Shown here piece by piece: positions 1 to 64,000 of a stretch of DNA of 64,000 nucleotides. Source of the stretch: a bacterium. GTDB lineage: Bacteria; Myxococcota_A; UBA9160; UBA4427. Location: contig JANSYR010000007.1 in NCBI GenBank assembly GCA_024742285.1, positions 124,001-188,000 of the forward strand, given 5' to 3'. Positions within the stretch are counted from its first letter, which is position 1; each line of letters opens with the position of its first letter. The notes beneath the pieces are model-generated. The model was given only the letters and a program-made list of their open reading frames with translations. It was not told where the DNA came from and searched no databases. Made by a program: the position numbers and the translations under genes.

Positions 1-866
1 AGCGGAAGGTTCGGCTGATAGAGCAGGTCCATCTGGGGACCGCGGCGCAGCATCACGAAGACCTGCTCGAGCTGCCCGAGGTCGACGGCGGGCTCGATGA
101 CCGCGATGCGGGTGAGACGGCCGCCCGAATCCCGCAGCTCGGCGACCCGGCCGAGCCGCAGTCCCTTCGGATAGACGCCCCCGAGCCCGGAGGTCACGAC
201 CTCGTCGCCCTCGACGACGTCCGCGCCGCGCACCACGAACTCGAACTCGAGCCGATCGCGACCGACCCCACGCACGACCCCCCGCGCGCGGCTCCGCTGG
301 ACCAGCGCGTCGACCGCGCTCTGCCGATCGAGCAGGAGCATCGTCTTGGCCGCGTGCCCGGAGGTCGCCGTCACGACGCCGACCACGCCCTCGTGGGTGA
401 TCACGGGCTGACCCGGCTCGACACCGTGCTGTGTCCCCCGATCGACGAGCACCGACCGGAACCACGGCGCGACGTCGAGACCGACGACCTCCGCGGGCAG
501 CATCGGAATCTCGACCTCGTCCCGCATGGAGGCCACGCGACCGAGATGGCCACTCGCGACGAGCGCTTCCCGGAACTGCAGGTTCTCCGCTTCGATCTCC
601 GCGATGCGACGTTCGAGCCGACGGTTCTCGGCACGCACGCCGATCAGATCCACGTAGCCGTCGTAGAAGTCGCGGGTCGCGACGAAGGGCGCGGAGACGA
701 GTCGCTCGATCGGCGCGGTGATCTCGAGGAGCGACGCCTGCCACCAGGGCAGGTCGCGACCGCCGTCTTCGCGCGCTCGCCGGTCGCCCACCATCGAGAC
801 GATGGTCAGCAGAACCAGGAACACGACGACCAGAGGCGCCGCGAGGCGTTTGAACAGATCCCCCAA
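1..866 (-). CDS. mreC: MreC, rod shape-determining protein (3' end cut by window edge)
   Basis: MreC is a periplasmic scaffold of the elongasome that links the MreB cytoskeleton to lateral-wall peptidoglycan synthesis. The reading starts at a TTG (complement of 864-866) preceded by AGGAG with a 5-base spacer. About 288 residues are visible. They show a short cytoplasmic start, one membrane segment near residues 9-25 (APLVVVFLVLLTIVSMV), a coiled coil rich in E and R (AENRRLERRIAEIEAENLQ), and the beta domain with GVVGVV and VTSGLGGVYPKGL, which are typical of MreC. The C-terminus runs off the left edge. mreB lies upstream on the same strand, so this is the usual mreB-mreC order. The call rests on these motifs and the neighbour. 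Confidence 0.93.
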   Translation of the reverse strand, partial: MGDLFKRLAAPLVVVFLVLLTIVSMVGDRRAREDGGRDLPWWQASLLEITAPIERLVSAPFVATRDFYDGYVDLIGVRAENRRLERRIAEIEAENLQFREALVASGHLGRVASMRDEVEIPMLPAEVVGLDVAPWFRSVLVDRGTQHGVEPGQPVITHEGVVGVVTATSGHAAKTMLLLDRQSAVDALVQRSRARGVVRGVGRDRLEFEFVVRGADVVEGDEVVTSGLGGVYPKGLRLGRVAELRDSGGRLTRIAVIEPAVDLGQLEQVFVMLRRGPQMDLLYQPNLP

Positions 867-929
867 TGAAGCTCCTACGCGGGCGGCGATCGCACCGCAT
901 CTTCGAGCGCTTCTCCCTGCGCCCTGCTC

Positions 930-947
930 GACGTACGAGAGTACGTC
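930..947. repeat. Perfect 7-bp hairpin between mreB and mreC
   Basis: GACGTAC and GTACGTC flank a 4-base loop (GAGA on the plus strand, TCTC in the mreB-to-mreC transcript). It sits in the 233-bp gap between the mreB stop and the mreC start. There is no following U-tract in the transcript direction, so it looks more like an RNA processing or stability element than a terminator. I see nothing else clear in 867-1099. Confidence 0.5.
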
Positions 948-1099
948 CGCGCGGGGCTCCGGTCCGAGGCACTCGAATCTACGGCACGCTTGCCGCCCTC
1001 CGCCGTGGGGTTGGCGTATTCAGGGCCGCAGCCCTCTCACTTGGCGCCCTTTGGGGGAATGGGGGCACCAGACTCCGAAAACCGGCTTGCTGCCCCGGC

Positions 1100-2664
<1,565 letters not shown>

Positions 2665-4191
2665 TTGCTCGAATCGTTCCGCAAAGGCCAGCGCTGGCTC
2701 ACGCTCATCTTCGTCGCGTCCATCGGCGGCGTCTTCATCTTCTTCTTCGGAAGCGGCGGCGGCGGGATCGGGCCGTCGACCCCCACGGGTAACGCGATCG
2801 TCCAGCTCGACGACGTCCAGCTGATGCAGCGCGACTTCCAGCGCGTGTCGAGCCAACGTGAGCAGCAGCTGCGCGAGCAGCTCGGTGCTGCCTACGAGCA
2901 GCTGAATGCGGACCAGATCGTCGCCTCCCAGGCGCTTCAGCAGCTGGTGAACGGCCTGGTCCTGGCGGCGGCCGCTCGGGACATGGGACTGCATGTCACC
3001 ACCGACGAGGTCCGCCGCGTCGTCCAGGCGAGCCCGGCGTTCATCAACGCCGAGGGCAGGTTCAGTCCCGATGCCTTCAACAACTACGCCCAGAGCCTCT
3101 ACGGCACCCAGCGCAACTTCATCCAGGCCTTCACCCGGGACCTGCTCGGTCAGAAGCTGCTCGAGCTCCTGACCGCGCAGACGACCGTGAGCGACGACGA
3201 GATCGACCTCGCGACCCGCTACGCCCTGGAGGAGGTCCGGATCGCCTACGCGTCGATCGACGCCGAGACGCTGCCCGAGGACGAAACGCTGCCCGAGGAG
3301 GCGGTGGAAGCGTGGGCCGAGGAGAACGAGGACGCGCTCCGTGAGACCTTCAATGCGAGGGCAGAATCCCTCGCCACCCCGGAGCAGGTCCGGGCCCGCC
3401 ACATCCTGGTCCAGGTCCCGGTGGGCGACGACGACGAAGAGATCGCGGAGGCCAAGGTCCGGGCCGAGGCGGCCCGGAGCCGGATCGAGCTCGGCGAAGA
3501 CTTCGAGGTCGTCGCCGGCGAGGTGTCCGACGACGTCGGCACGAAGAGCCTCGGCGGCGATCTCGGCCTCTTCGCCCGGGGCTCGAACGACCCCGCCCTC
3601 GACGAGGCGGCCTTCAGCCTGGAGGTGGGCGAGCTCTCCGAGGTGATCCGCTCCGGCGTCGGCTGGCACATCGTCCGGGTCGACGAGAAGGTCGAGGCCG
3701 AACCCGCCACCTGGCAGGGCCAGCGCCTGGCGCTGGCCCGGGAGGGGGCGCGCGCCGAACGCGCCGCCGCGTGGGCGCAGGAGCGCGCCGAGCTCCTGGT
3801 CCAGGCGATCGGCCGCGGCAGCTCACTGGAGGACGCAGCCCGCGATGCGGGCATGACCCTCGAACGTCCCCCGGCGCTCACGCGACGCCCCGACGGCTTC
3901 GTGCCGGGACTGGGTGCCGCCGAGGACCTGCTGACCGCAGCGTTCACCCTGGACGAAGGCGAGAGCAGCGACGAGATCTTCGACGTCGCGGGTCGCAAGG
4001 TGCTGATCCAGGTCCTCGAGCGGACGGTCGCCGACGAGGACACGATCGCCGAGCGTCGCGACGAGAACCGCTCCACGGCCCTCGTGCAGAAGCAGAACGC
4101 GGTGGTCGAAGCCTGGATGGCCGACTACCGGCGCCAGCTCGAAGAAGCCGGCCGCCTGAAGATCAACGCCGCCCTCGCCCTCGGCAGCTGA
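2665..4191 (+). CDS. Membrane-anchored parvulin-type peptidyl-prolyl isomerase (PpiD/SurA-like)
   Basis: The protein is likely a periplasmic folding factor anchored in the inner membrane. I place the start at a TTG at 2665 (MLESFRKGQRW), preceded by GAGG six to seven bases upstream; the frame remains open back to a GTG at 2599, but that extension is low-complexity and Arg-rich. From the TTG it is 508 residues: a single membrane segment at about 12-30 (LTLIFVASIGGVFIFFFG), a SurA/PpiD-type N-terminal domain around 40-200, and a parvulin domain around 240-360 (VRARHILVQV, GGDLGLFARG, GWHIVRVDE). A C-terminal region of about 140 residues follows. E. coli PpiD is longer, near 620 residues. It stands alone, divergent from mreB. 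Confidence 0.88.
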   Translation: MLESFRKGQRWLTLIFVASIGGVFIFFFGSGGGGIGPSTPTGNAIVQLDDVQLMQRDFQRVSSQREQQLREQLGAAYEQLNADQIVASQALQQLVNGLVLAAAARDMGLHVTTDEVRRVVQASPAFINAEGRFSPDAFNNYAQSLYGTQRNFIQAFTRDLLGQKLLELLTAQTTVSDDEIDLATRYALEEVRIAYASIDAETLPEDETLPEEAVEAWAEENEDALRETFNARAESLATPEQVRARHILVQVPVGDDDEEIAEAKVRAEAARSRIELGEDFEVVAGEVSDDVGTKSLGGDLGLFARGSNDPALDEAAFSLEVGELSEVIRSGVGWHIVRVDEKVEAEPATWQGQRLALAREGARAERAAAWAQERAELLVQAIGRGSSLEDAARDAGMTLERPPALTRRPDGFVPGLGAAEDLLTAAFTLDEGESSDEIFDVAGRKVLIQVLERTVADEDTIAERRDENRSTALVQKQNAVVEAWMADYRRQLEEAGRLKINAALALGS

Positions 4192-4226
4192 GAGCGAGCC
4201 TCAGCGACGCCCCGGACACGGACGGG

Positions 4227-4260
4227 CTGGGCGTCGCCCTGCGCGCACGGCGCCACGAAG
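4227..4260. repeat. 34-bp dispersed repeat, copy A
   Basis: It starts CTGGGCGTCGCC and ends GGCGCCACGAAG. It shares 34-bp length and both conserved ends with copies B (4281-4314) and C (5244-5277). It lies in the gap between the convergent foldase gene and folE, 54 bp before copy B. GGCG near the start can pair with CGCC near the end. Confidence 0.65.
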
Positions 4261-4280
4261 GCGTCGGGCGCTTCTCCGCG

Positions 4281-4344
4281 CTGGGCGTCGCCTCAGAAGC
4301 AGGGTGCCACGAAGCCAGTTGTGGCGCCCAAAGCCGCAAGAAAG
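4281..4344. repeat. 34-bp dispersed repeat, copy B, with 30-bp tail abutting the folE stop
   Basis: The 34-bp core (4281-4314) begins CTGGGCGTCGCC and ends TGCCACGAAG. A further 30 bp to 4344 ends in CAAAGCCGCA followed by AGAAAG, and resembles the tail of copy C. The element ends exactly at the folE stop codon, so in the folE transcript it would be the first sequence after translation ends. Confidence 0.65.
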
Positions 4345-4938
4345 TCAGGCGAAGGATTCCTTCGCCTGGCGGATCAGCGCCATGAACTCGCTGCGCGTCT
4401 TCGAATCCGATTCGAAGGTCCCGCGCATGGAGCTCGTGACGGTGTAGCTGTTCTGCTTCTGGACGCCGCGCATCATCATGCAGAGGTGCTTCGCCTCGAC
4501 GACGACGCCCACCCCCTGAGGCTTGAGCACCTGCTCGATCGTCTCGGCGATCTGCATCGTGAGCCGCTCCTGCACCTGCAGACGACGCGCGAAGATTTCG
4601 ACCGTGCGCGGCACCTTCGACAGACCGACGACCTTGCCGTTCGGGATGTAGGCCACGTGGGCGCGGCCGAAGAAGGGCACCATGTGGTGCTCGCACTGGC
4701 TGTAGAAGTCGATGTCGCGGACGAGCACCATCTCGTCGTAGTCGACGTCGAAGAGCGCGCCCGTCAGGATGTCGGCGGGGTCCTGCGCGTAGCCCTGCGT
4801 GAAGAAGCGCATCGCCTTGGCGACGCGGCTCGGCGTCTTCTGCAGTCCGTCTCGACCCGGGTCCTCGCCGAGCTCCTTCAGCATGCCGTGGACGAAGCCC
4901 TCGATCGGGTCCGGCATGTCGTCGTCGTTCGCGCTCAT
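4345..4938 (-). CDS. folE: GTP cyclohydrolase I
   Basis: FolE converts GTP to 7,8-dihydroneopterin triphosphate, the first step of tetrahydrofolate and pterin synthesis. The 197-residue protein starts at ATG (complement of 4936-4938) with AGGAG seven bases upstream; the frame stays open far upstream, but that extension is Arg-rich and not family-like. The zinc-site motif [19 protein letters not shown] places Cys82 and His85, and Cys153 lies in [10 protein letters not shown]. The substrate-binding segments QVQERLT and the C-terminal TRSEFMALI are also standard. The gene stands alone between two copies of the 34-bp repeat, with lexA upstream on the same strand. Confidence 0.97.
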
Positions 4939-5173
4939 CGTGTCTCCTGTGGGAATCGCCGCTCGAGGTCGCCCGCGCCGAGGCGCGCCTCGGAGAAGGC
5001 AAGGCCGCACAGAGCGTCGCCTCGCACCGCGGCGGACGGCCGACTCGTTGGCCTCTCCCCACACCGCAACCCCGGAGCGGTCGCGGCGGAGCCTAGCCCC
5101 GAAACCCGCCCACGTCAGATCGCCCGCGAGCCCCTCGAGCGCCACCCGGAGCCCTGGCAAGCGCCCCGAAACG

Positions 5174-5243
5174 CTCGGCATCCGATCCGAAACCACAGCC
5201 CCTGGATTCTCGACATCCGATCCGAAACCACAGCCCCTAAACA
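5174..5243. repeat. Two tandem 35-bp units between folE and lexA
   Basis: The units occupy 5174-5208 and 5209-5243. Each starts CTCG and shares a perfect 25-bp core beginning CATCCGATCCGAAACCACAG (5179-5203 and 5214-5238). A third partial start, CTCGGCGTCGCC, coincides with the beginning of repeat copy C, as if C had inserted or recombined at a unit boundary. Confidence 0.75.
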
Positions 5244-5300
5244 CTCGGCGTCGCCCTACGAGCAAGGCGCCACGAAGTCACCCTGACGCTCAAAGCCGCA
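5244..5300. repeat. 34-bp dispersed repeat, copy C, abutting the lexA stop
   Basis: The core at 5244-5277 begins CTCGGCGTCGCC and ends GGCGCCACGAAG. The tail to 5300 contains CTCAAAGCCGCA, matching the copy B tail. It ends one base before the lexA stop codon (5301-5303), the same placement that copy B has relative to folE. Confidence 0.7.
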
Positions 5301-5972
5301 CTAAAAGCTGCGCATCAGCCCCCGGACCACCCCACGGATCTCGACCTGCGAAGCGTGGTACTCCATGGGCTGCATCGTCGAGTTGGCCGGCACGAGCTTC
5401 ACGTCCGCCCCGGACCGGTAGAAGCGCTTGAGCGTCGCCTCGTCGCCGTCGACCAGAGCCACGACCGTCTCGCCGTTCCGGGCCTCGCTCCGCCCTTCGA
5501 TCACCACCAGGTCCCCGTCGCAGATCTGGTCCTCGATCATCGAGTCCCCCCGAACCCGGAGCACGTAGTGGTCCGTGCGGCCCGGGACCATCTCCATGGG
5601 AACCGCGACCTGTTCGGCGACGGCGGCATCCGGCTCGATCGCCTCGATCGGACGGCCCGCGGCGACCGTTCCCAGGATGGGAAGGTGCACGCTCTCCGGC
5701 GCTTCCTCCTCGGGAACGGGCTCGACGGAACGCGACCGGTTCCAGGCCTTCCGGAGGTAGCCCTTGTCCACGAGGTGCTTCACGTGCTTGTGGACGGTCG
5801 CGACGGAGGACAGCCCGAAGGCGGCCGCGATCTCCTCGAGACTGGGCGAGTATCCCTGCTCGGCCACGAAGCCGGAGATGAAGTCGAAGATCTCCCGCTG
5901 GCGGCGGGTCAGCGCGGCGGACCGGGCTCCGGAGAGATCGGTCACGGAAGCGGAGTCGGGCGTCTCGGGCAT
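5301..5972 (-). CDS. lexA: LexA, SOS-response repressor/autoprotease
   Basis: LexA represses DNA-damage genes and cleaves itself when stimulated by RecA filaments. The 223-residue protein has the N-terminal winged helix ([12 protein letters not shown] at 21-32, [20 protein letters not shown] at 41-60), the Ala-Gly cleavage site at 105-106 (GTVAAGRP), the catalytic Ser144 (RGDSM) and Lys182 (EATLKRF). It has about 20 extra residues before the canonical start of the DNA-binding domain. It is divergent from groES, with the shared region holding mirrored TTGACT elements. A palindrome in its leader (6005-6018) could be an operator. Confidence 0.95.
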
Positions 5973-6004
5973 GAGCAGAGGGTCCTCCTCGGGCCCCGGG
6001 ACGT

Positions 6005-6018
6005 CCTCCGAACGGAGG
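6005..6018. promoter_or_regulatory. Palindrome in the lexA leader, possible operator or hairpin
   Basis: CCTCCG and CGGAGG flank AA, giving a 14-bp palindrome 33 bases upstream of the lexA start. It could be a LexA operator or an RNA hairpin. It does not match the E. coli CTGT-N8-ACAG box, so assignment as a LexA site is only a guess. Confidence 0.3.
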
Positions 6019-6125
6019 CGCCGGCGGGCCTTCGGTGCATTTTCGCCCGAGAGAGTGGCGAAGTCGCGGCGAAAGTCAACCAGGGTGCGATTCCGGGGGA
6101 CTCATGTGCAACTTTTTTCGGGGCC

Positions 6126-6155
6126 TTGGTTGACTCGCTCGGGCGCGGGTATAGC
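6126..6155 (+). promoter_or_regulatory. Candidate groESL promoter
   Basis: TTGGTT at 6126-6131 lies 18 bp from TATAGC at 6150-6155. An alternative -35, TTGACT at 6130-6135, is close to consensus but only 14 bp from that -10 (16 bp from a TAGCTT at 6152-6157). Either reading puts the transcription start just before the CIRCE element, as in HrcA-regulated chaperone operons. Confidence 0.55.
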
Positions 6156-6166
6156 TTGCGGCGCCG

Positions 6167-6193
6167 TTGGCACTCGGGCCCCCCGACTGCCAA
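6167..6193 (+). promoter_or_regulatory. CIRCE element (HrcA operator) of groESL
   Basis: TTGGCACTC (6167-6175), a 9-base spacer and GACTGCCAA (6185-6193) match the CIRCE consensus TTAGCACTC-N9-GAGTGCTAA. The arms are inverted repeats with a single mismatch, and the 9-base spacing is exact. It lies a few bases downstream of the candidate -10 box, so HrcA binding should block groESL transcription until heat or misfolding stress inactivates HrcA. hrcA itself is not in the window. Confidence 0.85.
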
Positions 6194-6408
6194 CGCCGGC
6201 CGGGCGCTGCCGTCCGACCACCACAACCCGTTCCCGACTGAACTCCGAGGCGTCCCGCCTGGCACCCATGGCGCACCCATGGCCAGGGGACGTTCCGGAG
6301 TCGTCCTTCAACCGCCCCCCTCGGTCAGAGCGGGGGCCCCTGCTCTCCGGCGCCGCCGGAGGACTCCCGACCCGGACGCCCGGGCGGGCAGTCGTAGAGA
6401 GGCGACCC

Positions 6409-8366
<1,958 letters not shown>

Positions 8367-8424
8367 CTCTGGTTGGCCTGCGGCCTGCCCGCGCCTTCGG
8401 CACGGTGGGCCCATTCAGTCCGGT

Positions 8425-8440
8425 CCCCGCGCAAGCGGGG
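8425..8440 (+). repeat. Short GC hairpin with GCAA tetraloop after groEL
   Basis: CCCCGC and GCGGGG flank a GCAA loop, a stable GNRA-type tetraloop. It lies 59 bp beyond the groEL stop and 16 bp before the terminator hairpin, where it could protect the 3' end of the groESL mRNA. Confidence 0.5.
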
Positions 8441-8456
8441 TGCTGAACCGATGAAG

Positions 8457-8495
8457 ACGCCCCCGTTGCCTCGAGGCAGCGGGGGTGTTCTCGTT
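8457..8495 (+). terminator. Rho-independent-type terminator of groESL
   Basis: A 13-bp stem (ACGCCCCCGTTGCC pairing with GGCAGCGGGGGTGT, with one G-T pair) encloses a TCGA loop and is followed by TCTCGTTTC. The T-run is short but the stem is very strong. It lies about 90 bp after groEL and before the next gene. Confidence 0.75.
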
Positions 8496-8625
8496 TCGGG
8501 GCGCACACTCCCGGAATCCCGGGCGATCCGTTACGTCCGCTACATCGCCCGCGATCTTCCATGTGCTAGTCGTGCGCCTCTGCGGATGCGTGATCTCGCG
8601 CTCCGCGGATCGAGGAGGCGGATCG

Positions 8626-9789
8626 ATGGCGAAGCGGAAGCTCTTCTACGCGACCAATCGCGGGCACGTGAAAGGCGAGAACGGCTCGCGCCGGCGTCCC
8701 GAGAGCTACGGCCAGGGCTTCTCCTCGGACGGACTCGAGAACCTGCGCTTCGGCCGGCTGAACCTCTCCGTCGACGGGGACCGCATCCGGCGCCACCTGA
8801 ACGGGAACACGAAGATCGGCCGGGGGAACGGCGGCGACCTCGCGAAATACCTGACGAGCCGGGCGAAGAAACCGGAAGCGATCTCGATCCGGACCTACCG
8901 CGAGCACCTGCCGGATCGCGAGGCGTCCGACGCGAATCAGCCGGAGGGCGCGGTCTGGGGTTCGCTCGAGATGTTCGCCGAGCTCCAGGAGGAGATGCGG
9001 GATGGGGCGGACGTGCTCGTCTTCATCCACGGCTTCAACGTCGACTGGTACGAGGCCGTGGGGAGCGCCCTGGCGCTCCAGGAGATGCTGAATCGCAAGC
9101 CCTCCCTCGTCTCCAGAAAGCAGATCGTCGTCCTCTTCAGCTGGCCGTCGGACGGCAAGGCGATCCCGCACGTCTCCTACAAGTCGGATCGCGCCGACGC
9201 CACGGCGTCCGGCCCCGCCGTCGGTCGCGCCTTCCTCAAGCTCCGCGACTTCCTGGTCGCCGAGCGGCGGCGCCAGCGGGACGACGACGCCCCGCCCTGC
9301 GACGGCGAGATGAACGTGCTCTGCCATTCGATGGGCAACTTCGTCCTGCAGCACGCGGTCGCCCGCCTCGCCGAGCACACCCCGGGCAGCACGCTGCCGC
9401 GCCTCTTCGGGCAGGTCTTCCAGTGTGCCGCGGACGTCGACGACGAAGTGCTCGAGCCAGGGCGCGGCCTCGGCCAGCTCCACCAGCTCGCCAACCGCGT
9501 GAACGTCTACTTCAATCGGGGCGACGCGGCCCTGGCGATCTCCGACTACACCAAGGGCAACACGGATCGGCTGGGAACCGCCGGCGCGGCGAGCATGAGC
9601 CGCGTCCACAACAAGATCCATCAGGTCGACTGCTCCCCGATCGTGCGCGGCGCGGTCGAGCACAGCTACTACGTGAACGGGCGCGTCAACGACGACATCC
9701 GCCTCTCCCTCGACGGCGCGGGACCGGACGACCCGGCTCGACCGCGGCGGCGACCGAACCCCGGGATCAACGAGTTCGTGATGAAATAG
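8626..9789 (+). CDS. Alpha/beta hydrolase, DUF900-type
   Basis: The product is a predicted serine hydrolase of unknown substrate. The start at ATG 8626 is chosen for GAGGAGG seven bases upstream; the longer frame from 8485 is discounted. In 387 residues it shows an oxyanion-type FIHGFNV (133-139), a strand-turn FSWPSDG, and the nucleophile elbow VLCHSMGNF with Ser235; Asp in NRGD and a His near the C-terminus (VEHSYY) could complete the triad. This order matches the DUF900 alpha/beta hydrolases. There is no signal peptide, so it is probably cytoplasmic. Neighbours give no clue to function. Confidence 0.8.
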   Translation: MAKRKLFYATNRGHVKGENGSRRRPESYGQGFSSDGLENLRFGRLNLSVDGDRIRRHLNGNTKIGRGNGGDLAKYLTSRAKKPEAISIRTYREHLPDREASDANQPEGAVWGSLEMFAELQEEMRDGADVLVFIHGFNVDWYEAVGSALALQEMLNRKPSLVSRKQIVVLFSWPSDGKAIPHVSYKSDRADATASGPAVGRAFLKLRDFLVAERRRQRDDDAPPCDGEMNVLCHSMGNFVLQHAVARLAEHTPGSTLPRLFGQVFQCAADVDDEVLEPGRGLGQLHQLANRVNVYFNRGDAALAISDYTKGNTDRLGTAGAASMSRVHNKIHQVDCSPIVRGAVEHSYYVNGRVNDDIRLSLDGAGPDDPARPRRRPNPGINEFVMK

Positions 9790-9896
9790 GCCGCGGCGTC
9801 CGCGCATTCGCCTCCTTCCGTGAACCCCTTCACGGAACGTCCCCTTCCCCCGGATCTACGCTCGTGTTCGTCGCCCGCCCAGGAGGTGCCGTCACG

Positions 9897-11258
9897 ATGT
9901 CGAAACGATCCCTTCTCGCCCTCCCCTTCTCCCTGCTCGCGTCCCTCGCCGCGATCTCCCTCGCCGCCCCCGCCGGCGCCCAGTCCGTCGCGATCGCCTT
10001 CGAAGGCGACCCCGAACCGGGCGGATCCGGCGGGACCTACAGCGCGCTCCGGGCGCCCGTCGTGAACGACTCGGGCGTGGTCGCCTTCCGTTCGTCGATC
10101 GCGAGCGGAAGCGCCACCTCGGGCGTCTACCGGGACGCGGCGTCGGGCGTGGCCGCGATCGCGCTGACCGGCGACCTCGCCCCGGACACGGGCGGCGGAA
10201 CCTTCACCTCCTTCGGCGACCCCGCGATCAACGCCTCGGGCGACGTCGTCTTCAACGCCACCGTCGGCGGGGGCACCGCGAACGCGGGCATCTGGCAGTC
10301 CACCCCTGCCGGTCTCCTCACGATCGTGACGACCCAGGTCGCCGCGCCGGGTACCTCGGGTGGCTTCTACACCGCCTTCGTGTCCCCGATCGCGATCAAC
10401 GACGTCGGCGAGATCACCTTCTTCGCGAACACGTCGAGTCCCGCCGCGACCGGCGGGATCTTCGTCGAGGGCGACGGCGTGGCGAGCCGGTCGGTCTTCC
10501 TCGCGAACCAGGCGTCGCCCCCGGACGTGATCAACGGGACCTACTTCGCCTTCGGCCGGCCGGCCATCAACGCGAGCGGCGACGTCGCCACCACCGTCAC
10601 GATCTTCGACGGCGTCTCCACCTTCACCGAGGCGGTCGTCGTCGACGAGGCGGGCGGCCCGCGCGTCGTCGCGTTCGCCGGCGACGCCGCGCCGGAGGTG
10701 GGCGGCGGCACGTTCCAGAACTTCAACTTCATCGGCCCGCCCGCGATCGACGACGGAGGCGCCGTCTCCTTCAGCGCGAACGTGAACGGCGGCACGGCCC
10801 TCCGCGGCCTCTTCCGTGACGAGGCCGGCGCGCTCTCGGCGTCCGAGCTCCAAGGCGAGGAAGCTTTCGGCACGTCGAGCGGCGATTTCTTCCTGTTCCA
10901 GGCGGACCGGCTGACGAACACCGCGAGCGGGGGCCTCGGTTTCGCCGCGAATCTGCTCGGCAGCAGCGTGAATGCGGGCGCCTTCTTCACGCCGCCGGGA
11001 GGAGACAGCTGGCCGATCGCGGTCGTCGGCGACGTGGTCCCCGACGGCGGGGGCAACACGTTCCGAGCCTTCCCGAGTGCACCGGACGTGAGCGACGGCG
11101 GCGATGCGGTCTTCCTCGCCCGACAGGGGCCGGCCTTCGATGACGTGATCGTCCTGGCGGTCCCGGAGCCCGGTCGGACCCTCGGCCTCGCGATCACGAG
11201 CCTCGCCCTGCTGCTCGGAACGGCGCGCGATCGGCGGCGCGCCTGCGCGGGACGCTAG
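9897..11258 (+). CDS. Secreted PEP-CTERM protein with seven ~57-residue repeats
   Basis: The protein has a signal peptide (LLASLAAISLAAPAGAQS, cleavage near residue 29) and a C-terminal PEP-CTERM sorting signal: VPEPG at 422-426, a hydrophobic stretch (LGLAITSLALLLG) and an Arg-rich tail. PEP-CTERM tails are processed by exosortase. In between are seven repeats opening with G-x-Y/F at about residues 46, 100, 155, 213, 270, 329 and 386, each containing a P-x-I/V-N/D-x-x-G segment and then a hydrophobic strand (for example PAINASGDVVFNATV). Seven units suggest a beta-propeller. ATG 9897 has AGGAGG upstream; 453 residues. No exosortase gene is in the window and the function is unknown. Confidence 0.85.
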   Translation: MSKRSLLALPFSLLASLAAISLAAPAGAQSVAIAFEGDPEPGGSGGTYSALRAPVVNDSGVVAFRSSIASGSATSGVYRDAASGVAAIALTGDLAPDTGGGTFTSFGDPAINASGDVVFNATVGGGTANAGIWQSTPAGLLTIVTTQVAAPGTSGGFYTAFVSPIAINDVGEITFFANTSSPAATGGIFVEGDGVASRSVFLANQASPPDVINGTYFAFGRPAINASGDVATTVTIFDGVSTFTEAVVVDEAGGPRVVAFAGDAAPEVGGGTFQNFNFIGPPAIDDGGAVSFSANVNGGTALRGLFRDEAGALSASELQGEEAFGTSSGDFFLFQADRLTNTASGGLGFAANLLGSSVNAGAFFTPPGGDSWPIAVVGDVVPDGGGNTFRAFPSAPDVSDGGDAVFLARQGPAFDDVIVLAVPEPGRTLGLAITSLALLLGTARDRRRACAGR

Positions 11259-11301
11259 GCCGACTCCGCATCCGCCCGGCGGCACGGTACCCTCCGCCGT
11301 C

Positions 11302-12063
11302 ATGAGCGAGCTCGACCTCCTCATCGTCGCGCTCGTCTCCCTCGCCGGCTCCCTCGTGAAGGCCGTGACCGGCATGGGCTACCCGCTGATCGCGGTCCCC
11401 GTGCTCACGCTCTTCCTCGGAATCGAAGCGGCGATCGTCGTGATCGCCATTCCGAATTCGTTCTTGAATGCTTGGCTGGTCTACGACGCCTGGCCGGACC
11501 GCGAACAGACGCGCGACCTGCCGATCCTCGTCGCGGGGGCGCTCGGTGGCGGCGTGATCGGCGCATTCGTGCTGGTCCGCGCTCCGGAGCGGCCGCTGCT
11601 GATCTTCCTCGCGGCGGCCGTGTTGATCTACGTCGTCCAGCGGTTCCGGCAGCCGGACCTGGCGCTCGCACCGGCGACGACGAAGCGCTGGTCGCCGCTG
11701 ATCGGTTCGATCGCCGGGTTCTGCCACGGCGCGGTCGGCGTCTCCGGGCCGATCGTCGCGGTCTGGTTCCACGGCTATCGCCTGCCGAAGAACGCCTACG
11801 TCCTGTCGGTCGCCTCCCTCTTCCTGATGGGCGGCCTTGCGCAGCTCGGCGTCCTGATCGGCGCCGGCGCCTACGGCGGCGATCGCTGGCTGGCCACGGG
11901 CGTCGCGCTCGTCGCGACCCTCTCCGTCATTCCCGTCGGCAAGCGCCTGCGCACCCGGATCTCGGCCCCGACCTTCGAGCGGATCATCCTCTGGATCCTC
12001 GTCGGGTCGGGCCTCTCGCTGCTCTGGCGCGCGATCGGCCAGGCGGGTCCGGGCGCCGTCTGA
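11302..12063 (+). CDS. TSUP (TauE/SafE-type) membrane permease
   Basis: The product is a predicted exporter or importer of small sulfur- or carbon-containing anions. The 253 residues are strongly hydrophobic with about seven or eight membrane segments. The two half-repeats typical of the family begin with SLVKAVTGMGYPLIAVPVL and GSIAGFCHGAVGVSGPIVAVW, where the conserved Gly-rich G-x-G and G-x-x-G-P stretches occur. It stands alone between the PEP-CTERM gene and the sensor kinase, so substrate cannot be inferred from context. Confidence 0.85.
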   Translation: MSELDLLIVALVSLAGSLVKAVTGMGYPLIAVPVLTLFLGIEAAIVVIAIPNSFLNAWLVYDAWPDREQTRDLPILVAGALGGGVIGAFVLVRAPERPLLIFLAAAVLIYVVQRFRQPDLALAPATTKRWSPLIGSIAGFCHGAVGVSGPIVAVWFHGYRLPKNAYVLSVASLFLMGGLAQLGVLIGAGAYGGDRWLATGVALVATLSVIPVGKRLRTRISAPTFERIILWILVGSGLSLLWRAIGQAGPGAV

Positions 12064-12145
12064 CTCGCCTCGCCTCCCGCTCTACGTCTCGCTCCCTCCC
12101 GGCGATTCTCTTATCGTACGCAGCGGACGCGAGGGACGAGCGCCG

Positions 12146-14638
12146 ATGGAACGAGAGAGCAGCGTCGCGGCGGCCGAGCCGAACGGAGAAGCCGGCCCCG
12201 ACGGGCTCACGGACCGCTTCATCTCGCCGGCGATCCTCGCTCGCGGTGAGCCCCACGTCACCCGCGCGCGCGTGCTGGTCTTCCAGTCCGCCGCCATCGC
12301 GGTGATCGCGGCCTTCTCGACCCTCTACCAGGTCCGTTTCGGTGCGTCGGCGCTCGGCCTGGTCGGCACGTTCATCGCGGCCGCCGCGCTGATCACGCCC
12401 TTCCTCCTCAGGCGCGCGCACTCCCACGTCTGGGTCTCGGGCGTACTGACCGCCAACCTCTTTCTCGCCCTCTCGGTCGCCAACTTCGTGACCGCGGGAC
12501 ATGGGGTCGTTTCGACGATCTTCATCACGGCGGTCCCGCTGGTCGCGACGCTCACCCAGGGCGTGCGGCTCGGCGCACTCTGGGGCGCGCTCACCCTCGC
12601 CGAGCTGTTGGTCCTCGCGCTCTTCCGGGAGTTCGACGTCGAACCGCTCGTCATGCCGAACCCTCGCGCCGCCGAGATCGGAACCATCCGGGCCTCGGTC
12701 CTGGTCACGATGCTCGTGACCTCGACGGGCATGCTCCACGCCTACTTCAACGACCTCGCGAGTCGCCGCGCGGTCGAGAGCGAGAGCAACCTCGAGCGCA
12801 ACCGGGCCAACTATCGGGAGATGCTCGACAGCTCCCCCGACGGTCTCTTCTCCGTTTCGGAAGGCGGGATCATCGACTTCGCCAATCACACGCTGATCCG
12901 GCTGCTCGGCCTCTCCTCGCGCCTGGACATCCAGGGGCGCAGTCTGTCCGAGATCCTGGTGGGCGCGGACCTCGAGCATCTTCGCGACGAGGCCGCCGAG
13001 CTCGGCGAGGCGGTCGCCGTCGAGTGCGACGTCGTGCACGCCGACGGGACGCGGATCCCGGTGGAGGTCGCCACCAGCCGCTTCTACGTCTACGGCGATC
13101 GCGGACAGGTCTTCCGCGTCCGCGACAATCGCCGTTTCCAGACCGCCCATCGCGAAGCGCAGATCCTCCGTGCGACCTTCGACGAGGCACCGATGGGCGT
13201 AGGTGTGTTCCGGCTCGATGACACGGAGGTCCTCTACGCCAACGACGCCTACCTCGAGCTGACCGCGTTCACCCGCGACGAGCTGATCGGAAACCGACTC
13301 ATCGACCTCGGCCGCTCCGAGGAGTCGAACGAGCTCCTCCTCTCCATCCAGCGCGTGCTCGCGCGTGGGGAGTCCATCAATCTCCCGAAGCAGGACTGGC
13401 ACCAGTTCGGGACGAAGCCGGGCTACGTCGACATCCGCTCCTTCACGGTCCAGCCCCCGGGCGAGGACGCCCCGCGCTGGGTGACCTTCGTCCGCGACGT
13501 AACCGCCGTCGTCGAGCTCGAACGCGAGGTCTCCCGCGCCGAACGCATCGACTCCCTCGGCAAGCTCGCCGGCGGGATCGCCCACGACTTCAACAACCTG
13601 CTGACCGTGATCATGGGGCAGGTCGACATCCTCGACGAGGACCTCGGCGGCGACCACTGGGCGCACGACTATCTCGCGACGATCATGGACGCGTGCGAAC
13701 GCTCCGCGGCGCTCACCAGCAAGGTCCTCGACTTCAGCCGCAAGCAGATGCTCAGACCGACGGTCTTCATGGTCGACGACGCGATCCGCAGCCTCGTCCC
13801 GCTCCTCCGGCAGCTCGTGCCGGAGCGCATCTCCCTCGATCTCGGCATTGCCCCGGACGACGATCCGCGTGTCCGCTGCGACCCGAGCCGCTTCGAGCAG
13901 ATCGTCCTCAACCTCGTGGCCAACGCGCGCGACGCGATCGATGGTACGGGCACGATCGTCGTCCGCGTCCGTACCCATCCGGGAAGCGAGGACATCCACC
14001 GCTCCCTGGGCGAGGTCGAGATCGAGGTCTCGGACGACGGCGCGGGCATGTCCAAGGACGTGCAGGACCGGATCTTCGACCCCTTCTTCACGACGAAGCC
14101 CGTCGGCGAAGGGACCGGCCTCGGCCTCTCGACGGTCCACGGCATCGTCCACCAGAGTGGTGGGCGACTCGAAGTGTCGAGCCGCGAGGGGCAGGGCACG
14201 ACGCTCCGGGTCTTCCTGCCCTGGACCGATGCGCCGCTGACGGTCCCCGAGACGCAGGCCAACGCCGGCGCGGCGATCGAAGGCGGGCTGCGGACGGTGC
14301 TCGTCGTCGAAGACAACCCGGACGTGCGAGCGCTGGTCACGCGCACCCTCGAGCGACTGGGCTTCAGCGTCGTCGCAGCCCAGGACGGAAACGAAGCCAA
14401 GGCCTGGATCGAGGATCGGGATCGCGATTTCGAAGCACTGATCAGCGACATCGTGATGCCCGGCGTGAGCGGAGTCGAGGTCGCACGCCTCTTCCGGGCA
14501 CGCTTCACCCGCCAGCGAATCATCCTGATGTCGGGCTACGCGGAGGACGAGATCGGTCCGATCGAGCAGCTCCCGAGCGACATCCGATTCGTGCAGAAAC
14601 CCGTCACGGCGAAGGTGCTAGGCGACGCTCTCCGCTGA
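12146..14638 (+). CDS. Hybrid membrane sensor histidine kinase (TM-PAS-PAS-HisKA-HATPase-REC)
   Basis: This 830-residue protein senses an unknown signal and phosphorylates itself and its own receiver. Order of parts: about six membrane helices at residues 45-205, a PAS domain at 215-330 (NYREMLDSSPDGLFSV), a second PAS at 350-455 (FDEAPMGVGVFRLDD), the H box with His480 (GGIAHDFNNLL), the ATPase domain with N box (NLVANARDAIDG), G1 (DDGAGM) and G2 (EGTGLGLSTVHG), and a receiver whose phospho-acceptor is Asp768 (LISDIVMPG) with Lys in VQKPVT. All catalytic boxes are intact. Two further signalling genes follow on the same strand, suggesting a multi-step phosphorelay. Confidence 0.93.
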   Translation: MERESSVAAAEPNGEAGPDGLTDRFISPAILARGEPHVTRARVLVFQSAAIAVIAAFSTLYQVRFGASALGLVGTFIAAAALITPFLLRRAHSHVWVSGVLTANLFLALSVANFVTAGHGVVSTIFITAVPLVATLTQGVRLGALWGALTLAELLVLALFREFDVEPLVMPNPRAAEIGTIRASVLVTMLVTSTGMLHAYFNDLASRRAVESESNLERNRANYREMLDSSPDGLFSVSEGGIIDFANHTLIRLLGLSSRLDIQGRSLSEILVGADLEHLRDEAAELGEAVAVECDVVHADGTRIPVEVATSRFYVYGDRGQVFRVRDNRRFQTAHREAQILRATFDEAPMGVGVFRLDDTEVLYANDAYLELTAFTRDELIGNRLIDLGRSEESNELLLSIQRVLARGESINLPKQDWHQFGTKPGYVDIRSFTVQPPGEDAPRWVTFVRDVTAVVELEREVSRAERIDSLGKLAGGIAHDFNNLLTVIMGQVDILDEDLGGDHWAHDYLATIMDACERSAALTSKVLDFSRKQMLRPTVFMVDDAIRSLVPLLRQLVPERISLDLGIAPDDDPRVRCDPSRFEQIVLNLVANARDAIDGTGTIVVRVRTHPGSEDIHRSLGEVEIEVSDDGAGMSKDVQDRIFDPFFTTKPVGEGTGLGLSTVHGIVHQSGGRLEVSSREGQGTTLRVFLPWTDAPLTVPETQANAGAAIEGGLRTVLVVEDNPDVRALVTRTLERLGFSVVAAQDGNEAKAWIEDRDRDFEALISDIVMPGVSGVEVARLFRARFTRQRIILMSGYAEDEIGPIEQLPSDIRFVQKPVTAKVLGDALR

Positions 14639-14780
14639 TCCGTCTCCCGCCGCGAGAGCGACGCGTCGAAGCTCGGGAAAGGCCCAATTGACACTGCGCC
14701 GTTCGATCCGGTATCGACCCCAGAGGCAATCCGGACGGAACTCGGCTCCCAGGACGGATCAGGCGCTCGGGAAACGGTAG

Positions 14781-15902
14781 ATGGCAGAAGCGAGCGACCC
14801 CCGACAGGACGACGCCCCGAACGAGCTAGAAGCCGAGCTCGATTCGCTGGAGCGACTCGTCAGCGGGGTCTCGCACGACATGAACAACCTGACGACCGCG
14901 ATCCGGACCTCCGTCGACACCCTTCGCCGCCTGCCCGAAGACGCGCCGTCGACGGCGCGCGAGGCAGCGCTCGCGCAGATCGATCGCGCCGCAGCGCAGG
15001 CCTCGAGCCTGTCGAGCGCCCTCGCCTCCTTCGGCCGTCGGGAGGTCCAGATCACGGCGGCGGAGCTCGGTACGGTCGTCGAGGATGCTGCGCAGTTCCT
15101 GCGGCGCGCCCTCCAGACGGAGATCGAGGTGTTGCCGGCCGCGACCCCGGTCAGCGACCGGCCCACGGTGCACGGCCTCGTGCGAATGGATCTCTCCCGG
15201 CTCGTACGGGCCCTGATCCAGCTCTGTGTGCGTGCCGCGCGGGCCGGCGGCAGGATCCGCCTCGCCGCCGTCGGCGATCGGGAGATCTCGGTCGAGCTCG
15301 TCCCTGCGGAGGGAAGCGACGCGACCGTGGCCCCGCTCGAGCGGGAGGTCGAGCACGCGAAGACCCTGCTCTCGGAGATCGGGGGCTCGCTCCCGCTCTG
15401 CTATGCGGATCGACGCGGCGTCTGGAACGCTTCCCTCCGGGTTTCGTCGGCCCCTCCGGCGAGCATCGTGGATCCCCGCGAGCACGGACGCGGCGCCGCG
15501 GTCCGACGCGGACGGGCGCTGATCGCGGAGGATCATTCCCAGGTGCGCGATGCCCTGATCGACGCGCTCTCGCGCTGTGGCTTCTCCGTCGAGGCCGTCG
15601 GCGATGGGGACGCCCTCGTCGATCGCGGCCTCGCCGAAGCCGGACAGCACGACGTCTTCCTGATCGACTTCGACCTGCCCGGGCGCGACGGAGCGACGGC
15701 CCTCGAAGCGCTCCGGGCGGCCGGCATCCGGACACCTGCCCTGATGATCTCGGGTAACATCGATTTCGGCTCCCGCGTCGAGACGATCGAGAACGCGGAC
15801 TTCCTGAAGAAGCCCTTCGGCCTCGCCGACATCCGCGCCTGGGCGACGCGCCATCTCGCCGAGGACGAATCGGACACCGCGACGGAGGCGTCCCCGCGAT
15901 GA
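14781..15902 (+). CDS. Degenerate histidine-kinase-like protein with C-terminal receiver
   Basis: The 373-residue protein begins with a dimerisation/phosphoacceptor-like region that keeps an H box (VSGVSHDMNNL, His32). The next 150 residues occupy the place of the ATPase domain but lack recognisable N, G1 and G2 boxes (for example RALIQLCVRAARAGG where an N box is expected). A complete receiver follows at about 245-360, with Asp250/251, Asp296 (FLIDFDLPG), MISGN and Lys in LKKPFG. A His-to-Asp shuttle without kinase activity, like ChpT, is a plausible role. Its stop overlaps the next start by four bases (ATGA at 15899-15902), so it is translationally coupled to the response regulator. Confidence 0.8.
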   Translation: MAEASDPRQDDAPNELEAELDSLERLVSGVSHDMNNLTTAIRTSVDTLRRLPEDAPSTAREAALAQIDRAAAQASSLSSALASFGRREVQITAAELGTVVEDAAQFLRRALQTEIEVLPAATPVSDRPTVHGLVRMDLSRLVRALIQLCVRAARAGGRIRLAAVGDREISVELVPAEGSDATVAPLEREVEHAKTLLSEIGGSLPLCYADRRGVWNASLRVSSAPPASIVDPREHGRGAAVRRGRALIAEDHSQVRDALIDALSRCGFSVEAVGDGDALVDRGLAEAGQHDVFLIDFDLPGRDGATALEALRAAGIRTPALMISGNIDFGSRVETIENADFLKKPFGLADIRAWATRHLAEDESDTATEASPR

Positions 15903-16555
15903 CGACGACCTCGAAGATCCTGCTGGTGGACGACCAGGAGATGATGCGCGAGGCCCTGGCCCAGCATCTCGCGAGCCAGGACGGCTTCGAAGTCGTCGCC
16001 TCGGTCTCGAACCACGCGCTCGCGATCGAAGCCGCGGGCGATCACCAACCCGACGTGGCGCTCCTCGACATCGAGGTCCCCGGCCTCGACTGCTTCGTCG
16101 CCGCCCGCGAGATCGCAGAGCGATCTCCCGAGACCCGAATCGTCTTCCTGAGCGCCTTCTGTCGCGACCACTACATCGAACAGGCCCTCGAGGTGAAAGC
16201 GGCGGGGTACATCGTGAAGGGCGAAGAGCCGGGCGTCCTCCATCGCGCGATCGAGATCGTCGGGGCGGGCGGCACCTTCTTTTCCGAGCAGGTCGAGAAT
16301 CGACTCGTCCTCGGCGACGATGGACTGATGATCGCCGAGCCGGGCTCGACCCGGGCGGCATCCTTGACCAAACGCGAGCGCGAGATCCTTCGCTACGTCG
16401 CGGTCGGCATGTCCAAGAAGGAGATCGCGTCCCTCGTCGACCTCTCCGTCCGGACCGTCGACGCCCACGTCCGGAACATCATGGAGAAGCTCGACCTCCA
16501 CGACCGCGTCGAGCTCGCCCGCTTCGCCATTCGCGAGGGTATTTCGCCTCAATAG
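15899..16555 (+). CDS. NarL/LuxR-family response regulator
   Basis: The product is a DNA-binding output regulator of 218 residues. The receiver (1-120) has the acidic pair Asp11/Asp12, phospho-acceptor Asp57 (ALLDIEVPG), a Ser in FLSAF and Lys in YIVKGEE. The LuxR-type helix-turn-helix at about 155-215 contains LTKREREILRYVA, MSKKEIASLVDLSVRTVDAH and NIMEKL. Being coupled to the degenerate kinase and downstream of the hybrid kinase, it is the likely end point of the relay. Target genes are unknown. Confidence 0.94.
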   Translation: MTTTSKILLVDDQEMMREALAQHLASQDGFEVVASVSNHALAIEAAGDHQPDVALLDIEVPGLDCFVAAREIAERSPETRIVFLSAFCRDHYIEQALEVKAAGYIVKGEEPGVLHRAIEIVGAGGTFFSEQVENRLVLGDDGLMIAEPGSTRAASLTKREREILRYVAVGMSKKEIASLVDLSVRTVDAHVRNIMEKLDLHDRVELARFAIREGISPQ

Positions 16556-16707
16556 AGCGTAACTCTCCGATTTTGGAACATTTTTTCTCCGCCCCCTCGC
16601 AACCGAGACGACGCTCTCCGGTGTCATTAGTGTCCTGGAGGTGATGGCCGTCACCGCTTCGCGCCCCCGAATCAGGTGGGATGGTCTCAAGCGAGGAGGG
16701 ATTCCCC

Positions 16708-16986
16708 ATGGCGTCGGCAATTCCTGGACGAGTCGATCGAGACACACGCGGCGGTGAGGCCTTCAGGCGGACCGCCCACGATGCACGTGCGCGCGTCTCG
16801 ACGCGCGCGCAGGCGGGCGGGCAGGTGGCGCAAGCCGTCGCGCCGCCCGACATCGACGTATTCCGCCTGGTCGTCGCGGCCGCAGGCCTCTCCGTGGGGG
16901 TCGTCCTGCCCGCGGCACTCATCCTGTGGGCGGCGTCGGACGTACTCGCGGGCCTGGGCGCACGCGTCCTCGCGCTGCTCGCCTAG
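16708..16986 (+). CDS. Hypothetical small membrane protein
   Basis: I do not recognise a family. The 92-residue frame from ATG 16708 follows AGGAGG with an eight-base spacer, which favours it over the in-frame start at 16681. It has a polar, Ala-Gln-Arg-rich first half and one or two hydrophobic segments at the C-terminus (FRLVVAAAGLSVGVVLPAA, then LILWAASDVLAGLGARVLALL). It lies between the response regulator and a convergent hypothetical gene. Codon use is like its neighbours; it could be regulated by the adjacent relay, but nothing shows this. Confidence 0.5.
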   Translation: MASAIPGRVDRDTRGGEAFRRTAHDARARVSTRAQAGGQVAQAVAPPDIDVFRLVVAAAGLSVGVVLPAALILWAASDVLAGLGARVLALLA

Positions 16987-17007
16987 CCCGACCCCCTGCG
17001 GCGTCGC

Positions 17008-17361
17008 TCAGTCGAACGCCGCTGCAATCCGCGGTGGGGCCGGCTCGGCACCCGTCGTGTCGATCGCGACCTCGATGTCGTCGCCGTCCCGCGACGAGCT
17101 CTCGAGGAGATTCCGCCGGACCTCGACGATCACGCCTTCGGTGTCGTGACCGATCTCGAGGCGAGGGGTCGCCGGCCGCTTGAAGCGGACCTCGGCGAAG
17201 GGCAGCTCGAAGGGAATCTCCAGCTCCAGCCCGGGCAGCGAGAAGTCGATCGCGCCCACCGCGCCCGCCGCGTCGTCTTCGCGGCCCCCGCTCCAGAGGG
17301 CGAGGCCCAGGACGAGGGCGAGGATCCCGAAGTAGAAGACGTCTCCTCGTCGACCGGTCAT
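17008..17361 (-). CDS. Hypothetical single-pass membrane protein
   Basis: No family is recognised. From ATG (complement of 17359-17361) the protein is 117 residues: a short basic start (MTGRRGDVF), one membrane helix (YFGILALVLGLALWSG), then a soluble, probably periplasmic region with alternating strands (LELEIPFELPFAEVRF, EGVIVEVRRNLLE). An upstream in-frame GTG at 17406 would add 15 residues but lacks a ribosome binding site. It converges on the small membrane protein gene, 21 bp away. Confidence 0.5.
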   Translation of the reverse strand: MTGRRGDVFYFGILALVLGLALWSGGREDDAAGAVGAIDFSLPGLELEIPFELPFAEVRFKRPATPRLEIGHDTEGVIVEVRRNLLESSSRDGDDIEVAIDTTGAEPAPPRIAAAFD

Positions 17362-17560
17362 GACGCCCAAGCCTCGCGCGCGCGGACCGCGCCAGACGGC
17401 GGTCACGCGATCATCGAGGGGTAGCGCCGATCATAGCAGAGCCCCGATCCACCCCGTGCATTCGCCATTGCTCCGCGCGACGAGGATGCGAACCTGTTCG
17501 GACCGACGCGACCCGCGAGACGTCCTCTCGACGGGAAGACGAAGACCCGGAAGGAGCGGA

Positions 17561-19198
17561 ATGGCGGAGATCGATGGCGGACGGATCGCAGCGCGACAGC
17601 TGAATGCGCTCGGGATCGATCACCTCTTCGGGGTGGTGGCCGGACCGATGATCGAGCTCTTCGGCGGCGCACAGGCCGAGGGCATGAAGGTGATCGGCAA
17701 TCGGCTCGAGCTGAACGGCTGCTTCATGGCGAGCGCATGGGGCTGGCAGAAGAAGAAGCCCGGGGTCTTCGTCGCGGGCTCCGGGCCCGCCGTCACGAAC
17801 TGCCTGACGCCCCTCTACGTCGCCACCGAGAGCGCGATGCCCCTCGTGGTCCTGGGCGGCTCGGCCTTTTCCGGGACGACGGGCCTCGGCGGCTTCCAGG
17901 AGCTCGACCAGGTCTCCGCAGCGAAGCCCGTGTCCAAGTGGACCGGCCGCGTCGATTCGACGGAGCGGATCGGGGAGTGGATCCGGCTGGCCGTCGGCAA
18001 GGCGCTCGAAGGCAAGCCGGGCGGCGTCTATCTCGATTTTCCGGCGGAGGTCGTGTCTCGCAAGCTCGATGCGGACGCGGTCCCGATCCTCGCCACGCCG
18101 GAGATCACGACGCCCCAGCCGGACGCGAACGCGATCGATCGGGTGGCGGAGCTCCTCGCGAACGCCGAGCGACCGCTGATCGTGATCGGAAAGGGTGCCG
18201 GCTGGGCCGACGCGGACGAAGCACTCACGAAGCTGGCCGACATGGGCATTCCCTACGTCTGCGCGCCCATGGCCCGGGGCACGATCCCGGACGATCATCC
18301 GAGCTTCGCCAACGCGGCGCGCTCCCATGCGATCGGCGGCGCCGACGTCGTCGTGATGATCGGCGGCCGCTTCAACTGGATCTTCGGCATGGGCCGCCGC
18401 TTCGCCCCGGACGCGACGATCGTCCACGTGGACATCGAAGCGGAAGAGCTCACCAGCGGAGCCCCGGTCGAGCTCGGGATCGTGGCCGACGCCCGGGCGA
18501 CCGCGGAGGCCCTCGTGGCCGCCCTCGACGGTCGGACCCTCGCCACCACGCGGGGCGAGTGGCTCTCCGGCATCCAGGCGAAGGCACGCGCGAACGAAGA
18601 GAGCGCACGGGCGGTCCTGACGGACGACTCCATCCCGATCAATCCCTACCGGGTCGTGGCGGAGATTCGCGACGCCCTTCCCCGGGACGCGATCGTGACC
18701 TCCGAGGGCGAGACGATCATGGGCATCTGCCGCGCGATGCTCCCCTCCTTCGTGAATCGATCACGACTGAACGCCGGAACGACGGGCTGCATGGGCGTCG
18801 GCGCGCCCTACGTCGTCGGCTCCGCCCTCGCCTGTCCGGACCGGCTCTCCGTCGGCGTCCTCGGCGACTACGCCTTCGGCGCCGCGGCGATGGTCGTCGA
18901 GACGGCGGCGCGGGTCGGTGCGAATCCCGTGTTCATCGTCGTGAACAACGAGGGCGTCGCGGGTCACATGCTCCAGGACATGTACATGCCCCCGGACTCG
19001 CCGCGGATCGCGTCGCTGCTGCCCGCGCGATACGACAAGATCGGCGAGATGGTCGATGCACACACCGAACACGTCGAAAGACCCGAGGCGATCCGGCCGG
19101 CCATCGATCGGGCGCTCGAGACCGGAAGGCTCTCGGTCGTGCACATCAAGGTCGACCCAAAGTCGACGCGCATCTCCGGCTCGAACTATCTCCAATAG
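17561..19198 (+). CDS. ThDP-dependent lyase of the oxalyl-CoA decarboxylase / 2-hydroxyacyl-CoA lyase type
   Basis: The enzyme is predicted to cleave a 2-hydroxyacyl-CoA to aldehyde plus formyl-CoA, or decarboxylate oxalyl-CoA. The 545 residues start at ATG 17561 with AAGGAG upstream. Visible are the catalytic Glu50 in an R-x-E-x3-C context (NRLELNGCFMAS), the central-domain signature GGRFNWIFGMG (268-278), which resembles the R-L-N-W motif of OXC and HACL rather than acetolactate synthase, and the ThDP/Mg site GDYAFG (435-440) with VVNNEG (460-465). A formyl-CoA-transferase-like gene begins 67 bp downstream and a PhyH dioxygenase gene follows it. The fit to alpha-oxidation is inferred; substrate is not shown. 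Confidence 0.82.
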   Translation: MAEIDGGRIAARQLNALGIDHLFGVVAGPMIELFGGAQAEGMKVIGNRLELNGCFMASAWGWQKKKPGVFVAGSGPAVTNCLTPLYVATESAMPLVVLGGSAFSGTTGLGGFQELDQVSAAKPVSKWTGRVDSTERIGEWIRLAVGKALEGKPGGVYLDFPAEVVSRKLDADAVPILATPEITTPQPDANAIDRVAELLANAERPLIVIGKGAGWADADEALTKLADMGIPYVCAPMARGTIPDDHPSFANAARSHAIGGADVVVMIGGRFNWIFGMGRRFAPDATIVHVDIEAEELTSGAPVELGIVADARATAEALVAALDGRTLATTRGEWLSGIQAKARANEESARAVLTDDSIPINPYRVVAEIRDALPRDAIVTSEGETIMGICRAMLPSFVNRSRLNAGTTGCMGVGAPYVVGSALACPDRLSVGVLGDYAFGAAAMVVETAARVGANPVFIVVNNEGVAGHMLQDMYMPPDSPRIASLLPARYDKIGEMVDAHTEHVERPEAIRPAIDRALETGRLSVVHIKVDPKSTRISGSNYLQ

Positions 19199-19265
19199 CG
19201 GTACACGAAGGCGGGACCGCGCCGCTCCGACGGCGACCGCGCGCGACCCTCAGGAGGATCCCAAG

Positions 19266-20480
19266 ATGCCCCAGCCCCTCGAAGGTCTCCTCGTCCTCGA
19301 CTGGACGATCTGGCAACAAGGTTCGGTCGCAGGCGCCATGCTGGGTGACATGGGCGCGCGCGTGATCAAGATCGAGCAGCGCGGGACCGGAGATCCCGGT
19401 CGCTGGCTCGTGGGCGCAGGCGGCGTCGATACGAGCGACCTGCCCAACTGGTACTTCGAGGCCAACAACCGGAACAAGGAATCGATCGAGGTCGACCTGA
19501 AGCGACCCGAGGGACGGGAGGTCGTGCTGGCCCTCGCGGAGAAGGCCGACGTCTTCATCCAGAACTACCGCCACGGCGTCGCGGCGCGACTCGGACTCGA
19601 CTATGCGAGCCTGAAGGAGCGCAACCCGAAGATCATCTACGGAAGCGCCACCGGCTACGGCCCGGAAGGCGACGAGAACGCCGAGCCCTCGTTCGATCAT
19701 CTGGGGCTCGCGCGGTCCGGCATCATGAACGCGGCGGGCGAGCCCGGCATGCCGCCGCTCGGCATCGCCGGCGGGATCGCCGACCAGATGGGCGCGATCA
19801 TGCTGGCCTACGGCGTGATGACCGCCCTCGTCGCCCGGGAGCGCTACGGCATCGGTCAGGAGGTCAACGCCTCCCACCTCGGATCGATGTCCTTCCTCCA
19901 GGGTCTCTCGCTCTCGATGAAACTGATGGCGGGGATCGCGATGCCTCGCAGTCTCCGTAGCGAAGCGGGCAACCCGCTCTGGAACCACTACCGCTGCAGC
20001 GACGACCAGTGGATCGCCCTCGCGATGCTCCAGCCCGACCGCTACTGGGCGGACTTCTGTCGCGTCATCGAGCGCCCCGAGCTGGCGGAGGATGCGCGCT
20101 TCGCAGACATGGGTGCTCGAACGGAGCACCGCGTCGAGTGTGTCGCGATCATCGACGAAGCCTTCGCGAGGCGGCCGCGGGCGGAATGGATGCAGCGCCT
20201 GAAGGACGATCCCGGCGACTTCATCTACACGATCGTGAACACCGTCGACGACCTGCCCGACGATCCCCAGGTGCTGGCCAACGACTACGTCGTCGAGATG
20301 GACCATCCGCAGCACGGCCCGACGAAGATGGTCGGCGTGCCCGTCGGCCTCACCGAGACCCCGGGCAGCGTGCGCCGAGCGGCGCCGGAGCTCGGACAGG
20401 ACACCGAGCTCGTCCTGATGGAGCTCCTCGGCTGGGATTGGGACCGGATCGCCGCGCTCCGCGAGAAGGAAGCGATCTAG
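19266..20480 (+). CDS. Family III CoA-transferase (CaiB/BaiF, formyl-CoA-transferase-like)
   Basis: The 404-residue enzyme moves CoA between carboxylic acids through an aspartyl anhydride. ATG 19266 has AGGAGG ten bases upstream. The N-terminal fold starts MPQPLEGLLVLDWTIW and has LGDMGARVIKIE. The catalytic Asp is Asp173 in GGIADQMGAIMLA, aligning with the Asp of formyl-CoA transferase by the D-x3-G/A-x11 spacing. It is directly downstream of the ThDP lyase and probably in its operon, so it may recycle the CoA of formyl-CoA or activate the fatty acid. The exact donor and acceptor cannot be read from sequence. Confidence 0.88.
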   Translation: MPQPLEGLLVLDWTIWQQGSVAGAMLGDMGARVIKIEQRGTGDPGRWLVGAGGVDTSDLPNWYFEANNRNKESIEVDLKRPEGREVVLALAEKADVFIQNYRHGVAARLGLDYASLKERNPKIIYGSATGYGPEGDENAEPSFDHLGLARSGIMNAAGEPGMPPLGIAGGIADQMGAIMLAYGVMTALVARERYGIGQEVNASHLGSMSFLQGLSLSMKLMAGIAMPRSLRSEAGNPLWNHYRCSDDQWIALAMLQPDRYWADFCRVIERPELAEDARFADMGARTEHRVECVAIIDEAFARRPRAEWMQRLKDDPGDFIYTIVNTVDDLPDDPQVLANDYVVEMDHPQHGPTKMVGVPVGLTETPGSVRRAAPELGQDTELVLMELLGWDWDRIAALREKEAI

Positions 20481-20494
20481 CCCACCGGCCCGCC

Positions 20495-20512
20495 AGGGAG
20501 CCCTGCCTCCCT
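20495..20512. terminator. Possible bidirectional terminator between convergent genes
   Basis: AGGGAG (20495-20500) and CTCCCT (20507-20512) form a 6-bp stem with a CCCTGC loop in the 30-bp gap between the CoA-transferase and the convergent PhyH gene; its last bases overlap the PhyH stop codon. There is no T-run, so termination strength is uncertain. Confidence 0.35.
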
Positions 20513-21416
20513 ACTCCGCCGCGGTCTCCTTGATCTGCTCGTTGAGGGCCTCGAAGAGGGCTTCGGTTCCGAAGGACCCGTCGGTCTCCTCGTTCCCCGC
20601 TGCCCACTCGGGCCCGACGAGCTCGGGTCCCTCGCCCGGCGGGAGCGGAGGCGTGTAGTACCCGAGGGCGTAGCTCCCGCGCGCGTAGCCGATCAGCGCT
20701 TGCAGCTCGGGATCGAGATGGCGCGCGATCTCCGGGGGACACGCCAGGTACTGGTTCTCCTCCTGGCGAAGCCATCCGAGCGTGTAGGTCATGTTCACAC
20801 CGATCCGGTCCGCGTCGGAGACATTGGCGCCGCCGCCGTGGAAGACGGAGCCCGAGTAGACGAGGACCGACCCCGCGGACATCTCCGCGAAGGTCACCTC
20901 GTCCGCAGTCGGGCGGCGCGTGTCCTCCCAGTCGACGCTCCCCGGCGCGACGTGGGTCGCCCCGTTCTCCCGCGTGAAATCCGTCAGCGCCCAGATCGTG
21001 TTGAACTGCGGCTGGAGCGCCCGATCGAGATAGGTGCCCCACGCCCAGCGGTCGCGGTGGATCGGTTGTTCGGACTGGCCGGGTTGAATCGTGATGATCT
21101 GGCTGAGGTGGAGCTGGATCGTGTCGCACCAGGGCGACAGGAAGTGGCGCGCGGCGGGCAGGATCGACGCGTGCACGATCATCTCGCGGCTCGCCTCCGA
21201 GCGTGCGACCAGCGCGCCGGTCCGCTTCGTGTGCTTGCCGGTGAACTCGTCGGGCCCGGTGTCGGTCGCCTCGATGTAGGGGTGGAGCTCGGCGACGGCA
21301 CGCGCGACCTCGCCCGGAGAGAGCACCGCCTCGAGGATCAGGGCGCCGTCGCGGGCGACGATCTCGCCGATCTCCTCCGGCGACGTGGTGGCGGGACGGC
21401 GTTCGAGCACGGGCAT
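20511..21416 (-). CDS. Phytanoyl-CoA dioxygenase (PhyH)-family protein
   Basis: This Fe(II)/2-oxoglutarate oxygenase probably hydroxylates an acyl-CoA or another aliphatic substrate. I place the start at ATG (complement of 21414-21416) because GGAGGT lies seven bases upstream; the frame is open to 21638. The 301 residues show the iron triad His120-x-Asp122 (QPIHRDRWAWG) and His193 (VFHGGGANVSD), with Arg204 as the likely 2-oxoglutarate anchor. In peroxisomes PhyH makes the 2-hydroxyacyl-CoA cleaved by HACL1, and a lyase of that type lies next door. It converges on the CoA-transferase, so co-transcription with the lyase is excluded. Confidence 0.88.
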   Translation of the reverse strand: MPVLERRPATTSPEEIGEIVARDGALILEAVLSPGEVARAVAELHPYIEATDTGPDEFTGKHTKRTGALVARSEASREMIVHASILPAARHFLSPWCDTIQLHLSQIITIQPGQSEQPIHRDRWAWGTYLDRALQPQFNTIWALTDFTRENGATHVAPGSVDWEDTRRPTADEVTFAEMSAGSVLVYSGSVFHGGGANVSDADRIGVNMTYTLGWLRQEENQYLACPPEIARHLDPELQALIGYARGSYALGYYTPPLPPGEGPELVGPEWAAGNEETDGSFGTEALFEALNEQIKETAAE

Positions 21417-21606
21417 CCAGGCGACCTCCGGCTCCCGAATCGGAGCTTCGCACCCGATTCTGTCGAACCCGGTGGCTCTTCGCCGCTCCGGGTCTGGCGC
21501 GCTCGCCGGTGGGAAATCGAGGGCATCCAGCCCCGCAAGCCGCTGCGCACAGCCCCCTCGCTCAAGCACCTCCGCGACCGCGCCGATTCGTGGAGGGGAG
21601 GTCCGC

Positions 21607-22878
21607 ATGGCCCGAACCGACGACCGCGATCCCGACACGCTGATCCGGCCCGAGACGGAAGTCCTGAACCGCGGCTTCGATCCGCGGCTCTCGGTCGGCT
21701 CCGTCCGCCCGGCGGTCTTCCGCAGCTCGACCTACGTGTTCTCGTCGCCGGAGGCCGCCGAGCGTGCCTTCGAGGTCGCTCTCGGGAAGCGCGACGCTGC
21801 CTTCGGTGAAGACATCGAGCTGATCTACGCGCGCCTCTCCCACCCGAACGCCGAGATCGTCGAGGACCAGATCGTTCCGCTCGAGCAGGCGGCGACCGGC
21901 GCGGCCGTCTTCAACTCCGGGATGGCGGCGATCGCCACGGTGCTGATGACGCTCTGCCGTCCCGGTGGCGTCGTGATCCACACGGTGCCCGTCTACGGCG
22001 GCACCCATCACCTTCTCCACGAGCTCCTGGCGCCCTGGGGCCTGCGCGCGATCGGCGTGCCGGCGGGGGACGGGGACGGCCTCGAACGCGCGATCCTCGA
22101 GACCGAGGACGTCGGCGCCGTCCTGCTCGAGACCCCGGCGAACCCGACCCTCCGGATGACCGACATCGAAGCGGCCGCCCGCGCAGCCCGGTCGAGGACG
22201 CAGCCCGCCCCCGTCGTCGTCGACAACACCTTCCTCGGCCCCGTGCTGCAACATCCGCTCGTGCTCGGCGCCGACCTCTGCGTCTACTCCGCCACGAAAT
22301 ACCTGGCCGGCTTCAGCGACATGCTGGGCGGCGTCGTGACCGCGCGGGACCCGGCACTGATCGAAGCGCTCAAGGGCACCCGGGCGCTGCTCGGGAACAT
22401 CCTCCAGCCCGACGAGTGCTGGCTCCTCGACACGCGGCTCCCGACCCTCGGCCTCCGCATGCGCCACCAGAGCGACAACGCCGCCCGGATCGCCGAGACG
22501 CTCGCCGAACATCCCGCGATTCGAACCATCCACTACCCGATGTACTTCGAAGAGTCCGAACAGCGCCGGATCACCGAGGCCCAGTGCGACCATCCGGGCG
22601 CCGTCTTTTCGATCGAGCTCGCCGACAAGAAGGCGGCATTCGACTTCCTGCGCCACCTCGAGCTGACGAAGAACGCCGTCAGTCTCGGCGGCATGGAGTC
22701 CCTCGCCTGCCATCCTGCGACGACCACCCACTCCGAGATGACCGATGCCGAGCTGGCGGCGGCCGGCGTGACACCGGGGCTCGTCCGAATCTCCGTCGGA
22801 CTCGAGGACTGGCGCGATCTCGTCCGAGACTACGAGCGAGCGCTCGAGCGCATCGACGCGAAGGCGACCGACGCCTGA
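21607..22878 (+). CDS. Cys/Met metabolism PLP-dependent enzyme (cystathionine gamma-synthase/lyase family)
   Basis: The 423-residue enzyme belongs to the gamma-family that includes cystathionine gamma-synthase, methionine gamma-lyase and O-acetylhomoserine sulfhydrylase. ATG 21607 follows GGGGAGG. The PLP lysine is Lys231 in YSATKYLAGFSDML, with Asp206 (VVVDNTF) binding the pyridine nitrogen and a Tyr in PVYGGTHHLL. LGGMESLACHPATTTHSEM near the C-terminus is the substrate-carboxylate region. It is divergent from the PhyH gene with a 190-bp gap that presumably holds both promoters. The specific reaction cannot be told apart by eye. Confidence 0.9.
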   Translation: MARTDDRDPDTLIRPETEVLNRGFDPRLSVGSVRPAVFRSSTYVFSSPEAAERAFEVALGKRDAAFGEDIELIYARLSHPNAEIVEDQIVPLEQAATGAAVFNSGMAAIATVLMTLCRPGGVVIHTVPVYGGTHHLLHELLAPWGLRAIGVPAGDGDGLERAILETEDVGAVLLETPANPTLRMTDIEAAARAARSRTQPAPVVVDNTFLGPVLQHPLVLGADLCVYSATKYLAGFSDMLGGVVTARDPALIEALKGTRALLGNILQPDECWLLDTRLPTLGLRMRHQSDNAARIAETLAEHPAIRTIHYPMYFEESEQRRITEAQCDHPGAVFSIELADKKAAFDFLRHLELTKNAVSLGGMESLACHPATTTHSEMTDAELAAAGVTPGLVRISVGLEDWRDLVRDYERALERIDAKATDA

Positions 22879-22946
22879 CCGCAGGGAACGGTCGGCCGCG
22901 GCGCGGTGACCGAGGGACGAACCCGAGCCCTCCCGAGGTCGCGCCC

Positions 22947-23558
22947 ATGACGTTTCGTCTCTTTCCGACCCTGCTGCTCTCCGGCGGCATCACCTTCTCG
23001 CTCTTCTGGGTGATGACGGCCCTGATCGCCGTCCCGGACGTGCTCGAGATCGAACCGGATCTCTTGCCGACGATCGACCTCGTCGACGTCCGGCTCGAGC
23101 AACCGCCGATCCCGGAGCCCGAGGAACGGCCGAAGCGCGAGGAGATCGAGCCCCAACCTCTGACGCCGACCCAGCCCTTCGAGCCGGGCGAGGGTCTTCG
23201 GGTCATCGCGCATTCGAAGCCCCTCCCGGGCGATCTCGTCGAGGCCAAGCCCACGCTCGGCGTCGCCGTCGACGGCGACGCGATCCCGCTCGTGCGTGTC
23301 CCGCCGCGCTATCCGGAGCGCGCGATGGCGCGAGGCGTCGAGGGGCGCGTGCTCATCGGCTTCACGATCGACCCGACGGGCAACGTGCGATCGCCCGAGG
23401 TGCTCGCCGCCGAGCCCCCGAACGTCTTCGACCGCGCCGCGATCGAAGCGGTCTCCCAGTGGAAGTACAACCCACAGGTCCGGAACGGTCGCCCCGTAGA
23501 GCGACCGGGCATGAAGATCGCGATTCCCTTTCGACTCGGCGAGCACGAAGCACGATGA
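22947..23558 (+). CDS. TonB-like energy-transducer protein
   Basis: The 203-residue protein has an N-terminal membrane anchor (LFPTLLLSGGITFSLFWVMTAL, about residues 5-27), a Pro/Glu-rich spacer (IPEPEERPKREEIEPQP) and a C-terminal TonB-type domain (PPRYPERAMARGVEGRVLIGF, VFDRAAIEAVSQWKYNP). Such proteins carry proton-motive energy to outer-membrane receptors. No ExbB, ExbD or TonB-dependent receptor is nearby, so it may serve partners elsewhere. ATG 22947 has only a weak upstream GAGG. Confidence 0.85.
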   Translation: MTFRLFPTLLLSGGITFSLFWVMTALIAVPDVLEIEPDLLPTIDLVDVRLEQPPIPEPEERPKREEIEPQPLTPTQPFEPGEGLRVIAHSKPLPGDLVEAKPTLGVAVDGDAIPLVRVPPRYPERAMARGVEGRVLIGFTIDPTGNVRSPEVLAAEPPNVFDRAAIEAVSQWKYNPQVRNGRPVERPGMKIAIPFRLGEHEAR

Positions 23559-23639
23559 ATCGACGGTCGGTACGAGTGCGTTAGGATCGAAGACCGCCGT
23601 GCGACGTCTCGACACGGGCGGCGCAGGAGTCTTCGATCC

Positions 23640-24572
23640 ATGGACATGCACCCCGACGACCGCTTCCATCCGCCGGAGAACGACGATCCCTTCTGGACCG
23701 AGACGTGCTGGTTCACCTTCGCCGTTCCCGAGCGCAAGCTCTCCGGACAGCTCTACCCGTTCTTTCGCCGGAACCAGGGAGTGACGTCGGGCGCCGCGGT
23801 CCTCTGGGATCCCACGGGCCACCAGCTCCACGACTGCCTCTACCACAAGAACCTGTGGCATCTCCCGATTCCCGAAGATCAGGACCTGACGGATCTCCGC
23901 CTCGTGAACGGCCTCCACTACAGATGCCTCGAGCCGCTCTCGAAGTACGAGCTCCACTACGTCGACCCGGATCGCGACGAAGTCGAGATCCACCTGACCT
24001 ACGAGGCGATCTGCGAACCGAACCGGCTCGGCGGCGGACACCTCGACCAGCCCGGTCGCTACACCGGTACGATCCGGATCGAGGACGAGACGATCGACGT
24101 CGACGCCTTCGGCATGCGCGACCGGTCCTGGGGCTCGCGTTCACAGATCGGTCCGGGACTCCATCCGGGCGCGGACAACCGCAACGGCGGATACACCTAC
24201 GCGACGATGTCCGACCAGGACGCCTGGCACATCATCACGGCCAACTTCGGCACCGGATACGTCGGCATCCACGGCTTCCTGCTCCGCGACGGCGTCTGGT
24301 CGAAGCTCGTCGAGGGCACCCGCGAAGTGCTCGAGCGGAAGGACTACTGCCCGTCACGCGTTCGCATCACGGGCAAGGACGAGCTCGGCCGGACCTTCGA
24401 GGCGGAGGGCGAGCCGCACAACCGATTCGGCGTCCACCTGAATCCGAATCTCTGGACCTGGAACTGCCTGACCGACTGGCAGTGGGACGACGGCAAGCGC
24501 GGCTGGGGCGAGGACCACGACAACTGGAGCGCTTCCGCGTTTCGCAGATTCGTCCGCTACGGCGAGGAGTAG
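23640..24572 (+). CDS. Lipocalin-like protein of DUF7064/DUF7065 type, function unknown
   Basis: The 310-residue protein starts at ATG 23640 with AGGAG upstream (a second ATG at 23646 is also possible). It opens with WTETCWFTFAVPERKLSGQLYP-like strands, has the segment DAFGMRDRSWGSR near the middle and GYTYATMSDQDAWH later. Tandem beta-barrel proteins with such D-x-R-D-R-S-W-G motifs are related to hydroxyneurosporene synthase (CrtC)-like folds and occur beside lipid and steroid catabolism genes. I infer a hydrophobic-ligand role only. There is no signal peptide. It stands alone between the TonB-like and PilZ genes. Confidence 0.65.
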   Translation: MDMHPDDRFHPPENDDPFWTETCWFTFAVPERKLSGQLYPFFRRNQGVTSGAAVLWDPTGHQLHDCLYHKNLWHLPIPEDQDLTDLRLVNGLHYRCLEPLSKYELHYVDPDRDEVEIHLTYEAICEPNRLGGGHLDQPGRYTGTIRIEDETIDVDAFGMRDRSWGSRSQIGPGLHPGADNRNGGYTYATMSDQDAWHIITANFGTGYVGIHGFLLRDGVWSKLVEGTREVLERKDYCPSRVRITGKDELGRTFEAEGEPHNRFGVHLNPNLWTWNCLTDWQWDDGKRGWGEDHDNWSASAFRRFVRYGEE

Positions 24573-24615
24573 GGACGCGCGCCCCGGCCGGACGCGCGAG
24601 AGCGCCGGCTACGGA

Positions 24616-24987
24616 TCAGCCCTGGCGGGAGCGCACGTACTGCTCGAGCGCCCGGCGATGGGAGCCCGCGAGGGCGGTGAACTCGAGACCGAAGTGGTGC
24701 GCCTCGGCTTCGCACTCGGTCACGTGCTTGATCACGCCCATCGCGAGGAAGGGCTTCTGACCCGGCAGGGTCACGACGAGCTCCACCTCTTCCGCGAGAT
24801 CGACCCCCTCGAAGCCGTGCGGCACGAAGATGCCGAGGCCCGTGGTGCTCACGTTCCGCGCGCGGAGCACGTCGAGGGATCCACGTCCCATGACCTGGAC
24901 CTCGACGGGGGCCATCCGCAGCGGCACCACCCGCTGCTTGCGCCAGTTCTCTTCGTTCCGGGTCGCGAGCCAGCCCATGCGCCGCAT
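24616..24987 (-). CDS. PilZ-domain protein
   Basis: PilZ domains usually bind cyclic di-GMP. The 123-residue product has an N-terminal RKQRVVPLRMAPVEVQV segment, where RxxxR-type Arg residues would contact the ligand, then VSTTGLGIFVPHGF, equivalent to the D/N-x-S-x-x-G motif, and closes with HHFGLEFTAL. Asp of the second motif is replaced (NVSTTGLG). ATG (complement of 24985-24987) is one candidate start; an ATG nine bases later is equally good and neither has a strong ribosome binding site. Longer minus-strand frames upstream are shadows of the divergent gene. Confidence 0.75.
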   Translation of the reverse strand: MRRMGWLATRNEENWRKQRVVPLRMAPVEVQVMGRGSLDVLRARNVSTTGLGIFVPHGFEGVDLAEEVELVVTLPGQKPFLAMGVIKHVTECEAEAHHFGLEFTALAGSHRRALEQYVRSRQG

Positions 24988-25101
24988 ATCGGATCGCGCC
25001 ACGACGCGCTTGAGAGACGTGCGCGGGGCCTCTCGGGCATTCACCCGAGAAGCCACCCCGCCGCAGCCCCGGTATCCTCCGCTCGCCCCCCGCTCTCGTC
25101 G

Positions 25102-25833
25102 ATGCGCGCCGCCCGCGACCGCGGCGTCCGTCGACGTCCGAGGCATCCCCTGGCGAGTCCCCGGCGACCCCGACGAAGACGCCGTCGTTCCCGGCGCAAG
25201 CAGCGCATCCCGCCGAAGCTGCGCACAGCCCTCGTACGCGGGCTGCGCTGGGCAGGCTTCGCGACCCTCCCCTTCCTGCTCCTGGTGCGCGGCTCCGTGA
25301 CGGCCCACCAGTACTTCGATGCGCCGGGCTGGATCGCCGTCACGATCGGAGCGGGCCTCGCCGCGATCTGCCTGACGGTCTTCGGCAATCGTGCGTCCCG
25401 CCGCTTCACGGGCCGGGACCGGAGGCGGGAGGTCGCGCTCGTCGTCGCGCTCCCGCTGGTGCTCTCCTTCTCCGTCTACTCGCTCGGCTGGCTCTCCCAC
25501 GCCAACGCCAAGAGTCCGGCGATCAGCGCGAGCTGGCAGGCGCTGCACCCGGCCCTGCGCCTGGCCGTCGGCACGGCGCGCCTCGCCGATGCGGACGTGG
25601 TCGTGACCGACATCGCCCGCAGTCGATCCGACTACGCGCGAATGGGCCTGCGACCGGTCCGCCGATCGAACCACTACGTCCAGGACGACGGCTGGGTCCA
25701 CGCCGTCGACTTGCGGACCCGTGGCCGCGGCCCCGTACGCAACGCACTCGCCCACGCCTGGTTCGTAGCGATGGGCTTCGACACCCTGCGTCACGCCGGC
25801 ACGGCGGATCACCTGCACATCGCACTGCCCTGA
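25102..25833 (+). CDS. Putative membrane protein with M15-like peptidase C-terminal domain
   Basis: The function is uncertain. From ATG 25102 the 243 residues contain a very Arg-rich N-terminus (residues 8-35), three membrane helices (about 50-65, 75-94, 110-130) and an extracytoplasmic C-terminal domain. That domain has SNHYVQDDGWVHAVDL (189-204) and TADHLHIALP (234-243), resembling the H-x-n-G-x-A-x-D and H-x-H zinc motifs of M15/VanY-type D,D-carboxypeptidases. If so, it would trim peptidoglycan peptides. The start lacks a clear ribosome binding site, and the basic tail may be partly untranslated. Confidence 0.6.
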   Translation: MRAARDRGVRRRPRHPLASPRRPRRRRRRSRRKQRIPPKLRTALVRGLRWAGFATLPFLLLVRGSVTAHQYFDAPGWIAVTIGAGLAAICLTVFGNRASRRFTGRDRRREVALVVALPLVLSFSVYSLGWLSHANAKSPAISASWQALHPALRLAVGTARLADADVVVTDIARSRSDYARMGLRPVRRSNHYVQDDGWVHAVDLRTRGRGPVRNALAHAWFVAMGFDTLRHAGTADHLHIALP

Positions 25834-25866
25834 CGGTCGGGCCCGACCGCAGCCGTCGAAGCCGGA

Positions 25867-27165
25867 TCAATCGCCCTCGACGTAGTCCTCGAGCACCCGG
25901 TGGAAGTTCCGGATCCGGCGCTCCTGCGCAGCGAGGTGGAGCCCTTCGAAGCCGGCCGAGTGCATCCCCTGCTGGATCGGCGCGGCGGAATCCCCGTCCT
26001 GTCGGAGCGCCAGATGGAGCTCCTTCTCCTGCCCGTCGCCCCAGACCGCATGGCGGTGGACGGGCCGCGGCGGCGGCTCCATGCCGCGCGGGATGCGGTC
26101 GTAGTTGTAGTAGTCCCAGAACATCCGGTCCGGGTCCTTCGGATGCGGACGCGCGCGGAAGAGCCAGAAATGGCCGGGGCTGATGTTGAAGGTCAGGTTC
26201 GGGAAGAACGAGTAGTGGACGTCCATCATCAGCTGCTCGTCGTGCAGCTCGTCGAAGTCGAGGCCGTTCGCCTCGCCCATCGCGCGGAGGTTGCGGATCA
26301 GCTCCGGCCGGATCTGATCGGCCCGCCCGTCGTAGTCGCGGGGATCGAGGCCGAACGCCTCGAGCATCCCCGCCATCTCCTTCGTGACCTGCCCACGATC
26401 GCGGTAGCCCGCCGACTGCGCCTTCTGGTCCGTCCACCGCGGGCTCGGCGTCCCGATCTTGAAGAGGAAGCGACTGTGCTTGCCGAAGAGGTCGATCGGA
26501 CAGTCGACGTCGTCGCTGATCTCGAGCAGCTCCGGGTGGATCCCCTGGACGTGGTAGACCTCGTTGAACGCGTCGACGCCCACCTTCCAGTTGCACTGCC
26601 ACTCGAAGGTCATGTGTTCGGTCAGCGCGTAGTTGCGATCGAAGTGGTACGGCGCGAGGTGCTCCCCGGCGACCCCCAGGAACTCGGCGAGAGGCTCGGC
26701 CTCGGGGTCCAGATTCACGAAGACCCAGGCGCCCCAGGTGTCGACCGAGACGCTCGGCATGCGCCCGTGCTCGGGCAGCCCCTGCGGATAGTCCTCGCGA
26801 TCCGGCACGCCGCGCAGCCGCCCCTGGAGATCGTAGGCCCAGAGGTGGTAGGGACAGACGAAGGTCTTCCCGTGACCGCGCTCGGCCTCGCAGACCCGGT
26901 AGCCGCGGTGCTGACACGAGTTGTGGAAGGCATCGATCCGATCGGGGCCGGAGCGCACGACGAGGATCGATTCCCGGCCGATCTCGAAGGTGAACCAGTC
27001 CCCGACCTCCGCGACGTCGGCCACGGGCCCGGCCATCAGCCAGGTCCGCGGCCACATCCGCTCGAACTCCCGCTCCATCCACTCGCGCGAGATGTAGCGC
27101 TCCTTGGGGATCAGGGCGGTGCCCAGATCGGGTTCGTCGTACTTCTCGAGGGGCGTGCGGGCCAT
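25867..27165 (-). CDS. Rieske-type aromatic ring-hydroxylating oxygenase, alpha subunit
   Basis: The 432-residue enzyme is predicted to hydroxylate or demethylate an aromatic, steroid-like or other cyclic substrate, with electrons from a separate reductase. The Rieske centre is Cys84-x-His86 (NSCQHRGYRVC) and Cys104-x2-His107 (FVCPYHLW). The mononuclear iron site is in VDAFNEVYHVQGIH (His205, His210). ATG (complement of 27163-27165) has AGAGG upstream. It is downstream of the amidohydrolase gene on the same strand, 32 bp apart, so they form a likely operon. No beta subunit or ferredoxin reductase is nearby. Confidence 0.93.
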   Translation of the reverse strand: MARTPLEKYDEPDLGTALIPKERYISREWMEREFERMWPRTWLMAGPVADVAEVGDWFTFEIGRESILVVRSGPDRIDAFHNSCQHRGYRVCEAERGHGKTFVCPYHLWAYDLQGRLRGVPDREDYPQGLPEHGRMPSVSVDTWGAWVFVNLDPEAEPLAEFLGVAGEHLAPYHFDRNYALTEHMTFEWQCNWKVGVDAFNEVYHVQGIHPELLEISDDVDCPIDLFGKHSRFLFKIGTPSPRWTDQKAQSAGYRDRGQVTKEMAGMLEAFGLDPRDYDGRADQIRPELIRNLRAMGEANGLDFDELHDEQLMMDVHYSFFPNLTFNISPGHFWLFRARPHPKDPDRMFWDYYNYDRIPRGMEPPPRPVHRHAVWGDGQEKELHLALRQDGDSAAPIQQGMHSAGFEGLHLAAQERRIRNFHRVLEDYVEGD

Positions 27166-27197
27166 CGGAACCTCTTCGTCTCCTGCGTGCGTGGCGG

Positions 27198-28403
27198 TCA
27201 GCCGAGACTCGGCGCGCGGTCCGGCTTCGCCACGTCGTAGATCCGCGCGGCGTTGTCGAAGAGCAGCTTGCTCCGGACCTCCGGCTTCGCCTCCCTGAGC
27301 CCCGCGTCGATCTTCTCGCGCACGTTGCCGTACAGACAGACCGGATGGGGGTAATCGGTCTCGAAGAGGATGTTGTCGACCGGGATCCGATCCATGAGCT
27401 GCGCCGGTGCGTACTCCTCGAAGAAGTAGCAGGCGTGGACCTGGCGCTCGAAATACTCGGAGGGCTTCAGCTTCATGTCCGGCCGCTGCTCGCGCACCCG
27501 ACCGTAGTCGAAGGTGTAGTCGCAGGACTCGAGCAGGAAGGGAATGAAGCCGACGCCGCTCTCGACGGAGATGACCTTGAGCTCCGGGTATCGGGCGAGG
27601 ACGCCGGAGAAGAGGATGTCGACGATCTGCTTCGCGTTGTCGAGGAAGAGGCCGGTCGTGAACATTCCGTTCACGCCGCCGGGTCCGTAGTGCTCGATCC
27701 GCTCCTCGGTCCAGTAGGCCTCGCCGGTGAAGTTCCCCGCGCCGATGTGGAAGCTGACCGGCATGGCATGGGCCTGGGCCGCCTCCCAGAGCGGGTTCCA
27801 ATGGGGATTCGCGAGGACGGGCATCCCGTGGCTCTGGGGCTCTCCCGTGAAGAGGATCCCCTTGTGACCCTTCGCCGCGCAGCGCTCGATCTCCTTCACG
27901 GAAGCCTCGACGTCCCAGAAGGGCAACGCCGTGATCGGGATGAAACGTTCCGGCGCGGGCGACGCCCAGTCCGTCAGGAAGTCGTTGTAGGCCTGCACAC
28001 AGGCGAGCATGAGGTCCGGATCCTCGAGTCCCAGGAAGACCTGACTGCCGAAGCCGCCGACGTTCGGATAGAGCGCCATCGCCCAGATCGCGAGGGAGTC
28101 CATGTAGTCGAGGCGGGCGTGGGCGTCGTGGGAGGCCTGGGGACACTCGGCGAAGCTCGACGGGGCATCCGGGAAGGGATTCTTCCAGCCGGCGGTGGCG
28201 GTGTGCCCGACCGGCGTGATCGGCGACATGTTCCCGACGACCCACTCCTCGTAGCCGCGATCGTTGATCTGGATCTTCGGCGCCAGGTCCTTCCACTTCG
28301 CCGGCAGCCGGCTCGAGAAGAGATCCGGGGGCTCGGTGATGTGCGTGTCGACGTCGATCACCCAGTCGACGATGGGGGAAGCGTTCAGAGCGGGCGCGGC
28401 CAT
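27198..28403 (-). CDS. Amidohydrolase-family protein (ACMSD-like)
   Basis: The 401-residue protein is a TIM-barrel metal hydrolase or decarboxylase of the amidohydrolase 2 group. It starts at ATG (complement of 28401-28403) with GAGGA upstream. IDVDTHITEPPDLF at 16-29 supplies the D-x-H metal motif, YDFGYDRVR-like and ISVESGVGFIP segments precede the NILFETDYPHP motif near residue 355. The first metal motif has a single His (D-T-H-I) rather than H-x-H. With the downstream Rieske oxygenase it may act in degradation of a cyclic compound; substrate unknown. Confidence 0.87.
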   Translation of the reverse strand: MAAPALNASPIVDWVIDVDTHITEPPDLFSSRLPAKWKDLAPKIQINDRGYEEWVVGNMSPITPVGHTATAGWKNPFPDAPSSFAECPQASHDAHARLDYMDSLAIWAMALYPNVGGFGSQVFLGLEDPDLMLACVQAYNDFLTDWASPAPERFIPITALPFWDVEASVKEIERCAAKGHKGILFTGEPQSHGMPVLANPHWNPLWEAAQAHAMPVSFHIGAGNFTGEAYWTEERIEHYGPGGVNGMFTTGLFLDNAKQIVDILFSGVLARYPELKVISVESGVGFIPFLLESCDYTFDYGRVREQRPDMKLKPSEYFERQVHACYFFEEYAPAQLMDRIPVDNILFETDYPHPVCLYGNVREKIDAGLREAKPEVRSKLLFDNAARIYDVAKPDRAPSLG

Positions 28404-28585
28404 GGCGGATCCTCCTCGTGCGGGCCCGGCGGTGGGCCCGGCGTCGCGATCTTGAAATTCTAGACCGAAACGGGACCCGCGCGAGACGGGATTTACGAGG
28501 CCTGACTCCCGGGCGGGCTACCGTTCAGCCACGACACCGCCTTCCCGATCGTCGTCCGCGACGAAGGCACGCCCACGACCAAGAC

Positions 28586-29476
28586 GTGAAGTCCGAGGAC
28601 CGACCCCTGACCGCGAAGCCGAAGCGCCCCTGTGCCTGCTCTGGTGTCCGGTGGTGCGCCGATTGCCGCGATCCCGAGACGAGGCGCCTCCATGGGCTGC
28701 GCACGCCGCTCCCGCTCCCGCCGCTCCTCGCCGGCGGCGACTACACGCCGGATGGTGAGGGCGTCCATGCGTTCGACGTGGCGATCCAGCGAGCGCCCAC
28801 CCTCCCCGACTTCGAGGGCGTGCGTCTGCTCGAGGACTTCGTCTCCGAAGACGAAGCCGAAGCGCTCCTGGCCGGGTTCGAGCGAACACCCTTCCTGCCC
28901 TCACAGAGCGGTCGGGAGAAGCTCCATTTCGGCCCACGCGTGAACTTCAATCGGGGTCGGGTCGACCCCGAGCGCCTCCACGGTCTGCCCGCCTGGGCCC
29001 CACCGCTCGAGACCCGGCTGCGCGAACGCGTGGCCGCCGCCTTCCCCGCCGACGATCCGGTCCACGACGCCCTCGCGCGCTACGTCACGACGGACGTATT
29101 CGTCCTCCGCTACGCCCCGGAACGCGCCTCGAATCTCGACTTCCACCTCGACGATCTCTTCGCCTACGGCGAGCTGATCCTCGATCTCTCGCTCGCCTCC
29201 GACACGACCCTGACGCTCTACCGGGGCCGGCCGGACGGAGAAGTCGACGACCCCGACGACGTGGTGCCGGCGTGCGTTCGTGTTCCCCTGCCCGCGCGGT
29301 CCCTGGCCCTGCTCTTCGGGCCGGCGCGTTTCGCCTGGGAGCACGCGCTCCTGGCGCCGGACCTGCCCGCCCCGCGGACGAGCATCACGTTCCGGACCGT
29401 GAGCGAGGCGCTGGCCGCGCTCCCCGAAGGCCGCGAGGTCCTCGAACGGGCGAAGCGGATCCTGCCTGCGTCCTGA
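28586..29476 (+). CDS. ALKBH4-like Fe(II)/2-oxoglutarate dioxygenase with N-terminal four-Cys motif
   Basis: AlkB-family enzymes oxidatively demethylate nucleic acids or proteins. The 296-residue frame from GTG 28586 carries CACSGVRWCADC (Cys16, 18, 24, 27), the same C-x-C-x5-C-x2-C spacing I recall for human ALKBH4 (CGCKGIRTCLIC). It continues with LLEDFVSEDEAE, SQSGREKLHFGPRVNF (107-121), the iron motif His187-x-Asp189 (LDFHLDD), VPLPARSLALLFGPAR, His253 (FAWEHAL) and Arg264/Arg270 (RTSITFR), all in ALKBH4 order. The start has no good ribosome binding site and the amidohydrolase gene is divergent. The assignment rests on remembered sequence; the substrate is unknown. Confidence 0.78.
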   Translation: MKSEDRPLTAKPKRPCACSGVRWCADCRDPETRRLHGLRTPLPLPPLLAGGDYTPDGEGVHAFDVAIQRAPTLPDFEGVRLLEDFVSEDEAEALLAGFERTPFLPSQSGREKLHFGPRVNFNRGRVDPERLHGLPAWAPPLETRLRERVAAAFPADDPVHDALARYVTTDVFVLRYAPERASNLDFHLDDLFAYGELILDLSLASDTTLTLYRGRPDGEVDDPDDVVPACVRVPLPARSLALLFGPARFAWEHALLAPDLPAPRTSITFRTVSEALAALPEGREVLERAKRILPAS

Positions 29477-29486
29477 ACCCGTCGGG

Positions 29487-29885
29487 TCAGTCGCCACTGC
29501 CGACGACCTTCGACGCCAGCTCGTCGAGCCGGTCGAAGACCTCACGCGCGACCCGCATGGATCGCAGCGCCTGAGGCACGCCCGCATAGACCGCGGTGTG
29601 CATGATCACCTCGGCGATCTCCTGCCGGGAGAGGCCGTTCGCGAGGCCGGCCTCGACGTGGACGCGGAGCGTGTGCTCGTCCCGCAGGACGGACATGATC
29701 GAGATCGTCGCGACGCTGCGCTGGGCGCGGGTGAGTCCGGGACGGTCCCATACGGCGCTTCCGTTGCGATCGATCCACTCGTTCCAGTCCGCCTCGATCT
29801 CCCGGGGCGCGGGGTTCCGGGAGAGGAAGTCCTGGGCCGCTTCCTCGATCGAACGTGCTCCTGCCTGCTCTTTCTCGTCCGCCAC
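29487..29885 (-). CDS. Carboxymuconolactone decarboxylase (CMD)-family protein
   Basis: The 132-residue protein resembles the PcaC-type CMD fold: GLTRAQRSVATISIMSVLRD, HVEAGLANGLSRQEIAEVI and HTAVYAGVPQALRSM. The AhpD CxxC redox motif is absent, so peroxidase activity is unlikely. Translation starts at GTG 29885, immediately after the stop of the CoA-transferase upstream, so it is the last gene of the P450-CoA-transferase operon. It converges on the ALKBH4-like gene with a 10-bp gap. Substrate is unknown. Confidence 0.87.
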   Translation of the reverse strand: MADEKEQAGARSIEEAAQDFLSRNPAPREIEADWNEWIDRNGSAVWDRPGLTRAQRSVATISIMSVLRDEHTLRVHVEAGLANGLSRQEIAEVIMHTAVYAGVPQALRSMRVAREVFDRLDELASKVVGSGD

Positions 29886-31136
29886 CTAGCGGGCCTCCGC
29901 CAGCGTCGCGGCGTCGACGCCGAGGGGACCGAAGATCTCCTCCGCATGCTCGTCGAGGGCCGGGGCCCGGCGACTGATCCGCCAGGGGCTCGCGGGCAGC
30001 TTGTAGGGCGCACCGGGATAGCGGACCGGCGCATCACGCTCGGGATGCTCGACCTCGACGGGGTAGCCTCGAGCGACGAAGTGATCGTTCTCGAAGGCCT
30101 CCTCCGGCGAAAGGATCGCGCCGACCGTGATGTTGATCTTCTGCGCCCCCTCGAAGAAGCCGTCCGCGGTCGAGTTCTCGGCGATCAGCTGGAGCGCGTC
30201 CCGTGCAGCGGAGAACGCCGCGGTCACCTCGTCGTCGACGCCGATGTCGGCGAATCCGATCGATTCCCGGTGGCGCGCGTTGTCGAGGAAGATCGCCTCC
30301 GGGAGCCGTGGGACGAGACCGAGCTCGTCGAGCCAGTCGTAGAGCGCTCCGAAGCCCGCCGGGGTGCGTGGCGGCATCCCCGTCGTCGCGTAGCGACCGT
30401 CCTGGCACTGGATCTGGACCGGCATCGTCATCATCGGCATCGCGTGCCGACCGGTCTGCCGGATCACCGTGGCCCCCTCGACCAGCCACATGTACGAGGC
30501 CATCTCGGTCGTGATGTTGGCCGCCGCGTGCATGCTCAGGTCGATGAACTGCCCCTCGCCGGTCACGCCGTGGTGGAAGATCGCCGTGAGCGCCGACATC
30601 ACCGCGTAGTGGCTCGCGGTCTGGTAGCCCTGGTTGCCGCCGCCGCGAATCGGCGGGAGCGAGTGGTCGTCGTAGCCGCAGCTCCAGGCGGGGCCGCCCC
30701 CGGCGATGATCGTCAGATCGGTGACCGGCTCGTCCTTGCGACTCGATTCGCGTCCGAAGGGGGTGACCGACACGTGGATCAGATCGGGCTTCACCTTCAC
30801 GAGGTCGTCGTAGTCGAGCCCGAGGACGGCGAGACGCCCCGGGGCCTCGGACTCGATCAGCACGTCGGCGCTCGCGACGAGGGCGAGGAACGCCTCTCTG
30901 GCGGCCGTCTTCTCGAGATCGAGCACGACACTGCGCTTGCTCGTGTTGTAGTGCCAGAAGTAGAGACTCTCCCCACCTTCCTGGTCGTCGGCGAAGGGCG
31001 CGTAGCCGCGACTCGCGTCGCCGCCGGGTGCTTCCACGAGGATCACGTCCGCCCCCATGTCGCCCATGAGCTTCCCGGCCCATGCGATCCGCTCGCTCGC
31101 GAGCTCGACGATTCGCGTTTCCTGGAGCGCGCTCAT
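29886..31136 (-). CDS. Family III CoA-transferase homologue lacking the catalytic Asp (Asn168)
   Basis: The 416-residue protein has the CaiB/BaiF fold (VELASERIAWAGKLMGDMG, GADVILVEAPGG, GEGQFIDLSMH). At the position of the nucleophilic Asp the sequence reads GGGNQGYQTASHYAVMSAL, giving Asn168 by the D-x3-G-x11 spacing. Its ATG overlaps the stop of the upstream CoA-transferase by four bases, so the two are translationally coupled. I infer a non-catalytic or altered partner subunit of a heteromeric enzyme, as reported for BbsEF-type transferases. A racemase-like or other activity cannot be excluded. Confidence 0.83.
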   Translation of the reverse strand: MSALQETRIVELASERIAWAGKLMGDMGADVILVEAPGGDASRGYAPFADDQEGGESLYFWHYNTSKRSVVLDLEKTAAREAFLALVASADVLIESEAPGRLAVLGLDYDDLVKVKPDLIHVSVTPFGRESSRKDEPVTDLTIIAGGGPAWSCGYDDHSLPPIRGGGNQGYQTASHYAVMSALTAIFHHGVTGEGQFIDLSMHAAANITTEMASYMWLVEGATVIRQTGRHAMPMMTMPVQIQCQDGRYATTGMPPRTPAGFGALYDWLDELGLVPRLPEAIFLDNARHRESIGFADIGVDDEVTAAFSAARDALQLIAENSTADGFFEGAQKINITVGAILSPEEAFENDHFVARGYPVEVEHPERDAPVRYPGAPYKLPASPWRISRRAPALDEHAEEIFGPLGVDAATLAEAR

Positions 31137-32416
31137 ACGATCCCCTCCTCGTGCAGACGAGCGATCTCGTCTGCGTCGTATCCCAGCAGCGACGAGAGGA
31201 CTTCGTCGGTGTGCTGCCCCACGCAGGGTCCGCCCTGCTCGATCTTCCAATCCGTCTTCGAGAAGTGCGCCGGAAGGCCGTCCACGCGGACGCGGCCCAT
31301 CTTCGCGTGCTCCACCTCGGGCCAGAGGCCGAACTCCGTGGTGCCCGGATCGTGTTCGATCCGCTCTTCCGGCTTCTGGACCGCCGCGGTCGGAACACCC
31401 TCGCCGATCGCGCTCCGCTGGATGTCGAACTTGTCACGCGTCTGCGTCCAGGTCGTGAGCTTCGCATCGAGCTCGTCCTGCGACGCGATCCGGCCGGCGA
31501 GCGTTCGCCACTTCTCTTCCTTGGCCCAGGGCTCCCCGATGAGGTCGGACAGAGCCGCCCAATCGTCGTCGCTCCGACAGGCGATCGAGACCCAGTCGTC
31601 GTCTCCTGCACAGGCGTAGATCCCGTGCGGCGCCATCGGCGGCGACGAAGAGCGGTTGCCGTTGGGACTGCCCTCCCGTCGACTCGGGCGACCGTTGACC
31701 GTCCAGTCGAGGATCGCCGGTCCGTTGAGCGAGAGACCTGCATCGGTACAGGAGAGATCGACCCACTGTCCCTCGCCGGTTCGCTGCTTGTGGATCAGCG
31801 CGAAGAGGATCGCGAGGGCCATGTACATCCCGCCCGTATGGTCCATGTAGGAGTAGCCCCAGCCGGCGGGCTCGCGATCGGGCAGGCCTGAAGTGAAGGT
31901 GAGACCGCTCATCGCCTGCACGATCGGCCCCCAGGTCTTGTACGGCGCGTAGGGACCTTCGTGACCGAAGCCGCAGTTCGAGACGTAGATCATGTCCTCG
32001 CGGATCTCGCGAAGCCGGTCCCAGCCGAAGCCCCACTTGTCGAGGACCCCGGCCGCGTAGTTCTCGGACACGACGTCGGACTTCGCGATGATCTCGGTCA
32101 GGATCTCCTTGCCGCGATCGGTCCGGAGATTCAGGGTGATGCCGCGCTTCTCGACGTTGTGATTGTTGAAGCCGCCGCCGAAATCCGGGCCGCGTCGATC
32201 GTCGACGAAGGGCGCCATGTTCCGGAGGACGTCCCACATCCCCTGATTGACCGGATCCTCGACCCGGATCACCTCGGCACCGAATGCGGCGAGCCACTTC
32301 GTCGCCCCTGCCCCGGCGAGCTGCCCCGTGAAGTCGCAGATCCGGACCGTTCCCAGGGCGGTTCCGTTCGGAGCGGCGTGTCCGTTCCAGCTGGGCGGCG
32401 CATCGTTCTGGCTCAT
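31133..32416 (-). CDS. Family III CoA-transferase with catalytic Asp192
   Basis: The 427-residue enzyme has the family fold: TVRICDFTGQLAGAGATKWLAAFGAEVIRVE, the SENYAAGVLDKWG segment and GEGQWVDLSCTDAG. The nucleophile is Asp192 in YMDHTGGMYMALAILFAL. The start at 32416 has GAGGAGG upstream. It follows the P450 gene by 54 bp and overlaps the Asp-less homologue downstream, consistent with a two-subunit transferase that activates a P450-oxidised carboxylic acid as a CoA thioester. This role is inferred from order only. Confidence 0.88.
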   Translation of the reverse strand: MSQNDAPPSWNGHAAPNGTALGTVRICDFTGQLAGAGATKWLAAFGAEVIRVEDPVNQGMWDVLRNMAPFVDDRRGPDFGGGFNNHNVEKRGITLNLRTDRGKEILTEIIAKSDVVSENYAAGVLDKWGFGWDRLREIREDMIYVSNCGFGHEGPYAPYKTWGPIVQAMSGLTFTSGLPDREPAGWGYSYMDHTGGMYMALAILFALIHKQRTGEGQWVDLSCTDAGLSLNGPAILDWTVNGRPSRREGSPNGNRSSSPPMAPHGIYACAGDDDWVSIACRSDDDWAALSDLIGEPWAKEEKWRTLAGRIASQDELDAKLTTWTQTRDKFDIQRSAIGEGVPTAAVQKPEERIEHDPGTTEFGLWPEVEHAKMGRVRVDGLPAHFSKTDWKIEQGGPCVGQHTDEVLSSLLGYDADEIARLHEEGIV

Positions 32417-32470
32417 GGGAGCCTCCTCATTGCTCTCGCGGCTCCGGCCATGGGCGACGGGCCGGGCACA

Positions 32471-33643
32471 TCAGTTGAATACCAGGGGCAGCCGATCGAA
32501 GCCTCTGAAGAACTCCGACCGGATGCGAACGGCCCGCGATTCGTCGACTTCGTAGTCGGGCGCGCGCGTCAGCAGCTCCTCGAGCAGGATCCGCCCCTCC
32601 ATCTGGGCAACATGCGCGCCGAGGCACCGATGGCGGCCGTGATTGAAGGTCAGGATGCGGGGCGCCTGCCGATGGATATCGAATCGGTCGGGCTCGTCGA
32701 ACTCGCGTTCGTCACGGTTCGCAGAGACCCATAGATGCATGATCTTCTGTCCCGCCGCAATCCGCGTTCCTCCGCCGATCTCCGTATCCTGCTCTGCGCA
32801 GGCCCCGAGCATGAGTGTCGGCATCTCGAATCGGAGCATCTCCCAGAACGCATTCGGCGCAAGGGACAGGTCCGCGGCGAGCTCCTTTCGCTGGTCGGGG
32901 TGCTTCGCCAGCTGATGGACGCCACCCGCGAAGACCTTCGGCAGGGTCTCGGTCCCGCCGATCACCATCAGGTACAGGTTCGAGAGAAGCTGTGCGAAGG
33001 GAAGCTTCTCTCCCTCGAACTCGTAGTCGATCAGCGCGTCGAGGAGCGTTCTGTCTCCCGGCGAAGCCTGCCTCGCCTCGATCTGTCCCTCGAGATAGGT
33101 GTGGAGCTCGGCCTGCGCGGCGAGCGCTCTCTGGTTCGGCCCCTTGATCTCCGGCGAACGATCGAAGGCCAGACCGACCAGCTCAGCGGCCCGGTCGGCG
33201 TCGGCTTCGGGGAGCCCGATGATCGCGAACGCGACCCGGACGCTGATGCGTCGTCCCAGCTCGCCGTTCGCGTCGATGGATCCTCGCTCGATCCCTTCCT
33301 CCACGAACCGAGCGGCGTGCTCCCGGACCCTCGACTCGAGCGCCCGCGCCCGACTCGGGGAGAAGAAGGGCCAGAGAACCCGGCGAAGCGCCGTGTGATG
33401 CGGCGGTGTCATCGACGACAGAGCCAGGTTCGGAGGCTTCCCGGCCAGGAGGTCCTGCGTGTTCGTTCCCTTGCGATGGGAAAAATGGCCGCTGCCGACC
33501 GCGTCCCAGATGTCGTCGAAGCGCGAGAGGAAGTAGCAGTCGAGCGCTTCGTGGTAGTAGGCGCGCGCCTCGTCTCGGAGCTGCTTGTAGATCGGGAAGG
33601 GATCGTCGAAATAGGACTCCGCGAACGGGTCGAACCGGACCAT
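32471..33643 (-). CDS. Cytochrome P450
   Basis: The 390-residue soluble bacterial P450 is predicted to hydroxylate a hydrophobic substrate. ATG (complement of 33641-33643) has GAGGAGG seven bases upstream; the longer frame is discounted. The I-helix oxygen-binding motif reads IGGTET (228-233), the K-helix E-x-x-R is Glu268-Arg271, and the heme motif FNHGRHRCLG has Cys340. It leads a four-gene minus-strand run: P450, CoA-transferase (Asp), CoA-transferase (Asn), CMD protein. Redox partners are not nearby. It is divergent from an FAD-dependent oxidoreductase gene 82 bp away. Confidence 0.95.
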   Translation of the reverse strand: MVRFDPFAESYFDDPFPIYKQLRDEARAYYHEALDCYFLSRFDDIWDAVGSGHFSHRKGTNTQDLLAGKPPNLALSSMTPPHHTALRRVLWPFFSPSRARALESRVREHAARFVEEGIERGSIDANGELGRRISVRVAFAIIGLPEADADRAAELVGLAFDRSPEIKGPNQRALAAQAELHTYLEGQIEARQASPGDRTLLDALIDYEFEGEKLPFAQLLSNLYLMVIGGTETLPKVFAGGVHQLAKHPDQRKELAADLSLAPNAFWEMLRFEMPTLMLGACAEQDTEIGGGTRIAAGQKIMHLWVSANRDEREFDEPDRFDIHRQAPRILTFNHGRHRCLGAHVAQMEGRILLEELLTRAPDYEVDESRAVRIRSEFFRGFDRLPLVFN

Positions 33644-33725
33644 CGCACCTCCTCGCGCTCCTCGCGAAACGCCGGCCCGCGTCCGTTGCGGGCGCCGGCG
33701 CGTGCAGGGCATCATACTCTCAGTC

Positions 33726-35177
33726 ATGAGCGTGCGATTCGCCACCGACCGCATCTGCGCAGCGAGCGAGATCCACGACGGATCCGAGACCACCGACGTC
33801 GTCGTCGTCGGGGCCGGCTCGGCAGGGGCCTGCGCAGCCCTCGAAGCCCGCCGCAGCGGGGCAGAGGTCCTCGTCCTCGAGAAGCAGTCGGCCGGAGGCG
33901 GCACCTCGGCGCGAGCGGCCGGCCAGCTCTATCTCGGAGGCGGAACGGCGCTCCAGCGAGCGTGTGGCTTCGAGGATTCGCCGGAGGAGATGCGCAAGTA
34001 CATGCTCCTCGCCTGTGGCCCCGGCGCGCCGGAGGACAAGATCGACCTCTTCGTGCGCGAATCCGTCGGACACTACGACTGGCTCGTCTCGCAGGGTGTG
34101 CCCTTCCGCGCGTCCTTCGTCCCGACGACCGAGGCGACGAACCCACCCGGACCCGACGGACTCACCTACACGGGCAACGAGCCCGCGCATCCCTGGAGCG
34201 CCGAGGCACGCCCGGCGCCGCGCGGTCACAACGTCGAATGCGACGGCGATTCGGGCCACGTCCTGATGAAGGTCCTGCTCGACGCCGTCGAACACGAAGG
34301 CATCGAGGTCAGAACGGGCGTCGAGACGACGCGCCTCGTGATCGACGACGCGGGACGCGTCGCAGGCGTCGGCGTCCGCGAAGACGGTACGGAACGATTC
34401 ATCCGGGCGCGTCGCGGCACGATCCTCTGCACCGGAGGCTTCGGATTCAATCGCGCGATGTTGGCCCGCTACGCCCCGACCTTCCTCGACTGCGCGCCCG
34501 TGGGAACCGAGGCCGAAGACGGTCTGGGCATCCGCCTCGGCATGGCCGCCGGAGGCGACGCGATCCGCATGTCGGCGGGCTCGGTCATGATCCCGTTCTC
34601 GAAACCGCGCTCGCTCGTTCGCGGAATCATCGTGAACGGACGGGGCGAGCGATACGTCAACGAGGACGTCTACCAGGCGACCCATGGCGCGCTCGCCCTC
34701 GACCGGCAGGACGGGATCGGATTCCTGATCGTCGACGCGGACACCTATTCGCAACCGCAGCTCCCCTACCCGGTCTGCGCCGAGGCCGAATCCATCGAAG
34801 CGCTCGAGGCCCTGCTCTCGCTGCCCCCCGGAAAGCTCGTCGAGACGATGGCTCGCTGGAACGCGGGTGCCGTCCGCGGGGAGGACCCGCTCTTCTCGAA
34901 GGCGAAGGAATGGATCACGCCCCTCGAGAAGCCGCCCTTTCGGGCGATCGATCTCCGCCGGGCGACGTTTCCCTACCCCTTCTTCACGCTGGGCGGGCTG
35001 CGAACCGACATCGACGGACGCGTCCTGACACCGGACGATGAGATCGTCGCGGGCCTCTTCGCCGCTGGGCGCGTCGCGTCGGGAATGCCGGCAGGGGGCT
35101 ACAACAGCGGCATGTCGCTGAGCGACTGTACCTTCTTCGGGAGACGCGCCGGACGCGCCGCCGCCGCGTCCCATTGA
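33726..35177 (+). CDS. FAD-dependent oxidoreductase (fumarate reductase / 3-ketosteroid dehydrogenase type)
   Basis: The 483-residue flavoprotein binds FAD through DVVVVGAGSAGACAALEA (about residues 24-41), followed by Glu in VLVLEKQ and a GGGTSARAAGQL segment typical of the FRD/SdhA/KstD group. ILCTGGFGFN and the C-terminal GLFAAGRVASGMPAGGYNSG complete the FAD domain. ATG 33726 lies 24 bp inside a longer GTG frame and lacks a ribosome binding site; a CATACT at 33713-33718 would place transcription near the ATG. It may desaturate or reduce a cyclic or enoyl substrate made by the neighbouring genes. Confidence 0.88.
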   Translation: MSVRFATDRICAASEIHDGSETTDVVVVGAGSAGACAALEARRSGAEVLVLEKQSAGGGTSARAAGQLYLGGGTALQRACGFEDSPEEMRKYMLLACGPGAPEDKIDLFVRESVGHYDWLVSQGVPFRASFVPTTEATNPPGPDGLTYTGNEPAHPWSAEARPAPRGHNVECDGDSGHVLMKVLLDAVEHEGIEVRTGVETTRLVIDDAGRVAGVGVREDGTERFIRARRGTILCTGGFGFNRAMLARYAPTFLDCAPVGTEAEDGLGIRLGMAAGGDAIRMSAGSVMIPFSKPRSLVRGIIVNGRGERYVNEDVYQATHGALALDRQDGIGFLIVDADTYSQPQLPYPVCAEAESIEALEALLSLPPGKLVETMARWNAGAVRGEDPLFSKAKEWITPLEKPPFRAIDLRRATFPYPFFTLGGLRTDIDGRVLTPDDEIVAGLFAAGRVASGMPAGGYNSGMSLSDCTFFGRRAGRAAAASH

Positions 35178-35230
35178 GTGCGGGTTGGCCCTTTCCCGAA
35201 ACGGCGGAGGCGCGCGGAGCGGAGGATCCC

Positions 35231-36091
35231 ATGGATTTCGACATCGGACGCGGAGCGAGTGTCGGCGTGGCGGTGCGCGACCTCGACCCCGTGATCGCAC
35301 TCTATTCAGAAGGGCTCGGGCTCGGCCCCTTCACGGTCGAAGACGTCGAGCTTGCGGCGGACGGCGGCGATCAGGCTGGGCCCCTGCGGCTCCGGGTCGC
35401 CACTGCCCCCGTCGGCCCCTGCGAGATGGAACTGATCGAAGTCCTGTCCGGCCGGCCGCCCCACGCGGAGTTCCTCGACGAACAGGGCGAGGGGATGAAT
35501 CACTTCAATCTCGACAAGCGGACGCATGAGGGATACCTCGCGACGCTGTCCGATCTCTACTGGCGCGGAATCGAGCCTTTCTGGGGCCTCCCGTTCACTT
35601 CATTCTGTTATGTCGAGAGCGAAGACGTCGGTGGAGTGACCTTCGAAGTGATGGTCGGCAGCGGACACGCCGGAAAGCGGGGACACAACCATCTCGGCCT
35701 CGTGGTCTCGGACACGCAGAAGACGATCGACTTCTACACGCGGGTCCTCGGCATGCCTCCCTTCCGGACCGGCGAGTTCCCGATGCCGCGGGCCTTCTAT
35801 CGCGATGCGCGTATCGAGACGAGCTTTCGAGCGAGCTTCTGTGATCTCGGAGAGACGCAGCTGAAGCTCTACGAGGTCGTGGAGGGAGAGTCTCCGTTCT
35901 CCGACCACCTGCGGAGCCAGGGCGAGGGGATGCACCATCTCTGCCTCAACGTGAGCGACCTGGAAGGCAGCCTCGCCGACCTCGAGACCGCGGGCATCGG
36001 CACGACCTGGCGCGTGCCGGCGCTCGGCCTCGCCCACCTCGATACGCGTGACATCGGCGGGATGACGTTCGCCCTCGCCCAGGCGGGCTGA
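35231..36091 (+). CDS. VOC-superfamily protein with two glyoxalase-like domains
   Basis: The 286-residue protein starts at ATG 35231 after GGAGGA. It contains two vicinal-oxygen-chelate domains: residues 8-150 (VGVAVRDLDPVIALYSE, GMNHFNL) and 158-280 (HNHLGLVVSDTQKTIDFY, GMHHLCLNVSDLEGSL). His in NHLGLVV, Glu in LKLYEVVE and His in MHHLCL could coordinate a metal. This layout fits ring-cleavage dioxygenases, epimerases or binding proteins; the reaction is not identified. The SDR gene starts 4 bp later, so they are probably co-translated. Confidence 0.82.
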   Translation: MDFDIGRGASVGVAVRDLDPVIALYSEGLGLGPFTVEDVELAADGGDQAGPLRLRVATAPVGPCEMELIEVLSGRPPHAEFLDEQGEGMNHFNLDKRTHEGYLATLSDLYWRGIEPFWGLPFTSFCYVESEDVGGVTFEVMVGSGHAGKRGHNHLGLVVSDTQKTIDFYTRVLGMPPFRTGEFPMPRAFYRDARIETSFRASFCDLGETQLKLYEVVEGESPFSDHLRSQGEGMHHLCLNVSDLEGSLADLETAGIGTTWRVPALGLAHLDTRDIGGMTFALAQAG

Positions 36092-36095
36092 GAGG

Positions 36096-36914
36096 ATGCC
36101 GGGCCCCCTCCTCGAAGGCCGGGTCGCGATCGTGACCGGCGGCGCGTCCGGGATCGGCCGAGCGAGCGCGATGCGCTGTGCCGCCGAAGGTGCAAGGGTC
36201 GCGATCGGCGACATCGACGTCCCGGGCGCGACGAGGGTCGCGAACGAGATCGCGGAGGCGGGCGGCGAGGCCTTCGCCCACGAGACCGACGTCGCAGACG
36301 AGGGCGCGTTCCGATCGTTGATCGAAGCGACCTGTGCGCGCTTCGGCCGACTCGACGTGCTCCACAACAACGCCGCGGCGCTCGGCAACGCGAGCGCGGG
36401 CGAGGACGACGGAATCGAATCCCTCGAGGTCGACGTTTGGGACCGCACGATGGCGATCAACGCGCGGAGCGTGATGCTCGGATGCAAGCACGCGATCCCG
36501 AAGATGCTCGAGACGGAGGGCGGCTCGATCGTGAACACCTCGTCGGGCGCCGCGATTCTGGGCGGCCTGAACGGCACGGCGTACGCGGTCTCGAAGGCGG
36601 CGGTCAATGCGCTGACCCAGTACGTCGCGACCCAGTACGGCAAGCAGGGCATCCGCTGCAACGCGATCCTGCCGGGCCTGATCATGACCCCCGCGGTCGA
36701 CGTCGGGCTCTCGGCTCCGGTGATCGACATGATCCTGGATCACCACATGACGCCCGAGGCCGGACGCCCGGAAGACATCGCCGCGATGGTCGCCTTCCTC
36801 GCCTCCGACGAGGCCCGCTACGTGACCGGCCAGCTGATCCGCGTGGATGGCGGGATCACGAGCCACGCTCCGACCTACGCCGATCTGCGTCGGATGATGG
36901 GCGCTCCGCGCTAG
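36096..36914 (+). CDS. Short-chain dehydrogenase/reductase (SDR)
   Basis: The 272-residue classical SDR is an NAD(P)-dependent alcohol/ketone oxidoreductase. It has the cofactor motif TGGASGIG (14-21), Asp39 at the end of strand 2 (IGDID), which favours NAD(H), the structural motif NNAA (91-94), catalytic Ser149/150, and Tyr163-x3-Lys167 (TAYAVSKAAV). It follows the VOC gene closely. Substrate is unknown. Confidence 0.93.
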   Translation: MPGPLLEGRVAIVTGGASGIGRASAMRCAAEGARVAIGDIDVPGATRVANEIAEAGGEAFAHETDVADEGAFRSLIEATCARFGRLDVLHNNAAALGNASAGEDDGIESLEVDVWDRTMAINARSVMLGCKHAIPKMLETEGGSIVNTSSGAAILGGLNGTAYAVSKAAVNALTQYVATQYGKQGIRCNAILPGLIMTPAVDVGLSAPVIDMILDHHMTPEAGRPEDIAAMVAFLASDEARYVTGQLIRVDGGITSHAPTYADLRRMMGAPR

Positions 36915-37020
36915 GCGAGGGGCGCGAGCGTCTCCCTGGTCGATCTGGGGCGGATTTCCTTGCCGGGCGGTCCCGTCCTCGGGCAGAATGATGAACCCGC
37001 CTTTCCGGAGATCCCCATTC

Positions 37021-38484
37021 ATGTCCAAGTGGCACTACGACAGGCTTTCGGCGCAGGACAATTCCTTCCTGCTCTGGGAGAAGACCGGCAACGTGCGGAT
37101 GCACGTGGCCTCGACCAACATCCTCGACATCGGCGCCCTGCGGAACGAGACCGGCGGCGTCGACATCGACCTCGTCCGCCGCGCGACCGAGAGCTACCTC
37201 CATCTCGTTCCGCGCTATCGCCAGCGCCTCTACCAGATTCCCGGGTTCGACCACGCGGTCTGGGTCGACGATCCGCGCTTCGACCTGAACTACCACGTCC
37301 GACACACGTCGCTGCCCAAGCCCGGCACCCTCTCCCAGCTGAAGGACCTCGTGGCCCGGGTCCAGGCGCAGCCCCTCGATCGCAACCGCCCGCTCTGGGA
37401 GACGTGGATCGTCGAAGGCCTCGAGGGGGGCGATCAGTTCGCGATGATCGTGAAGATCCACCACTGCATGATCGACGGCGCCTCCGGCGTCGATCTCGCG
37501 AACATCCAGTTCTCGATCTCGCCGGAGCCCGAGCCGATCGCGGACCCCGTGCCCTTCCAACCGCGTCCGGCGCCGCGAAGACTCGAGCTCTTCCTCGACG
37601 AAGCGAGGCGCACCGTCGGGATCCCGCTCGAGATCGTGCGCGATTTCCGGAGCTTCGTCGCCGAGACCGACGATCTGCGGGAGGACGTGAGTACGCGCGT
37701 CTCGGCGCTGACCCGCCTCTTCGGCATGGGCATGAACGCGGACGACACGCCGATCAACGGACGCCTGGGCCCCCACCGCCGCTTCGACTGGGTCTCGTGT
37801 CGCCTCGACGACCTGAAGGCGATCCGGAAGGGACTCGGCTGCTCGATCAACGACGTCGTGCTCACGATCGTGACCGGCGCCGTCCGCGAATACCTGCGCG
37901 GCAAGGGCGTCGACGTCTCGGCGATCGAGTTCAAGGTCTCGACCCCGGTCTCCGTCCGCAAGGAGGAGGAACGCGGACAGCTCGGCAACAAGGTCTCGTC
38001 CTGGATCATCCCGCTTCCCCTCGACGAGTCCGATCCACGTCGGCAGCTCGAGACCATCCACGAGCTGACCGAGGAGCTCAAGGAGACGAACCAGGCGATC
38101 GGCGTCCAGATGATGAACCAGGTCCAGGAGTGGACGCCCTCCGTCCTCCTCTCCCTCGGCGCCCAGGCGATGTCCGGACCGATCAACACGATCGTCACGA
38201 ACGTGCCGGGCCCACAGATGCCGCTCTACTTCCACGGCGCGCGCGTCCGCGCGATCTATCCTGCGGTCCCCCTCATGCAGGGCATGGGCCTCGGCATCGC
38301 GCTGACCAGCTATGCAGGCACGATGGGGATCGGCTTCAACTGCGACCCCGACATCGTGACCGACGTCGAGCTCTTCATCGCCCGCTTCCGGCAGTCCTTC
38401 GAGAACGTCGCGGCGGCCGCGAAGGTCGAGGTCGGGCCGCTGAGCGAGGACGTGAACGAGATCCACGCGCTGCTCGAGGGCTGA
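37021..38484 (+). CDS. WS/DGAT-type wax ester synthase / diacylglycerol acyltransferase
   Basis: The 487-residue enzyme joins acyl-CoA to a fatty alcohol or diacylglycerol to make wax esters or triacylglycerol for storage. The active-site motif HHxxxDG is present as HHCMIDG (147-153). Other family blocks visible are LNYHVRHTSLP, RNRPLWETWIVEG, VKIHHCMIDGASGVDL and, in the C-terminal domain, TNVPGPQMPLY. ATG 37021 begins MSKWHYDRLSAQD, the typical start with the L-S-x-x-D motif. The gene is followed by a strong hairpin. The presence of one copy suggests neutral lipid storage. Confidence 0.93.
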   Translation: MSKWHYDRLSAQDNSFLLWEKTGNVRMHVASTNILDIGALRNETGGVDIDLVRRATESYLHLVPRYRQRLYQIPGFDHAVWVDDPRFDLNYHVRHTSLPKPGTLSQLKDLVARVQAQPLDRNRPLWETWIVEGLEGGDQFAMIVKIHHCMIDGASGVDLANIQFSISPEPEPIADPVPFQPRPAPRRLELFLDEARRTVGIPLEIVRDFRSFVAETDDLREDVSTRVSALTRLFGMGMNADDTPINGRLGPHRRFDWVSCRLDDLKAIRKGLGCSINDVVLTIVTGAVREYLRGKGVDVSAIEFKVSTPVSVRKEEERGQLGNKVSSWIIPLPLDESDPRRQLETIHELTEELKETNQAIGVQMMNQVQEWTPSVLLSLGAQAMSGPINTIVTNVPGPQMPLYFHGARVRAIYPAVPLMQGMGLGIALTSYAGTMGIGFNCDPDIVTDVELFIARFRQSFENVAAAAKVEVGPLSEDVNEIHALLEG

Positions 38485-38511
38485 CCGCGTCAGCCGGATG
38501 AATCCCTCCCT

Positions 38512-38535
38512 CGCGTCCCCACGCTGGGGGACGCG
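38512..38535 (+). terminator. Hairpin after the WS/DGAT gene
   Basis: CGCGTCCCC (38512-38520) pairs with GGGGACGCG (38527-38535) around a 6-base loop. No T-run follows, but the 9-bp GC stem 27 bp after the stop codon is consistent with a terminator or mRNA 3' end. Confidence 0.5.
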
Positions 38536-38654
38536 GGGACGAAGTGCTCGGCGCCGCCACGCCCCTGCGTTGCGCTCCCTGAGCGGAACCATCCGTTCCC
38601 CCCTCTCCTGCGGAGTCCGGTATCCTCCGCGGGTCGATTCCGGAGAGACCGCCC

Positions 38655-39377
38655 ATGCGCCCGCACCCGCCCGCCCTGCTCCTCGTGTTCGCCCTCGTCC
38701 TCGGCTGCCAGACTCCGACCGAGAGCACCAGCGGCGACGTGCCCCTCGAGACCACCACCTACGCCTACCAGGCCTACGAGCGAGGTGACTGCTCCGAGAT
38801 CGAGCGCAGCGCCGGTCGCGTCTCGCTCGACGACTGGCCGGCGAGCGAGGCCCGATCGTCCTTCCTGCTCGTCGAAGGCTTCTGCGCGGAGCGCGCCGGG
38901 GACGTCGACCGCGCCCGGGAGACCTACCGCCAGCTGCTCCGCGAGGCCCCGCTCTCCTTCGCCTCCGACGATGCCCGCGAACGCCTGCGCGTACTCCGCC
39001 TGCGAGAGAACGATCCGGGGTACGAGGACTGGCTCGCGGATGCCCGCAGCCGGGCGCTCCAGGGCAGCACCGATCGCGAGCCGATCGAGCGCCTGCCCGC
39101 CAGCTACCCGCCGCTCGCTCAGGTCGCCCAGATCGGCGGCTACGCCGTGGTCGAGTTCGGCGTGACACCGCGCGGAGATACGGATGCACCGGTCATCGTG
39201 GACTCGGTGCCCCCGCTTCTCTTCGACGGCGTGGCCCTGCGCGCCGTACGCGAGTGGCGTTATGCCGCCGATGCAGACGGGACGAAGAGCGAGCGACAGG
39301 CGATCCGGCTCGTCTTCAAGCCCGAAGAGGCGCAGTCCCCCGATCTCGGCGCGCCCGTCGAATCGCGCCCGAACTAA
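38655..39377 (+). CDS. Lipoprotein with TonB-like C-terminal domain
   Basis: The 240-residue protein has a lipoprotein signal peptide (PPALLLVFALVLGC, lipobox Cys18). Residues 30-120 look helical and may be TPR-like (ARETYRQLLREAPLSFASDD). The C-terminal 75 residues form a TonB-type fold (YPPLAQVAQIGGYAVVEFGV, FDGVALRAVREWRYAAD). A lipid-anchored TonB-like domain in the periplasm is unlike classical TonB, which spans the inner membrane, so a structural or assembly role is possible. It stands alone. Confidence 0.75.
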   Translation: MRPHPPALLLVFALVLGCQTPTESTSGDVPLETTTYAYQAYERGDCSEIERSAGRVSLDDWPASEARSSFLLVEGFCAERAGDVDRARETYRQLLREAPLSFASDDARERLRVLRLRENDPGYEDWLADARSRALQGSTDREPIERLPASYPPLAQVAQIGGYAVVEFGVTPRGDTDAPVIVDSVPPLLFDGVALRAVREWRYAADADGTKSERQAIRLVFKPEEAQSPDLGAPVESRPN

Positions 39378-39469
39378 CGTTGGCGCTGCCCGGCCCGATG
39401 CGCAGCCCGCCCGGAGCAGTTCGAGCATTCCCTAAGCGGATCGGTCCGCGAGCTGGAAACGGAAACTCC

Positions 39470-40477
39470 ATGCGCTGGCCCTCGGTCGCTTGTCTCGTGC
39501 TCGTAGTCTGGCTCTCCGGTGCGTCGGCGGCGTTCGGAGCTTCCTATCAGAGGACCGATGGGACGACTGTCGATCCGCTTCGACGCGTCCGGGATGGAAC
39601 ACCTCACCCCTATTCGGGGACGGACCTCGCACCCGGAGTGGACCTGCAGGACGCAGGGCTGGGAGGTGCCGACCTGAGAGAGGCTGCTCTTTCCGGAGCC
39701 GACCTGCGACGAGCGGGGCTTGTTGGCACCGACTTTCGGGATGCGGATCTCTCGAATGCCGACCTTCGACAGGCCGCGGGTACGATCATCAGCCTGGAGG
39801 GGGCGGACCTCTCGGGTGCCCAGTTGTCCGGGATGACCGGCTTTTCGTTCCGGATGACCGGGGCGAACGTGCGCGGGGCCACCTGGGTCGACTCGGTCGC
39901 AGATGAAGCTCGGCTTTCTGGCGCCGACTTCTCCTTCGCAGACCTTCGGGGCTGGAATGCCTCGGAAGCCAATATCCGTGGGGCGTCGTTCGTCCAGGCG
40001 AACCTGGACGGAGCTTCGCTTGCGGTGTTCGCCACGGACGCTGACTTCAGTCGCTCGACCCTGCGGGGCGTCTCGATCGCATACATCGATGACACCCAGA
40101 CCACCCTGCGCGGAGCGAGCTTCCGGCAAGCCGACCTGAGTGACGCGTCCTTCTACGCCTACATCGTGGGTGGGGGCCTGCTCGTAGCTCGAATCGACGT
40201 CAACGACACCGACTTCTCCGGAGCCATCCTCGCCAACGCCGTCGGCCTGGAGAACACCATCGGCTCTGCCCTCTACGACGCGAACACCGACTTCACCAGC
40301 GCCTGGTCGGACCTCGGTGCGACTGTCCCCTTCGATCCGGTCGCCGCGGGGTGGACGCTGATCCCTGAGCCGGGAACCGGACTACTGATCGGGTTGGGTC
40401 TGGCGGGACTTACGGCGGGGCAGACGGCGGGACGGCGAAGTCGCTCACCCGTCGGTCTAGCCGAAGGCCTCGCGTAG
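39470..40477 (+). CDS. Secreted pentapeptide-repeat protein with PEP-CTERM anchor
   Basis: The 335-residue protein starts at ATG 39470 with a signal peptide (VACLVLVVWLSGASAAFGA). Residues 50-280 carry many A-D/N-L-x-x pentapeptides (GADLREAALSGADLRRAGLVG), which fold into a right-handed square beta-helix. The C-terminus has IPEPG followed by a hydrophobic stretch (TGLLIGLGLAGLTAG) and Arg residues, a PEP-CTERM sorting signal. It is the second such protein in the window. The last 21 bp overlap the convergent epmC gene. Confidence 0.85.
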   Translation: MRWPSVACLVLVVWLSGASAAFGASYQRTDGTTVDPLRRVRDGTPHPYSGTDLAPGVDLQDAGLGGADLREAALSGADLRRAGLVGTDFRDADLSNADLRQAAGTIISLEGADLSGAQLSGMTGFSFRMTGANVRGATWVDSVADEARLSGADFSFADLRGWNASEANIRGASFVQANLDGASLAVFATDADFSRSTLRGVSIAYIDDTQTTLRGASFRQADLSDASFYAYIVGGGLLVARIDVNDTDFSGAILANAVGLENTIGSALYDANTDFTSAWSDLGATVPFDPVAAGWTLIPEPGTGLLIGLGLAGLTAGQTAGRRSRSPVGLAEGLA

Positions 40478-40963
40478 GGCGTCACGAAAGCGGGCCGCGC
40501 GCTTCGGCAGGCCGTCTTCGAGGAAGCCGGCCCGGGCCGACTCGACCGCGGCCTCGAAGCTCGAACTCGGGCCGACGCCCCCTTCGAGGTTGTCGGCGCT
40601 CAGGTGGAAGTCGAAGGCACAGGCCTCGGAGAAGATCCACTCGAGCGCCTGCGGGCGCGCTTCGACGCGCTCGAACTCGGCCTGCTGGTCGACCGAGCGG
40701 CCGTCCGGCGCGTACCAGTAGCCGTAGTCCTCCCGGCTACGGCGCTCGGCACCGGCGAGGCACCAGTGGGCGACCTCGTGGAGCGCGCTCGCGAAGTAGT
40801 CGGCGCGGTAGACGATGCGATGCGGAGCGGAGGACGGCTCGGGGGACGGCACATAGAGCGGCTCGTCCCCGCCCCCTTCGAGGACGGTCCGGTAGTCGTC
40901 GGCGAAGCACGCCGCGAAGATCTGCTCGAGGGCCGCCGCGCTCGGCTCCAGACGATCAGCCAC
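40457..40963 (-). CDS. epmC: Elongation factor P hydroxylase (EpmC)
   Basis: EpmC hydroxylates the beta-lysylated lysine of elongation factor P, the last step of a modification that helps ribosomes through polyproline stretches. The 168-residue protein has the metal motif His62-Glu63-x2-His66 (LHEVAHWCLAGAERR), followed by the family blocks DYGYWYAPDGR, QQAEFERVEARPQALEW and FHLSADNLEGG. E. coli EpmC is 182 residues. Translation begins at GTG 40963 after a G-rich stretch. The partner genes epmA, epmB and efp are not in the window. It overlaps the 3' end of the PEP-CTERM gene. Confidence 0.93.
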   Translation of the reverse strand: MADRLEPSAAALEQIFAACFADDYRTVLEGGGDEPLYVPSPEPSSAPHRIVYRADYFASALHEVAHWCLAGAERRSREDYGYWYAPDGRSVDQQAEFERVEARPQALEWIFSEACAFDFHLSADNLEGGVGPSSSFEAAVESARAGFLEDGLPKRAARFRDALREAFG

Positions 40964-41066
40964 GCCGCCCCCCCGGAGACGACGTTCGGACCACGGCAGA
41001 AGACATCCAGCGCGACATTCGACTCCCCGCCCCGAAAACGCGTCCGCGGCGCGCGGAACGTAGCGC

Positions 41067-41095
41067 TTGCCAAGATAGAAAAGTCCCTTTAGTAT
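41067..41095 (+). promoter_or_regulatory. Sigma-70-type promoter ahead of the alpha/beta hydrolase gene
   Basis: TTGCCA (41067-41072) and TAGTAT (41090-41095) are separated by exactly 17 bp in a local A/T-rich patch that stands out from the GC-rich background. Transcription would start near 41102, giving a leader of about 56 bases to the GTG at 41158. Confidence 0.65.
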
Positions 41096-41157
41096 TTTTC
41101 GACCCGGCCCCCGAAGTGCGGAGGCGAGGGATCGAGGAAGAGGAATCGAGGAAAGCC

Positions 41158-42174
41158 GTGCCCCCCGACGCCGTTCCGCCTCTGCCCGTCACGCGCGCGA
41201 CCTGGACCTTCGACGTGAGCGACGTCGTCCCGGTCGCGGGTCGCTTCGAGGTGGCCGCGTCGTGGATCGCGCCGACGGATCTCGCGCCGAACACGCCGAT
41301 CACCCTGCTCGTCTGCCTGCCCGGGGGCTTCCTTTCCCGCCGCTACTTCGACCTCGAGTCGGGCGGTGACCGGTCGTACAGCTTCGCCGAAGCGATGGCG
41401 GCGCGGGGCCACGCGGTGCTCGCCTTCGACCACCTCGGGACCGGCGACAGCACGCCGCCATCGCCGGAAGAAGCGGGACTCGAGATCGGCGTGGGCGTGA
41501 TCGCGGCGGCCAATCAGGCCGCCCTCGATGCGGCCCGCGCGCGAATCGAGGCGGGCGACGCGACGAGCGGAACGGCCCCCCTCGAGATCGCGACCACGAT
41601 CGGCGTCGGCCACTCCATGGGCTCGATGCTGACGGTCGAGCAGCAGGCCCTCGCACACCCCTACGACGCGCTGCTGCTCTTCTCCTTCTCGACCGCTGGC
41701 ACCCCGCGCTTCATCGGCCCGGACCTCATGGCCTACGCCGATCAGCCCGAACGCCTGCGACGGGAGATGCCCCAGGTGCTCACCCGGGCGATGGGCGGCC
41801 CCTACCCGCCCCGGGCGAATGGCGTCGAAGAAGATCGCGTCGCGGCCTTCGGCGTGGGCACCGCACCCGCCGACGCCGAAGAGGCGCTGCAGCTCGCCGC
41901 GACCCGGCTGCTCGGCGTGGGCGGCCTCACGTCGATGATCCCCGGCGGCTATGCGCCCGCGGCGCAGAAGATCGACGTGCCCGTCCTGATGGTCTTCGGT
42001 GATCACGATCTCCACGACGACCGCGACACCGCCGACGAGCTGCCCCTGGTGCGCGCGCTCGAGACCTGGCAGCTGGACGACGCGTGGCATTGCCACTTCG
42101 TCGCAAACACACGCGAACGACTCTGGGAGCGCGTAGCGCTCTGGCTGGGCGCACGAAGGGCGTCCCGCGACTGA
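41158..42174 (+). CDS. Alpha/beta hydrolase
   Basis: The 338-residue serine hydrolase has an oxyanion loop CLPGGFLSRRYF (53-64), the nucleophile elbow GVGHSMGS with Ser153, an acid in VFGDHDLHDD and His in DDAWHCHF. The start at GTG 41158 is chosen because GAGGAAA lies just upstream; the frame is open to another GTG at 41116. A strong promoter precedes it and the fused CoA-transferase gene begins 28 bp after it, so they may be one operon in which the hydrolase frees an acid or thioester. Confidence 0.85.
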   Translation: MPPDAVPPLPVTRATWTFDVSDVVPVAGRFEVAASWIAPTDLAPNTPITLLVCLPGGFLSRRYFDLESGGDRSYSFAEAMAARGHAVLAFDHLGTGDSTPPSPEEAGLEIGVGVIAAANQAALDAARARIEAGDATSGTAPLEIATTIGVGHSMGSMLTVEQQALAHPYDALLLFSFSTAGTPRFIGPDLMAYADQPERLRREMPQVLTRAMGGPYPPRANGVEEDRVAAFGVGTAPADAEEALQLAATRLLGVGGLTSMIPGGYAPAAQKIDVPVLMVFGDHDLHDDRDTADELPLVRALETWQLDDAWHCHFVANTRERLWERVALWLGARRASRD

Positions 42175-42201
42175 CGACCCCACGAAGGAAGGATCCCCTC
42201 T

Positions 42202-44709
42202 ATGGCAGGCGTACTCGACGGACTCCGCATCCTCGACCTCACCCGCGGCCTCTCCGGACCGATGGCGACGATGCTCCTCGTCGACCACGGCGCGGACGTC
42301 GTCCGGATCGAAGCCCCGGGCGAAGACCCGCTCCGCGAACAGACCGGCTACAAGGTCTGGAATCGCGGCAAGCGGAGCGCCGTCCTCGACCTGACGGACG
42401 ACACGGACAAGGCGGACTTCCTCGCGCTCGCCGCGCAGGCCGACGTCGTGATCGAGAGCTACGCGCCCGGCAAGGCCGAGGCCCTCGGCGTCGACTACGC
42501 CACGCTGTCGAAGACGAACCCGCGGCTGATCCAGTGCTCGATCACCGGCTACGGCCGCGACAACGCGCACACGGATCGCCCGGGCTACGACGCCCTCGTC
42601 GCCGCGCGGACGGGACTCATGTGGGAGCAGCGCGGCTGGGTCGGCGGCTCGGCGCCGCACCTCGCCGGCAAGCCGCCGATCCACCCCGACTTCGAGGTCG
42701 GCTACGAGAAGCTCCAGGGCCCGCCGCGCGAAGGCCCCCTCTTCTCGGGCTCCCGCTTCCCGAGCCTCGGCGCCGCCTACGCCGCCGCGGTGGGGATCAG
42801 CGCCGCCCTCCGCGCCCGGGAGGTCACCGGCCGCGGCCAGCACGTCGAGACGTCGCTCCTGCAGGGCGCGCTGGCCGCCGGCGTCATGGCCTACGGCGTC
42901 GCCGACGAGCTCGAGGCTCCGTTCTTCCTGTCCTGGATCGGCGACAGCCGCGCGCCCAAGGGCCACTTCGAGTGCAGCGACGGCCGCTGGGTCCACGCCT
43001 GGCCGCCGAACCCTCGATTCATCCTCTCCGCCGCGGAAGGCGACACGCTGAACGCCACGCCGGACCTCACCCTTCGAGAGGATCCCGATCGGATCGGCCT
43101 CGGCGTGGAAGAGATCTTCGTCCTCGACCACTACTGGCAGCCGATGGCCGAGGCGGTCAGGAAGTTCACCGCCGACGAATGGACCGAGGCGGGCGCCCAG
43201 GCCGGCGTCTGCATCCAGAAGGTCTGCTCGCCCGAGGAAGGCCTGACCGATCCGCTCCTCGTGGCGGACGGGATCGTCACCGAGCTCGACGATCCCGAGC
43301 TCGGGCCGATCCGTGCCGCCGGCGTCCTCTTCAACCTCGAGACTTCGCCAGGCGAAGTCCGCGGGCCGGCACCGACCCTCGGTGCCCACACGGAAGAGAT
43401 CCGGGCGGAAGCCGCGGCGGCGACCCCCGCGGCCGCGACGGATACCGGCGCCCGGCTCGCCAAGGGTCCCCTCGACGGGATCCGTGTCCTCGACTTCGGC
43501 CTCGCCGTCGCGGGTCCCTACTGCACGCAGGTCCTGTCGGATCTCGGCGCCGAGGTCATCAAGGTCAACGCCCTCTACGACTGGTACTGGCACTCGAGTC
43601 AGATCGCGATGTGCTGCAACCGCGGCAAGAAGAGCATCGCCATCGACCTGAAGCACGAGCGCGCCCGCGAGGTCCTCGACGAGCTGATCGGGTCCGCCGA
43701 CGTGATCATGCACAACATGCGCTACCCGGCGGCGATCAAGCTCGGCATCGACTACGACTCGCTCAAGGAGCGCTACCCGCGCCTCGTCTACTGCCACACC
43801 CGGGGCTTCGAGCACGGTCCGCGCGAAGGTCTGCCCGGCAACGACCAGACCGGCGCGTGTCTCGCCGGGGTCGAGTGGGAGGACGGCGCCTGCCACCGCG
43901 GCGGAAAGCCGATGTGGTCCCTCACGAACATGGGCGACACCGGCAACGGCTTCCTCGCAGCGATCGCGATCTGCCAGGCGCTCTACGAGCGCGAAAAGAC
44001 CGGCAAGGGACAGTGGTGCGAGACCGCGATCGTCAACGCGCAGCTCTTCAACACGAGCTACGCGGTCGCCAAGCCCGACGGCTCCCCGGTGGAGCGGCCG
44101 CTCCTCGACTCGATGCACCTCGGCTTCTCCGCGGGCGTCCGTCTCTATCCCACGGCGGACGAATGGCTCTGTCTCTCGCTCCTGACGGACGCCCACTGGG
44201 CCTCGCTCGGGGAGGCCCTCGGGCTCGAAGCGCTGCAGCCGGGCGGCGCGCTCGCCAGCGCCGCAGCGCGCAAGGCCGACGACGACGGACTGGCGGCCCT
44301 GATCGAGGCCGCCGTCGCGAACGAGAAGGGGATCGACGTCTTCACGAAGCTCGACCGGGCGGGCGTCCCCTGCGAGCTCGCGATGGGCGACGCCGCGATC
44401 GGCCTCTGGCAGGAGAAGGGCTTGATCGCGAACGAGCTCGTCGCCTCCTACGACCACCGCATGGTCGGCCATCTCGGCCATCCCGGTCTCGCGGTCCAGT
44501 TCAGCGACACGAAGACCGCCGTCCAGGGCGGCCCGCTCCTCGTCGGCGAGCACACCCGCGAGATCCTCTCGGATCTCGGCTTCGACGAGGCGAAGACGGA
44601 GGCGCTCTTCGAGGCGGGCTGCGTCGGGGACGAGACGATCTATCCCGCGCTGGCCAAGGATCCGTCCAAGGTCGCCGCATCGCCCTGGGATCCGGCGGGG
44701 GGTGACTAG
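42202..44709 (+). CDS. Fused two-domain family III CoA-transferase
   Basis: The 835-residue protein contains two complete CaiB/BaiF domains, about 1-400 and 423-835, joined by an Ala/Thr-rich linker (RAEAAAATPAAATDTG). Domain 1 starts LDGLRILDLTRGLSGP and domain 2 starts LDGIRVLDFGLAVAGP. In domain 1 the nucleophile position is Ser188 (FPSLGAAYAAAVGISAAL), while domain 2 keeps Asp579 (MGDTGNGFLAAIAICQAL). So one half should be inactive by the usual mechanism. This mirrors the separate Asn/Asp pair at 29886-32416. The 3' end overlaps the convergent MFS gene by four bases. Confidence 0.9.
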   Translation: MAGVLDGLRILDLTRGLSGPMATMLLVDHGADVVRIEAPGEDPLREQTGYKVWNRGKRSAVLDLTDDTDKADFLALAAQADVVIESYAPGKAEALGVDYATLSKTNPRLIQCSITGYGRDNAHTDRPGYDALVAARTGLMWEQRGWVGGSAPHLAGKPPIHPDFEVGYEKLQGPPREGPLFSGSRFPSLGAAYAAAVGISAALRAREVTGRGQHVETSLLQGALAAGVMAYGVADELEAPFFLSWIGDSRAPKGHFECSDGRWVHAWPPNPRFILSAAEGDTLNATPDLTLREDPDRIGLGVEEIFVLDHYWQPMAEAVRKFTADEWTEAGAQAGVCIQKVCSPEEGLTDPLLVADGIVTELDDPELGPIRAAGVLFNLETSPGEVRGPAPTLGAHTEEIRAEAAAATPAAATDTGARLAKGPLDGIRVLDFGLAVAGPYCTQVLSDLGAEVIKVNALYDWYWHSSQIAMCCNRGKKSIAIDLKHERAREVLDELIGSADVIMHNMRYPAAIKLGIDYDSLKERYPRLVYCHTRGFEHGPREGLPGNDQTGACLAGVEWEDGACHRGGKPMWSLTNMGDTGNGFLAAIAICQALYEREKTGKGQWCETAIVNAQLFNTSYAVAKPDGSPVERPLLDSMHLGFSAGVRLYPTADEWLCLSLLTDAHWASLGEALGLEALQPGGALASAAARKADDDGLAALIEAAVANEKGIDVFTKLDRAGVPCELAMGDAAIGLWQEKGLIANELVASYDHRMVGHLGHPGLAVQFSDTKTAVQGGPLLVGEHTREILSDLGFDEAKTEALFEAGCVGDETIYPALAKDPSKVAASPWDPAGGD

Positions 44710-45965
44710 GCGCTCCGCGTCGCCGCGAGATCCGCGCGATAGGTCCGCGTCGCCATGTAGTAGTGGAAGGCGGCCCACAGCAACAGGGCCTGCATGCACG
44801 CGAGCGAGTAGCGGATGCCTTCCTCGCCGCCGAAGGCGTCGCTCATCAGTCCGCTGACGGCCGGACCGCCACCGTAGCCGAAGAGATTCATGAAGAAGAG
44901 TGCCGTCGCCGCGGCGGTCGCCCGCCGCCGGTCCCCGACCAGCGATTGCGCGACCGCATGCCCCGCGCCGGCGTACATGTAGCTGCCGATCACACCCAGC
45001 GTCAGCCCGACGATCGAGAGCACGACGTTGTCGGTCAGATAGGCCGTCACGGTGAACGGGATCGACGCGACGGCGCCGACACCGAGACAACCGATCCGCC
45101 ATCGGGGGTCGCTCCGGGCCAGACGATCGCCCAGGGAGCCCCCGAGATAGGTGCCGGCCGCTCCTGCGATTCCCGTCACGAGTCCGATGACCAGGCCGGC
45201 CTCTGCGCCCGACAGTCCGTGCACGCGTTGCATGAACGGAAAGTTGAACGTCGCCGTCGCGGCGAGGGTCATCGTCTGGATCGAGAGCGCGAGGAAGTGC
45301 TGGCGAATCGTCGGCGTCGCGAGCAGCTCGCGCACGACCTTCCCCATCGGCTCGACCTCCGCCGTGGGGCTCCGCTCGGGCTCGCGGATGACGAAGAAGG
45401 CGATCGCAGCCACGAGGAGACCGGGCAGACCGACCATGATGAAGACCTGCCGCCACTCGAAGTGATCGGAGAGCCAGCCGCCTCCGGCGAGGCCGACGAA
45501 GATGCCGATCGGGATCGCCATCTGGTAGCTCGAGAGCGCACGTCCGACGCGCTCCGGCGGGAAGCTGTCCGCGAGGATCGACTGCGCCGCAGGGGCGCAG
45601 CCCGCCTCGCCGATGCCGACGCCGACGCGCGCCGCGAAGAGCGTCCAGTAGCCGCGGGCCAGTCCGCACGCCGCGGTCATCATGCTCCAGAAGCTCAGCA
45701 CGGCGACGATCACGTTCCGCCGATTCGCCCGATCCGCGAGCCGACCGAGCGGGAACCCGGCGATCGTGTAGAACACGACGAAGGCGGCACCGACGATGAT
45801 TCCCATGTCGGTATCCGAGAGTCCGAGATCCGTCCGGATCGGCTCGATCAGCACGCTCATGATCTGGCGATCGAGCTGGCTCATCACGTTGACGGCGATG
45901 AGCATGCCGAGCGAGACGTAGGCGACCCGCCGGCGGTCACCTACGAATTCGGCTTCCGAGAGCAT
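44706..45965 (-). CDS. MFS transporter
   Basis: The 419-residue protein is a 12-helix major facilitator. The loop 2-3 signature is GFPLGRLADRANRRNVIV (about 91-108), and Asp in VMSQLDRQIMSVLIEP marks helix 1 as in the spinster/sugar-phosphate-like groups. A second-half equivalent, GSLGDRLARSDPRWR, is also present. It converges on the fused CoA-transferase gene and precedes, on the same strand, the acyl-CoA dehydrogenase, so it may import the acid that those enzymes use; this is inference from position. Confidence 0.92.
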   Translation of the reverse strand: MLSEAEFVGDRRRVAYVSLGMLIAVNVMSQLDRQIMSVLIEPIRTDLGLSDTDMGIIVGAAFVVFYTIAGFPLGRLADRANRRNVIVAVLSFWSMMTAACGLARGYWTLFAARVGVGIGEAGCAPAAQSILADSFPPERVGRALSSYQMAIPIGIFVGLAGGGWLSDHFEWRQVFIMVGLPGLLVAAIAFFVIREPERSPTAEVEPMGKVVRELLATPTIRQHFLALSIQTMTLAATATFNFPFMQRVHGLSGAEAGLVIGLVTGIAGAAGTYLGGSLGDRLARSDPRWRIGCLGVGAVASIPFTVTAYLTDNVVLSIVGLTLGVIGSYMYAGAGHAVAQSLVGDRRRATAAATALFFMNLFGYGGGPAVSGLMSDAFGGEEGIRYSLACMQALLLWAAFHYYMATRTYRADLAATRSA

Positions 45966-46011
45966 GGCCGGGATTTCAGCCCGAAAGGGGCGTCACCGCA
46001 ATGGCGAACGC

Positions 46012-47184
46012 CTACTCCTTCAACAGCTCCTCGGCGATGATCATCTTGCGGACTTCCGTCGTGCCCGCGCCGATCTCGAGGAGCTTGATCCCGCGATAGA
46101 GCCGATTGATCTCGGTCTCCCAGATGTAGGCGACGCCGCCGTGGATCTGGCTCGCGTGGTCGAGGACCTTGTTGAGGGCGTCCGCGCAGTACATGACCGA
46201 GGTCGCCGCGATCTTGTGGACGGGACCGCGACCGCCCTCGCCCACGGGCATGTCGTTGAGCGCGGCGAGCGCGTAGTAGTTGTAGACCTTCATGGTCTCG
46301 ACGAGCGCGACCATGTCGGCGAGACGCGACTGGATCATCTGGAAGTTCGCGATCGGTTCGCCGAATTGCTTGCGCTCCTTCGCGTGGGCGACGGAGAGGT
46401 CGAGGGCCCGTTCGGCCATCCCGACGCAGATCGGCGCGATCGTCGCGCGCTCGAGGTCGAGCCCGCTCATCACGCACTTCACGCCCTCGTTCTCCTTGCC
46501 GATCACGTTCCCGGCCGGCACGCGACAGTCGTCGAAGGCGAGCTCGGCCGTCTGGGAGCCCCGAAAGCCCATCTTGATCATCTTCTGCGCGACGGTGACG
46601 CCCGGGGCGTGCATGTCGACGACGAAGGCCGTGATCCCGTGTGCCCCCTTCGTCATGTCGGTCTTCGCGTAGAGCAGGCAGACGTCGGCGACGGGCCCGT
46701 TCGTGATGTAGAGCTTCCGGCCGTTGATGACGTAGTCGTCGCCGTCACGGACCGCCGTCGTCGCCATCGAGCCGAGCGCGTCGGAACCGGCCCCCGGCTC
46801 GGTCAGCCCGAGGCAACCGATCAAGGAGCCGTCGCAGAGCCCCGGAACCCACCGCTCGACCTGCTCGGGGGAGCCGTTGCGCAGGATGTTGTTCATGCAG
46901 AGGTTCTCGTGGGCGATCCACGAGAGGGAGAGCGCGTAGTTCCATCGCGCCATCGCCTGGCAGACCAGTCCGCTCGAGAAGAGATCGAGGTTCGCTCCGC
47001 CGAGCTCGTTCGGCGTGGTGATCCCGAGGTAGCCCGCCTTGCCCAGCGCCCGGAACTCCGCGTCCGGCCACCACTCCTCGTCGTCCATCCGCTGGGCGAG
47101 CGGATAGAGCTCCTCGCGCGCGTACTGGTCGGCGGCATCGAGGATCGCCTGCTGGTCTTCGTTCAAGCTGAATCCGGCGGACAT
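46012..47184 (-). CDS. Acyl-CoA dehydrogenase, isovaleryl-CoA-dehydrogenase-like
   Basis: The 390-residue FAD enzyme introduces a 2,3 double bond in an acyl-CoA. It has the substrate/FAD motifs LTEPGAGSDALGSM and KLYITNGPVADV, and the C-terminal QIHGGVAYIWETEINRLYRG. The catalytic base appears as Glu245 in VMSGLDLERA, the position used by isovaleryl-CoA dehydrogenase, while the usual position near residue 367 is Gly (EIGAGTTEVR), as in that enzyme. ATG 47184 has AGGAG upstream. It is divergent from an enoyl-CoA hydratase gene across an A/T-rich region with two palindromes. Confidence 0.93.
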   Translation of the reverse strand: MSAGFSLNEDQQAILDAADQYAREELYPLAQRMDDEEWWPDAEFRALGKAGYLGITTPNELGGANLDLFSSGLVCQAMARWNYALSLSWIAHENLCMNNILRNGSPEQVERWVPGLCDGSLIGCLGLTEPGAGSDALGSMATTAVRDGDDYVINGRKLYITNGPVADVCLLYAKTDMTKGAHGITAFVVDMHAPGVTVAQKMIKMGFRGSQTAELAFDDCRVPAGNVIGKENEGVKCVMSGLDLERATIAPICVGMAERALDLSVAHAKERKQFGEPIANFQMIQSRLADMVALVETMKVYNYYALAALNDMPVGEGGRGPVHKIAATSVMYCADALNKVLDHASQIHGGVAYIWETEINRLYRGIKLLEIGAGTTEVRKMIIAEELLKE

Positions 47185-47238
47185 AGGGGCTCCTTGGGTC
47201 TCCCGGGCGCGGGAGATCTCTCATGTCCATCGATCGGG

Positions 47239-47251
47239 GGTGAGTCTCACC
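47239..47251. promoter_or_regulatory. Palindrome GGTGAG-T-CTCACC, candidate operator
   Basis: The perfect 13-bp inverted repeat lies 55 bp upstream of the acyl-CoA dehydrogenase start in the shared divergent promoter region. A second palindrome with the same GAG/CTC core is at 47345-47363. A TetR-family gene lies two genes downstream on the plus strand. Confidence 0.45.
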
Positions 47252-47280
47252 TGAGGCGGCCATCCCAGCTGATCGAGATC

Positions 47281-47365
47281 TTCTCAATATCAGCGCCTTC
47301 CAAGGATAAAGTCCACTCAAATTCATTGACAGTGGGTCTTTTTTTATTGAGTCTCTCTCAATAGC
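47281..47365. promoter_or_regulatory. A/T-rich divergent promoter region with second palindrome (47345-47363)
   Basis: This patch is much richer in A and T than the rest of the window. It contains TTGACA at 47326-47331, a run of seven T and the inverted repeat TATTGAG-N5-CTCAATA. It lies between the divergent acyl-CoA dehydrogenase and enoyl-CoA hydratase genes and is the most likely place for their promoters and a TetR-type operator. No -10 with ideal spacing was found. Confidence 0.5.
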
Positions 47366-47434
47366 GGTCGAGGCAGTCCCGAGGCCCCGCTCGCAGCCGG
47401 ATGGCCGCCCGGTGGCCCCCCAGGAGACTCGCAA

Positions 47435-48226
47435 ATGCCCCCCGCGCCCGACCTCGTGCTCGTCGACGTCCAGGACCACGTCCAGACGATCACGCTGAAT
47501 CGCGAAGAGAAGCGGAACGCGCTGAACGACGAGGTCGCAGGGCGGATCGCGGAAGCGCTCCGCCAGGGGCAGGGCAATCCGGACGTGCGCGTGATCGTGC
47601 TGACCGGGGCCGGCGACAAGGCCTTCTGCGCCGGGGGCGACCTCGCTGCGAACGCGACCGACTCCCCCTTCGAGGTCGACCCCGCCCACCCCGAAAACCC
47701 GATCATCTCCCTCTTCAAGACCTTCGAGCAGACGACCAAGCCGACGCTCGCCCGCGTGAACGGCCATGCGCTCGCCGGCGGCATGGGCCTGATGTGCGCC
47801 TGCGATCTCGCGATCGCCGCGGACCATGCCACGTTCGGCGTCCCGGAATCCGGGATCGGCCTCTTCCCGATGATGATCCTGCCCTACATGCTGCGCGCGA
47901 TGCCTCGGCGCCGACTGCTCGAGTGGTGCATCACGGGCGCGCGCTGGAGCGCCGAGCAGGCCCTCGAGGCGGAGCTGCTCAACCGGGTCGTGCCGGGGGA
48001 AGAGCTCGACGCGGCCGTCGACGAGCTCGTCGGCACGATCGTCACGCGCTCCCCTTCGGCGATCCGTCTCGGCAAGATGGGCCTCCACGCGCTCGAGGAC
48101 ATGACCCTGGCGCAGGCGTTCGAGTACGCGCAGCTCGCGCTGCCGAACATGGCCAGGACCGGCGATGCGATCGAGGGCTTCCGCGCGTTCCGCGAGAAGC
48201 GAAGCCCGGACTTCCAGGGCACCTAG
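47435..48226 (+). CDS. Enoyl-CoA hydratase/isomerase
   Basis: The 263-residue crotonase-fold enzyme hydrates or isomerises an unsaturated acyl-CoA. The oxyanion-hole segments are AFCAGGDLAAN and NGHALAGGMGLMCACD; Glu in FGVPESGIGLFP sits where a catalytic Glu is found in hydratases. It starts at ATG 47435 after AGGAG-like CAGGAG. In liu-type operons the equivalent enzyme acts on methylglutaconyl-CoA, and the neighbouring genes fit that picture. The TetR gene starts just 1 bp after its stop. Confidence 0.92.
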   Translation: MPPAPDLVLVDVQDHVQTITLNREEKRNALNDEVAGRIAEALRQGQGNPDVRVIVLTGAGDKAFCAGGDLAANATDSPFEVDPAHPENPIISLFKTFEQTTKPTLARVNGHALAGGMGLMCACDLAIAADHATFGVPESGIGLFPMMILPYMLRAMPRRRLLEWCITGARWSAEQALEAELLNRVVPGEELDAAVDELVGTIVTRSPSAIRLGKMGLHALEDMTLAQAFEYAQLALPNMARTGDAIEGFRAFREKRSPDFQGT

Positions 48227-48227
48227 C

Positions 48228-48935
48228 ATGACCGCCCCTGCGACCCAGCGCCGACGCACCCGGCGCCCGCGCGCCGAACGGGAAGCCGAGATTCTCGAAG
48301 CCGCCCGCGCCGTCTTCGCCGAGCAGGGCTATGCGGCCGCTGCCGTCGCCGAGGTCGCCGCCCGCGCCGGGGTCGTCGAAGGGACCGTCTACGCCTACTT
48401 CGACTCGAAGCGCGCCCTGCTGATCGCCGTCATGAAGCAGTTCTACGAGGAGCTCATCCGCGACACCGAGCGCGGCCTCGACGCGGTCCGCGGCGTCGAG
48501 AACCGGTTGCGTTTCGTGATCCGCCACCATCTCGACACCTTCGCGCGGGAGCTCGGACTCTGTCGTCTGATCGTCTCCGAAGCGCGCCCGGACGTCGCCC
48601 TCTACGACGAGGCGATCCTGGACCTGAACCGGCGCTACACGGGCCTCGCCCTTGCCGTCCTCGAAGAAGGCGTCCGGGACCAGACGCTCCGGAGCGACCT
48701 GGTCCCGAGCGTGACCCGCGACCTCCTCTACGGAGGAATCGAGCACGCGGTCTGGCGTTCGGTCTTCACCGGCGCCCCCCTCGACGCCGCCGGCCTCGCA
48801 GATCAGCTCTCCGAGGCGCTGCTCCGCGGAATTCTGGCGCGCCCCGGCGTGGGCGCGAGCGACGCGCCCGCGGAAGCGACGGTGGCGCGGCTCGAGCGTG
48901 CGATCGAGCGACTCGAATCACGGGTCAGCCCATGA
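48228..48935 (+). CDS. TetR/AcrR-family transcriptional regulator
   Basis: The 235-residue regulator has the N-terminal helix-turn-helix at about 18-65 (AEILEAARAVFAEQGYAAAA, VAARAGVVEGTVYAYFDSKRALL) and a variable ligand domain. Acyl-CoA-responsive TetR proteins often sit in such operons. It begins 1 bp after the enoyl-CoA hydratase stop, so it is co-transcribed and probably autoregulatory through the palindromes at 47239-47251 and 47345-47363. Its ligand is unknown. Confidence 0.92.
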   Translation: MTAPATQRRRTRRPRAEREAEILEAARAVFAEQGYAAAAVAEVAARAGVVEGTVYAYFDSKRALLIAVMKQFYEELIRDTERGLDAVRGVENRLRFVIRHHLDTFARELGLCRLIVSEARPDVALYDEAILDLNRRYTGLALAVLEEGVRDQTLRSDLVPSVTRDLLYGGIEHAVWRSVFTGAPLDAAGLADQLSEALLRGILARPGVGASDAPAEATVARLERAIERLESRVSP

Positions 48936-49011
48936 CGATCCGCCGGGAGGCGCGCGCGAACGGGGGACACCGTCGCAGCCGCCGGAATCGGGGATCGAAC
49001 GAGGAGAGGAC

Positions 49012-50499
49012 ATGACGAGCGTACCCGGGATCGAGAAGGTCCTGATCGCCAATCGCGGTGAGATCGCGCTGCGCGTGGCGACGACGCTGCGCCGGCTCGG
49101 GATCGCGAGCGCCGCCGTAGTGCACGCCGAGGATGCGGGCGGCCCCGCGGCCCTCGCCGTCGACGAGGCCTGCCCGATCGAGGGGGAGACGCCGGTGGCC
49201 GCCCACCTCGACGCCGACCAGATCATCCGGATCGCAGGCGAGATCGGCGCGGACGCCCTCCATCCGGGCTACGGCTTCCTCGCCGAGAACGCGCCCTTCG
49301 CCGAGGCCGTCGAGAAGGCCGGAATCAGATGGATCGGCCCGACCCCCGAGGCCATCCGCCTGATGGGCGACAAGATCGAATCGCGGCGCTTCGTCGCGGA
49401 GGCCGGCTACCCGCTCACCCCGTCCGCCAGCGAAGAGGACGACCCGGCCACCTTCGCCGCGCGGGCCGAGGAGATCGGCTTCCCACTCCTGATCAAGGCG
49501 AGCGCCGGCGGCGGCGGCAAGGGCATGCAGATCGTGCGGAGCACCGCGGACCTGCCCCGGGCGATCGAGCTCGCCCGCTCGGAGGCCCTCCGCTACTTCG
49601 CCGACGACCGGATCTATGCCGAGCGCTACGTCGAGTCGCCGCGCCACGTCGAGGTCCAGATCCTGGCCGACGCGCACGGAAAGGTCCTTCACCTGGGCGA
49701 GCGCGACTGCTCGATCCAGCGCCGCTTCCAGAAGCTCGTCGAGGAGACGCCGGCCCCCGCCATGGAGGACGGGCTCCGCGATCGCATCTGCCAGCAGGCG
49801 GTCGGGATCGCCCGCGCCGCGGGCTACCGGAACGCGGGCACCGTCGAGTTCGTGCTCGCCCCCGACGGCGAGTTCTACTTCCTCGAGATGAACACCCGCC
49901 TGCAGGTCGAGCACCCGGTGACCGAGATGGTGACCGGGGTCGACCTGGTCGAGGAGCAGGTGAAGATCGCGGCCGGCCAGCCCCTCGCGCTCGATCAGGA
50001 CTCGCTCCGCTTCCAGGGCGCCTCGATCGAGTGTCGCCTCTGCGCCGAAGATCCCGACCAGGACTTCCGCCCGGCGGTCGGGCCGCTCCTGCTCGTGCGC
50101 CCTCCGGAAGGCCCCGGCGTCCGCTTCGACGGCGGGATCGCGCAGGGCCAGGAGGTGACGACGGCCTTCGACCCGATGCTCGCCAAGGTGATCGTCCACG
50201 GGCGAGACCGCGACGAAGCGATCGACCGCATGCGCAAGGCCCTGTCGGAGACCGTGATCCTCGGCTGTACGACGAACGCCGCCTATCTCGAGCGGATCCT
50301 CGGCCACCCGGACTTCGCGGCGGGCCGGGTCGAGACCGGCTTCATCCCGAGCCACGAAGGCGAGCTCGCGAGTCCGTCGCTCGCGAACGAAGAGCGCGAC
50401 ACCGTGCTCGCGGCGGCGGCGCTCTCGAACCGGGACTTCGTGGAGCGCGTCTCCGCGGTCCCCCAGCCGGCCGCCTCGATCGGGCGCTGGCAGAACTGA
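49012..50499 (+). CDS. Biotin carboxylase subunit of an acyl-CoA carboxylase
   Basis: The 495-residue ATP-grasp enzyme carboxylates biotin using bicarbonate and ATP. Typical blocks are VLIANRGEIALRV, HPGYGFLAEN, the Gly-rich lid KASAGGGGKGM, RDCSIQRRFQKLVEE and FLEMNTRLQVEHPVTE. It ends after the biotin carboxylase domain. ATG 49012 has GAGGAGAGGA upstream. In methylcrotonyl-CoA carboxylase alpha this domain is normally fused to the BT and biotin-carrier domains, here encoded by the next gene 18 bp downstream. Confidence 0.95.
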   Translation: MTSVPGIEKVLIANRGEIALRVATTLRRLGIASAAVVHAEDAGGPAALAVDEACPIEGETPVAAHLDADQIIRIAGEIGADALHPGYGFLAENAPFAEAVEKAGIRWIGPTPEAIRLMGDKIESRRFVAEAGYPLTPSASEEDDPATFAARAEEIGFPLLIKASAGGGGKGMQIVRSTADLPRAIELARSEALRYFADDRIYAERYVESPRHVEVQILADAHGKVLHLGERDCSIQRRFQKLVEETPAPAMEDGLRDRICQQAVGIARAAGYRNAGTVEFVLAPDGEFYFLEMNTRLQVEHPVTEMVTGVDLVEEQVKIAAGQPLALDQDSLRFQGASIECRLCAEDPDQDFRPAVGPLLLVRPPEGPGVRFDGGIAQGQEVTTAFDPMLAKVIVHGRDRDEAIDRMRKALSETVILGCTTNAAYLERILGHPDFAAGRVETGFIPSHEGELASPSLANEERDTVLAAAALSNRDFVERVSAVPQPAASIGRWQN

Positions 50500-50517
50500 A
50501 CCGGAGGTCGAGCGCAG

Positions 50518-51045
50518 ATGGGATACCACTTCGAACTCCAGGGCGAGACCTTCGCGGTCCACCCGGTCCACCGACCGGGCCGCGGACGCCTCGCGATCGA
50601 GGGCCGCGACTTCGCGGCGGAGCTCTTCCCGGGCCTCGTCCCCGGCGAGCACTTCCTCGAGATCGACGGGCGCCAGGAGAAGATCTTCATCGCCGTCCAG
50701 GGCGACCTGCACTTCATTCACTGGCGCGGGCGCGTCCACCGGGTCGAGGCGATCAACGCCCTCGGACGCGCGCGACGCGCGGCGGATCCCTCGGGCGGCG
50801 CCGAGGTGATCCAGGCGCCGATGCCGGGGACGGTCGTCGAGGTGGCGATCTCGCCGGGCGATGCCGTGACGACCGGGCAGCTGCTCATGACGATCGAGAG
50901 CATGAAGCTCCAGACGGCGATCACGGCGGAGGCGGACGGGGTCGTCGGCGAGGTCTGCGTCGCGGCCGGCGACACCTTCGACCAGGGCGATGCCCTCGTC
51001 CGGCTCTCTTCGGGAGACGGCGAAGCAGAGGAGACGACGCGATGA
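50518..51045 (+). CDS. Separate biotin carboxyl carrier subunit (BT-like plus biotinyl domain)
   Basis: The 175-residue protein has about 85 N-terminal residues of beta strands resembling the BT linker domain of 3-methylcrotonyl-CoA carboxylase alpha (HFIHWRGRVHRVEAI) and a biotinyl domain at 95-168. The biotin lysine is Lys130 in TIESMKLQ, a variant of the usual E-A-M-K-M. It has its own GGAGG 11 bases before ATG, so the split from the carboxylase gene looks genuine. Its stop overlaps the carboxyltransferase start (ATGA), giving translational coupling. Confidence 0.92.
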   Translation: MGYHFELQGETFAVHPVHRPGRGRLAIEGRDFAAELFPGLVPGEHFLEIDGRQEKIFIAVQGDLHFIHWRGRVHRVEAINALGRARRAADPSGGAEVIQAPMPGTVVEVAISPGDAVTTGQLLMTIESMKLQTAITAEADGVVGEVCVAAGDTFDQGDALVRLSSGDGEAEETTR

Positions 51046-52652
51046 TGCGACGAATCGAGAGTCGGATCGATCCGCGGAGCGCGGACTTCCAGCGCTACCG
51101 CGCGGCCAACCTCGAGCGGGTGGCGGAGTTCCGGGCGAGACAGGACGCCGCGCGCTTCGAGCGGCCCCAGCGCGACCTGGATCGCCTGGCCCACCACGGC
51201 AAGCTCTTCGTCCGGGAGCGGATCGAGCGGCTGATCGACCCGGGGACGCCCTTCCTCGAGCTCTCCTCCCTCGCCGCGAACAGCGAGTACGACGGCGATG
51301 CGAAGAGCGCGAGCGTCGTCTGCGGGATCGGCGTGGTCTCGGGCCGCGAGGTGATCATCCGCGCGGACGATCCCTCCATCAAGGGCGGCGCATGGTACCC
51401 GCTGACCGTCAAGAAGAACGTGCGGATCCTCGACATCGCGATCGAGAACCGCCTGCCCGTCGTCCACGTCTGCGACAGTGCCGGCGGCTTCCTTCCGCTC
51501 CAGTCCGAGCTCTTCGCGGACAAGGACAACGCGGGGCGGATCTTCCGCAACCAGTCGATCCTGTCGAAGATGGGGGTGCCCCAGCTGGCCCTCGTCTTCG
51601 GACAGTGCACGGCGGGCGGCGCCTACATCCCGTCCCTCTCGGACTACTCGATCATCCTGCGCGGCAACGGCGGGATCTTCCTCGGCGGCCCGCCCCTCGT
51701 GAAGGCGGCGACCGGCGAAGTCGTCGACCACGACACCCTCGGCGGCGCGGACGTCCACACCCGGGTCTCCGGGGTCGCCGACTACGCGGCGAACTCAGAG
51801 GAGGAGGCGATCCTGCTCGGGCGCGAGATCGTCTCCCAGTGGCATCGACCGGAGAAGGCCGCGATCGAGCGCCGTGAGCCCGAGCCGCCGGCCTACGACC
51901 CGGCGGAGCTCTACGGGATCGTGCCCGACGACATCAAGATCCAGTTCGACATGCGCGAGGTGATCGCGCGGATCGTCGACGGCAGCTACTTCCACGAGTA
52001 CCAGCCGGACTACGGCAAGACGCTGATCTGCGGATACGCCTACATCTGGGGCCAGAAGGTGGGCATCCTCGCCAACAACGGCGTGCTCTTCAACGACTCG
52101 TCGCTCAAGGGCGCCCACTTCATCGAGCTCTGCGACAAGAACCGGACGCCGCTCGTCTTCCTGCAGAACATCACCGGCTTCATGGTCGGCCGCGAGTACG
52201 AGGCCCGCGGCATCTGCAAGGACGGCGCGAAGTTCATCATGGTGCAGGCCGGCGCGTCCGTTCCGAAATTCACCGTGATGGTGAACGGCTCCTTCGGCGC
52301 GGGGAACTACGGAATGTGCGGACGCGCCTACGACGGCCGCTTCATCTTCTCCTGGCCGAATCACCAGATCGGGATCATGGGCGCCGAGCAGGCCGCGAAC
52401 ACCCTCGCCGACGTGAAGATCCGGCAGCTCGAACGCGCCGGGGAGAAGCCGACCCCCGCCGAGATCGAAGCGATCCGGCAGCCGGTGATCGAGTCCTATG
52501 CCCGAGAGTCGAGCGCCTACTACGCGACGTCACAGCTGTGGGACGACGGCCTGATCGACCCCGTCGACACGCGCAACGCCCTCGGGATGGCGATCAGCGC
52601 CTCGCTGAACACGCCGATCGACGAGCCCCACTACGGCGTGCTGCGCCTGTGA
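51042..52652 (+). CDS. Acyl-CoA carboxylase carboxyltransferase, methylcrotonyl-CoA carboxylase beta type
   Basis: The 536-residue enzyme moves the carboxyl group from biotin to an acyl-CoA. It has the crotonase-like halves with FGQCTAGGAYIPSLSDYS and FGAGNYGMCGRAYDGRF, and WPNHQIGIMGAEQAAN, blocks I associate with the methylcrotonyl and geranyl-CoA carboxylase beta group. ATG 51042 overlaps the carrier stop. With the upstream dehydrogenase and hydratase it fits branched-chain (leucine-type) or acyclic terpenoid acyl-CoA breakdown. No HMG-CoA lyase is present to complete leucine degradation. Confidence 0.93.
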   Translation: MMRRIESRIDPRSADFQRYRAANLERVAEFRARQDAARFERPQRDLDRLAHHGKLFVRERIERLIDPGTPFLELSSLAANSEYDGDAKSASVVCGIGVVSGREVIIRADDPSIKGGAWYPLTVKKNVRILDIAIENRLPVVHVCDSAGGFLPLQSELFADKDNAGRIFRNQSILSKMGVPQLALVFGQCTAGGAYIPSLSDYSIILRGNGGIFLGGPPLVKAATGEVVDHDTLGGADVHTRVSGVADYAANSEEEAILLGREIVSQWHRPEKAAIERREPEPPAYDPAELYGIVPDDIKIQFDMREVIARIVDGSYFHEYQPDYGKTLICGYAYIWGQKVGILANNGVLFNDSSLKGAHFIELCDKNRTPLVFLQNITGFMVGREYEARGICKDGAKFIMVQAGASVPKFTVMVNGSFGAGNYGMCGRAYDGRFIFSWPNHQIGIMGAEQAANTLADVKIRQLERAGEKPTPAEIEAIRQPVIESYARESSAYYATSQLWDDGLIDPVDTRNALGMAISASLNTPIDEPHYGVLRL

Positions 52653-53500
52653 GCGGGCGTTCGTTCGGGATCCCCGACGAGGCGCTGCTCACCCGGGCGA
52701 CCGTCTTCCGCGACGACCTGCTCCGAGGGCGGACCGCCCTCGTGACCGGCGCCGGGAGCGGGATCGGCAAGGCCATCAGCGTGCTCTTCGCGCGCCTCGG
52801 CGCCCGGATCGTCCTCGCCAGCCGAAGCGAGGAGAAGCTCGCGACGACCGCCGCCCTGCTCGACCGGATCGGCGCCGACCATCACGTGAAACCGACCAAC
52901 ATCCGCGATCCGGAGCAGGTCGACGCGCTCTTCGAGGCCCTCGAGGCCGATGGGATCGTCCCGGACGTCCTGATCAACAACGCCGGCGGCCAGTTTCCCC
53001 AGGCGTCGGCGGCGCTCTCGGACAAGGGCTGGCGCGCGGTGATCGACACGAACCTGAACGGGACGTGGACCATGATGCAGCGCGCCGCACGCCTCTGGCA
53101 GCGCGAGCAGGTTCCTGGCGCGATCGTCAACATCATCGCACCCCACCTGCGCGGCATGTACGGCCTCGCCCACACCGTCGCCGCCCGTGCCGCCGTCGAT
53201 CACCTGTCCCGGAACCTCGCCGTCGAATGGGCGCCGGATCGCATCCGCGTGAACTGCGTGCTGCCCGGACCGATCGACACCGAAGGGATGAACGTCTACC
53301 CGCCGGAGGCCCAGGCACGAATGGCCCGGTCGAACCCCATGATGCGACTCGGGGACGCCCAGGACATCGCGCAGGCCTGCGTCTACCTGGCCGCCGACTC
53401 CGGCCGCTTCATCACGGGCGAGACCCTCGTCGTGGACGGCGGCCACCAGCTCTGGGGCGAGCTGTGGCTGACGGACAAGCCGTCGTACTTCGACGGCTAG
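52649..53500 (+). CDS. SDR-family protein, 2,4-dienoyl-CoA-reductase-like
   Basis: The 283-residue SDR starts at GTG 52649, overlapping the carboxyltransferase stop (GTGA). It has the NADP-type motif TGAGSGIG (33-40) with Arg59 after strand 2, NNAG (110-113), and the segment HTVAARAAVDHLSRNLAVEW, which parallels peroxisomal 2,4-dienoyl-CoA reductase ([20 protein letters not shown] as I recall). In that alignment the catalytic Lys is Arg180. It closes the acyl-CoA operon. The Arg substitution makes the activity uncertain. Confidence 0.85.
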   Translation: MSGRSFGIPDEALLTRATVFRDDLLRGRTALVTGAGSGIGKAISVLFARLGARIVLASRSEEKLATTAALLDRIGADHHVKPTNIRDPEQVDALFEALEADGIVPDVLINNAGGQFPQASAALSDKGWRAVIDTNLNGTWTMMQRAARLWQREQVPGAIVNIIAPHLRGMYGLAHTVAARAAVDHLSRNLAVEWAPDRIRVNCVLPGPIDTEGMNVYPPEAQARMARSNPMMRLGDAQDIAQACVYLAADSGRFITGETLVVDGGHQLWGELWLTDKPSYFDG

Positions 53501-53568
53501 CCCGATCCGCCGGAGCTGCCTAGCATCCCGCCGCGCAGGTGAGCGCTTCGAGCAGGGGGACCGTGGCG

Positions 53569-55086
53569 ATGGCGGCGAACGATCGGATCGACGAGGACAC
53601 GAAGAGGCCCTCGCTCTCGCGGCGGGGCTTCCTGGGCGCGGTCGGCGTCGCCGGTCTGACCCTGACCGGCTGCGGCACCACCGGCGCCACCGCCCCGCGC
53701 GTGCCGGAGAACGACCTGCTCGACGGCGATGCCCTCGATCAGGCGGCGCGCATCCGGAGCGGCCAGGCGACCGCGGAGGAGATGGTCCAGGCGACGATCG
53801 ATCGGATCGAGGCGCTGAACGGCCCGATCAACGCCGTCGTGACCACCTTCTACGAACGGGCCCTGGCCCGCGCGGCCGGCCCGCTCCCGGAAGGCCCCTT
53901 CCGGGGCGTGCCCTTCCTGCTGAAGGACCTGAACGATCTCGAAGGGACGCCGAAGTCGATGGGCTCGCGGCTCTTCGAGGGCTTCGTCTCGACCGAGAGC
54001 TCGCCACACACGGAGGCCGTCCTCGAGGCGGGCTTCGTCGTCCTCGGCAAGACGAACACCCCCGAGTTCGGCCTGACCGCGACGACCGAGCCCGCCGCGC
54101 TCGGTGTCTGCCGCAATCCCTGGAACCTCGCGCATTCGGCGGGCGGCTCCTCGGGCGGGGCCGCCGCGGCGGTCGCCGCGCGCATGCTCCCGATGGCCCA
54201 GGCGAGCGACGGCGGCGGCTCGATCCGGGTACCGGCCTCGTGCAACGGCATCTTCGGACTGAAGCCGAGCCGCGGGCGAAATCGCGCCGCGCCCCAGACC
54301 CGCGCCGTCGACATCAGCGTGAAGCACAGCGTGAGCCGGAGTGTCCGGGATACCGCGGCCTACACGACGGTCGTCCAGCGTACGGACCCCGCAGCCCCCT
54401 TCGCCCCCCTCTCGTTCGTGGAAGGTCCGAGCGACCAGCGGCTCGAGATCGGCTTCTTCACGAAGAATGCCTATGGCGTCGAGGCGCATCCGGAGGTGAA
54501 GCGCTGCCTCGAGGAGACGGCGGCACTCTGCGACGAGCTCGGTCACGAGGTCGTTCCCACGACGATCGACTTCGAGGGCGACCGATTCCTCGAACACTTC
54601 CTCGATCTCTGGTGCTCGATCCCGGCTGGGATCCTGGAGCAGGTCCGGGCGCAGGGCCTCGATCCCGAAGCCGTGCTCGAACCGGTGACCCTCGGCATGG
54701 CCGAGCGGTTCGCGCGTGCGGGCGACGGGGCGATGACCCGGGCGGTGGACTTCTTCGAGGGCTACGGCGGCCGGATCGACGCCCAGCGTGCCGAGTTCGA
54801 CGTCCTGCTGTCGCCGGTGCTGCGGCGACCGCCGCTCCGGATCGGCGAGCAGGCTGGAACCCAGCCCTTCGACGAGGTCTTCGAGCCCCTCGTCGACTAC
54901 GTGTCCTACACCCCGATCTGGAATGCGACGGGACACCCGGGAATGTCCGTGCCCCTCGGCTGGACCACTGACGGACTCCCGATCGGCAGCCAGTTCGTCG
55001 CGGGTCACGGCGAGGAGGGACGGCTACTGGCGCTCGCCTACGAGCTCGAGGCAGCTCGTCCCTGGGCCGATCGCCGCCCGGCCTAG
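53569..55086 (+). CDS. Amidase-signature hydrolase with Tat/lipoprotein signal
   Basis: The 505-residue enzyme hydrolyses amide bonds by a Ser-cisSer-Lys triad. The N-terminus has a twin-arginine signal with lipobox (SRRGFLGAVGVAGLTLTGC, Cys35). Lys119 (FLLKDLND), Ser194/195 (AGGSSGGAAAAV) and Ser218 (DGGGSIRVPAS) make up the active site. Export of a folded enzyme to the envelope is implied. ATG 53569 follows AGGGGG; in-frame GTG codons at 53539 and 53563 are alternatives. It is followed by two GC hairpins. Confidence 0.9.
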   Translation: MAANDRIDEDTKRPSLSRRGFLGAVGVAGLTLTGCGTTGATAPRVPENDLLDGDALDQAARIRSGQATAEEMVQATIDRIEALNGPINAVVTTFYERALARAAGPLPEGPFRGVPFLLKDLNDLEGTPKSMGSRLFEGFVSTESSPHTEAVLEAGFVVLGKTNTPEFGLTATTEPAALGVCRNPWNLAHSAGGSSGGAAAAVAARMLPMAQASDGGGSIRVPASCNGIFGLKPSRGRNRAAPQTRAVDISVKHSVSRSVRDTAAYTTVVQRTDPAAPFAPLSFVEGPSDQRLEIGFFTKNAYGVEAHPEVKRCLEETAALCDELGHEVVPTTIDFEGDRFLEHFLDLWCSIPAGILEQVRAQGLDPEAVLEPVTLGMAERFARAGDGAMTRAVDFFEGYGGRIDAQRAEFDVLLSPVLRRPPLRIGEQAGTQPFDEVFEPLVDYVSYTPIWNATGHPGMSVPLGWTTDGLPIGSQFVAGHGEEGRLLALAYELEAARPWADRRPA

Positions 55087-55088
55087 CC

Positions 55089-55109
55089 GGCCCCTCGCCC
55101 GAGGGGGCC
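55089..55109 (+). terminator. Hairpin immediately after the amidase stop
   Basis: GGCCCCTC (55089-55096) pairs with GAGGGGGCC (55101-55109) around a GCCC loop with one bulged G. It begins 3 bp after the stop codon. No T-run follows, so it is a weak intrinsic terminator at best. Confidence 0.5.
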
Positions 55110-55141
55110 TCGGCGTCCGGCCGCGGGTCGCAAGGGGGGCG

Positions 55142-55162
55142 GGCGGGGCGGGATGCCCCGCC
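55142..55162 (+). repeat. Second GC hairpin after the amidase gene
   Basis: GGCGGGGC and GCCCCGCC form a perfect 8-bp stem with a GGGAT loop. Together with the first hairpin it separates the amidase from the downstream cassette. Confidence 0.5.
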
Positions 55163-55486
55163 TCCGGTGCGGCGGACCAGTTCTCATCGGAAAACCAGTC
55201 CGGACTCGCGTCGGATACCCGGCTCCTGGACGCCAGCGGCGCTCACGCCCACGCGGAGGGCGCGAGCGAGCCTCGTCGAGACCCCTCCGGGCCCTCGACG
55301 CAGGGGGAGCTCCGGCTTTCGGGGCCTCGATTCGGTAGTCTGTTCGACGGCAGGAAGATGCTTCCAGAGTCGGGGGGACCGAGCGGTATGGCCAGGCAGA
55401 CGTACGCAGAGAACGGGTTCGATGCGCCGGAACAGCGAACGAAGTCCGGGGCGACGGATCGGTCGTTCCGTAGGCGATCGGCGTCC

Positions 55487-55729
55487 ATGTCCAGGTCCAC
55501 GGGCGTCGTCGCGGCGCTCCTCGTCCTGGCGATCGCCTCGCCCGCCCACGCCTACCTCGACCCGGGCACGGGCTCCACGATCCTCCAGCTGCTGCTCGGC
55601 GGTGTGGCCGGCGCGATGGTGGTGCTCAACCTCTACTGGGCTCGCGTGAAGGCGTTCTTCGGAATTTCTTCCGACTCCTCGGCCAGCGAGGCCAGCCCGG
55701 AGAGCTCCGAGACGCCCGAACCGAGATGA
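55487..55729 (+). CDS. Small secreted/membrane protein with LDPGTGS motif
   Basis: The 80-residue protein has a signal peptide ending AHA (residues 20-22), then YLDPGTGSTILQLLLGG (23-39) leading into one membrane helix and a short Ser/Glu-rich cytoplasmic-like tail. Small proteins with A-Y-x-D-P-G-T-G-S are widespread and uncharacterised, and I have seen them linked to envelope or polysaccharide genes. Its stop overlaps the next start (ATGA at 55726-55729). The start has no good ribosome binding site. Confidence 0.75.
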   Translation: MSRSTGVVAALLVLAIASPAHAYLDPGTGSTILQLLLGGVAGAMVVLNLYWARVKAFFGISSDSSASEASPESSETPEPR

Positions 55730-57141
55730 CCCGATCCGACGAAGGTCGCGTGCCGGGATCCTTTCGGGATCCTTCGGGTCGAGTCCATCTCGTGGACGGT
55801 CGCGTCTTCCGGACCGTGACCGACCGGGCAATCGAGGACTTCGAGTTCGTCCGCGACTCCGGCTTCTACGACGACATGGTCCGGGCCGGTCGAGTGATCG
55901 CCGCGACACCGGTCGATCGCGAGACCCACGACCGCGTCGACCCCGAAGCCAGCGTCGTCGTCGAGCACCCTCGCCTCCCGGTCGTCTCGTATCCCTACGA
56001 GTGGACGTTCGCGCAGCTGAAGGTCGCCGCCCTCCTGCACCTCGATCTCCAGATCGAGGGCCTGGCCCGCGATGTGATGCTCTCCGACGCGACGGCCTAC
56101 AACGTCCAGTTCATCGGCGCCGAACCGATCTTCATCGACACGCTCTCCTTTCGCCGATACCAGGAGGGTGAGTACTGGGCGGGCCATCGCCAGTTCACCG
56201 AGCAGTTCCTGGCGCCCCTCCTGCTTCGCTCGATGTTCGGGATCGCGCACAACAGCTGGTATCGCGGGCGCCTGGAGGGCATCCCCGGCGCGGACCTCGT
56301 CGCGATGCTCTCTTTCCGCCAGAAGCTCTCCTTCCGCGTGCTGACCCACCTGGTCCTCCCCGCTCGCTTCGACCGTTCGGCGAGGTCGAGCGGCCTCGAG
56401 GTCGACAAGCAGAGCCTCGAGCGCGCCACCCTGCCCCGCGCCGCGCTCGAGCGGATGTTCGCGAAGCTCCGGTCCTGGATCGAAACCCTCGAGCCCAAGG
56501 ATGCGGACGAGACCACGGTCTGGAAGGACTACGCCGGCCAGACGAGCTACGTCGAAGAAGAGACCCAGCGCAAGCGGGACATCATCGAGGGCTTCGTCCG
56601 GGAGTTCTCGCCGAAGATGGTCTGGGACCTCGGCTGCAACAGCGGCGACTACTCGGAGCTCGCGCTCGAGAGCGGTGCCGAGCACGTCGTCGGCTGGGAT
56701 TTCGACGACGGCGCGCTCGCAGCCGCATTCGACCGGAGCCGCACGAAGAAGCTCGCCTTCACGTCGCTCTACTTCGACGCGGCCAACCCGGCGCCGAATC
56801 AGGGATGGGCCGAGAGCGAACGCGAGGGGATGCGAGACCGAGGCCCCGCGGACGCGGTCTTCGCCCTCGCCTTCGTCCACCACCTCGCGATCGCGAAGAA
56901 CGTGCCTCTCGACGACGTCGCCGCCTGGCTGACCTCCGTCGGCCGGAGCGGCGTCGTGGAGTTCGTCGACAAGGACGACCCGATGGTGAAGAAGCTCCTC
57001 GTAATGCGCGAGGACATCTTCGACGACTACTCGCTCGAGGCCTTCCTGGACGCGCTCGGCGCGCGCGCCGAGATCGTCCGCGTCGAGGCGTTGTCCACGC
57101 GCCACCTGATCACGTTCCGTACGAAAGACGGAGCGGCATGA
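55726..57141 (+). CDS. SAM-dependent methyltransferase, NoeA-like
   Basis: The 471-residue protein has an N-terminal domain of about 290 residues with blocks VSYPYEWTFAQLKVAALLHL, LSDATAYNVQFIGAEPIFIDTLSF and YWAGHRQFTEQFLAPLLL, which resemble NoeA-type methyltransferases of nodulation and polysaccharide loci. A class I methyltransferase fold follows, with the SAM motif VWDLGCNSGDYSELA and the strand VVGWDFDD. It overlaps both flanking genes by four bases. The methyl acceptor is unknown; a surface glycan is a reasonable guess. Confidence 0.82.
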   Translation: MTRSDEGRVPGSFRDPSGRVHLVDGRVFRTVTDRAIEDFEFVRDSGFYDDMVRAGRVIAATPVDRETHDRVDPEASVVVEHPRLPVVSYPYEWTFAQLKVAALLHLDLQIEGLARDVMLSDATAYNVQFIGAEPIFIDTLSFRRYQEGEYWAGHRQFTEQFLAPLLLRSMFGIAHNSWYRGRLEGIPGADLVAMLSFRQKLSFRVLTHLVLPARFDRSARSSGLEVDKQSLERATLPRAALERMFAKLRSWIETLEPKDADETTVWKDYAGQTSYVEEETQRKRDIIEGFVREFSPKMVWDLGCNSGDYSELALESGAEHVVGWDFDDGALAAAFDRSRTKKLAFTSLYFDAANPAPNQGWAESEREGMRDRGPADAVFALAFVHHLAIAKNVPLDDVAAWLTSVGRSGVVEFVDKDDPMVKKLLVMREDIFDDYSLEAFLDALGARAEIVRVEALSTRHLITFRTKDGAA

Positions 57142-58739
57142 CCGAGCCGAGCCCCGGGTCCGAGAATCCCGAGAGCCCATCCGGATCCTCCGACCTGCTC
57201 GGCCGCACGATCCTCTGCTTCCTGATCCTCTGGATCCCCGTCTACTCTCTCGCCTCCATCCACGGCGACGTCTTCTCGCCGCTCCCGATCGTCTACTCCG
57301 CCGTCGTCTTCGCGGTTCCCGCGGTTCTCTGCGCCGCAGCGCTGGGCGGGATCGAGCGCCGCCGTCGCGCCGTCCTGCTGGGCGTGCTGGTCGCCTTCTT
57401 CCTCGACCTCCAGATGCCCGGAATCGGCAGTCTCGTTCTGGTTGCCGTCGCGGTCGGCCTGGGCGCCCTTTTCTGGGTCATGCGCGAGAACGTGCTGCGG
57501 ATCCTGCTGGCGACCTTCGCCACGGTGCTCGCGTCGATGGTGCTCTTCCCGGGCACGAGCGCGGTCCCCGCGTCCGACCGAGCCGACGACGTCGCGACGT
57601 CCGAAGCGACCGCCGTCGGCCAAGGGCTCTACCTCCACCTCTTGCTGGACGAGTTCGCAGGCCCCTCCGGAATGCCGATGGACTTCGAGGCGACGGCGGC
57701 CCAGCGCGAACGGCTGGTCGGGTTCATGGACCGGTACGGGTTCAGCGTCGCCGAGGGATCCCGAGCGACCTACTACTCGTCGGTCGACTCGATCTCCGAC
57801 GTCCTGAACTTCGGGACGCTCGACCCGGAGAACCCGATCTACAGCGGCAAGCACCCCTACGTCCTCGAGCAGAACGCCTACTTCGAGCGCCTGGGAGGCG
57901 CGCGGGGCGCGCTTCGTGTCGTCCAGTCCGACTACATGGACTTCTGCACGCATGCCCCGGTCGAGCTCGCCGTCTGCCGCACCTACCGACACGACGGCAT
58001 GGGGTGGCTCGACGGAGATGCGTGGGACGCGAGCTCGAAGACCCGGATCCTGCTCGGCATCTACGGCAATCGGCAGGGTTGGATCGAATTCGTGATGAAG
58101 CGCGTGCGGCGCACGCACCGGGCCCTCGCGAACGCAGGCCTCGAACTGCCGACGATCCTCGCCTGGAACGGGACCCTGGCGCCCCTGAACGGCATGGAGG
58201 CCCTCGAGCAGCTCGAGCGCGACGTGCTCTCCGGACCCGCCGACGCGACCTGGTTCGCCCATCTGCTCGTGCCCCACTCGCCCTACGTCTTCGACGCGAG
58301 CTGCGAGATCCGCCGCGATCCCTACCGGTGGCTGTCGAACCACCCGCGCTATCTGAAGAGCAACGACGAGGCCGGGCGAGCGATCCGGTACGCGCAGTAC
58401 GCGGAGCAGATGGCCTGCACCCTCGACCGGCTGGCGGACTTCTTCGACGCCCTCGACCGCGCGGGGCGGCTCGAGAACGCGACGATCCTCGTCCAGGGGG
58501 ATCACGGTTCGCGCATCTCGCTCCTCCCGCTCAGGGACGTGGACCGCGAGGACGAGACCGGGCCCCACGTCCGAGACGTCTACGACGCGATCTTCGCGAT
58601 CCGGAGCCCGCTCACGCGAGACCTGCCCCTCGACGCGAAGGAGTCGCTGCCGAGCCTGCTCGACGGCTCGAGTCTCTCCGTGCTCACGCCGGGCTCGGAC
58701 GACGCCCCCGGGCGCGTGGCGGGCACCGACGCGCCGTAG
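57138..58739 (+). CDS. Membrane-anchored sulfatase/alkaline-phosphatase-fold protein
   Basis: The 533-residue protein has four or five N-terminal membrane helices (about residues 22-150) and a periplasmic alkaline-phosphatase-superfamily domain. The first metal motif may be LLLDEFAG (near 169), where sulfatases have D-D/E; later motifs are HLLVPHSPYVFD and ILVQGDHGSRISLL, which provide His, Asp and His ligands. A clear Cys/Ser-x-P-x-R sulfatase signature is not seen, so it may be a phosphotransferase or phosphodiesterase. ATG 57138 overlaps the methyltransferase stop, making a coupled three-gene cassette. Confidence 0.78.
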   Translation: MTEPSPGSENPESPSGSSDLLGRTILCFLILWIPVYSLASIHGDVFSPLPIVYSAVVFAVPAVLCAAALGGIERRRRAVLLGVLVAFFLDLQMPGIGSLVLVAVAVGLGALFWVMRENVLRILLATFATVLASMVLFPGTSAVPASDRADDVATSEATAVGQGLYLHLLLDEFAGPSGMPMDFEATAAQRERLVGFMDRYGFSVAEGSRATYYSSVDSISDVLNFGTLDPENPIYSGKHPYVLEQNAYFERLGGARGALRVVQSDYMDFCTHAPVELAVCRTYRHDGMGWLDGDAWDASSKTRILLGIYGNRQGWIEFVMKRVRRTHRALANAGLELPTILAWNGTLAPLNGMEALEQLERDVLSGPADATWFAHLLVPHSPYVFDASCEIRRDPYRWLSNHPRYLKSNDEAGRAIRYAQYAEQMACTLDRLADFFDALDRAGRLENATILVQGDHGSRISLLPLRDVDREDETGPHVRDVYDAIFAIRSPLTRDLPLDAKESLPSLLDGSSLSVLTPGSDDAPGRVAGTDAP

Positions 58740-58796
58740 CACCGGGCGCGCATGGAAGTCTTCGACGCGCCCAGCCCCCAGGCGCCCGACGAGCGC

Positions 58797-60848
58797 CTAG
58801 GATCGCGGCTCGACCCAGATCGCCGACGTCCACGCCCGCTCCTGCTGGATCGGCGAATAGAAGGGCTCCGCTTCCGGGTCGAGGCAGCACTTCCCGTAGA
58901 CGTCCCCCTGCGCGCCCCGCTCATGGGCGGCCGCCGTCGCCGCCTCGGCCTGCACGGCACAGGACGCCGCGAACGGATTCACGCCGGCCGCCTGACACTG
59001 GAGGGTGCTCCAGCGGCAGGTCGGATTCTCGAGCACACGCACGTAGTAGAACGCGGAGTCCGAGGCGTTCCAGTCCGGGTCGGTCCATACGTCGCAGAGG
59101 CTCGACGCCCCTGAACCCGTCGGCGCACAGGTCTGCGGATCGACCGAGGCGCCGTTGTCCGCTTCTCCCGCAACGTCGTAGACGCGCTCCCGGCTCGATC
59201 CGTCGGCTCCGACCCAGCCCTTCACGATCTGGATGCGCTGGAGGTCGGTGCCCGGATGTCCCGGCGCCCCGGGATCCTTGAGCGCGCTCACGAGGAAGCG
59301 CGGTGATGCATCGGTGGCCTCGACCTCGAGCCGCCCGCCCATCGGAACGCCCTCGGAGTAGGCTCGAGCGACCATGTCCGGCGCGCCGCAGAGATCTTCC
59401 GAGAGCGCTGCCCCCGCGAAGAAGCGGACGATCGGCCGCGTCCCGCTCGTGGCGTAGGTCTCCTTGCGACGCATCCCGTCGAAGATCGCGTCCCGGCTGT
59501 TCTCCTCGGCCCAGACCACCGCGTGCCCGCCCGGGTTCGAGAAGAAGTGGTCCTGGACGTTCCGGTAGCCCGCGTCCCGACGTCCGAGATGACCCACGTA
59601 GTTGTCCTCTTCGGCACTCCCGGGCGTCGCGCTGTGGGTGTCGGTGCTGCCGATGAAGCCGAAGACGAAGGGGTTGGTCCCGGAATCTCGGCCGAGCTCG
59701 AGCCCCGCCTTGAGCGCGTTTCGCGCCATGTTGCGCGGATGGAACTCGTCGAGGGGAACGGGGGCCGCCTGCTCGGTCATGACTTCACCGTGGACCGAAC
59801 CGAGCATGCTCAGGTTGTCCGCGACGACCTGCTCGTAGGTGCAGAGCTCGTCCTCGGTCAGGAGGCCGCGTCCCTCGAGGCGATCGAAGCGACACTCGGA
59901 GGCGCCCTTGTGCTGGGTCAGCTCGATCACGGGCTCGAACTTGATCCGATCGGTCGCTTCGCGCGGGGTCTGCGGATCGCGGAACATGAGCCCCGCGGCG
60001 AGGTTCGGGTTGTGCGGGATGGCGAGCACGTCGCAGCCGATCCCGGCGTCGAGACAGCGCTCCTGCAGCAGCTCCCAGAGGATCGGGAAGTTGTAGGGGC
60101 CGGTGTCGTAGGTCGAGACGGGACTCGCCGGGACGCTGGCGTTCCGGAAGATGACGTTGCGGTGCATGTTCGCCGCGTTCGGCGCGTCGGTGTACTCGTA
60201 GCCGACGAAAGTCGTGAAGGCGCAGTCCTCGGACCGGTCGTAGTGGGTCTCCGCCGCCGCCTGGATCCGATCCCATGCGCTCGTCGCCGCCTCGTCGCAG
60301 TCGGAGAGGGTGCAGGCGAAGCTCTGGCTGACCTCCTCGGTCTGGATCCCGCCCAGGGTCGTCCACCAGTTCGCCGCCAGCAGCTGCGTCCAGTAGTGAT
60401 TCGAGCGGGTCATCACGCAATGGGGCCACCAGTAGCCGAGACGCCACGGGTCCCGGGTGCAGACGTCGATCGGACCGAGATACTCGGAGTGGTCGGTGAT
60501 CCCCGCGAAGTCGAGGGGGCGCTGGAGCTGGGCCCGAACCGTCTGCTCGCCGTCCTCGTTCGGCAGCGTGATCGGCTCGCCCCTGGCGAAGCGATAGGCG
60601 TCGTCGGGCTCGTTCCGCTGACTCGAGATGTAGGAATCGAAGGAGTAGGCGGTGTGGACGTGGAGATCGCCGAACATCGGCTTGCGAAGCGGATCGTGGT
60701 CGGCGCAGGGCGCGCGCTCCTCGGAGTAGCGCCGCTCGGCGTCCGCGCCAGCCGACGCCTCGTTCTGCGCAGACGTCGGGAAGGACGGGACGAGGAGCGC
60801 AGCGACGAACGTCAGGAAGAACGGAATGCGAAGCGCGTGGGTCGACAT
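58797..60848 (-). CDS. DUF3604-family secreted protein (PHP-like metal site)
   Basis: The 683-residue protein starts at ATG (complement of 60846-60848) with a signal peptide (FFLTFVAALLVPSFPTSAQ). After it, PMFGDLHVHTAYSFDS gives a D-x-H-x-H metal motif, with GITDHSEY, IPHNPNLA and IGSTDTHSATPG further on. These are the marks of DUF3604, which resembles PHP/amidohydrolase-type metal phosphoesterases. The reaction is unknown. It is the third gene of a minus-strand run after a second DUF3604 and an MBL-fold gene. Confidence 0.88.
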   Translation of the reverse strand: MSTHALRIPFFLTFVAALLVPSFPTSAQNEASAGADAERRYSEERAPCADHDPLRKPMFGDLHVHTAYSFDSYISSQRNEPDDAYRFARGEPITLPNEDGEQTVRAQLQRPLDFAGITDHSEYLGPIDVCTRDPWRLGYWWPHCVMTRSNHYWTQLLAANWWTTLGGIQTEEVSQSFACTLSDCDEAATSAWDRIQAAAETHYDRSEDCAFTTFVGYEYTDAPNAANMHRNVIFRNASVPASPVSTYDTGPYNFPILWELLQERCLDAGIGCDVLAIPHNPNLAAGLMFRDPQTPREATDRIKFEPVIELTQHKGASECRFDRLEGRGLLTEDELCTYEQVVADNLSMLGSVHGEVMTEQAAPVPLDEFHPRNMARNALKAGLELGRDSGTNPFVFGFIGSTDTHSATPGSAEEDNYVGHLGRRDAGYRNVQDHFFSNPGGHAVVWAEENSRDAIFDGMRRKETYATSGTRPIVRFFAGAALSEDLCGAPDMVARAYSEGVPMGGRLEVEATDASPRFLVSALKDPGAPGHPGTDLQRIQIVKGWVGADGSSRERVYDVAGEADNGASVDPQTCAPTGSGASSLCDVWTDPDWNASDSAFYYVRVLENPTCRWSTLQCQAAGVNPFAASCAVQAEAATAAAHERGAQGDVYGKCCLDPEAEPFYSPIQQERAWTSAIWVEPRS

Positions 60849-60913
60849 ACCCGAGAGTCTATGGGCAGTACGCGGCGCGAGCACCCTCGAATCGATCGGC
60901 CTTTCGGCCTCGG

Positions 60914-62902
60914 CTACGACGCTGGCGAGTACCAGATCGGCGACGTCCAGGCGCGCTCCTGGATCGTCGTCGGCACCCGAGGATCACTGCAGCCGTCGGG
61001 GCGCTCGTCCTCGGGCAGCGTGAGGCAGAGCCTCGCCGACCAGCGACAGCTGGGATTCTCGAGCACCCGCGCGTAGTAGACCGCCGCGCGCCCGGCATCG
61101 AAGTCGGGATCGCGCCACACCGAGCAGAGCGCCGTGGCGCCCTGCCCTCGTGGCGCGCACGTCGCCGGGTCCACGCCTGCGGACGGATCCGGACCACCGG
61201 CGACGTCGACCACGGACTGATGGAACTCGCCCTCGTCGCCCACCCAACCCTTGACGATCTGGATCCGTTGGAGCGAGGTCCCGGGACGCTCGGGCGTCCC
61301 CGGGTCCTGCATGGCCGACAGGAAGAAGGCCGGCCCCCGGTCGCCCCGGAGAGGAGGAAGATCTCCCCCCATCGCGACGCCCATCGCGTCGGCGCGTGCC
61401 AAGCCGTCGGGCGCCGCGCATAGATCCTCCGGCAGATCCCAGCCCGCGAACAAGCGCGGCGCGATTCGCGGCCCGCTCGTCGCGAAGGTCTCCCGCCGCT
61501 TCATCGCGTCGAAGAGTGCATCGCGACTGTTCTCCTCCGCCCACACGCCCGCGAGGCCACCGGGATTCTGGAAGATCCGCGGCCTCACGGCCTCGCCGAT
61601 CGTGAGCATCGACTGCGCGTCCGACGGCGGGAACTTGCCGACGAAGTCGGACTCCTCCGTCGCGCCCGGCGTACCGCGGTGGGTATCCGTACTGCCGATG
61701 AAGCCGAAGGCAAAGGGGTTCACGCCGATCCGTGCCTGCTCGGCGAGCCCTTCGACGAGTGCATACCGCACGAAGTCCACCCGCGAGGTACAGCCTCTGG
61801 CCTTCTGCGCGCCCTCGCCGACGCCGTCACCGCAATCCTCCGCCGGCTCGTTCCAATCGCGGATCTTCTCGAAGCCGCAGAACTCGTCCTCGCCCCCGAG
61901 CACGCCCGCGAAGCCGTTTCGACACTCGGACTCGCCCTTCACCTGCATCATCTCGACGATCGGTTCGAGCCGCGCTCGGAGCGCGGCGGCCTCGCGTTGC
62001 TCTCCCCGGGGCAGCTCGAGCCAGGGCAGCGCGAACTGATGACCGTTCGAGAGGTTCGGGTTGTGCGGGATCGCGATCGCTTCGCAGCCGGTATCCGTGT
62101 CGAGGCAGAGATCGCGGAGACGCTCCCGGAGAAGCGCCTCGTTCGGGGTGTCGATCCAGGACAGCGGGAGCTCCGGGCCGATCTCGTTCCGGAGCACGAT
62201 GTTTCGGTGGATCTTCGTGCTGGCGGTCGAGCGACTGTACTCCCAGGCGTGGAAGGTCGTGAAGGAGCAGGCCGCGCTTCGGTCGTAGTGGCGCTCCGCC
62301 GACCGCTGATTCTCGGCCCAGACCGTGCCGAGCCGCGCGCGACAGCGGGAAAGGTCCTCGCCGCAGACCTCGCGATTTCGCCCGTCGAGGTCGACGACGC
62401 CGAGCACCTTCGCGCGAAACCCCTTCAGGCCGAGGACCGTCGCCAGGAGCGTGCTCTCTTCGGATCGGTAGATCCGACACGAGCGCGTGTCGTAGACCGC
62501 CGAAGCGGGATCCAGACACAGCGCGGTCTCCGCCATCCACTCCGCGTGGTCCGTCACCGCCGCGAAGTCCAGCGGACGATCGAGTCGCGCGAGGCGCTCG
62601 GCACGCCCCTGCTCGTCGAAAGGAGCGAGCGCGACCTCCTCGCCCTTCGCGAAGCGGTAGGCGTCGTCCGGCGTGGTTCTCGTGCCGTGCAGCTGGGCGT
62701 CCATCGACACCCCCGTGTGTACGTGCAGATCCCCGTAGAAGGGGCGCCGAAGGGGATCCCGATCCGCACAGGGCTCGCGGGGCGCGATCGTCTGGCTGCG
62801 AGCCGGGCCGATCGGCGTCTCCCAGTCCTCGAGCCCGGGGTCGAAGCCGCAGCCCGCCGAGAAGACGGCCGACAGCGCGATGGAGCACAGCGTGCGCCTC
62901 AT
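60914..62902 (-). CDS. DUF3604-family lipoprotein
   Basis: The 662-residue protein has a lipoprotein signal (LCSIALSAVFSAGC, Cys18) and the same core as its neighbour: PFYGDLHVHTGVSMDAQL, AVTDHAEW, IPHNPNLSNG and IGSTDTHRGTPG, then a C-terminal region ending with QERAWTSPIW. It is clearly a paralogue of the downstream gene, differing in membrane anchoring. ATG 62902 has AAGGA upstream. Both are probably periplasmic or outer-membrane-associated hydrolases. It follows the MBL-fold gene by 33 bp. Confidence 0.88.
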   Translation of the reverse strand: MRRTLCSIALSAVFSAGCGFDPGLEDWETPIGPARSQTIAPREPCADRDPLRRPFYGDLHVHTGVSMDAQLHGTRTTPDDAYRFAKGEEVALAPFDEQGRAERLARLDRPLDFAAVTDHAEWMAETALCLDPASAVYDTRSCRIYRSEESTLLATVLGLKGFRAKVLGVVDLDGRNREVCGEDLSRCRARLGTVWAENQRSAERHYDRSAACSFTTFHAWEYSRSTASTKIHRNIVLRNEIGPELPLSWIDTPNEALLRERLRDLCLDTDTGCEAIAIPHNPNLSNGHQFALPWLELPRGEQREAAALRARLEPIVEMMQVKGESECRNGFAGVLGGEDEFCGFEKIRDWNEPAEDCGDGVGEGAQKARGCTSRVDFVRYALVEGLAEQARIGVNPFAFGFIGSTDTHRGTPGATEESDFVGKFPPSDAQSMLTIGEAVRPRIFQNPGGLAGVWAEENSRDALFDAMKRRETFATSGPRIAPRLFAGWDLPEDLCAAPDGLARADAMGVAMGGDLPPLRGDRGPAFFLSAMQDPGTPERPGTSLQRIQIVKGWVGDEGEFHQSVVDVAGGPDPSAGVDPATCAPRGQGATALCSVWRDPDFDAGRAAVYYARVLENPSCRWSARLCLTLPEDERPDGCSDPRVPTTIQERAWTSPIWYSPAS

Positions 62903-62935
62903 GACGTTGGGATTCCTTTCGGAGGTCGCGGGCCT

Positions 62936-63955
62936 CTACCGGAAGAGTACGACCGGCGCATAGCGCGGCAGCGTTCCGATCTGGAGACCTCGTGTCGCCG
63001 CGATCTTCTCGCGCAGGAACGCGAGCATCGTGTCGCCGCCCGCCGACAGGAAGGCGGCGGCCTTGACCTCACCGGTGAAGGGACCCTCGATCGGACCCGT
63101 CAGGCTGTCGTAGTGGATGGGGATGATGCGCTTCGCGCCGATCGACTCGACGGTCTCGCGCCAATAGCGCTCTCGGTAGTCCGCGGTCTGGGTCTCGAGA
63201 CCACCGACGCCGAGGAAGACGGTCTCCGCGGGAAAGTCGCGGAGGCCTCCCTCGATGAAGCCGGCGCTCGCCTGGATCAGGAAGCGTCCCTTCGGATGGA
63301 CGACGTGGATCGCGTAGGGCTGGCCCACCTTGTAGTCGAAGACCCCGACCGGCGGCACGAGCGGCGCGTCGATCCTCGGATCCGCGAGGGCGCGCTCGCG
63401 AACGGCGGGATCCGGGAATTCGAAATGCCGCGTATGGATGAGCGTGATCGTGAACGCGCCGAACCGAACCGGCTCACCGTCCTCGGCCACCCGGATCCGA
63501 GACTCTTCGAGGCCCCAGCCTCGCCCGATGTTCGCGGTCGACTCCGAGCCGAGCAACAGCGCGCCGGTCCGCCTGGCGACCTCGGGTGCGTCCATCGCAT
63601 GATCGAAATGGGAGTGGACCGGGATCACGACCGCGAGACGCTCGACCGCGTTCCGCTCGAGGCCGCGCGCGATCGCCTCGACGTCGGGCTCGATCGTGCC
63701 GCCGAGCATGGGCAGCGCACCGACGCGCGTGAACCACCCGTCGACCATCCAGCTCGTCTCGCCGTCGGAGAAGAGCAGCGTAGACGTCCCGGTGAATCGT
63801 ACGCTGACGGCGCCGGGCGGGACGACGTCGACCGAGGGGAGCTCCCAGGCCGGGTCGACCGGCAGGTCCTCGTAGGTGTTGAGCAGGTAGGTGCCGGTCG
63901 CGACCAGGCCCACCACGACCACACCGGCGATCGCGAACAGGGTGCGGAAAAGCAT
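62936..63955 (-). CDS. Membrane-anchored MBL-fold metal hydrolase
   Basis: The 339-residue protein has one N-terminal membrane segment (LFAIAGVVVVGLVATGTYLL) and a metallo-beta-lactamase domain with HSHFDH (H-x-H-x-D-H, about residues 114-119), a later His in LIHTRHFEFPD and IPIHYDSLTG near the end. The overall pattern resembles the UlaG/NAPE-phospholipase-D-like group. ATG (complement of 63953-63955) is used; an in-frame TTG lies six bases upstream. It is the first gene of the run with two DUF3604 genes. The substrate may be an envelope lipid or an imported ester, but this is not shown. Confidence 0.85.
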   Translation of the reverse strand: MLFRTLFAIAGVVVVGLVATGTYLLNTYEDLPVDPAWELPSVDVVPPGAVSVRFTGTSTLLFSDGETSWMVDGWFTRVGALPMLGGTIEPDVEAIARGLERNAVERLAVVIPVHSHFDHAMDAPEVARRTGALLLGSESTANIGRGWGLEESRIRVAEDGEPVRFGAFTITLIHTRHFEFPDPAVRERALADPRIDAPLVPPVGVFDYKVGQPYAIHVVHPKGRFLIQASAGFIEGGLRDFPAETVFLGVGGLETQTADYRERYWRETVESIGAKRIIPIHYDSLTGPIEGPFTGEVKAAAFLSAGGDTMLAFLREKIAATRGLQIGTLPRYAPVVLFR

Positions 63956-64000
63956 GGACAAGACGGTAGGCGGGACCCTGCGACGCGTCGAACGACCGGG

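Follow-up and report, generated by a model that had tools for sequence, protein, structure and literature searches.

We describe a translationally coupled three-gene cassette of the noeA/noeB kind in which the genes for NoeA and NoeB homologues are preceded by a gene for a small LDPGTGS membrane protein, and we find that this three-gene module is widespread in bacteria, far beyond rhizobia. The nodL-noeA-noeB operon of the alfalfa symbiont Sinorhizobium meliloti contains the small gene as an overlooked fourth member, and the module also exists in a second form, with a CDP-glycerol-phosphotransferase-like enzyme of the PF04464 family standing in for NoeA.

The cassette lies on the forward strand of the window, the whole 64,000-nucleotide stretch of DNA that was analysed, and comprises the following features:

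55487-55729, + strand: small LDPGTGS membrane protein gene (80 aa, beginning MSRSTGVVAALLVLAIASPAHAYLDPGTGSTILQ)
55726-55729, + strand: ATGA stop/start overlap from the small gene to noeA
55726-57141, + strand: NoeA homologue gene (471 aa)
57138-57141, + strand: ATGA stop/start overlap from noeA to noeB
57138-58739, + strand: NoeB homologue gene (533 aa)

Both overlaps are as described in an earlier sequence-only reading of this DNA. The three genes constitute a unit of their own, because the + strand gene on their 5' side stops at 55086, 400 bp before the small gene, and the gene on their 3' side (58797-60884, - strand) is convergent. Simple consensus matching, which is weakly informative for a GC-rich genome, yielded no promoter- or terminator-like site at the cassette. 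Compared with the copy in another genome of the same genus, dN/dS is 0.15 for the small gene, 0.14 for noeA and 0.33 for noeB; all three open reading frames, the small one included, therefore look like real genes under purifying selection.

The small protein opens with a signal-peptide-like hydrophobic stretch ending in AHA, continues with YLDPGTGS and a single transmembrane helix (residues ~31-49), and closes with YWARVK and an acidic tail. Its homologues have in common AxA-Y[LI]DPGTGS-xILQ, a membrane helix, YWxxIK and a charged tail, with Y, D, G, S and Q invariant in the most conserved part. In most of them the motif directly follows a signal-peptide-like stretch ending in AHA or similar; in some phyla (five loci) the protein lacks such a stretch and starts shortly before the motif. 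The distribution of positive charges suggests that the YLDPGTGS end would face the periplasm and the C-terminus the cytoplasm, an orientation that fits both forms. The motif is no chance match, since a profile of the small protein retrieves NoeA-adjoining homologues across many phyla, mostly with E between 1e-14 and 1e-26. Pfam and NCBIfam returned no family for it, and weak matches to TrbC, DUF6332 and a holin were discarded as hydrophobic-helix matches. The genome has one further LDPGTG-like match at the DNA level (window position ~54219), which is out of frame within an amidase-like gene. A literature search covering few subscription journals gave no match for LDPGTGS, and the shorter DPGTGS gave an unrelated match only.

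The second protein shares 47% identity with S. meliloti NoeA over 97% of the query (E 9e-119), which bears out the NoeA resemblance proposed from the letters alone. It was previously labelled a methyltransferase, a description that holds for its C-terminal class I SAM methyltransferase domain (~262-471; motif D301-L-G-x-N-x-G) and misses the kinase-like N-terminal half (~10-260). In the AF2 model (pLDDT 94, pTM 0.93) the methyltransferase fold matches ChlM (Z 18.3, rmsd 2.8 over 175), and Pfam Methyltransf_12 matches the C-terminal domain at E 2e-5, under that family's curated cut-off. A PDB fold search with the model returned methyltransferases only, the methyltransferase domain having filled the match list; the phosphate-methylating MePCE (6dcc; Z 17.6, rmsd 3.2 over 188) and BCDIN3D were tied with dozens of others, and no inference was drawn from them. 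For the N-terminal domain a kinase-like fold is predicted, fitting both the residues R29, D121, N126 and D138, invariant in an alignment of 72 NoeA-family sequences from many phyla, and the modelled order of a kinase C-lobe (helix 95-113, D121, N126, strands 127-130 and 133-136, D138, helix 154-171). Profile comparison by hhalign aligned the catalytic loop with that of RIO kinases at a level that is not significant (p 0.0025, probability 12%), and comparison with APH found nothing. The sole PDB sequence match of this domain, FKRP, was dropped at E 2.6.

Such a domain could be a non-catalytic, substrate-binding version of the kinase-like fold, in which case the methyltransferase alone would act, the outcome would be plain O-methylation of a glycan or lipid, and NoeB would remove or hydrolyse an unrelated phospho- or sulfo-group. 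The lack of a significant sequence match between the N-terminal domain and any active kinase family is consistent with this reading, as is the published observation that the kinase-like domain of the NoeA family has no ion-pair Glu and carries Arg in place of Lys72 (PMC9758233); moreover, noeA and noeB of S. meliloti have been described only as host-range genes, with Nod-factor modification hypothesised. We nevertheless consider it unlikely, given that invariance of R29, D121, N126 and D138 across so diverse a set would be unusual for a dead domain and that the exchange of NoeA with CDP-linked phosphotransferase-like enzymes and phosphonate genes, detailed below, points to phosphorus chemistry.

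The third protein is a NoeB homologue. Profile-profile comparison aligns its family with S. meliloti NoeB from end to end (probability 100, E 5e-59 over 497 columns), the family profile itself containing S. medicae NoeB; a direct tblastn search with the 533-residue protein, independent and weaker, reached the noeB gene just downstream of noeA at E 6e-7 and better. The model (pLDDT 83.9) places five transmembrane helices (18-41, 48-71, 74-92, 98-114 and 119-136) ahead of an alkaline-phosphatase-superfamily (AlkP) domain that is predicted to be periplasmic. Its active-site residues are D171, the nucleophile S215, H375, H380, D455 and H456; D171, H375, H380, D455 and G457 are invariant in the alignment of NoeB homologues, and the nucleophile position is Thr in 36 of 40 sequences and Ser in the other 4, with no Cys. 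The formylglycine-sulfatase signature C/S-x-P-x-R is missing, the local sequence being YYSSVDSIS. Structural matches of the model include LtaS (Z 18.6, rmsd 3.9 over 270), EptC (Z 18.5, rmsd 4.3 over 277) and, among the Foldseek matches, EptA; true soluble sulfatases match the AlkP domain equally well (Z 18-20). What had been called a membrane sulfatase-fold protein is thus a membrane enzyme of the AlkP fold, specifically a NoeB homologue, and with a Ser/Thr nucleophile and no Cys it is not a sulfatase in the strict sense.

The sequence-only reading had staked its proposal on recurrence of the cassette order in other genomes, and the order does recur. Among 80 loci selected through their NoeA in Proteobacteria, Acidobacteria, Planctomycetes, Chloroflexi, Nitrospirota, Pelagibacteraceae, Firmicutes and other groups, which are not phylogenetically independent, the small gene lies directly upstream of NoeA on the same strand in 75, and an overlapping start is possible at 55 of these 75 junctions. 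An AlkP-fold gene, counted with trimmed seed sequences, lies within 800 bp of NoeA in 63 of the 80, downstream on the same strand in 43, upstream on the same strand in 11 and on the opposite strand in the rest (8 upstream, 1 downstream); the roughly 20% of NoeA loci without a nearby AlkP gene include those of Thermoanaerobaculia. When NoeA and the small protein were searched separately in 284 genomes of the window's phylum, all 26 genomes with a strong NoeA had the small gene within ~600 bp, and the small genes found without NoeA (5/5) all adjoin an AlkP-fold gene. In the Thermincola phylum (398 genomes) all 8 small genes found, and in the Sinorhizobium class (337 genomes) 22 of 28, are accompanied by NoeA, by an AlkP gene or by a PF04464 domain. 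Of the six alphaproteobacterial small genes without NoeA, AlkP or a fused PF04464, three have a different motif, GPG; of the others, one sits at the edge of a contig, another belongs to a phosphonate cluster and the last is an orphan. No larger fixed operon was evident around NoeA, neighbour clustering, judged by eye, giving scattered glycosyltransferase and sugar-nucleotide genes.

Within its family the module is patchy, occurring in 16-17 of 61 relatives, as a transferable cassette would be. Horizontal transfer might accordingly have held neighbouring envelope genes together in a conserved order that reflects no physical or biochemical unit. This we regard as very improbable. The AlkP genes occur on either side and either strand and fall to 14% identity with that of the window, so they look recruited repeatedly, and both the overlapping starts and the gene fusions described below favour a unit.

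The same small gene is present in the rhizobial symbiosis operon. On pSymA of S. meliloti 1021, a 71-codon YLDPGTGS open reading frame (MPIIMSVVGFLILSIVPAHAYLDPGTGSMLVQ...; NC_003037 ~419091-419306) is located between nodL and noeA, overlapping the start of the latter, and Rhizobium sp. T1470 carries the same gene, annotated as a hypothetical protein, at the same place. The order in both is nodL, small YLDPGTGS gene, noeA, noeB, and dN/dS between the two small reading frames is 0.24. As cited in later accounts, nodL-noeA-noeB was named as a three-gene operon (Ardourel et al. 1995, via PMC9048898 and PMC9758233), and noeA and noeB have been recognised as Medicago host-range genes since 1995. 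The action of NoeA and NoeB on the Nod factor is still hypothetical in PMC9048898. S. meliloti M162 failed to nodulate 17 of 27 Medicago truncatula genotypes, a defect tentatively tied to its truncated noeA (PMC4053727). The NodA family was unmatched in the 95%-complete host genome of the window, as it was in the control genomes.

Loci lacking NoeA reveal a second version of the module. The 130 small-protein loci divide into 110 with NoeA and 20 without, three of the latter having the different GPG motif. A gene of the PF04464 family (CDP-glycerol:poly(glycerophosphate) glycerophosphotransferase), a protein family different from NoeA, is present at 14 of the 20 loci without NoeA, as detected with a profile built from ten of those same 20, and at 0 of the 110 loci with it, as far as the DNA analysed around each locus extends. 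PEP mutase, paired with phosphonopyruvate decarboxylase as a phosphonate-biosynthesis pair, occurs at 6 of the 20 and again at 0 of the 110. Treating loci as independent, with no correction for phylogeny, Fisher p is 2e-14 for PF04464 and 6e-6 for PEP mutase. The earlier reading had missed this other main partner of the LDPGTGS motif; no PF04464 gene is present in the 64-kb window. At seven loci (L182, L183, L292, L293, L295, L301 and L305) the PF04464 enzyme carries the LDPGTGS segment as an N-terminal fusion, and at L294 a degenerate segment is fused to an AlkP enzyme; a YidC-like domain is fused to AlkP in L182 and to the PF04464 enzyme in L294. A literature search covering few subscription journals found no description of PepM with a glycerophosphotransferase or of YidC-sulfatase fusions. 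In the main LDPGTGS-PF04464 fusions the enzyme comes after the membrane helix, the position at which NoeA would bind the free-standing small protein. These natural fusions lend support to the adaptor or scaffold role that had been suggested for the small protein. In these samples the LDPGTGS motif thereby acquires a consistent context, nearly always beside, or fused to, enzymes of phosphoryl-handling families.

The small protein could instead belong to the AlkP-fold enzyme as an activating or lid-forming subunit, with its periplasmic YLDPGTGS end shaping the active site and a link to NoeA at the level of the pathway only. An AlkP neighbour is indeed kept at most small-gene loci without NoeA, the degenerate segment in L294 is fused to just such an enzyme, and the most conserved part of the protein, with its invariant Y, D, G, S and Q, would be periplasmic. 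Set against this, the small gene accompanies NoeA more consistently (75/80 and 26/26) than AlkP does (63/80), it persists where no AlkP gene is near, and in most fusions the partner is the PF04464-type enzyme, so that we hold the activator role to be improbable.

The reading we prefer, and in which we have moderate confidence, is that the small protein acts as a membrane anchor coupling a cytoplasmic phosphoryl-transfer enzyme with an EptA/LtaS-like one in the periplasm, so that a surface glycan or lipid would receive a phosphodiester-type decoration. The small protein would span the inner membrane, presenting its YLDPGTGS end at the periplasmic face and extending its basic segment and charged tail into the cytoplasm, where the tail would seat NoeA. 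NoeA would phosphorylate an acceptor linked to the membrane, probably the head group of a lipid or a lipid-linked sugar, and would then methylate the added phosphate or its neighbourhood; on the outer face, the EptA/LtaS-like NoeB would transfer or trim a phosphodiester group. In the parallel version the CDP-glycerol-phosphotransferase-like enzyme, often fused to LDPGTGS and at some loci accompanied by phosphonate genes, would take NoeA's place. Somewhat more tentatively, the LDPGTGS domain may be the common docking piece, in the membrane, of envelope phospho-decoration systems that form a class not yet described. Such systems would combine interchangeable heads in the cytoplasm (NoeA, or a CDP-linked polyol or phosphonate transferase, in some cases together with a YidC-like insertase) with a finishing enzyme of the AlkP fold in the periplasm, and S. 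meliloti would have adapted one of them, overlooked fourth gene included, for Medicago host range.

Several elements of the cassette have counterparts in known systems; the third core part, the overlooked symbiosis-operon gene and the replacement of NoeA by phosphotransferase and phosphonate genes appear to be new, no earlier description having been found in a search covering few subscription journals. Krysinska et al. 2022 described the NoeA family, represented by Lani_1194, as a protein-kinase-like domain joined to a methyltransferase, and found the neighbouring genes conserved at 65% and 38% of 816 loci (PMC9758233). The window's cassette resembles that family in its predicted kinase-like plus methyltransferase architecture, in its conserved neighbours on both sides and in its AlkP-fold, NoeB-type neighbour. 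Lani_1193 and Lani_1195 were taken there as likely effectors, and the LDPGTGS motif is absent from the text of that study (PMC9758233); Lani_1193 is likely to be the small LDPGTGS protein, since a Legionellales locus in our set has the small gene at that place.

A kinase and a methyltransferase together can make a methyl phosphate cap, because WbdD of E. coli O9a phosphorylates a lipid-linked glycan and then methylates that phosphate (PMC3482155); for NoeA this is an analogy only. WbdD combines a kinase and a SAM methyltransferase in one protein, as is predicted for NoeA, but its domain order is reversed and it has an extra coiled coil. We know of no LDPGTGS or AlkP partner of WbdD. The NoeB homologue resembles EptA/MCR, LtaS and PbgA/YejM in its five predicted transmembrane helices, periplasmic AlkP domain, Thr/Ser nucleophile position and conserved metal-ligand pattern, but identity over the fold is 10-12% and true sulfatases score as high. 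The closest parallel in gene order is the S. meliloti operon, which likewise has noeA ahead of noeB and the small YLDPGTGS gene just upstream of noeA; it differs in including nodL, of which the 64-kb window has no homologue, and its NoeB is ~20% identical to that of the window. The comparison suggests that the noeA/noeB pair derives from a widespread envelope module, found also in Pelagibacter-type ocean bacteria and Legionellales, and it makes the role of NoeA and NoeB testable by adding the missed operon gene and pointing to phosphorus chemistry.

In the Acidobacteriota loci L084, L085, L086, L093, L097, L102 and L118, several of them from Thermoanaerobaculia, NoeA and the adjoining small gene are retained, and no gene for an alkaline-phosphatase-fold enzyme (AlkP) lies within 7 kb; the AlkP partner of these NoeA loci may be encoded elsewhere in the genome.

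YidC-like (60KD_IMP) domains occur in three of the compared loci, where they could possibly represent an insertase dedicated to N-out LDPGTGS segments:

L182, 4229-7057: YidC-like and AlkP domains in one fused protein
L294, 7051-9180: YidC-like domain and PF04464 (CDP-glycerol-phosphotransferase-like) enzyme in one fused protein
L301, 4474-5139: stand-alone YidC-like domain, adjoining an LDPGTGS fusion

Genes for PEP mutase and phosphonopyruvate decarboxylase were observed within a few kb of the small or fused LDPGTGS gene in L180, L182, L183, L292, L293 and L322, most of which also carry an AlkP or PF04464-type gene; these are probably phosphonate decoration clusters. Related small proteins in L297, L298 and L299 have Y[ILV]GPG[AV]G in place of LDPGTGS and possibly constitute a sister family; in L298 the small gene is directly followed by a gene judged by eye to be sulfotransferase-like.

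Downstream of the cassette lie two tandem genes whose products appear paralogous by eye:

window 58797-60884, minus strand: protein of ~690 aa
window 60914-62902, minus strand: protein of ~660 aa

In Sinorhizobium meliloti 1021, the interval between nodL and noeA holds a small YLDPGTGS ORF (L066, 4092-4307; NC_003037, about 419091-419306), which the named nodL-noeA-noeB operon does not count among its genes.
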